A stretch of 32,154 nucleotides of DNA from Myxococcaceae bacterium (lineage in GTDB: Bacteria; Myxococcota; Myxococcia; Myxococcales; Myxococcaceae), in contig JAIBBQ010000059.1 of the NCBI GenBank assembly GCA_019694595.1, forward strand, positions 1 to 32,154, written 5' to 3'. Numbering within the stretch: the first letter of the stretch is position 1; every line of letters starts with the position of its first letter. Positions 1 to 32,154 of the stretch are shown here, piece by piece. Below the pieces are notes generated by a model. The model was not told the origin of the DNA, did no database searches, and saw only the letters and a program-made list of their open reading frames with translations. A program made the position numbers and the translations under genes.

Positions 1-414
1 GACGCACTCGAGTGCCTGCGCACGGCGGCGGCCTTCGTCGCGTCGGGAGCGCCCGCCGCGCTCCCGGGAATCACGCCGCTGTCCTCGCTCGCGCGGCAGG
101 AGCGGACCGGTGGCTCGGGCGACGACGACGCCGGCCGGCAGGTGCTGCTCGCCGCCGTGGGCGCCCAGCTCGGGCTCGAGGCCGACCCGGCGGCGGCGCT
201 GCGGCGGCTGCCCCGTTCCTGGCCCGAAGATCGCCGCCAGTCGGTCGCCCGGGTGCTGGCGCTGAACGACGCCGTGCTGCGCGCCCCCCGGCAGCTGGTG
301 GCCGATGCGCCGGGCCGCGGTGAGGCCGCCTGGCTCGAGCGTCCCGGCCCAGGCCGCCGTTCCTCGCGCGCCTCAGAGGCTCGGCGGAATCACCTCGACC
401 GGCGGCGCCGGTAG
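1..414 (+). CDS. 3' end of an unknown protein (partial)
   Basis: The first reading frame is open from the window edge to a TAG at 412-414, with third positions almost always G or C, as in the real genes nearby. The visible 137 residues are rich in Ala, Arg and Leu and look like a soluble helical C-terminus. I do not recognise a family. The last 14 codons overlap the end of the convergent lipoprotein gene, and the arginine-rich C-terminus (ending DRRRR) looks unlike a natural protein end. A frameshift near 320-370, or an earlier true end, is therefore possible. The start lies outside the window. Confidence 0.5.
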   Translation, partial: DALECLRTAAAFVASGAPAALPGITPLSSLARQERTGGSGDDDAGRQVLLAAVGAQLGLEADPAAALRRLPRSWPEDRRQSVARVLALNDAVLRAPRQLVADAPGRGEAAWLERPGPGRRSSRASEARRNHLDRRRR

Positions 415-828
415 GTCGCTCGTCGAGGGAACGTACCCGTCACGGCCGTCTGCGCCCGGTGAGAGCACCAGCGCACAACGCTCGTGCACGAGCTCGTTCC
501 ACGCGCCGTTGGCGTCGATCAAGGCGACGCACCCGAACGGAAAGAGGAAGACGCACATGAGCGTGTCGGCCACCACGTAGCCCCCGCCGGCCGAGGTGCG
601 CACCGGGCAGGTGGCGGGCGCACGGCCCGGCATCGCGAGCTGGACCAGCGGCGTCTCGCGGCTCTTGCGCAGCTCGACCGTGGCGGGCGTGGTGCCCGCG
701 GGCACCCCGTCGACGCGGATCTCCGCGCCCGCAGGCTCGCTCTCCACCGTCAGCCACAGCGACTTGGGCGCCGTGAGGGTCGCGCAGCCGGACAGCACCA
801 GCACGTTCAGCAGCAGGAGTCGCTTCAT
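373..828 (-). CDS. PEGA-domain lipoprotein
   Basis: This 151-residue protein starts with MKRLLLLNVLVLSGC, a signal peptide with a lipobox (L12-S-G-C15), so it should be lipid-anchored after cleavage by signal peptidase II. Residues about 25-57 form a PEGA-type beta repeat (SEPAGAEIRVDGVPAGTTP), a surface domain common in myxobacterial envelope proteins. A hydrophobic stretch with two cysteines (residues 88-105) follows, then a proline-rich C-terminus. The ATG overlaps the TGA of the upstream phosphoesterase gene (ATGA, 825-828), so the two are probably cotranscribed and translationally coupled. The longer in-frame extension upstream is an antisense-like shadow of the phosphoesterase gene. No enzymatic function can be assigned. 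Confidence 0.85.
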   Translation of the reverse strand: MKRLLLLNVLVLSGCATLTAPKSLWLTVESEPAGAEIRVDGVPAGTTPATVELRKSRETPLVQLAMPGRAPATCPVRTSAGGGYVVADTLMCVFLFPFGCVALIDANGAWNELVHERCALVLSPGADGRDGYVPSTSDLPAPPVEVIPPSL

Positions 829-1967
829 CGGGGCAGGGGCTCCGCAGGCGCCAGACGGTCGAGGTCCAGCAGCTGGTACCGCTCGGGCAGACTGTGGCTC
901 ATGCCGCCATCGAGGAAGACGAGCGACGCGCCGGGCACCACGCCCGCGCGGTAGGTGACGTCGGTCCCGGTGCTGGTGAGGCTGCGCAGCGGGCCGTCGC
1001 CCGCGGGCGCTCCCTGGACCCACGGGCCGAGCAGCGTGCGGCACTTGGCGTCGCGGATGTGGCCGATGGCCTGGGTCACCCCGGGCAAGAGCCACCGGGG
1101 GTCGAACCTCCGGCGGGGTGGCCCTTCGAACAGCTCCGGCTCGCCGGTCGAAGGGTGCGCCGGGCGCTGGAACAGGATGCCGCGGCCCACGCCCGACGCG
1201 GCGGTGCCCGCGAGGTGCAGCGGCGCGAGGTCGAGCGGGCCCGAACGCCACGCCGACACCCGCCCGTCGAGGAAGCCCGCCAGCGCCCGCTCGATCTCGG
1301 GCGCGGTGGTGGGCGCCGGGAGCCCCAGCTGGGTGAAGTCGTGCACCGTGAGGCCCGCGTGGGTCAGCACCACCCGCTCCGACGCCGCGAACGCGAGCTG
1401 CGCCCGGCCCGCCCGCAGCAGCTGCTCGACCAGAGCCCGCTGCGCGGGGGCGAACGCCGAGAAGTCGCGGGCCAGCGCCTCCGCGTCGCTCACCATCGGC
1501 CAGTCGGCGAGGAAGCGGGCTTCCAGCGCCGGGTCGACCTCTCCGCCCCGGTACGCCAGGTCGGCCTGTGCCTGCGCGCGCGCGAAGGTCGCCTCGTCGA
1601 ACCCGTGCAGCTCGCCCACCCGCACCAGGTCGTGGTTGCCCAGGATGATGACCGTCTGATCGGCCGGGTGGTCCGCGAGGAACGACAGGAACGCCAGACC
1701 GTCGGCCGCCGCGGTGCGCCGCTGGGCCGCCGGGCCGAAGTCGAAGTGGTCGCCCATCGAGACCAGGAACACCTCCGGGCGAAGGCGCCCGTCGTCGCCC
1801 AGCAGGCCGTGGTGGTCCAGGCTCGCCAGCACCCGTTCCAGCGGTGCCTGAGGGTCGCCGATGGCCACCCGGACCGTGCGCCGCACGCCGTCGGCGGGCC
1901 GCAGCGTGGGCAGGCCTCCGAGCGCCCGGGCGCGCTGCGCTGCCACGTCGATCCTGGAGGACGCCAT
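825..1967 (-). CDS. Calcineurin-like metallophosphoesterase
   Basis: This 380-residue protein carries the ordered motifs of the calcineurin-like (PPP-type) fold: IGDPQAP (G37-D38), MGDHFDFG (G72-D73-H74), LGNHD (G110-N111-H112-D113), LTHAG (H203) and IGHIR (G302-H303). These residues normally bind two metal ions that hydrolyse phosphoester bonds. No signal peptide or membrane segment is visible, so it should be cytosolic. The substrate cannot be told from sequence; serine/threonine-phosphoprotein phosphatase or nucleotidase activity are both possible. The gene overlaps the downstream lipoprotein start by 4 bp. The start is uncertain: its ATG shares the CATG at 1965-1968 with the divergent permease, and no good Shine-Dalgarno precedes it. 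Conserved sequence only begins near residue 31. Confidence 0.85.
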   Translation of the reverse strand: MASSRIDVAAQRARALGGLPTLRPADGVRRTVRVAIGDPQAPLERVLASLDHHGLLGDDGRLRPEVFLVSMGDHFDFGPAAQRRTAAADGLAFLSFLADHPADQTVIILGNHDLVRVGELHGFDEATFARAQAQADLAYRGGEVDPALEARFLADWPMVSDAEALARDFSAFAPAQRALVEQLLRAGRAQLAFAASERVVLTHAGLTVHDFTQLGLPAPTTAPEIERALAGFLDGRVSAWRSGPLDLAPLHLAGTAASGVGRGILFQRPAHPSTGEPELFEGPPRRRFDPRWLLPGVTQAIGHIRDAKCRTLLGPWVQGAPAGDGPLRSLTSTGTDVTYRAGVVPGASLVFLDGGMSHSLPERYQLLDLDRLAPAEPLPR

Positions 1968-2748
1968 GTCGCCCGACGTTATAGGCCGTCACACGATGCG
2001 CGCGCTCGACGTGGCGGTGCTGGTGCTCAGTGGCGTGCTGGCCGGCGCCATCAATGCCATCGCGGGCGGGGGCAGCCTGCTCACCTACAGCGGCCTGGTC
2101 TTCGCCGGGCTCGACCCCATCGGCGCCAATGCCACCGGCACGGTCGGCCTCGTCCCCGCGGCCATCGCGAGTGCCTTCGGCTACCGCCACGACCTCGCAG
2201 GCACCCGTCGCCAGCTCGCCTGGCTCACGCCGCTCAGCCTGCTGGGTGGAGGCATCGGAGCCCTCACGCTCGTCAAGACACCCCAGTCCGTCTTCGTGGT
2301 GGTGCTACCGATGCTGATCCTCTTCGCCACCCTGAGCTTCGCGTTCGGCGAGCGGCTGAGGATGCGCTTTCTCGCGTCGGGGTACGCCTCACCCGCGGCG
2401 GTGGCGCTCGCGCAGCTGATCATCGCCATCTACGGCGGCTACTTCGGCGGAGGGATGGGGCTCATGATGCTCGCCACCTTCGCGCTCCTGGGGATGAAGG
2501 ATCTCCACGCGATGAACGGCCTCAAGAACATGCTCGCCGTGGCGATCAACGGGGTCGCGGTGGCGGTGTTCTTCTGGAACGGGGTCGTTCACCTGCAGGC
2601 AGCGGCGATCATCACCGCGGGCGGGGTGGTCGGCGGGTTCGTCGGCACCGCCGCGGCGAAGAAGACCGACGTCAGGCGGCTCAAGGGCGTGGTCATCGCC
2701 ATCGGCGCGACGCTCACCGTGGTGTTCGCGGTGCGCGCGTACGGCTGA
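1966..2748 (+). CDS. TauE/SafE-family membrane permease (putative sulfite/anion exporter)
   Basis: A 260-residue, very hydrophobic protein with about eight membrane spans arranged as two similar halves. The first half has the family's glycine-rich loop (AGAINAIAGGGSLL, then ANATGT). The second half has the matching AIYGGYFGGGMG and MNGLKNMLA segments. Members of this family (PF01925) move sulfite, sulfoacetate or other small organic anions across the inner membrane; the substrate here is unknown. The ATG at 1966 is chosen because GGAGG lies five bases upstream (1956-1960). A second ATG at 1996 lacks such a site. The gene stands alone and converges on the acyl-CoA synthetase gene. Confidence 0.88.
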   Translation: MSPDVIGRHTMRALDVAVLVLSGVLAGAINAIAGGGSLLTYSGLVFAGLDPIGANATGTVGLVPAAIASAFGYRHDLAGTRRQLAWLTPLSLLGGGIGALTLVKTPQSVFVVVLPMLILFATLSFAFGERLRMRFLASGYASPAAVALAQLIIAIYGGYFGGGMGLMMLATFALLGMKDLHAMNGLKNMLAVAINGVAVAVFFWNGVVHLQAAAIITAGGVVGGFVGTAAAKKTDVRRLKGVVIAIGATLTVVFAVRAYG

Positions 2749-2925
2749 GCGGGCGCGCTCACCTGGGGCGAGGTGGAGCACGCCCGGCGCGAAGACCCGC
2801 CAGGACGGGTTCGGGTTCGGGGTCGTTCACGGGGCTTCGGATGCTGGACGGGGACGGACGAGACGGACGGGCCGGCCGCGGACCGGGATGGGCACGGAGA
2901 GCAGTGTGCCCGACCCCGGCGAGAC
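2749..2925. other. Intergenic region between convergent genes
   Basis: This stretch separates the 3' ends of the permease and the acyl-CoA synthetase genes. It holds a weak stem-loop, ACCCG-(6)-CGGGT at 2795-2810, followed by a doubled GGGTTC. There is no T-tract on either strand, so it is at best a poor intrinsic terminator. No coding potential is convincing. Confidence 0.4.
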
Positions 2926-4722
<1,797 letters not shown>

Positions 4723-4782
4723 GTGAGCTCCGGTTTCTTGCTGTGAGGTGCTGCGCCCCCGACGACGAACGGCTGCGACGCG

Positions 4783-6939
<2,157 letters not shown>

Positions 6940-7041
6940 AGCAATCTCACCCCCCAAAGGAAAGGCCGGCGTCAGCCGCCCTCGAAACGAGGCCCCCGAG
7001 GTTTCTTCCGGGCGGCCCTTGGGGCATAAGCCCCGGCCTGC
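6940..7041. promoter_or_regulatory. Divergent promoter region between EF-G and the cysteine-motif gene
   Basis: This 102-bp region must hold the promoters for both flanking genes. Two short perfect inverted repeats are visible: CCTCG-AAA-CGAGG at 6980-6992 and GGGGC-ATAA-GCCCC at 7021-7034. The second lies only eight bases before the 7042 start codon. Neither matches a named operator, and no clear -35/-10 pair could be picked. The 7042 gene lacks an obvious Shine-Dalgarno, so the hairpin next to its start may influence translation; that is inference. Confidence 0.35.
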
Positions 7042-7740
7042 ATGGCCGACGAACCCGCGCCGCCGCCGCTGCCAGTCTTCGGCCCGGGGGAACAGGTCTG
7101 CGGCAACTGCAAGCTGTGGTCGCCCATCTCCCACGAGCCCGCCAAGGGCTGGGTCGGCCCCTGCCGGCTGCAGCCCCAGCGCAACCTCTTCCCCGGCACC
7201 GCCCCCATCTGCGACGGCTTCAAGGCCCGGGGCCAGAAGGTCGAGGAAGCCCAGGCCGCCCAGAAGGCCGCGCGCCGGGTCGCCCTGGGCAACATCGGCC
7301 CCACCGTGCGCCGCGCCGGCGCCGCCACCTTCCTGTCCGCGGCGGACCCCATCCGTCCGGAAGACCACCAGCAGCAGATCGATCTCGGAGGCGAGACCAT
7401 GACCAAGGCCGAGCTGATGGAAGTGTTCCTCGAGGCCAGCGGCCTCGCCGACGTGCCCCTCGCCGCGAAGTGGACCGGCGGGTCGGTGCAGCTGGTGCCC
7501 GGCGACAAGGCGCTCCAGTCGAAGGAGCTGCCCATCGACGCGCTCTTCCACAAGGTGGTGATGGTGCGCGACCGCCTGCGCACCCTCGAGCAGAAGATCA
7601 ACGGCCACCCCAAGCTGTCCGACGCCGAGAAGGTCGAGATGCAGCAGTACGTCACCCGCTGCTACGGCTCGCTCACCACCTTCAACGTGCTCTTCCGCGA
7701 GAAGGGCGACCAGTTCGTCGGCCAGAAGGGCGACGAGTAG
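7042..7740 (+). CDS. Unknown protein with an N-terminal four-cysteine metal-site-like motif
   Basis: A 232-residue soluble protein with no signal peptide. The N-terminal 60 residues contain C20-x2-C23 (CGNCKLW), C41 (GPC) and C57 (ICDGF). This pattern is seen in small zinc or iron-sulfur modules, including HiPIP-like ones. After an Ala/Arg-rich linker, residues about 115-232 form a charged helical domain ([25 protein letters not shown]) without further motifs I recognise. There is one more cysteine near residue 209. It is divergent from the EF-G gene and followed after 177 bp by a small lipoprotein. Function is unknown; codon use matches the real neighbours. Confidence 0.75.
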
Positions 7741-7887
7741 GGCGTCGCTGCCACACCAGGTGGACTGTCGGCTTCCCGAGGCACGCTGACCCGGGTGTCG
7801 CTGCGCCGGATGCGGACGCCCCCGGTGCTCCCGAGGGAGCGCGGCCCTGGTACGCCCGCTGCACTGCCGCCCCGCGCTGCACCTGAC

Positions 7888-7906
7888 CCCGCCGGCTCGC
7901 GGCGGG
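7888..7906 (+). promoter_or_regulatory. Hairpin overlapping the ribosome-binding site of the 7918 lipoprotein
   Basis: CCCGCCG (7888-7894) and CGGCGGG (7900-7906) form a perfect 7-bp stem with a 5-base loop. The 3' arm runs directly into the strong Shine-Dalgarno GGAGGAG (7905-7911) ahead of the ATG at 7918. The stem could limit access to the site, or act as a weak terminator for the gene ending at 7740. No T-tract follows, which argues against termination. Confidence 0.35.
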
Positions 7907-7917
7907 AGGAGAGGCTC

Positions 7918-8289
7918 ATGCGCGTCGGACTGGTGGTGGTGGCGGTGGTGGTGGTGATGGCGCTCGCGGCCTGCGGCGCGTCGACCGACTGCGTGGCGCG
8001 GTCGGCCACCGTGACGGGAGTGCTGTCGAAGGACATCCTCGGCACGTGGGACGGCTTCGGCGTCGACAGCCGGGTGCTCTTCGACTTTCACGGCGATGGC
8101 GGGGTGACCCTGGTCGAGGTGCCCAACCAGTATCAGCGCGACGGCTCCGCGGTGACCCGGGCGTACCAGGTCGCCGACGGCGGCGTGGTCATCGATGGCC
8201 AGTTCGAGCCCGCGGCGGTCACCGACGCCGGTCTGCGGTACCAGGACCGCAACCACCCGCCGGTGAGCTGCAAGGGCTTCGGGTTCTAG
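7918..8289 (+). CDS. Small lipoprotein of unknown function
   Basis: This 123-residue protein begins with a long valine-rich signal sequence ending in the lipobox L16-A-A-C19, so it is exported and lipid-anchored. The mature part has a segment ([22 protein letters not shown]) resembling small beta-barrel lipoproteins that report size or content through a beta-sandwich. There are two further cysteines near residues 25 and 118 that could form a disulfide. The ATG is chosen for the GGAGGAGAGG just upstream. An in-frame ATG at 7795 would add an implausible Arg/Pro-rich leader. It overlaps the convergent sigma-factor gene by 4 bp at the 3' ends. Confidence 0.75.
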
Positions 8290-8852
8290 CCGGTCCGGCG
8301 CAGCGACCGGCCCGGCGTCGGCGCCGGCTTGAAGAGCGACGGCCGGTCGACCTGCGTCACCGCCACGCCCTGGCTGGCCATCGCCTCCAGGAGCTTGGTG
8401 CGGCCGCGGTTGAGCGCGCTCTTCACCGTGCCTTCGGGCAGGTGCAGCACCCGCGCGATGTCCGGGTAGCTCATGCCCCTGAGCTCGCGCAGCGTGAGCA
8501 GCTGCTGGTGCTGCGGCGAGAGCACCTTGAGCGCGCGCATGAACTGCTGGTGCCGCTCGTCGTGCAGCACCTGGTCGAGCGGGTCGGCGGTCTCGTTGGG
8601 CCCCGACTCCAGCCGGCCGCGGCGCTTCTGCGCGCGCAGCGCATTGATGCTGGAATTGACGAGGATGCGGTGCAGCCAGGTGCTGCACGCCGCCTTGCCG
8701 TCGAAGCGCACGTTCTGGAAGCTCAGGCGGGCGAAGACTTCCTGCACCACGTCCTCGGCGTCGTCGGCGTCCTTCACGATGCGCCGCACGATGGCCAGCG
8801 CCCGGCGCCGGTGGGCCCGGTACAGCTCGTCGATGGGGGGCAGCGCGCTCAT
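8286..8852 (-). CDS. ECF-type RNA polymerase sigma factor
   Basis: A 188-residue sigma-70-family protein with only regions 2 and 4. Region 2 covers residues about 7-80, including the [15 protein letters not shown] core (31-45) that binds the polymerase beta' subunit, and the [13 protein letters not shown] stretch. Region 4 covers about 106-158, with a helix-turn-helix ([26 protein letters not shown]) that reads the -35 element. A 28-residue Pro/Arg tail after region 4 is unusual for the simplest ECFs. No anti-sigma gene lies beside it: downstream is a convergent lipoprotein and upstream, on the same strand, the FHA activator. No strong ribosome-binding site precedes the ATG. Its regulon cannot be read from the window. 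Confidence 0.88.
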
Positions 8853-8944
8853 GTTCAGTGAAACGAACGCGCGACGGCCTCGATCTATGACGGCCTCGGC
8901 CCCCTGGCGGGGCAGGGTGCCAAGCCCTTGATGTCAGGGCGGAA

Positions 8945-10576
8945 CTACTCGTCGGAGTGGGTGATGCCCCAGTCCTTCAGGCGCTTGAAGAGCGCCGAGC
9001 GCGACACCCCGAGCTCGCGGGCGGCCTTCTCGCGGTTGCCGTCGTGCTTGCGCAGCGTGGCGAGAATGAGCTGCTTCTCCACCGCCTGCAGCCGGGCTTC
9101 CAGCGGCTGGCCGTCGTCACCCGCCTCGAGGCTCGGCCCAGGCTCCGCGCCCGACGCCGGCCGGGCGACGTCGAAGGTGAGGTCGCCCTTGTCGATGTAC
9201 GGCCCCTTGCGCAGCAAGAGCGCGCGGTGCACCGCGTTGCGCAGCTCGCGGATGTTGCCCGGCCACGGGTGGTCGCTCAGCGCGTGCAGCGCCTCGGCGG
9301 TGAAGCGCACGTCTTGCCCCTTGGGGGCGAAGGCCTTCACGAAGTGCTCGGCGATGGCCGCGATGTCGCCGCGGCGGCTGCGCAGCGGCGCCAGGTGCAG
9401 CGGAATCACGCACAGCCGGTAGTAGAGGTCTTCGCGGAACTCCCCGCGCTTCACCGACTGCAGCAGGTCGCGGTTGGTGGCGGCCACGATGCGCACGTCG
9501 ACCTGGATGGGGCGGGGCGCCCCGACGCGCTTGATCTCCCCCGACTCCAGCGCGCGCAGGAGCTTGGCCTGCAGCTCGAGCGGCAGCTCGCCGATCTCGT
9601 CGAGGAACAGCGTGCCCCCGTCGGCTTCCTCGAAGGCGCCGGTGTTGGCGGTCATCGCCCCGGTGAAGGCGCCTTTCTCGTGGCCGAACAGCTCGCTCTC
9701 GATGAGCTCCTTGGAGATCGCCGCGCAGTTCACCGGAATGAACGCCCGGTCCTTGCGCGTCGAGCGGGTGTGCACCGCCTTCGCCACCAGCTCCTTGCCG
9801 GTGCCCGACTCCCCGAAGATGGCCACCGCCGCGCTCGACGGCGCCACCTTCTCGATGAGCTCGGCGAGCTGCTTCACCGACGGGTCGTCGCCGATGATGC
9901 CGCAGTAGGCCTCGCGCCGTTCCCCCGAGCCGCTGGGCTCGATGGTCAGCTGCGCCTCGCCCACGCGGATGGTCGAGAACAGCGGCACCTCGGCCTCGTG
10001 GACCCGCGCGTTGCCCAGCCAGGTGCCGTTGGTCGAGCCCTGGTCCGCCACCAGGAAGTAGCCGTCGCGGCGCGCCACCTTGAGGTGCCGGCCCGAGGTG
10101 AACTTGTCGTCGAGCACCAGGTCGTTGCCCGGGTCCTTGCCCACGGTGAAGCTGTCGCTGCTCAGCCGGTGCACCTTTTCCTTGGTGCCGGTGCGCACCC
10201 GGACCTGCACCGAGACCACCCGCGGCGACGGCAGCGGCGCGACCTGGGTCTTCGCCTGCTCGACGTGGGTGGCTTCCGCCTCGTCGCGGCGCGCGGTGCG
10301 GAAGACCGCCTTCCACTGGCCGAGCGCGATCTCCGCGCCGTCGCCCAGCGCCACCTCGGTGCTGATCCGCTTGCCGGAGACGATGGTGCCCTTGCCCGAG
10401 AGATCGGTCGCCTTGGCGCCGCCCGCGTCGACCGAGACCGCCACTTGCTGCCGCGACACCTCGGGGTCGGGGATCACCACCTCGCAGCGCTCGCCGCGCC
10501 CCAGAACCACCCGCTTTTCGTCGAGGTTGAACCGCAACACCTCTTCGCCACGGCGGAAGAAGACGAGCTCGGCCAT
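8945..10576 (-). CDS. Double-FHA sigma-54-dependent transcriptional activator (enhancer-binding protein)
   Basis: A 543-residue bacterial enhancer-binding protein. Two FHA domains come first: residues about 5-95 ([22 protein letters not shown]) and 125-213 ([11 protein letters not shown], then SGRHLKV and [10 protein letters not shown]). These normally bind phosphothreonine, so it is likely controlled by serine/threonine kinases instead of a histidine kinase. The AAA+ domain has Walker A GESGTGKE (255-262), the sigma-54 contact loop GAFTGA (302-307), Walker B GTLFLDE (321-327) and PWPGNIREL (438-446). A Fis-type helix-turn-helix ends the protein ([21 protein letters not shown]). FHA-containing activators are a myxobacterial speciality. 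The first FHA lacks a full GRxxxS-x-H core (SRQQ replaces S-x-H). The start has AGGGA upstream. It is divergent from the Tad-like cluster. Confidence 0.93.
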
Positions 10577-10685
10577 GGGTGCTTTCCCTACCACGGCCCA
10601 GAGTTGCCCACCATGACCCACCCGGCCGCGCGAGTCCGGTTTTCCGATGTGCACCCCGGGCGACAGGCCGCACAATTCGAGGTGG
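10577..10685. promoter_or_regulatory. Shared 5' region of the FHA activator and the Tad-like cluster
   Basis: This 109-bp region must carry promoters in both directions. I see no convincing -35/-10 or -24/-12 pair, and no repeat long enough to name as an operator. The ribosome-binding site for the plus-strand gene (GAGGTGG) sits at its right end and AGGGA for the minus-strand gene at its left end. Confidence 0.3.
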
Positions 10686-11501
10686 ATGCGCACCCGAGGG
10701 CAGGCCGCGGTGGAAACGGCGATCACCATGCCCCTGGTGGTGTTCATGCTGCTCGGCACCCTGCAGCTCTTCATGCTGCTGCAGGGCCGCATCATGGCCG
10801 AGCACGCGGCGTTCAAGGCGGTGCGCGCCGGCTCGGTGAACCACGGCAGCTGCGTGTCGATGACCCACGCCGCGATCGCCGCGCTGCTGCCGAGCTTCAC
10901 CACCTTCCTCGGCAGCACCACCCCGGGCAGCACGCCGCAGGAGAAGTTCGTCAACGCCTTCCGCGCCCGCACCCAGGGGCACGTGGGGCAGAACGGGTTC
11001 GACCCGGCGCTCGACGTGGTGAAGAAGGGCACCACCCAGCAAGCGCTCAACAATGCGATCGTCTGGATCTACCGGGTCTCGCCCACTCCAGCCGACGTCA
11101 CCCCGCTGTCGGAGGACGACTTCGACGACCCGGATCCGGTGATGCGGGGCGTACCGCCCACGCTCCAGTCGGGGTACCGGCTCGACGCGCGCTTCGTCTA
11201 CTGGATGCCGATGCGCATCCCCTTCGCCAACTGGGTGATGGCCAACATGCTGCGGGCGTACTTCGGGCTCGGCGCGTACTCGGCCGCCAACCCCACCATG
11301 CCCGTCACCAACGCGACCTGGACCAAGGAGCCGAGCGCGACCACGCTCGCGGGCCCCATCGCTGCGGAGTTCCTCGGGCGCTTCAACGCCCAGCAGTACA
11401 GCTTCCCCATCGTCGCCAGCGCGTCGATGCACATGATGACGCCGCCGCGAAACGCCAACTTCATCACGCCCCACTGCACGCCGGCCCCGGTGTTCCCATG
11501 A
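10686..11501 (+). CDS. TadE-like pilus-assembly membrane protein
   Basis: A 271-residue protein starting MRTRGQAAVETAITMPLVVF, the typical TadE entry: an RGQAAVE motif with conserved Glu10, then one membrane helix (about 13-33). TadE-like proteins are minor pseudopilins or assembly factors of Flp-type tight-adherence pili, with the C-terminal part outside the inner membrane. This one is longer than a classical TadE and its periplasmic domain is not one I recognise. The ATG at 10686 is chosen because GAGGTGG precedes it and the RGQ motif should be close to the start. It is the first of four genes whose start and stop codons overlap by 4 bp. Confidence 0.82.
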   Translation: MRTRGQAAVETAITMPLVVFMLLGTLQLFMLLQGRIMAEHAAFKAVRAGSVNHGSCVSMTHAAIAALLPSFTTFLGSTTPGSTPQEKFVNAFRARTQGHVGQNGFDPALDVVKKGTTQQALNNAIVWIYRVSPTPADVTPLSEDDFDDPDPVMRGVPPTLQSGYRLDARFVYWMPMRIPFANWVMANMLRAYFGLGAYSAANPTMPVTNATWTKEPSATTLAGPIAAEFLGRFNAQQYSFPIVASASMHMMTPPRNANFITPHCTPAPVFP

Positions 11502-13093
11502 GCGCTCCTCGCGGCCAGAACCTCGTGCTGCTCACCATGGGGTTGTTCCTGATCACCCTGATGGTGACCACCACCCTGGGTATCGCTTCGCGGGTGAAGG
11601 ACAACCACGAATTGCAGACGCTCGCCGACGCCGCTGCGTACTCCAGCGCGGTGGTGAACGCGCGCGCCTACAACAACGCCGCGCTGCTCAACCGGGTCCA
11701 GGTCGCGCAGTGGGTGACCATGGCCGCTGACGAGAGCCTGATCGACTGGACCAGCTACACCCGGGCGGCCCTCGGTGCCGCACACCAGCAGGCCACCGAG
11801 ATGCAGTCCTTGAGCGGCCACACCAACAGTGGCTGCAACGTGACGACGCCTGCGATCAATCTGACCAACCGGCTCGACCTCGAGCTCAACGGCGGATTCA
11901 TCGTCGGACCCAACTGGGACAAGATGGACGACAACGCAGGCGATGAGGCTCAGAGCGTTCAAGGGGCCATCGGCGCCATGCGCGATCAGATTCACGACGA
12001 CATGACCGTGCGGCTGTTCTTCGAGCGCAGCAACCAGCTCATGGCGAAGGCCATGGTCGCCCGCGCGCAGTTGCCCGGGGTCAAGGTCATCGAAGGGCCG
12101 GGCAACCAGGGCCCCAACGGAGTCAGCCGCCGAGAAGCTGGGTGCCCGGCGGGCTCCCCGGGCACCGGGTCCGGGCTCTGCCGCAACTCGGAGTGGGGCG
12201 ACCGCATGCGGGACGCCGCGCTCGGAAGTCGCACCGATGCCTTTCTCAGGTTCCGGGGCGTGGTCCCCGCGGCGCTCCAGGCGCGGTTCGACGCCATTCG
12301 CACCAGCATCGCCGGCATCCAGACGCTGGCCCTCACCCCACCGGTAGGCGAGGGCTACTGGGCCGACGGGCTCGAAGGCGTCAACTCCCGGCAGATCGCC
12401 TTCGGCGACGACCACAGCGGAAATGCGGTGACCATCACCTTGGTCGCTCCAGGTGGCGCGTGCAGCGCGACCAACCTGGGGAAGCCGGCCATCTCCCGAC
12501 TGGTATCCACCCACATCGACGACAACGCCGACGAGCACACCTGGGATCCCGTGCCCAACCCCGACAACCGCCCTCCGAAAGATCGCCACACCATGGGCAG
12601 CTGCCAGCCGAACTGCCCGAGCGTGTGGGTGCGCACCTCGAACTTCAACGCCGGCCCGACCAACGACGCCAACGGACAGCCCAAGGTCGTGGTGGCGCTG
12701 GAGCGCGACTACACCCAGGTCCAGCGGCCCTGGGAGCTCAACTTCGACTTCCACTTCAGCCCCACCGGCTCTCGCTTCGACAACCGGGGCGAGCGGCTCG
12801 TCAGCCAGAACATCGACATCTCCAAGGCGTCCGCGTTCGCGACGGGCATGACGTACTACCACCGCCGCCAGCCCAACCCGGGCGATCGGTGGCAGGAGTT
12901 CCCCAACCTCCTCAACCCGTTCTGGCGGGCGACGCTGGTTCCGGCCGACGTCGATCGCGACACCAACGTGCCGCAGCCGAGTTCGAGCGACGTGCAAGAC
13001 GTGGACACCACCTACTTCCAGCCGGCCCACACCTGGCAGGCCGACGTCTACCGGGAGATGGTGGTCAACGGCGGCTTCAAGGGGCTCCATTGA
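11498..13093 (+). CDS. TadG-like Flp-pilus-associated membrane protein
   Basis: This 531-residue protein has an N-terminal membrane helix (about 9-30, after MSAPRGQN) followed by the signature ADAAAYSSAVVNARAYNN (43-60), equivalent to the ADAAALA region of TadG N-termini. The large remainder is polar, with several Cys residues (including GCNV, GGACSA and SCQPNCPS) that may form disulfides outside the cell membrane, and no von Willebrand domain that I can see. The ATG overlaps the TGA of the preceding gene (ATGA). It is cotranscribed with TadE-like genes on both sides. The pilus motor and secretin genes of a full tad locus are not in the window. Confidence 0.8.
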   Translation: MSAPRGQNLVLLTMGLFLITLMVTTTLGIASRVKDNHELQTLADAAAYSSAVVNARAYNNAALLNRVQVAQWVTMAADESLIDWTSYTRAALGAAHQQATEMQSLSGHTNSGCNVTTPAINLTNRLDLELNGGFIVGPNWDKMDDNAGDEAQSVQGAIGAMRDQIHDDMTVRLFFERSNQLMAKAMVARAQLPGVKVIEGPGNQGPNGVSRREAGCPAGSPGTGSGLCRNSEWGDRMRDAALGSRTDAFLRFRGVVPAALQARFDAIRTSIAGIQTLALTPPVGEGYWADGLEGVNSRQIAFGDDHSGNAVTITLVAPGGACSATNLGKPAISRLVSTHIDDNADEHTWDPVPNPDNRPPKDRHTMGSCQPNCPSVWVRTSNFNAGPTNDANGQPKVVVALERDYTQVQRPWELNFDFHFSPTGSRFDNRGERLVSQNIDISKASAFATGMTYYHRRQPNPGDRWQEFPNLLNPFWRATLVPADVDRDTNVPQPSSSDVQDVDTTYFQPAHTWQADVYREMVVNGGFKGLH

Positions 13094-14022
13094 TTCCCCG
13101 CACGGCTCGGCGAGGTCAGGCGACGGTCGAGCTGGCGCTGGGCTCGATCGTCTTCATCACCGTGCTGCTCTTCGGCATCCACTTCGCCGAGGCCGGGTGG
13201 CTCTCGCTCAAGGTCCACGAGGCGGCCAACAGCGCCCTGTGGGAAGCGACGGCCCCGCGCCACCAGCGCATGTACCCCTTCTACGACGACCAGCCCTTCG
13301 ACGCGCTCTTCGCCGCCGGGACCGGCGTCGCCGACGTCGCCACCGACCGGTATGCCGACTTCGACGGCGTCGGCACCGTGTCTGGAGTGAAGAAGATCAC
13401 GCTGGCCACCACCCGGGGCACCGCGCTCGCAGTCACCTGCAACAAGGAGCCGGCGCTTCGATGGCGCGGCACGGCGAGCATCACGGCCAGCAACACGTAC
13501 CAGAACAGCGGTGGCATGAGCTGCAACGCCGAGGCGCTCTTCGAGACCGTCGGGGTGCCCGACACGTTCCTGGAAGGCAGCGGCGGCTTCTTCGGCGCCG
13601 CCCACGAACGGCCCGGAAAGCAGAAGTTCTGCGGCTTCGGTCCTCGCGTGGGCAACGGCGCCGGGGCGCAGTGCACCGGCGCCATCGAGCTCCTGGTCAA
13701 CGACTGGGGCCTGGCCGGCGTCACCGACTCCTTCGATCACCAGATGCCGGAGATCGGCTGCAGCGGCGCGGCCATCGTGTACTGCGACGCCACCCGGCGG
13801 AACTTCAACGGGCCCGGCGCCGCTGCGCTCGCCTTCGCCACCAAGTATGCCGGCGCGCCGCCGACGAGCGGGCTCGACTTCAACTTCGCCTTCTCCGGGG
13901 TCGAGCACGACTACCTGTCGCCGGTCGCCGACCACCGCGGCAACACCTCGTACAACACCGGCGGCCCGGGCATGGGCTTCCTGCCGCCGCGCACCGCGAC
14001 CCAACAGTTTCTCGGCAAGTGA
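13090..14022 (+). CDS. Second TadE-like protein (TTG start)
   Basis: A 310-residue protein beginning MIPRTARRGQATVELALGS. It has the RGQATVE motif with Glu14 and one membrane helix (about 17-36), then a large polar domain with several cysteines. The start is inferred as TTG at 13090. It overlaps the previous TGA as TTGA, keeps the 4-bp overlap pattern of the whole cluster, and has AAGGGG five bases upstream. No ATG lies close to the RGQ motif; the next Met (residue 62) is after the membrane helix. It is the third gene of the cluster and probably a partner of the first TadE-like protein. Confidence 0.8.
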   Translation: MIPRTARRGQATVELALGSIVFITVLLFGIHFAEAGWLSLKVHEAANSALWEATAPRHQRMYPFYDDQPFDALFAAGTGVADVATDRYADFDGVGTVSGVKKITLATTRGTALAVTCNKEPALRWRGTASITASNTYQNSGGMSCNAEALFETVGVPDTFLEGSGGFFGAAHERPGKQKFCGFGPRVGNGAGAQCTGAIELLVNDWGLAGVTDSFDHQMPEIGCSGAAIVYCDATRRNFNGPGAAALAFATKYAGAPPTSGLDFNFAFSGVEHDYLSPVADHRGNTSYNTGGPGMGFLPPRTATQQFLGK

Positions 14023-14729
14023 GGCTGGTGCTGCCGCTGGCGCTGGTGCTTTCCGCGCCCGCGTGGGCCTTCGACTGGAACGTGCCCAAGCTCGAGGCGT
14101 GGACCCAGGTGGGCGACGCTATGGTGGTCAACGGCGTGCCGCTCAAGATCTACGCCGCGCGCTCGCGCTGGAAGCTGCAGGACCTGCTGCAGCACTACGT
14201 GCGCCGCTTCGAAGACGAGCGCTTCTTCATCGACCGCAAGGCGCGGCTGCCCGGGCTCGAGCTGCCGCACGTGGTGGCGCTCGACACCGAGAGCAAGTGG
14301 TCGTACCTCGTCTACGGCTTCCCGGAGCGCGACGGCAGCACCACGCTCATCCTCGGTGCGGCCGACAACGCCCACCGCGTGCCGCGCAGCGCCGGGCCCA
14401 CGCCCTGGCCCATGTTCCCCGGCGGAAAGCTGCTCTTCGTCAGCGACCTCGAAGGCGGCCGCATGATGCACTTCCGGGCCGCCGCGACCGCCGACGAGGT
14501 GCGCGACTTCTACGCGCAGGTGCTGGGGCAGGGTGGGTGGAAGCGGCAAGACGACGGCACCTTCACGTCGGGCGAGCGAACGCTCACCCTGCGCGTGGCG
14601 CCGGGCACCAAGGGCCTGCAGGTGACGCTGCTCGAAGGGGGCGGCGCGCTGGTGCCGGTCGAGGCGGGGCTCGTCGAGCGCGCCCGCGCCGCGCTGGCCG
14701 ACGCGGGCGTCGCGCCCACGCCGCGCTGA
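14019..14729 (+). CDS. Exported protein of unknown function with two related halves
   Basis: A 236-residue protein starting at a GTG that overlaps the previous TGA (GTGA). The first 17 residues are a Sec signal peptide ending APAWA-F. The mature protein seems to contain two related units: each has a helix with V/L-x-D-L/F-x-x-Y/V-x (KLQDLLQHYVRRFEDE near 48-63, ADEVRDFYAQVLGQGGWK near 160-177) followed by strands. Proteins of this build are often seen beside Tad-like genes in myxobacteria as far as I recall, but I cannot name a family. It ends the four-gene cluster and converges on gspN with 8 bp between. Confidence 0.75.
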   Translation: MRLVLPLALVLSAPAWAFDWNVPKLEAWTQVGDAMVVNGVPLKIYAARSRWKLQDLLQHYVRRFEDERFFIDRKARLPGLELPHVVALDTESKWSYLVYGFPERDGSTTLILGAADNAHRVPRSAGPTPWPMFPGGKLLFVSDLEGGRMMHFRAAATADEVRDFYAQVLGQGGWKRQDDGTFTSGERTLTLRVAPGTKGLQVTLLEGGGALVPVEAGLVERARAALADAGVAPTPR

Positions 14730-14737
14730 GCGCACTC

Positions 14738-15667
14738 TCAGCGAAACGCCGGGCGGCCGAGGAAGCCGGTGAGGTGCCCCATGCGCCAGGCCGGGTCCTT
14801 GGGGTCGGGCCCCACCATCGACAGCGCGCTGCCGATGAGCCCGAGCCGCTTCTGGAACTCGGGGTCGGGCTTGAAGCGCACCTCGAGGTTCGGCTCGGCG
14901 TACTCCATGCGCTTGGCGAGCTTCAGGGTGCCGGTGGCGGCGAGCTCCACGTCGGGGCTCTTGCCCTTGAACTCCTCGACGGTGCCCGCGCCCTTGTCGA
15001 ACTTGAGCTTGCCGTCGATGTCGCCGAGCACGATCTTCGGCAGGTCGAGCGGCGTCGGCTCGGGCCCGTACATCGGAATGGCGATGTTCGCGGTGCCGCC
15101 GTTGATCGCCAGCGCCCGGGTCGACAGCGAGATGGTGCCGCTCGCCTGGCCGAGGTCGGGCTCCGCGGGGCCGGTGCCCACCGACGACCGGGGAATCGAC
15201 AGCGCGAGCGCCGCGTCCACCCGGCCCGCGAAGTCGATGCCCGAGAAGGCCTTCAGGTTGCCCTTGCTCAGGTCGAGGTCGTCGAGCTCCACCTTCACCG
15301 AGGTGGTGGAGATGCCCGACACCCGCGCGAAGACGCTGCCGCCGAAGGCGCTGCCGCTGGCCTTGAGCCCGGGGGGAAAGAGCGACGGCCCCACCGAGAG
15401 CGAGTCCAGCACCAGGGGCTCGGGGGCGGGGGCGTCGGGGGTCGCCGCCTTCTTCGCCAGCTGCACCTTGGTGGCGCGCACCGCGAAGAAGCCCGGCCCG
15501 AGCGAGCCGAGCTTGAGGTTGTACCCGGCCGCGTCGGCCTCGGCCTTCAGCCGGTCCTGCAGGGTGTCGTAGGGGAAGGTGATGAAGATCGCCGCCACCA
15601 GGGCGACGAGCGAGAAGGCTGCGTAGAGCAGCACGCGCTTCCAGGTGGCGAGGGTCTGGTCGGCCAT
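14738..15667 (-). CDS. gspN: Type II secretion system protein N
   Basis: This 309-residue protein has a short cytosolic start, one membrane helix (about 12-31) and a large periplasmic beta-rich domain with repeating strand patterns (LVLDSLSVGPSLF, ISTTSVKVELDDLDLSKG), as in deltaproteobacterial GspN. The family's role is accessory, in the inner-membrane platform. It is the last gene of the operon; its ATG lies 3 bp after the gspM stop. Assignment rests on position after gspM plus the single-anchor, AsmA-like strand architecture. Confidence 0.85.
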   Translation of the reverse strand: MADQTLATWKRVLLYAAFSLVALVAAIFITFPYDTLQDRLKAEADAAGYNLKLGSLGPGFFAVRATKVQLAKKAATPDAPAPEPLVLDSLSVGPSLFPPGLKASGSAFGGSVFARVSGISTTSVKVELDDLDLSKGNLKAFSGIDFAGRVDAALALSIPRSSVGTGPAEPDLGQASGTISLSTRALAINGGTANIAIPMYGPEPTPLDLPKIVLGDIDGKLKFDKGAGTVEEFKGKSPDVELAATGTLKLAKRMEYAEPNLEVRFKPDPEFQKRLGLIGSALSMVGPDPKDPAWRMGHLTGFLGRPAFR

Positions 15668-15670
15668 GGG

Positions 15671-16216
15671 TCAGTTCTTGGGGTGCCAGGTGGCGACCGT
15701 CACCCAGGCGGTGAGGGTCTCGTTCGCGGGGCGCGGCTCGAGGCGCAGGTACTTCACCTTCACGATGCCCGGGCCGGCCTCCACCGCCTGCAGGAAGTCG
15801 GTCAGCCGGTTGAGCTGCACGTCGGTCAAGGTGAGCTCCGCCGAGCTCTCGACGATCTTGTCGCCGTCGAGCGTGACGTCGGCCTTGGGGTTGATGGAAG
15901 GAATGTCGAGCCCGGCCTGGGTGCCCTTCTCTTCCAGGTAGCTCACCAGGCGCACGTTGCTCGCCTGGAGCTGCCGTTCCATCGCTTCCTGCATCGCCTT
16001 GCCTTCGCGGTAGCTCGACGCCAGCGTCTGCACCTGCTCGAGCAGGCGCACCTTGGTGGCGCTGCGGCGCTTGATGTCGTCGGCCTTCGACGAGAAGGAC
16101 CACATCACCAGGAAGATGACGAAGGCCGCCACCGCGGTGCCGCAGAGCGCGACCAGCCGCCGCTCGCGCTGCGAGAGGGTGTTGAAGGCCGCCGTGAGTT
16201 GCTTGAGCTGTTCCAT
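15671..16216 (-). CDS. gspM: Type II secretion system protein M
   Basis: A 181-residue bitopic membrane protein: an amphipathic N-terminal tail (LSQRERRLVALCG), one membrane helix (about 21-40), a coiled-coil-like stretch (about 43-85) and a ferredoxin-like periplasmic domain. GspM binds GspL and helps hold the ATPase GspE at the inner membrane. The RERR motif before the helix is typical of GspM. It sits 3 bp after the gspL stop and 3 bp before gspN. Confidence 0.9.
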   Translation of the reverse strand: MEQLKQLTAAFNTLSQRERRLVALCGTAVAAFVIFLVMWSFSSKADDIKRRSATKVRLLEQVQTLASSYREGKAMQEAMERQLQASNVRLVSYLEEKGTQAGLDIPSINPKADVTLDGDKIVESSAELTLTDVQLNRLTDFLQAVEAGPGIVKVKYLRLEPRPANETLTAWVTVATWHPKN

Positions 16217-16219
16217 GGC

Positions 16220-17797
16220 CTAGCTCGCCGGGGTGGAAGGGCACTCGACCTGCACGTCGAGGCGGAAGTTGACCTTGCTGCCGTCCTTCGACTTCTCGAG
16301 CTTCCCGGGTTTCACTTCCTTGAAGCACCGGTACGTCTTCAGCGCGGTGATGAGGTCGTCCATCTCCTTGGAGCTCTTCGCCTCGCAGCGCACGCTGATG
16401 CGGTCGAGGTCGATGACGATCTGATCCATCGTCACCTTGAGCTCGGGCGGAATGCGGCTCGACAGCTCGGCCAGCAGGTTCACCGCCGACACCTTGGGCA
16501 GACCGGCGGTCGGGCTTTCCTTGCCTTCCATCATGTTGAGCGCGCGGGTGAAGTCCTTCTCGCAGCTGCCCAGCACCTTGGTGGTGACGTCGCAGAGCAC
16601 CGCGTCGAGCTGCTTGTCGCGCCGCTCCAGCACCAGGTTGCGCACCACGCCGCCGGCGATCATCAGCACCAGCAGCACCGCGCCGAAGGTGACCAGCTGG
16701 CCGGCCTTGTCCTTCACGAAGTCGAGGTCGCCCTTGAAGGCGAACTCGCCGCGACGGAGGTTGAAGCGCGGGGCCTTGGCGCCCGAGGCCTTGGCGCGCA
16801 GCGCCAGCGCCGCCGCCTGGGCCGCCACCGCCTGGCGCTCGGCGCCCACCACCTCGGCGAGCTCCGCGGGGAGCGGCAGCAGCGACGTGGCGATGCCCAG
16901 GTCGCCCTGGAGCTGCTCCGCCAGTCCCGGCAGGCGGGCGGTGCCGCCGCACAGGAGCACGCGCTCGATGGGGCGGCGGGTGCGCGCGGTGTAGCCCTTG
17001 AGCGTGGGCCGCAGCTCGCGGAGCACCGGCGCCAGCGCCTTCAGCACCGCGAGCGTGCCGCGCTCGCCTTCCTGGCCCTGGGAGGCCGGGCCCACCGCGG
17101 CGCGCAGTTCCTTGAAGCCCTGCGCCTCGCGGGGCTGCAGGCCTTCGGCGGCCGCGATGGCCTTGGTGATCGCCGCGCCGCCGCCCGCGAAGGTGCGCGC
17201 GGTCTCGATGCCCACGTCGGGCCGGCCGATGGCCACCGACACCCGCTCGTGGCCCAGGTCCACCACCGCCACCGCGCCGTCGGGGTTCTCGGGCCGGTGG
17301 TCGGCGGGCAGGGAGGCCAGCAGGTTCTGGAACGAGAGCGCCGGGTGGGTGACGATGCGCGGCTCGAGCTTCGCGGTGTGCAGCGCGTCGAGCAGTGCCT
17401 GCAGCTCGGTCTTCTTCACCACGCCCACCACCAGCTGCGCGCCCTTCTCGTCGGCGCTCGCCACCTGGTAGTCGAAGACGCCGTCGGACAGCTCGAAGGG
17501 CAGCTGGCTCTCGATCTCGAAGCCCAGCGCCGCCTCGATCTTCTTGGCGTCGGAGAACGGCATCGATACCTGGTGGGTGACCACCGACGGGCCGGGCAGC
17601 GCCACCACCACCGTGTCCACCGGCCCCAGCCGCGACATCAGCTCGGGCAGCGCCGCGGCGATGCGCGCGAGGCGATCGACGCCTTCGCCCAGCGGCGCCT
17701 CGGCGTAGCCCCGCGCGGTGAACCCGCGCAACGACGTCTCCAACACCAGGCCCTTGAGCGAGAAGCTGCCCAGGTCGAGCCCCAGGATGCGGGCCAT
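16220..17797 (-). CDS. gspL: Type II secretion system protein L (PilM-like ATPase-fold plus periplasmic domain)
   Basis: A 525-residue protein that links the cytosolic ATPase GspE to the periplasm. The cytosolic part is an actin/PilM-like domain with phosphate-1 LGLDLGSFSLKG (5-16), phosphate-2 VVDLGHERVSV (178-188) and adenosine motif LLCGGTARLPGL (281-292). A membrane helix lies at about 366-390, then a ferredoxin-like periplasmic domain (430-525). The actin-like motifs are better preserved than in enterobacterial GspL and resemble PilM, so nucleotide binding may be retained. The ATG follows the gspK stop directly, with GGAGG inside the end of gspK. Confidence 0.9.
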   Translation of the reverse strand: MARILGLDLGSFSLKGLVLETSLRGFTARGYAEAPLGEGVDRLARIAAALPELMSRLGPVDTVVVALPGPSVVTHQVSMPFSDAKKIEAALGFEIESQLPFELSDGVFDYQVASADEKGAQLVVGVVKKTELQALLDALHTAKLEPRIVTHPALSFQNLLASLPADHRPENPDGAVAVVDLGHERVSVAIGRPDVGIETARTFAGGGAAITKAIAAAEGLQPREAQGFKELRAAVGPASQGQEGERGTLAVLKALAPVLRELRPTLKGYTARTRRPIERVLLCGGTARLPGLAEQLQGDLGIATSLLPLPAELAEVVGAERQAVAAQAAALALRAKASGAKAPRFNLRRGEFAFKGDLDFVKDKAGQLVTFGAVLLVLMIAGGVVRNLVLERRDKQLDAVLCDVTTKVLGSCEKDFTRALNMMEGKESPTAGLPKVSAVNLLAELSSRIPPELKVTMDQIVIDLDRISVRCEAKSSKEMDDLITALKTYRCFKEVKPGKLEKSKDGSKVNFRLDVQVECPSTPAS

Positions 17798-19150
17798 CTA
17801 GTCCTCCCTCCAGTGCACCAGCCGGCCGAGGCCGTCGTCCACCCTGACGACCACGGTGATGGTGCGGGTCACGTCGCCGGCTTGGCCGGTGATCTTGAGT
17901 CGGTACGTCTGCGACTTGTCGCCGATGAAGCGGTTCTGCGCCACGTTGGCCTGGATCGCGGGGTTGGTGGCCACGCCGGCGCTGGACACGATGTTCACGA
18001 AGTCCGACGCGGACATGCCGAACATGGCGAACAGCCGCGCCGCGCGGACCTTCTTGATCAGCGCGTCGACGAACACCGGGTCGCCCAGGCGCGGGTCGGG
18101 CCGCGCCGGGTCCGCCACCGAGCGGATCGCGAGTTCCAGCATCAGCGGGTCGTCGGTGTTGATGTTCAGCTTCGCTTCGTTGTCCGGGTACACGGTCAGC
18201 TTGTCGCCGAAGGCGGCCATGAAGCGGTCGCTCACCCCGTGCACCGCGTAGAGCTCGTCGAGGCTGTCGAAGCGCGCGTTCTTCGCCAGGTAGCGCGGCT
18301 CGTAGCGCTGGTACGGGCCGTTCTCGTCCGAGAAGCCGCGGGGAAAAGGCTCGCCCTGACCGGTCAGGTTGATTGACGAGCCGGTCTCGTCTTCGTCGGC
18401 CCAGTCCTTCATCGCCAGGATCACTTCCTGCGCGGTGACCTTCACCTTGTTGGCGTCTTCCTTCTCGTAGAGGAAGTCGAACTTCTTGTCGCCGAACATG
18501 GCGAGCGACTGCGCCAGCGCCACCTGCGCCGACAGCTGCGGCGCGTTGAGCTTGTTGACGTTGAAGCGCTCTTCCTCGTCGGAGATGGTGACGTTGAAGC
18601 ACCCGGTGAAGCCGCCGAACTTCTTCTGCTGCTGAGCCTTGGCGAGGTCGGGGTTCTCGTCGTCGAAGTCGAACTTCTTCGACTTGGTGGAAGGCGGCCC
18701 CAGGCCCTTCTTCGACTCGGGCGGCTCTTCCGGCACCATCTGCTGGAGCATGTAGCAGTCGATCTTCGCCATGCGCCAAAGCTGCAGCGTCATCGTCTGC
18801 GGCTGGGGCGTGGCCGGCCCGGCGCCCGCCGGCCCACCGCCCGCCCCGCTGGCGCCGCCCAGCAGGCCACCGAGCAGCCCGCTCAGGTTCGGCAGCTGGA
18901 TGTTGTCGAGCTGCTTCTGGAACCGCAGCATCAGCCGCGCGAGCCCCAGGCCCGAGCGCGCGAGGTAGTAGGCGCGCACCGAGTCGCGCTGGTTGGTCGC
19001 CAGCCGCATCTCGACGATGGAGTTGTAGCGGATCTCGTGGGCCACCAGCCCGAGCACCGCGAGGCCGATCAGCACCAGCAGGAGCGCGATGCCGCGCTCT
19101 CCCGGGCGGCCGGCGCGGCGACGGCGCGGGGCAGGGCGGGGCGCGCTCAC
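17798..19150 (-). CDS. gspK: Type II secretion minor pseudopilin K
   Basis: A 450-residue pseudopilin with an Arg/Pro-rich leader ending GERG before I21 (IALLLVLIGLAVLG). The residue at mature position 5 is Leu, not Glu, the known hallmark of GspK, which caps the pseudopilus tip. The large alpha domain follows. A glycine-rich segment (residues near 72-98, GLLGGLLGGASGAGGG) is inserted after the N-terminal helix. The GTG start at 19150 is chosen because it overlaps the gspJ stop (GTGA) and places the leader at a normal length. The frame runs open further upstream, but that part lies inside gspJ. Confidence 0.9.
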   Translation of the reverse strand: MSAPRPAPRRRRAGRPGERGIALLLVLIGLAVLGLVAHEIRYNSIVEMRLATNQRDSVRAYYLARSGLGLARLMLRFQKQLDNIQLPNLSGLLGGLLGGASGAGGGPAGAGPATPQPQTMTLQLWRMAKIDCYMLQQMVPEEPPESKKGLGPPSTKSKKFDFDDENPDLAKAQQQKKFGGFTGCFNVTISDEEERFNVNKLNAPQLSAQVALAQSLAMFGDKKFDFLYEKEDANKVKVTAQEVILAMKDWADEDETGSSINLTGQGEPFPRGFSDENGPYQRYEPRYLAKNARFDSLDELYAVHGVSDRFMAAFGDKLTVYPDNEAKLNINTDDPLMLELAIRSVADPARPDPRLGDPVFVDALIKKVRAARLFAMFGMSASDFVNIVSSAGVATNPAIQANVAQNRFIGDKSQTYRLKITGQAGDVTRTITVVVRVDDGLGRLVHWRED

Positions 19151-19851
19151 TGGTACCTCTGGAGCTCGGTGTTGAGCATCACCCGCGTCTGGGTGACGTA
19201 CTTGCGTTCCTTGCCGCCTTCGTCGAGCGCGGTGAGGGTCACCTTCACCCGCGTGGGCAAGATCGACTTCTTTTCCGAGCGGCGGGTGTCCCACTCGTCT
19301 TCCCAGGCCTTCTTCTCGCTGTTCCAGTACGAGAACTCGATCTTCTTCACGTCCTCGAACATCACGTCTTCGGTGCCGCCGCGCTCCATGCGCTCTTCCA
19401 GCACCACCTTCTCGCGGCGCATCAGATCGTTGCCGGTCTCCCACGGCACCTTGGGCGCGTCGGCCTTCGGCTTCTTCCGGGTGGTGGTCTTCACCACGTA
19501 CTCCACCACCATCTGGTCCGATTCCTTGGCGTCGGCGTAGAGCCGCTGGTGGGCGAGCGAGGTGAACATCAGCCGGTCGCGCTGGCCGACGAAGTTGGTG
19601 GGGCGGTCGTAGGCGTCGCGGTAGCGCTTGGAATCGTAGCGGTCGCTCACGTACGCGGCGGCGATCTCCCGGCAGATGCGGTCCATCGTCACCCGGAGCA
19701 TGCGGTAGCGCTCGGCGGTGCCTTCGACGGTCTCCTTGGTGGCGAAGGTGGTGTTGAACGCCACGCCGATCGACGTGCCGATGAGCGCGGTGATCGACAC
19801 CGCGATCAGGATCTCCATCAGCGTGAAGCCCTGGCGGCGCGCCTGCCTCAT
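19147..19851 (-). CDS. gspJ: Type II secretion minor pseudopilin J
   Basis: A 234-residue pseudopilin: leader MRQARRQG, cleavage before F9 (FTLMEILIAVSITAL), with Glu at mature position 5. GspJ forms the pseudopilus tip with GspI and GspK. The C-terminal half is strongly charged (TTTRKKPKADAPK, REKVVLEERMERGG). The ATG overlaps the gspI stop (ATGA) and its own stop overlaps the gspK start, so translation of I, J and K is probably coupled. Confidence 0.92.
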   Translation of the reverse strand: MRQARRQGFTLMEILIAVSITALIGTSIGVAFNTTFATKETVEGTAERYRMLRVTMDRICREIAAAYVSDRYDSKRYRDAYDRPTNFVGQRDRLMFTSLAHQRLYADAKESDQMVVEYVVKTTTRKKPKADAPKVPWETGNDLMRREKVVLEERMERGGTEDVMFEDVKKIEFSYWNSEKKAWEDEWDTRRSEKKSILPTRVKVTLTALDEGGKERKYVTQTRVMLNTELQRYQ

Positions 19852-20804
19852 CGCTGGATCGTCCCCACCCCGCCCGGCACCAGCCCGCGGAGCATCGGGT
19901 TCCCGAGGATGGCCGGGTTGTTCAGCATCGGGTTGTTGAGCAGGCCCTGCGGCACGCCGGGTGCCGCGCGCCCGCCCGCCGCGCCGTTGGCCCACTGGTC
20001 GGCGGGCACCACCGGCGTGTTGTCGCGCGGGTCCACCATGCCGCCGTTGGGCCCCGCGACCGCGTTGGGCACCGGCAGGCCGTTGTCCTGGCGCACGAAG
20101 CCGGTCGGCGCCGAGCCGGGCGCGCCCGCGACCCCCGCGCCCTGCGCCACGCCGCCGTTGCGGTCGGAGCCCGGGCCCATGGAGACGACGTGGGTCACCA
20201 GGTCGAAGCTCTCGGTGAGCTTGCCTTCCTTCCAGGTCACCGTGAGGTGCACCTCGCGCACGCTCTTGGTGAGCGTGTCGACCAGCTGCTGGAACTGGCC
20301 CTGGGCGAGGCCCGCCGCCGGGCCCAGCGCCGAGAGGATGCCGCCGCCCGAGCCACCACCCGAGCCGCCCAGCGCGCCGGCGAGGCCCGGGGGCGCCTTG
20401 CCGGCCGAACCGCCGAAGAGCGCGCCCAGGCCGGAGAGGTCGGGCGCCCCGTCCTTGCCGCCGCCGCCCATGGGCAGGTTGAACAGCGCTCCGATGAGCA
20501 CGTCGGGCGAGAGCCCCTGCGTCTTGGGGGCGATGATCTTCGCGCGCCACTTGTACGACGGCCACCCGTCGTCGCTGAAGTCGCCGGCCTGCTCGTCGTC
20601 GTCGAGGCTGAAGCCCTTGTCGTAGAGCTCCTGCTCGAGGTCGGTCATCTTCGAGCGGGCGAGCAGCGTCGCCACGGTGAGCTTCTTCGCGTAGACGTGC
20701 GAGTAGACCGCCTGCGAGCTGATGTCGAAGATCGCCAGCAGCGACACCCCGAGGATGCCCAGCGCCACCAGCGCTTCGAGCAGCGTGAAGCCCCGGGCGG
20801 TCAT
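19848..20804 (-). CDS. gspI: Type II secretion minor pseudopilin I, greatly enlarged
   Basis: This 318-residue pseudopilin has leader MTARG, cleavage before F6 (FTLLEALVALGILGVS) and Glu at mature position 5. A standard GspI is about 120-130 residues. Here a Gly/Ala/Pro-rich insertion (about 112-168, including GGSGGGSGGG) splits the domain. The returning beta strands VREVHLTVTWKEGKLTESFDLVTHVV (182-207) match a normal GspI C-terminus. A further tail of about 110 residues follows, low in complexity and ending in NP repeats (NNPMLNNPAILGNPML). The frame is uninterrupted and the ends overlap gspH and gspJ by 4 bp each, so the enlargement is not an assembly artefact of a shifted frame. Confidence 0.92.
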   Translation of the reverse strand: MTARGFTLLEALVALGILGVSLLAIFDISSQAVYSHVYAKKLTVATLLARSKMTDLEQELYDKGFSLDDDEQAGDFSDDGWPSYKWRAKIIAPKTQGLSPDVLIGALFNLPMGGGGKDGAPDLSGLGALFGGSAGKAPPGLAGALGGSGGGSGGGILSALGPAAGLAQGQFQQLVDTLTKSVREVHLTVTWKEGKLTESFDLVTHVVSMGPGSDRNGGVAQGAGVAGAPGSAPTGFVRQDNGLPVPNAVAGPNGGMVDPRDNTPVVPADQWANGAAGGRAAPGVPQGLLNNPMLNNPAILGNPMLRGLVPGGVGTIQR

Positions 20805-21496
20805 GACCTGGGCACCTCGAGCTCCTCGGCCACGGTGGACACCTTGCCGGTGAGCGGCTGGAGCGACAGCGTCCACACGTTGCTGCCCTGGCGCACGGTG
20901 ACCTGCGCGCGCTCGGTGTAGCCCTGGGGGAAGAAGTACAGGTACGCCAGGCCCGACTTCGCGGGCTCACGCTGGTGCCGGGTCCACACCGACAGCCGCA
21001 CGCTGGGCGGCAGCTCCTTCTCGTGGACGTCGTCGGAATCGAAGGCCTGGAAGGCGGCGGCCGACTCCACCCGTTCCTTCTCGCGCGCCATCAGCTCCTG
21101 CACCGACGGAGCGCTGTCGGAGTCGAGCCGGCGGTACGGGTCGTCCTTCGGGCGGGGCGGGTTCTTGAGCTTGTCTTCCCGGTCCTTGCTCGCGGAGCGC
21201 AGCTCTTCGATGCGATCGCGGGTGGCGGTGATCGCCGCCTTGGCGCACTCGGCCCGGTACTTCACGCTGCCGTCCTCGTCCTTGAGGCCGGGCAGCTCGA
21301 ACACCAGCCGGCACGTCTTCCCGGTGAGGTTGGCGGTGTCGTACAGCGTGCGGATGACGCCGGCGAGCTCGCCGGTGGCGCTCTTGGCCTTGGTGCCGGT
21401 GAGCGCGCCGATGCCCATCACCACCGCGCCGATCATGATGGCGATGATGCCCATCGCCACCGTCAGCTCGATGAGCGTCATGCCCCGGCGGCTCAT
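20801..21496 (-). CDS. gspH: Type II secretion minor pseudopilin H
   Basis: A 231-residue pseudopilin: leader MSRRG, cleavage before M6 (MTLIELTVAMGIIAIM), Glu at mature position 5. It is longer than the usual 150-190 residues because of a charged stretch in the middle (about 100-150, with DRIEELRSASKDREDKLKN). The ATG overlaps the stop of the 44-codon ORF (ATGA, 21493-21496), which fixes the start; a longer in-frame ATG at 21571 lies inside that ORF. GspH sits below the tip complex of the pseudopilus. Confidence 0.92.
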   Translation of the reverse strand: MSRRGMTLIELTVAMGIIAIMIGAVVMGIGALTGTKAKSATGELAGVIRTLYDTANLTGKTCRLVFELPGLKDEDGSVKYRAECAKAAITATRDRIEELRSASKDREDKLKNPPRPKDDPYRRLDSDSAPSVQELMAREKERVESAAAFQAFDSDDVHEKELPPSVRLSVWTRHQREPAKSGLAYLYFFPQGYTERAQVTVRQGSNVWTLSLQPLTGKVSTVAEELEVPRS

Positions 21497-21627
21497 CGCG
21501 CCACCCGCCAGAGCAGCTCGAGCACCACCCAGGCGCCCGCGCCCAGGCAGAGCACCGCCCCCACCGTCCACGGCTGCAGGGCCGTGGTCGGGTCGTCCTT
21601 GCGGCCGGTGGGAGGCGGCTGGGTCAC
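21493..21627 (-). CDS. orf44: small single-pass membrane protein between gspG and gspH
   Basis: A 44-residue ORF with a GTG start one base after the gspG stop. An AAGGA ribosome-binding site lies five bases upstream, inside the end of gspG (21633-21637), and its TGA overlaps the gspH ATG. The product has a polar, proline-rich N-terminus (TQPPPTGRKDDPTTALQP) and one hydrophobic helix (about residues 20-40, WTVGAVLCLGAGAWVVLELL) ending in RVAR. The ribosome-binding site and exact fit between two genes support it being translated. I do not recognise a family; a platform or pseudopilus accessory subunit would fit the context, but this is inference. Confidence 0.6.
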   Translation of the reverse strand: MTQPPPTGRKDDPTTALQPWTVGAVLCLGAGAWVVLELLWRVAR

Positions 21628-21628
21628 G

Positions 21629-22042
21629 TCAGTCCTTGCAGGCCTGGTCGAGGTTCTTGGACGAGATGTCGGCGTCCCACTTCTCGCCGCCGGGGGCCTT
21701 GTCCTTGCCGTACGAGGTGATGGCCGGCTTGCCGCCCTCGTTCAGGTACAGGTAGTCGCTGTCCCAGGGGTCCTTGGTCTTCTCGACGATCTGCGAGTCG
21801 ATCAGCGCCTTCAGGCCGGTGCCGGTGTCGGGGTAGTTGCCCTTCTTCGCGTAGTAGATCTTGAGCCCGTTCATCAGGGTCGCGATGTCTTCCTTCGCGG
21901 TCTTGCACTTGGCGGCGTCGAGCTGGGGAATCACCGCCACCGTCACCGCCGCGGTCAGCAGCGCGAGAATGGTGATCACCACGATGATCTCGATCAGCGT
22001 CATGCCGCGGGCGCGGCGCATCTTGAGTCGGCGGGTCTGCAT
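21629..22042 (-). CDS. gspG: Type II secretion major pseudopilin G
   Basis: A 137-residue major pseudopilin, the main subunit of the secretion piston. The leader MQTRRLKMRRARG is cleaved before M14 (MTLIEIIVVITILALL), with Glu at mature position 5. The C-terminal calcium-site region is recognisable (DPWDSDYLYLNEGG, then GGEKWDADIS). The ATG at 22042 is supported by GAGGAG six bases upstream, the strongest ribosome-binding site in the operon, as expected for its most abundant product. Internal ATGs nearer the leader end have no such site. Confidence 0.95.
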   Translation of the reverse strand: MQTRRLKMRRARGMTLIEIIVVITILALLTAAVTVAVIPQLDAAKCKTAKEDIATLMNGLKIYYAKKGNYPDTGTGLKALIDSQIVEKTKDPWDSDYLYLNEGGKPAITSYGKDKAPGGEKWDADISSKNLDQACKD

Positions 22043-22056
22043 TGCGGCTCCTCGGG

Positions 22057-22176
22057 TCAAACGTAGAGTGCGATTCCAACCACCAGCAGGCCCGCGGCCA
22101 GCGCGAGCAGCGTCGCGGTGGCGACGCCCTGGATCCAACGGTCGAGCCACCGGTCTTCTTTCACGAGCAGCTTCAT
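22057..22176 (-). CDS. orf39: small single-pass membrane protein between gspF and gspG
   Basis: A 39-residue ORF whose ATG overlaps the gspF TGA (ATGA, 22173-22176) and which ends 14 bp before the gspG start. The product has a charged N-terminus (MKLLVKEDRWLDRWIQG) and a single hydrophobic helix (about 16-37, ending GIALYV). No separate ribosome-binding site is seen, so translation would depend on coupling to gspF. The fit to the operon and the amphipathic-then-hydrophobic design favour a real membrane microprotein. No family is recognised. Confidence 0.6.
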   Translation of the reverse strand: MKLLVKEDRWLDRWIQGVATATLLALAAGLLVVGIALYV

Positions 22177-23435
22177 TGAATGGCCGTGTTCATCTGCAAG
22201 ATGGGCATCAGGATCGAGAAGGCCACGAAGGCGATCACCCCGCCCATGGCCACGATCATCAGCGGCTCGAGCAGGCTGGTGAGCGCGCCGATGCGCACCT
22301 CGACCTGCGACTCGTAGCTGTCGGCGACGTTCACCAGCATGTCTTCCAGCTGGCCCGAGCGCTCGCCGATCGCCACCATGTGGTACACCAGCGGCGGGAA
22401 CTCGCCCGAGCGCTTGAGCGGCGCCGCGATGCTCTCGCCTTCGCGAATCGAGTCGCGGGCCTTGTCCACCACGTCGGCGAGCACCGAGTTGGTGATCACG
22501 TTCTTGACGATGTCCATCGACGTCAGCAGCGGCACGCCGCTCTTGAGCAGGGTGGCGAGCGTGCGGGTGAAGCGAGCCACCGACAGCATGCGCACCAGGC
22601 CGCCCAGCACCGGCGCCTTCAGGATCAGGCGGTCGAACTGCGGCTTGCCCTTCTCGCTGCGGGTCCACACCACCAGCGCGACGATCGACCCGATGAGCAG
22701 CGGGAAGATCACGAACCACCAGTTCTGCAGCAGGTTGCTGGTGAAGATCAGCGTGCGCGTGGTCCACGGCAGCGTGGCCTTCATGTCGTCGAAGATCTTG
22801 GTGACCTTGGGCACCACCACGGTCATCAGCAGCACCAGCACGCCGCCGCCCATGACCGCCATGATCATCGGGTACATCATGGTGCCCAGCACCTTCTGCC
22901 GCAGGCGCGCCTGGCCTTCGGTGAACTCCGCCAGCCGCACCAGCACCGAGTCCAGCGCGCCGGAATGCTCGCCCGCGCGGATCATGTTCACGTAGAGGTT
23001 GCCGAACACCTTCACGTGGTGCTGCAGGGCGTCGCCCAGCGAGCTGCCTTCGTTCACCCGCTGCTTCACGTCGGACAGCACCCGCTTGAGCTGTTCCTTC
23101 TCGACCTGGTCCACCAGCGCCGAGAGCGCTTCCACCAGCGTCACGCCGGCGTGGAGCAGGGTGGCGAGCTGCCGGGTGGTGATCGCGATGTCGTCGGTGT
23201 TCACCCGGCCGCGGGCGAACTTGCGGAGGTTGACGTCCTTGCTCAGGGCCGCGGTGGCGCTCGCGCCGGCCTTGCGCACCGCCGCGCCCGCGCCGTCGGC
23301 CTGGCCCAGCACGTCGGTGAGGAAGACCCCTTCCTTGCGCAGCAGCGCGCGCAGGGTCTTCGGGCTCTCGGCTTCCTTGAGCCCGGTCACCGCCTTGCCG
23401 GCCTCGGACAGGCCCTTGAACTCGAAGACCGGCAC
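22173..23435 (-). CDS. gspF: Type II secretion inner-membrane platform protein F
   Basis: A 420-residue polytopic protein at the core of the inner-membrane platform, where it meets GspE. It has two similar cytosolic helical domains (about 78-185 and 275-385; note TTRQLATLLHAGVTLVEAL and FTRTLATLLKSGVPLLTSM) and three membrane helices (about 186-208, 239-258 and 391-411). The N-terminal segment MPVFEFKGLSEAGKAVTG is typical. The GTG start shares one base with the gspE TAG (TAGTG). Confidence 0.95.
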   Translation of the reverse strand: MPVFEFKGLSEAGKAVTGLKEAESPKTLRALLRKEGVFLTDVLGQADGAGAAVRKAGASATAALSKDVNLRKFARGRVNTDDIAITTRQLATLLHAGVTLVEALSALVDQVEKEQLKRVLSDVKQRVNEGSSLGDALQHHVKVFGNLYVNMIRAGEHSGALDSVLVRLAEFTEGQARLRQKVLGTMMYPMIMAVMGGGVLVLLMTVVVPKVTKIFDDMKATLPWTTRTLIFTSNLLQNWWFVIFPLLIGSIVALVVWTRSEKGKPQFDRLILKAPVLGGLVRMLSVARFTRTLATLLKSGVPLLTSMDIVKNVITNSVLADVVDKARDSIREGESIAAPLKRSGEFPPLVYHMVAIGERSGQLEDMLVNVADSYESQVEVRIGALTSLLEPLMIVAMGGVIAFVAFSILMPILQMNTAIQ

Positions 23436-25255
23436 TAGATGTCTTCCTGGGTGACCGAGAGGACCTCGGCGATCGACGTCTCGCCCATCGCCACCTTGCG
23501 CGCGCCGTCGTCGAGCAGCGTGAGCATGCCCTTGTCCATCGCGCGCTTCTTGATGGTGTTGGAATCGACGTTCTTCAGCACCAGCTGGCGGATGTCGTCG
23601 TCGACCAGCAGGAACTCGTAGATGCCGGTGCGGCCCTTGTAGCCGTTGCGGTTGCAGGTCGTGCACGGCACCTGCTTGCCGTCGGGCGAGGTGATGGACC
23701 CCGAGGCGCGGAACACCCGCTCGCCGCCGATGGCGCGGAAGCGCTCGCGGGTCATGCCCAGCTTGCCGAGCTCTTCCTCGCTGGGCACGTACGACTGCCG
23801 GCAGTCGGGGCAGATTCGGCGGACCAGGCGCTGCGCCAGCACCGCGGTGAGCGAGCTCGCCACCAGGAACGGCTCGATGCCCATCTCCACCAGGCGGGTC
23901 ACCGCGCCCGCGGAGTCGTTGGTGTGCACGGTCGAGAACACCAGGTGGCCGGTGAGCGACGCCTGGATCGCGATCTCCGCCGTCTCCTTGTCGCGGATCT
24001 CGCCGACCATGATCACGTCGGGGTCCTGGCGGAGGAAGCTGCGCAGCCCGCTGGCGAAGGTGAGCCCGATCTTGGGCGAGATCGCCATCTGCCCGATGCC
24101 CTTGAGCTGGTACTCGACCGGGTCCTCGACGGTGAGGATGTTCACTTCCGGGCTGTTGATGCGCGAGAGCGCGCCGTAGAGCGTGGTGGTCTTGCCCGAG
24201 CCGGTCGGGCCGGTCACCAGCACGATGCCGTGCGAGCGGCGAATCACCTCGTCCATCGACTTGAGGATCTCGGTCCCCATGCCGATCTCGCTCAGGTCGA
24301 TCAGCGTCGAGCTCTTGTCGAGCAGACGCATCACGATGCGCTCGCCGTGGCTGGTGGGAATGGTCGACACGCGGATGTCGATGTCGCGGCCCGCGAGCTT
24401 GATGCGGATGCGGCCGTCTTGCGGCAGGCGCTTCTCGGCGATGTTGAGCTGCGCCATGATCTTCACGCGGCTCAGGATCGAGCTCTGGTACCGCTTGGGC
24501 GGCTTGATCACTTCCTGCAGCACGCCGTCGATGCGGAAGCGCACGATGAGCTCGCGTTCCATCGGCTCGACGTGAATGTCGCTCGCCCGTTCCTTCGCCG
24601 CGCGGAACAGCAGCGAGTTGACCAGGCGAATGATCGGCGCTTCGTCGCCGGTGTCGAGCAGGTCCTGCGCTTCCTCGAGCGACTGCTCGGCGGAATCGAG
24701 GTCCTGCGCTTCCATCTCGTCGACGACCTGCTCCGCCTCGTTGAGCGCGCGGTCGTAGACCTGGTTGATGACGTCGATGATCGCGCTCGCCAGCGCGAGC
24801 CGCGGGCTCACGTCGCGCTGCAGCAGCATGCGCGCGTGGTCGAGCACCGCGGTGTCGAACGGGTCGGCCAGCGCCACCGCCACCACGTCGCCTTCGGTCT
24901 TCAGCGGCAGCAGGTGGTGCTGCTTGGCGAAGTTGATGGGCACCTGGCGGACGAGCTCGGGGTCGACGTCGTCGCTGGTGAGCGAAGGGATGAGCTCGAG
25001 GTCGAGCTGCGCGGCCAGCGCCTTGGCCACGTCGAGCTCGGTGACCGCCTTGAGCTGCACCAGGATCTCGCCCAGGCGCCCGCCCTTGTCCTTCTGCAGG
25101 GCAAGCGCCTCGTCGAGCTTCTCGGGCGACAGGCCGCACGACTGCAGCAGGATCTGGCCCAGCGGCCGGCCGAACAGGTACGCCGGGCCGTGCGCCACCA
25201 TCTGGGTGCGCTCGACGGTGGTGGGCTCCGCGGTGAGGTCGTCAGGCTCGGCCAT
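23435..25255 (-). CDS. gspE: Type II secretion ATPase E
   Basis: A 606-residue secretion ATPase that powers the pseudopilus. Motifs: Walker A GPTGSGKTTT (349-358), Asp box EDPVEYQ (377-383), Walker B DPDVIMVGEIRD (411-422), His box STVHTNDS (441-448), and a zinc-binding CPDC (482-485) with CTTC (531-534). The N-terminus holds two MshEN-like repeats, LGQILLQSCGLS..LDEALALQ (32-54) and RLGEILVQLKAVT..VAKALAAQ (60-83). In other secretion ATPases such repeats bind c-di-GMP; here the first lacks the leading Arg and the second has Lys in place of the motif Gly. The ATG is 3 bp after the gspD stop. Confidence 0.96.
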   Translation of the reverse strand: MAEPDDLTAEPTTVERTQMVAHGPAYLFGRPLGQILLQSCGLSPEKLDEALALQKDKGGRLGEILVQLKAVTELDVAKALAAQLDLELIPSLTSDDVDPELVRQVPINFAKQHHLLPLKTEGDVVAVALADPFDTAVLDHARMLLQRDVSPRLALASAIIDVINQVYDRALNEAEQVVDEMEAQDLDSAEQSLEEAQDLLDTGDEAPIIRLVNSLLFRAAKERASDIHVEPMERELIVRFRIDGVLQEVIKPPKRYQSSILSRVKIMAQLNIAEKRLPQDGRIRIKLAGRDIDIRVSTIPTSHGERIVMRLLDKSSTLIDLSEIGMGTEILKSMDEVIRRSHGIVLVTGPTGSGKTTTLYGALSRINSPEVNILTVEDPVEYQLKGIGQMAISPKIGLTFASGLRSFLRQDPDVIMVGEIRDKETAEIAIQASLTGHLVFSTVHTNDSAGAVTRLVEMGIEPFLVASSLTAVLAQRLVRRICPDCRQSYVPSEEELGKLGMTRERFRAIGGERVFRASGSITSPDGKQVPCTTCNRNGYKGRTGIYEFLLVDDDIRQLVLKNVDSNTIKKRAMDKGMLTLLDDGARKVAMGETSIAEVLSVTQEDI

Positions 25256-25258
25256 GGC

Positions 25259-27805
25259 TCACTCGATCTTGCCGGGCTGCACCTGCAGGCGGTCGGGGGA
25301 AGGGGGCGGCTGCACCGGCACCGGAGAGGTGGGGTTCACCGTCACCGGCACGTCGGGCGTGCCCGGCGGCGGCGCCACCGGCGCGGCCCCTGCGGGCGCA
25401 TCGGAACCGGGCGTGGCCGACGGCACCGGGGCGATCAGCTTCTCGCCCGGCAGACCGGCGCCGCCGTTCTCGAGCTTGCCCGACTCCTTGGCCACGATCT
25501 GGTTCATGCGCGCCAGCGGGCCCGCCTTGCGCGAGTAGTCGATCACCACGTCGTAGCTGGTCGACGCGCCGTAGAACTGCTCCACGAACTGCTGCCGTTC
25601 CTTGAGCTTGCGCTCGAAGATGCGGCGGAAGTCGCTCGAGTCCTTGATGATGTACGGCGTCAGGAACAGCAGCAGGTTGGTCTTCACCTTCTTGCGCGTC
25701 TGCGAGCGGAAGAGGTTGCCCACGAGCGGGATGTCGCCGAGCAGCGGCACCTTGGACACGCCCTCGATGGTGCGGTCCTGCATGATGCCGCCGATCACCA
25801 CCGTCTCCTGGTCCTTGGCGACCACGGTGGTCTTGGCGCTGCGCTTCGAGGTGGTGGGGCCGAGCACCGGGTCGCTGGACGCGATCTCCTCGATCTGCTC
25901 GGAGATCACGAGCCGCACGTAGTCGCTCTCGTTGATCTGCGGCTTCACCGACAGCTTGAGGTCGACGTTCTGGCGGTTGATGCTGCCGAACGGCGAGCCG
26001 AGGCCGCCGAGCGCGCCCAGACCGCCGAGTGCGCCGGTGTTGAGGCCGGGAATCGAGCTGCCCAGGCCCGCCAGGCTGCCCAGCGAGCCGGTGGAGAAGC
26101 CCGACTGGAACGGCACGTTCTGGCCGACGGTGATCTCGGCTTCTTCGTTGTCGGTGGTGAGCAGGTGCGGCGTCGAGAGCACGTTGACGTCGGAGCTCTT
26201 CTGCATCGCGTTCAGCACCACGCCGAACGCGGGGATCTGGATGCCGCCCAGCGTCAGGTTGGGGATCACCGGGCCCTGCAAGCCCGCGAGGAAGCCGCCC
26301 AGGCTCGCCAGGTTGGTGAGGCTCAGGCTCGGCGGCAACCCGCCCGACGTGTACTTGGTGCCGAGGACCACGGGGATCGGGCCGTTGTCGGTGGGGATCG
26401 CCACGCCCCCGTGCAGGTTCACCCCGAGCTCCGACTGGCGGTCGAGGTTCACTTCCATGATCACCGCTTCGACGAAGACCTGCCGCCGCTGGATGTCGAG
26501 CTTCTCGATCACCCGCAGGAGCGAGCGGAAGTCGGACTGGCTGGCAATCACCACCAGCGCGTTGGTCGCCTTGTCCGCCGAGACCTTCACCTCGCCCGAG
26601 AACAGCTCCGCCGCGGTGGTGGGCCGCGCCGCGCCCGCCGCCGGGGGCGGGGTGGGGGTCTTGGGGCGGTTCGCGGTGCCCTGCGCCAGCGTCTGCAGGG
26701 TGGCCGCCACTTCCTCGGCGTTGGCGTTCTCGAGGTAGAGCACGTTGATGCGGCCTTCGCCGGAGATCGGAATGTCGATCTCGCGGATGAGCGCCATGAT
26801 CCGTTCCATCGCCGCGGGCGAGGCGATGACGATCAGCTTGTTGGTGCGCTCGTCGGGAATGAGCTGCGACAGCGTCGCCGGCCCGGTGCTCTCGGGGGTC
26901 GCGGGCGAGCCGGGCGACGCCGCCTGGTTCGCGGGCAGCGGCGCCACCGCGCCGGGGCGCTGACCCGGCCGGGGAGTGCGCGACTCGAAGAGCTTGGTGA
27001 CCTTGTCCGCGATCTCCTGCGCGGTGGCGTACTGGATCTGCAGCACCCGCACCTCGTCGCTGGAAGCGCGCGAGTCGAGCTGCTCCACCACCTTCTCGAG
27101 GCGGTGAATGTTCGAGCCCAGGTCGTTGACGATGATGGTGTCGGGCTGGAACGGAATGGTGTCGCCCGACGGGGTGACCAGCTGCTGCAGCACGCCGCGC
27201 AGCTGCTCGATCTCCACGTACTTCACCTTGAACATCCGGGTGACCATCTGCTCGTTGGTCGTGTACTCGGCGGTGGGGTCGATGATCGTCGGAATGGGGA
27301 ACTGCTTCGCGCGCTGCTTGTCGACGATCTTGAGGAACTTGCCGTGCTCGTAGACGGCCAGGCTGTTGGCATCGAGCGCGGCGAGGAACGCGGCGTAGAA
27401 CTGGTCGCCGGTCACCTCGACCTTGCCGTTCTCGGGGCCGATGATGGAGATCTTCCCGCGGATGTTCTCGGGGAGAATGAAGGTCTTGCAGGTCGCGTCG
27501 GAGACGGTCTGCACCAGCTTCTCGAGCTCGACCTTGTCGAAGTAGATGTTGTACTTCGCCTTGCGCCGCAGCTCCTCGCAGGAGCGCTTGGTGGGGGCCA
27601 CCGTGGCCTCGCCGGCCGCGGCACCTCCGGCAGCAGCGCCGCCCGCGGGCGGAGCACCGGCCGGTGCAGCACCGGGGGCAGGGGGCGTGGCGCCCAGCGG
27701 CGTCGCCTCCAGCGGGCGGAGGCGGCGGTCAGGCCGGGGGAGCTGCGGCTGCGCCAGGGCAGAGGCGGCCAGCAGGACGACGATCGCGATGAGCGGGCGG
27801 TTCAT
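25259..27805 (-). CDS. gspD: Type II secretion outer-membrane secretin D
   Basis: This 848-residue protein forms the outer-membrane channel. A signal peptide (about 1-18, ending ALA) is followed by a Pro/Ala/Gly-rich linker (30-70), the N0 domain (about 84-165), N1 to N3 (about 185-440, with Pro-rich inserts at 278-310 and 378-397), and the secretin core (443-720) with VPLLGDIPLVGNLFR (686-700). A Gly/Leu/Ser repeat (568-608, such as TGSLGSLAGLGSS and TGALGGLGALGGLG) sits in the gate-loop part of the barrel. The C-terminal 65 residues are proline-rich with no clear pilotin-binding motif. It follows gspC by 11 bp. Confidence 0.96.
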   Translation of the reverse strand: MNRPLIAIVVLLAASALAQPQLPRPDRRLRPLEATPLGATPPAPGAAPAGAPPAGGAAAGGAAAGEATVAPTKRSCEELRRKAKYNIYFDKVELEKLVQTVSDATCKTFILPENIRGKISIIGPENGKVEVTGDQFYAAFLAALDANSLAVYEHGKFLKIVDKQRAKQFPIPTIIDPTAEYTTNEQMVTRMFKVKYVEIEQLRGVLQQLVTPSGDTIPFQPDTIIVNDLGSNIHRLEKVVEQLDSRASSDEVRVLQIQYATAQEIADKVTKLFESRTPRPGQRPGAVAPLPANQAASPGSPATPESTGPATLSQLIPDERTNKLIVIASPAAMERIMALIREIDIPISGEGRINVLYLENANAEEVAATLQTLAQGTANRPKTPTPPPAAGAARPTTAAELFSGEVKVSADKATNALVVIASQSDFRSLLRVIEKLDIQRRQVFVEAVIMEVNLDRQSELGVNLHGGVAIPTDNGPIPVVLGTKYTSGGLPPSLSLTNLASLGGFLAGLQGPVIPNLTLGGIQIPAFGVVLNAMQKSSDVNVLSTPHLLTTDNEEAEITVGQNVPFQSGFSTGSLGSLAGLGSSIPGLNTGALGGLGALGGLGSPFGSINRQNVDLKLSVKPQINESDYVRLVISEQIEEIASSDPVLGPTTSKRSAKTTVVAKDQETVVIGGIMQDRTIEGVSKVPLLGDIPLVGNLFRSQTRKKVKTNLLLFLTPYIIKDSSDFRRIFERKLKERQQFVEQFYGASTSYDVVIDYSRKAGPLARMNQIVAKESGKLENGGAGLPGEKLIAPVPSATPGSDAPAGAAPVAPPPGTPDVPVTVNPTSPVPVQPPPSPDRLQVQPGKIE

Positions 27806-27816
27806 GGTCAGGGGGT

Positions 27817-28743
27817 TCAGCGGACGTTGTACGTCTTGCGCACGGCAGTGCCGTTGCGATCGACTTCGATGTCGATGCGCGAGGCCTCTTTGAGCTTGGA
27901 GTAGATCTCCAGCGCCTTCTCCGGGCTGTTCAGGTCGTACCCGTTGATGCGCTTGATGACGTCACCGTTCTGGATGCCGATCTTCGTGTAGATGGAGTCG
28001 GGGCGAATCGAGAACAGCTTGAAGCCCTGAGCGACCCCGTCCTTGAAGGCGGGCACGATGCGCGCCTGCATGGCGACGTCGTTCAGGTTGCTGAGCGTCT
28101 TGTCGATCTCCGCGCGCGGCACCTCGTACTCGTTCTCGCTGGTCGACTTGATGCTCGTGCCCAGCGCGACCGACGGCGGCGGACCGTCGCCACCCGGCCG
28201 GGCCGGCGCGGCCACCACGGGCGGCGCGGCGACGATGGGGGCCGAGCCGTCGCCCGGCGTGCCGTCGATGTACTCGCGGCGCCCGTTGTTGAGGATGATC
28301 ACCTTCTCGCGCTCGATGCTGAGCACCCGCGCCCCCTGGATGGTGTCGCCCACCAGATAGGTCTGCGTCTTGAGCGTCACCACGTCCTGGATGGAGGCGA
28401 TCGACAGTTCCTCGATGCTCGCCACCGCGGTCCCCAGCAGCTTGACGCGCAGGCTCGTGCGCACCGGCGGCGAGACCAGGTCTTCCTTGGGCGTCGATGG
28501 CTCCTTCACCACCGGCTCCGGTTCTGGCACCTTGAGGCCAGTGACCTTGGCGACCTTCTCCATGCTGAGCAGCGCCACCGGGTCGACGGTGAGCGGGCGC
28601 GATGCCGCCCTCGGCGCTCCCGACGGCACCGGCACCAGCTGCGACTCGAGGAACGCGTTGGCGGTCCGCGCGATCAGCAGCATCACCAGGCTGATGAAGA
28701 CCAGGTGGACGATCCAGAAATGTCGCTTGAAAAGAAACTCCAC
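27817..28743 (-). CDS. gspC: Type II secretion protein C with PDZ domain
   Basis: GspC connects the inner-membrane platform to the secretin. Counted from the longest frame (TTG at 28761), it has one membrane helix (about 16-35), an HR domain (about 100-165), a Pro-rich linker and a C-terminal PDZ domain (about 225-312, with IGIQNGDVIKRINGYDL). The start is uncertain: TTG 28761, GTG 28755 or GTG 28743. I chose GTG 28743, giving MEFLFKRHFWIVHLVF and 308 residues, a short cytosolic tail as usual for GspC. A sigma-54-like promoter also overlaps the upstream candidates. No start has a well-spaced ribosome-binding site. It is the first gene of the operon. Confidence 0.9.
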   Translation of the reverse strand: MEFLFKRHFWIVHLVFISLVMLLIARTANAFLESQLVPVPSGAPRAASRPLTVDPVALLSMEKVAKVTGLKVPEPEPVVKEPSTPKEDLVSPPVRTSLRVKLLGTAVASIEELSIASIQDVVTLKTQTYLVGDTIQGARVLSIEREKVIILNNGRREYIDGTPGDGSAPIVAAPPVVAAPARPGGDGPPPSVALGTSIKSTSENEYEVPRAEIDKTLSNLNDVAMQARIVPAFKDGVAQGFKLFSIRPDSIYTKIGIQNGDVIKRINGYDLNSPEKALEIYSKLKEASRIDIEVDRNGTAVRKTYNVR

Positions 28744-28756
28744 GTCGAAGGGCACC

Positions 28757-28773
28757 AGCAACGCCGGTGCCAG
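28757..28773 (-). promoter_or_regulatory. Sigma-54-like (-24/-12) promoter at gspC
   Basis: On the minus strand the sequence CTGGCACCGGCGTTGCT matches the sigma-54 consensus TGGCAC-N5-TTGCW, with the required GG-N10-GC spacing. Transcription would begin near 28746, which puts the GTG at 28743 almost at the 5' end of the message. That would imply near-leaderless translation, or that the match is fortuitous. A sigma-54 activator gene is present at 8945-10576, but nothing links it directly to this site. Confidence 0.4.
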
Positions 28774-28921
28774 CCCCTTTCCCAGGCAAATTCAGGCACT
28801 TCGCCAAGGCGCTCGGACAATTTGTCACGCTCGGGCAGGCTGGCTTTGACGGCCTGTCAGGTCGTCCCGAGGGAGTGGGCGCCCATGGGAATCTGCCTTA
28901 ACCTGCATCAGGGGAACCTCG
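28774..28921. promoter_or_regulatory. Divergent region between gspC and the PilZ gene
   Basis: This region must serve the PilZ gene and any further control of the secretion operon. It contains a short palindrome GACAA-T-TTGTC (28816-28826) flanked by the same GAGCG/CGCTC-type sequence on either side, a possible small operator. GGGGAA six bases before the ATG at 28922 is the ribosome-binding site of the PilZ gene. No convincing housekeeping promoter was found. Confidence 0.3.
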
Positions 28922-29626
28922 ATGAGTGCCAGTGAGCAGGAAAGGCGTGGCTTCGCGCGCATCGAGACCTCGCTCGAGTGCACGGTGGCGACCGACGCCG
29001 ACCTGGTGAGCGCGAAGGTCAGCAACCTCTCGCGCACCGGCGCCGGGGTGCTGGCGCCCGCGGGGGCGCTCACCGTGGGGCAGTCGGTGTCGGTGATGCT
29101 GGAACGCGCGCAGGGCGAGTTCAGCCTGAGCCTGTCGGCGCAGGTGGTGCGCACCCAGCCGCAAGGCGACGAGGTGCTCTTCGGCCTGCGCTTCGAGCCA
29201 CCGCCGCCCGGGGTCGAGGAGACGCTGCTGGCGCTGCTCAAGGCGCTCGCCGAGAGCCGCGGCGACGGCCGCCGCTCGCACCGGCGGGTACAGGCGCGCA
29301 TCGAGGTGTCGTGCCGCAGCCCCGACGCGTTCCGCGCGTGGCTGGTCGACCTGTCCCAGGGGGGGCTGGCGGTGAAGTGCCCGCGCCCGGTGGAGCTGGG
29401 CTCGCAGCTCAAGGTGCAGTTCGGCATCGACGACCACCGCGGTCTGGTGGCGGTGCAGGGCGAGGTGAAGCGGGTGAGCCCGCTCGACGACGGCCGCTAC
29501 CTGGTGGGCTTGCAGTTCGAGCCGCCCTCGGAAGAGCACCGCCAGCGCGTCGAGAAGCTGCTCTCGGTGCTCCTCGGCCTGGGCCCCCGCCAGGGCATGA
29601 TCCTGGAAGACGACGGGGAGCCCTGA
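28922..29626 (+). CDS. Tandem PilZ-domain protein (putative c-di-GMP effector)
   Basis: A 234-residue cytosolic protein made of two PilZ domains. The first has RGFAR (R9-x3-R13) and NLSRTG (N35-x-S37-x2-G40). The second has RRSHRR (R118-x3-R122) and DLSQGG (D143-x-S145-x2-G148). These RxxxR and D/NxSxxG motifs are the known c-di-GMP contacts, and both domains keep them. There is no output domain besides PilZ, so it likely acts by binding a partner. It is divergent from gspC, which makes the secretion operon or its machinery a natural but unproven target. The start has GGGGAA upstream. Confidence 0.9.
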   Translation: MSASEQERRGFARIETSLECTVATDADLVSAKVSNLSRTGAGVLAPAGALTVGQSVSVMLERAQGEFSLSLSAQVVRTQPQGDEVLFGLRFEPPPPGVEETLLALLKALAESRGDGRRSHRRVQARIEVSCRSPDAFRAWLVDLSQGGLAVKCPRPVELGSQLKVQFGIDDHRGLVAVQGEVKRVSPLDDGRYLVGLQFEPPSEEHRQRVEKLLSVLLGLGPRQGMILEDDGEP

Positions 29627-29643
29627 AGCCCACGGGCTCCCCG
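29614..29643. terminator. Hairpin between convergent PilZ and lipoprotein genes
   Basis: CGGGGAGCCC (29614-29623) and GGGCTCCCCG (29634-29643) form a perfect 10-bp stem. The loop is 10 bases and contains the PilZ gene's TGA. It lies between two convergent 3' ends, so it could end transcripts in both directions. No T-tract follows on either strand, so it is not a classical intrinsic terminator. Confidence 0.5.
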
Positions 29644-29655
29644 CGGCGGCGCCCG

Positions 29656-31039
29656 TCAGTCCGCGGCGAGCGGTGCCCAGCGGTGCTGCGCCGCCAGCTC
29701 GGCGATCAGCGCCCTGCGCGTTGGCCGCGTCCGCACCGCCGAGCGACGGGAGCGCGGCGCGCAGCTTGGGCTCGGCGAAGCGGCCCAGCCCGAGGATCTT
29801 CGCCCGGGCGGTCGACGGCGCGGTGGCGAGCTCCTTCGCCCAGGCCGCGACCTGCTGCTCTTCCGCGCTGGAGAGCGCCTCCACGCGGATCACCATGGTG
29901 CGCTTCACCGTGGCGGGCGCCGGCGTGATGGTGAGCGGAATGGTGGCGTCGATCTGCGCCGCGGGCAGCAGGTAGAGCACGCGCTGCCCCGGGGTGCGGA
30001 AGTACGAGCGCTGCCAGGTGTGCACCATGGCCTTCGCCTCGTCGGTGTAGAGCCCGTCGGCCACCAGCAGCGTCTCGAGCTGGGTCGACAGCTCGGCCAC
30101 GAAGCGGTCCATCGGGAGCACCTCGCCGTCGAACTGGAACACCTCGGTCTCGCCCGGGGGCAGGTCCTTGTGCACCGCGAAGCTGCCGCCCGTCGCGGTG
30201 ACCTTCATGGTGATGATCCCCCGGAGCGTCTGCGCGGTCGGCGCGCTCTGCAGCACCGGCGTGCCCTTGGCCTCGGCCACCGTCATCGGCAGGGAGAAGT
30301 TGCCGAGGCCCCGGTAGAAGAGGAAGCGCTCGTGCTGCGCCAGTCCGCCCTGCGGCGGCGCCACCTCGAGCGTGTTGGAAGCCACCTCGCGCGAGAAGCC
30401 CCAGGTGCCGGCGCCGATGGGGCTCGCCAGGGAAGGCTGGGCCTCGGGCGCCAGCACCTTGACCGTGCCCCAGTCGAGCACGCCGCCCTTCTGCGCAGTG
30501 AAGCGGCTCGCGCACTCCGCCGGCATGGAGACGTTGGCCATGGTCCACGGGTCGTCGGGCGCGGCGGGGCTCCCGTACAGGAACGGCTCGAAGCGCTGCA
30601 CGTACGGGAACCACTGGGTGAACAGCCCCTCGGGGAAGGCGACCTTCACCTGCACGTCGCGCGCGGTCGGCGAATAGAAGTACGTGACCGGGGTCTCCAT
30701 CTTCTGCACCGCGCCGGGGGTGACCTTGGCCGCGGCGATGCGGTCGGCGACGAAGCCGGGGAGGTCCTCTTCCTCGTGGTGGAGCCCCTGCACCAGCTGG
30801 CCGGTGCTGGTCATCACCGAGGTGAGGGTGCCCCACTCGTGCACCACGAAGCCGTCGGTGCCGGGGTGGTAGCTGCGGCAGCCGGCGCAGCCGGGCGCGC
30901 CGCCGCCGGTCGCCGAGGCGCCACCTCCGCCCGAGCCGGTGAGGCGCTCGCCGCTCCCGCCTCCGGAACCATCCTGAATCGCAGGGCCCCGCCCACAGGC
31001 GAAGGCCACGCAGCACGCCACCACGAGAGTCCAGCGCAT
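29656..31039 (-). CDS. VHEWGT-motif lipoprotein, frameshifted near its 3' end
   Basis: A lipoprotein of about 460 residues once a single-base shift is allowed. The N-terminus MRWTLVVACCVAFACG has cysteines at 9, 10 and 15 that could be lipidated; a Gly/Ser-rich linker (20-50) and a CAGC (51-54) follow. The conserved part begins FVVHEWGT (64-71) with KMETPVTYFYS (113-123) and FPYVQRFEPF (144-153), a motif set I recall from myxobacteria and planctomycetes with no known function. In GGG at 29712-29714 one extra base breaks the frame. Dropping it restores QALIAELAAQHRWAPLAAD and a TGA at 29656-29658. As written, the frame runs on antisense through the whole PilZ gene to 28898. The start has AAAGGA seven bases upstream. 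Confidence 0.75.
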
Positions 31040-31079
31040 CGAAGAGTCCTTTCGAGAAAGTCCGTCCGGCCGCGCGCCA

Positions 31080-31105
31080 GGTATGCCGGGCACGAAAAAA
31101 GGGAC
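31080..31105 (-). promoter_or_regulatory. Left arm of a 26-bp inverted repeat: promoter/operator element facing the lipoprotein gene
   Basis: On the minus strand this reads GTCCCTTTTTTCGTGCCC and then GGCATACC. It matches the right arm (31133-31158) in 21 of 26 bases, in the outward orientation, with a perfect 12-base core (GGTATGCCGGGC on the plus strand). It ends 41 bases before the lipoprotein ATG, a normal promoter distance. It may be a -35/-10 pair read by the adjacent ECF sigma factor, or an operator; the sequence alone does not decide. Confidence 0.5.
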
Positions 31106-31132
31106 GCGGGCGGTGGCGCTCGCGGCCGTTTT

Positions 31133-31158
31133 GTCCTCTTTTCCCGGCCCGGCATACC
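31133..31158 (+). promoter_or_regulatory. Right arm of the 26-bp inverted repeat: element facing the sigma-factor gene
   Basis: On the plus strand this reads GTCCTCTTTTCCCGGCCC and then GGCATACC, the same element as the left arm in mirror orientation. The end of it, CCCGG-CATA-CCGGG (31148-31161), is itself a perfect short palindrome that runs into the GGGAGG before the sigma-factor gene. If GGCATACC is a -10 element, transcription would start near 31165, very close to the GTG at 31165 and the ATG at 31177. Confidence 0.5.
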
Positions 31159-31176
31159 GGGAGGGTGCGGACGGCC

Positions 31177-31767
31177 ATGTCGCCGGACCAGGACGTCGCA
31201 GGGAGCAGCCTCGCGGTGCGCTTCGCCAGTGGCGAGCGCGCCGGGCTTTCGCTCGCCTACGACGCGCTGGCGCCGCAGGTGAGACGGTGGGTGCGGAGGT
31301 TCTTCCAGCGCCCCTTCGAGCAGGAGGAGGCCGTGCAGGAAGTCTGGCTGACCGCCCACCGCATGCAGCGCCAGTTCGACGCCGGCCGCGCGCCGCTCGG
31401 CGCGTGGCTGCGCGCGCTCACCGCCAACAAGTGCCGCGAGCTCCTGCGCGCGCAGGGGCGGCGGCCCCGCGCCGACGTGCCGCTGGACGACGTCGAGAAC
31501 GCGGCGTGGCTCGATGCCGAGAGCCCCGAAGACAGCGCGTTCCGCTCGCGCGCGGCGGCGGTGCTCACCCGGTTCATCGAAGGCCTGCCCGAGGAAGAAG
31601 CGGCGGTGCTCAAGGGCGCGCTGGTCGAAGGCCAGACGCACGAGGAGCTGGCCAGAGCGCTCGCCACCTCGGTGCGCCGCTCGAAGTACCTCAAGCTGAA
31701 GCTCCTGGAGAAGGCCGCGCGGGACCCCGAGCTGCTCGCCCTGGCGCGAGAGTGGAGAGGCGCATGA
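31177..31767 (+). CDS. ECF-type RNA polymerase sigma factor
   Basis: A 196-residue sigma-70-family protein with region 2 (about 26-93, including QEEAVQEVWLTAHRM, 49-63, and RAPLGAWLRALTANKCRELLR) and region 4 (about 125-180). The region 4 helix-turn-helix is degenerate, GQTHEELARALATSVRRSKYLKLKLLEKA, with Ser-Val-Arg-Arg where most ECFs have a turn then TVKSR. The ATG at 31177 is chosen; a GTG at 31165 would add four residues and would fit a leaderless message from the upstream element. Its stop overlaps the anti-sigma ATG by 4 bp, the usual ECF/anti-sigma pairing. Confidence 0.88.
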   Translation: MSPDQDVAGSSLAVRFASGERAGLSLAYDALAPQVRRWVRRFFQRPFEQEEAVQEVWLTAHRMQRQFDAGRAPLGAWLRALTANKCRELLRAQGRRPRADVPLDDVENAAWLDAESPEDSAFRSRAAAVLTRFIEGLPEEEAAVLKGALVEGQTHEELARALATSVRRSKYLKLKLLEKAARDPELLALAREWRGA

Positions 31768-32154
31768 GCCACGGTCAGCCCATCGAGGCCGCGGTGCTGG
31801 GCGAGCTCGCGCCCGAGGCCGAAGGCGCCTTCCGCGCGCACCTGGAGACGTGCGACGCCTGCCGCGCGGAGTACGACGAGCGCCGGGCGCTGGCCGCGCT
31901 GCTCTTCGCGGAAGACGGCGCTCCGAGCGAGAAGGCGCGCGTGTTCGCCGCGCTCCCGGCCGAGGAGGCCGGCCTCGCGAAGGCCGGGTGGTGGAGGTGG
32001 GCGCTGGGCGCCGCGCTCGCCGGTGCGGTCGCCGTGGTGGCCGCCACCGGGCTCGGGCCGCGCGCGGCGGTCGGCGACGTCACCCTGCGCGGCGGCGACG
32101 AGCGGCCGCGCAGCGACGTCTCGCTGTCGGTCTACGCCAAGCGCGACGGCGAGC
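31764..32154 (+). CDS. Zinc-finger anti-sigma factor (partial, runs off the window)
   Basis: The visible 130 residues begin MSHGQPIEAAVLGELAPEAE. They contain H26-x3-C30-x2-C33 (HLETCDAC), the zinc-binding signature of ZAS-type anti-sigma domains, which normally mask the sigma factor in the cytosol. A membrane helix follows (about 76-98, WWRWALGAALAGAVAVVAATGLG), then the start of a periplasmic domain (TLRGGDERPRSDVSLSVYAKRDG), cut by the window end. The ATG overlaps the sigma-factor TGA (ATGA), so the pair is made together and stoichiometry is likely set by coupling. The signal sensed is unknown. Confidence 0.88.
   Translation, partial: MSHGQPIEAAVLGELAPEAEGAFRAHLETCDACRAEYDERRALAALLFAEDGAPSEKARVFAALPAEEAGLAKAGWWRWALGAALAGAVAVVAATGLGPRAAVGDVTLRGGDERPRSDVSLSVYAKRDGE

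Follow-up and report, generated by a model that had tools for sequence, protein, structure and literature searches.

An inverted repeat as the probable divergent promoters of an ECF sigma factor gene and a VHEWGT lipoprotein gene in a Myxococcaceae bacterium

The window analysed here, a stretch of 32,154 nucleotides from a Myxococcaceae bacterium, carries a 26-bp imperfect inverted repeat between two divergently oriented genes. Judging from its sequence and its recurrence in relatives, this repeat very probably represents the promoter read by the adjacent ECF sigma factor in two divergent copies, one serving the ECF gene itself and the other a gene for a VHEWGT lipoprotein (Table 1). The underlying two-box motif is conserved, is associated with ECF-bearing genomes and is positioned before lipoprotein genes.

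The inverted repeat and its flanking genes

The first-pass annotation had described two copies of one element, matching in 21 of 26 bases with a perfect 12-base core (GGTATGCCGGGC) and facing outward toward the divergent lipoprotein and ECF genes. The coordinates and strands confirm this arrangement: one copy points to the lipoprotein gene (ATG 31039, minus strand), from which it is separated by 42 nt, and the other to the ECF gene (GTG 31165 or ATG 31177, plus strand). A repeat search delimited the arms as 31077–31105 and 31133–31161, which are 79% complementary and 27 nt apart. In order to assess the repeat against chance, the 125-nt intergenic region was shuffled 300 times with dinucleotides preserved, and the best 26-mer inverted repeat was scored each time. 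No shuffle reached 21/26 (mean 15.3 matches, maximum 19), and an exact 12-base core alone was obtained in 1/300. In the 7.28-Mb genome the core occurs exactly twice, both times here, and the pattern GTCC-N14/15-GGCATA likewise matches at two sites, which are these arms. The reversed control pattern matches three times, so that a few chance matches are unsurprising and the telling point is that both sites fall within one 125-nt gap. When two mismatches were allowed, the genome yielded 319 matches against 347 for reversed controls, which amounts to noise apart from the two perfect sites.

The ECF gene encodes a protein of 200 aa in which Sigma70 region 2 scores above the Pfam cutoff and region 4 below its own (E 3e-4). 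The sigma70-ECF superfamily score is 58.6 bits (cutoff 42.9) and the profile matches solved ECF structures, so that the protein has the composition of group IV factors, i.e. small and with regions 2 and 4 only, the latter being sub-cutoff. Two start codons are available, GTG 31165, located 8 nt past GGCATA, and ATG 31177, located 20 nt past it. Three orthologs have GTG-TCG 11 nt past GGCATA, and a similar Met-Ser start favours ATG 31177 in the window. The ECF mRNA would be near-leaderless if GTG 31165 were used, and would not be if ATG 31177 were.

The product of the overlapping downstream gene matches zf-HC2 (26.2 bits, Pfam cutoff 22.2) and carries an H-x3-C-x2-C zinc-binding motif (HLETCDAC) as well as a hydrophobic segment, as do anti-sigma factors of the ZAS type, whose genes overlap and follow those of their sigma factors. 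Full-length versions are found in relatives, the operons of which continue with a caspase (Peptidase_C14) protein, the domain scoring just above the cutoff and being preceded by an apparent signal peptide; in the window the position of this gene would fall past the contig end. The ECF and its anti-sigma are the only regulator genes evident at the locus.

The reading frame of the lipoprotein gene appears to be broken. The ending HRWAPLAAD (stop at 29656–29658) resembles that of the homolog in genome G037 but sits in a different frame, which is most simply explained by an assembly error or a recent frameshift involving an apparent one-base insertion. The lipoprotein has no Pfam match, and a literature search for VHEWGT returned nothing. 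An AlphaFold model (pLDDT 72) gave low-TM matches only (0.1–0.4), to mu-adaptin-like and transglutaminase chains, to which we attach no meaning. Homologs are present in 10 of 145 genomes, the closest two (50%) being those of G037 and G089; in the latter, the contig ends close to the expected promoter position. Distant homologs in G133, G134 and G136 (34–36% identity) were treated as paralogs, and the motif was absent from their fetched neighbourhoods. The neighbourhood in the window also contains the type II secretion genes gspD (25259–27805, minus strand) and gspC (27817–28761, minus strand) and, beside them, a gene for a double PilZ-domain protein (28922–29626, plus strand).

Table 1. Features of the ECF–lipoprotein locus and of the corresponding operons in relatives.
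Feature	Position	Strand	Remarks
VHEWGT lipoprotein gene	29656..31039	-	apparent one-base frameshift near 29710-29716, before the last ~20 codons
Candidate promoter copy facing lipoprotein gene	31080..31105	-	GTCC (putative -35) 31102-31105, T-run, GGCATA (putative -10) 31082-31087, then CC
Candidate promoter copy facing ECF gene	31133..31158	+	TTTTGTCC; GTCC (putative -35) 31133-31136, T-run, GGCATA (putative -10) 31151-31156, then CC
ECF sigma factor gene	31165..31767	+	Sigma70_r2 E 9e-13; sigma70-ECF superfamily above cutoff; orthologs
Anti-sigma factor gene	31764..32154	+	overlaps ECF stop (ATGA); truncated at contig end
Caspase-domain protein gene after ECF and anti-sigma genes (relatives)	L117:7265-8935; L114:7265-8938; L119:5625-6221

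Recurrence of the element before ECF orthologs and lipoprotein genes

Orthologs of the ECF, 44–56% identical, are present in eight more genomes from the order, and all other matches are much weaker; most of the relatives are metagenome assemblies. In seven of them (orthologs 48–56% identical) the element, identified by reading the upstream sequences without a motif search, lies directly before the ECF gene, in the form GTCC-N14-GGCATA in five, with GTTC in G128 and with a 15-nt spacer in G085. The eighth genome, G037, belongs to another family, and there the VHEWGT gene is located upstream of the ECF gene in the same direction, with TTTGTCC-N15-GGCATA 21 nt before the VHEWGT ATG. The element has thus been retained although the orientation of the genes changed, which argues for a promoter serving both of them. 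Absence of the element upstream of orthologous ECF genes had been named beforehand as counting against the proposal that the ECF drives itself and the lipoprotein through one promoter type; its presence in the seven relatives and before the VHEWGT–ECF pair of G037 supports that proposal instead. More distant ECF genes are not preceded by the motif.

The first-pass annotation had further suggested a search for the motif before other genes. In the bacterium's own genome this yielded the two arms only, whereas in relatives it led to lipoprotein genes, a wider regulon that the annotation had not foreseen. A scan of 145 genomes with TTGTCCN{14,15}GGCATA revealed extra sites in ECF-bearing genomes, located before lipoprotein genes. 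A second pattern, which demanded a downstream ATG (7–12 nt allowed), was then applied to 14 genomes that carry the ECF or the lipoprotein or both, together with G132 from the same genus. It matched at 24 sites, 23 of which are in ECF-bearing genomes and one in G134, while the reversed control matched at 2. The G134 site precedes a lipoprotein gene, and no ECF ortholog was found in that genome, which is 85% complete. The frames downstream start with a lipoprotein signal in 22/24 cases; lipoboxes, including LQAC and PMAC, were judged by eye, the automatic test having missed two real ones and accepted some false ones among the controls. Among 14 relatives lacking the ECF, by contrast, the pattern matched at 8 sites, and no credible lipoprotein gene followed any of them (Fisher p = 4e-6). 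G132 and G135, which share a genus with several carriers, lack both the ECF ortholog and the site. Without the ATG condition, 48 sites were retrieved from eight ECF genomes against 31 for the reversed control. Of the 48, 29 stand before an ECF gene, a lipoprotein gene or the gene of one other exported protein, and the remaining 19 lie elsewhere; the bare pattern is noisy, and the evidence is therefore carried by the downstream context.

All-against-all comparison divided the 22 lipoproteins into eight sets, five of which span at least two genomes, mostly at 28–60% identity; the link between G133_C124 and G136_C27 in this grouping may reflect low-complexity repeats. Nine motif-preceded lipoproteins were checked against Pfam and none scored above the cutoff. 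That the motif persists before lipoproteins whose sequences now share only about 30% identity suggests selection. Two further sites were noted. In G085 a second TTTGTCC-N15-GGCATA near the ECF operon (L045:3590, minus strand) lies 44 nt before the gene for an exported protein with a MYXO-CTERM-like tail, which is not a lipoprotein. At L203 (G128:C600:19595), GTCC-N15-GGCATA stands 79 nt before the gene for a lipoprotein of 473 aa, which may belong to the regulon and would then have a longer leader.

Taken over 33 sites, the motif reads KTGTCC-YCTTTT-n8-C-GGCATA-C, with GTCC as the putative -35 and GGCATA as the putative -10 box, and the spacing between the two is constant at 14–15 nt. GTCC is preceded by T in 30 sites and followed by a T-run, and GGCATA has a C on its 5' side in 27 sites and on its 3' side in 24. 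None of these flanking columns was imposed by the search, except for the T in sites first found with TTGTCC. The distance from GGCATA to the ATG is 8–10 nt in 21 of 22 lipoprotein sites, so that the mRNAs of those genes should be leaderless or nearly so; if transcription starts 5–9 nt past the -10 box, the leaders would measure about 0–5 nt. The VHEWGT genes deviate: the distance is 42 nt in the window and 21 nt in G037, and their ATG is preceded by a purine-rich stretch. The literature that we searched nowhere mentions the motif, and no leaderless ECF lipoprotein regulon was found in it.

Alternative explanations of the repeat

Symmetry of this quality, with a near-perfect 26-base match and a perfect 12-base core, is also what one would expect if a dimeric repressor or activator bound the arms as paired operators, the symmetry itself then being functional, and the first-pass annotation had considered operators of a dimeric repressor an equally good explanation. 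That parity is not borne out by the relatives. At 30 sites examined there, no inverted TATGCC partner is found within 150 nt upstream, i.e. the inverted pair is not kept at the target genes; relatives hold single copies, and the operator reading loses for this reason, the symmetry in the window reflecting divergent promoters rather than paired operators. The two-box layout with its 14–15 nt spacing, the near-fixed distance to the ATG and the lack of any evident regulator gene beyond the ECF and anti-sigma genes point the same way, and we regard paired operators as very unlikely. The likelihood that the repeat arose by chance in GC-rich intergenic DNA, or that it acts as a terminator or hairpin in RNA, is close to negligible: short inverted repeats are common in such DNA and an exact 12-base arm did arise in one shuffle, but no shuffle attained the full match, the element recurs upstream of orthologs, and a terminator is unexpected between divergent gene starts.

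Somewhat harder to set aside, albeit still improbable, is the reading in which the motif is a promoter that is activator-dependent or read by a different sigma factor and has been co-inherited with the ECF, which would then be a target and not the reader. The association of motif and ECF is one of co-occurrence, the lipoprotein site of G134 stands in a genome with no detected ECF ortholog, and both boxes are non-canonical for an ECF. Against this, wherever the element accompanies an ortholog it lies directly before the ECF gene, in the window and the seven relatives alike, as expected under autoregulation; same-genus genomes without the ECF are without sites; and the distribution of the motif follows this ECF clade, more distant ECFs being without it.

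Proposed mechanism and comparison with known systems

If the repeat consists of divergent ECF promoters, the membrane-anchored zinc-finger anti-sigma encoded by the overlapping gene would hold the ECF until an envelope signal arrives. The freed sigma would then bind, direct RNA polymerase to the consensus element and set the transcription starts, raising expression of its own operon, including the caspase-like gene in relatives, and of the VHEWGT lipoprotein. This sigma may also serve, in relatives, a set of otherwise unrelated envelope lipoprotein genes. We slightly favour the broader interpretation that this is a family of myxobacterial ECFs which has a non-canonical promoter of its own (GTCC / GGCATA), is dedicated to switching on a battery of mutually unrelated surface lipoproteins by way of leaderless mRNAs and is endowed with a zinc-finger anti-sigma and a secreted caspase-like operon partner. 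The analysis offers a motif and a testable regulon for an uncharacterised ECF sigma, and it suggests how the VHEWGT lipoproteins may be regulated. One switch would unite about eight lipoprotein groups, of which the tested ones lack Pfam matches above the cutoff, and the near-leaderless geometry allows predictions at the nucleotide level.

Autoregulated ECFs with zinc-finger (ZAS, class I) anti-sigma factors resemble the present system in the overlapping anti-sigma gene, the putative zinc-binding domain, the hydrophobic segment and the element before their own operon. They differ in their boxes, AAC / CGT (PMC8103513) as opposed to GTCC / GGCATA, and the targets here are lipoproteins with near-leaderless geometry. 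The copper-dependent CorE of Myxococcus xanthus is likewise an ECF from a myxobacterium, and a two-box motif delimits its small regulon (PMC3107203). However, it was AAC in the -35 region, where GTCC stands here, that led to the CorE-type promoters (PMC3107203), and CorE is controlled by a metal-sensing extension at its own C-terminus (PMC8999054) and not by a zinc-finger anti-sigma.

Our search for literature on ECFs and caspases returned a single review, which mentions ECF54, a group with caspase/CHAT proteins in the gene neighbourhood (PMC8999054). A caspase-family gene beside the ECF gene is a likeness seen in relatives. According to its description, ECF54 functions with no anti-sigma, whereas in the relatives a zinc-finger anti-sigma gene lies between the ECF gene and the caspase-like gene, which is thus third and whose product has an apparent signal peptide at its start. 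We therefore do not assign the present ECF to ECF54.

The boxes AAC (-35) and CGT (-10) are typical of ECF promoters (PMC8103513, PMC3107203) and are no longer required of all ECFs (PMC8103513); the 33 sites described above have GTCC / GGCATA in their place. AAC-like/CGTA boxes were seen in two distant relatives only, G149 and G153 (loci L134 and L135), where the gene of a distant ECF is likewise divergent from a lipoprotein gene. The lipoprotein side there carries CAACC-N16-CGTAC and the sigma side TCC-N16-CGTAT, with a spacing equal to that of GTCC-N16-CATA. As a lead only, noticed post hoc at two related loci, these boxes would connect GTCC / GGCATA to the canonical AAC / CGT.
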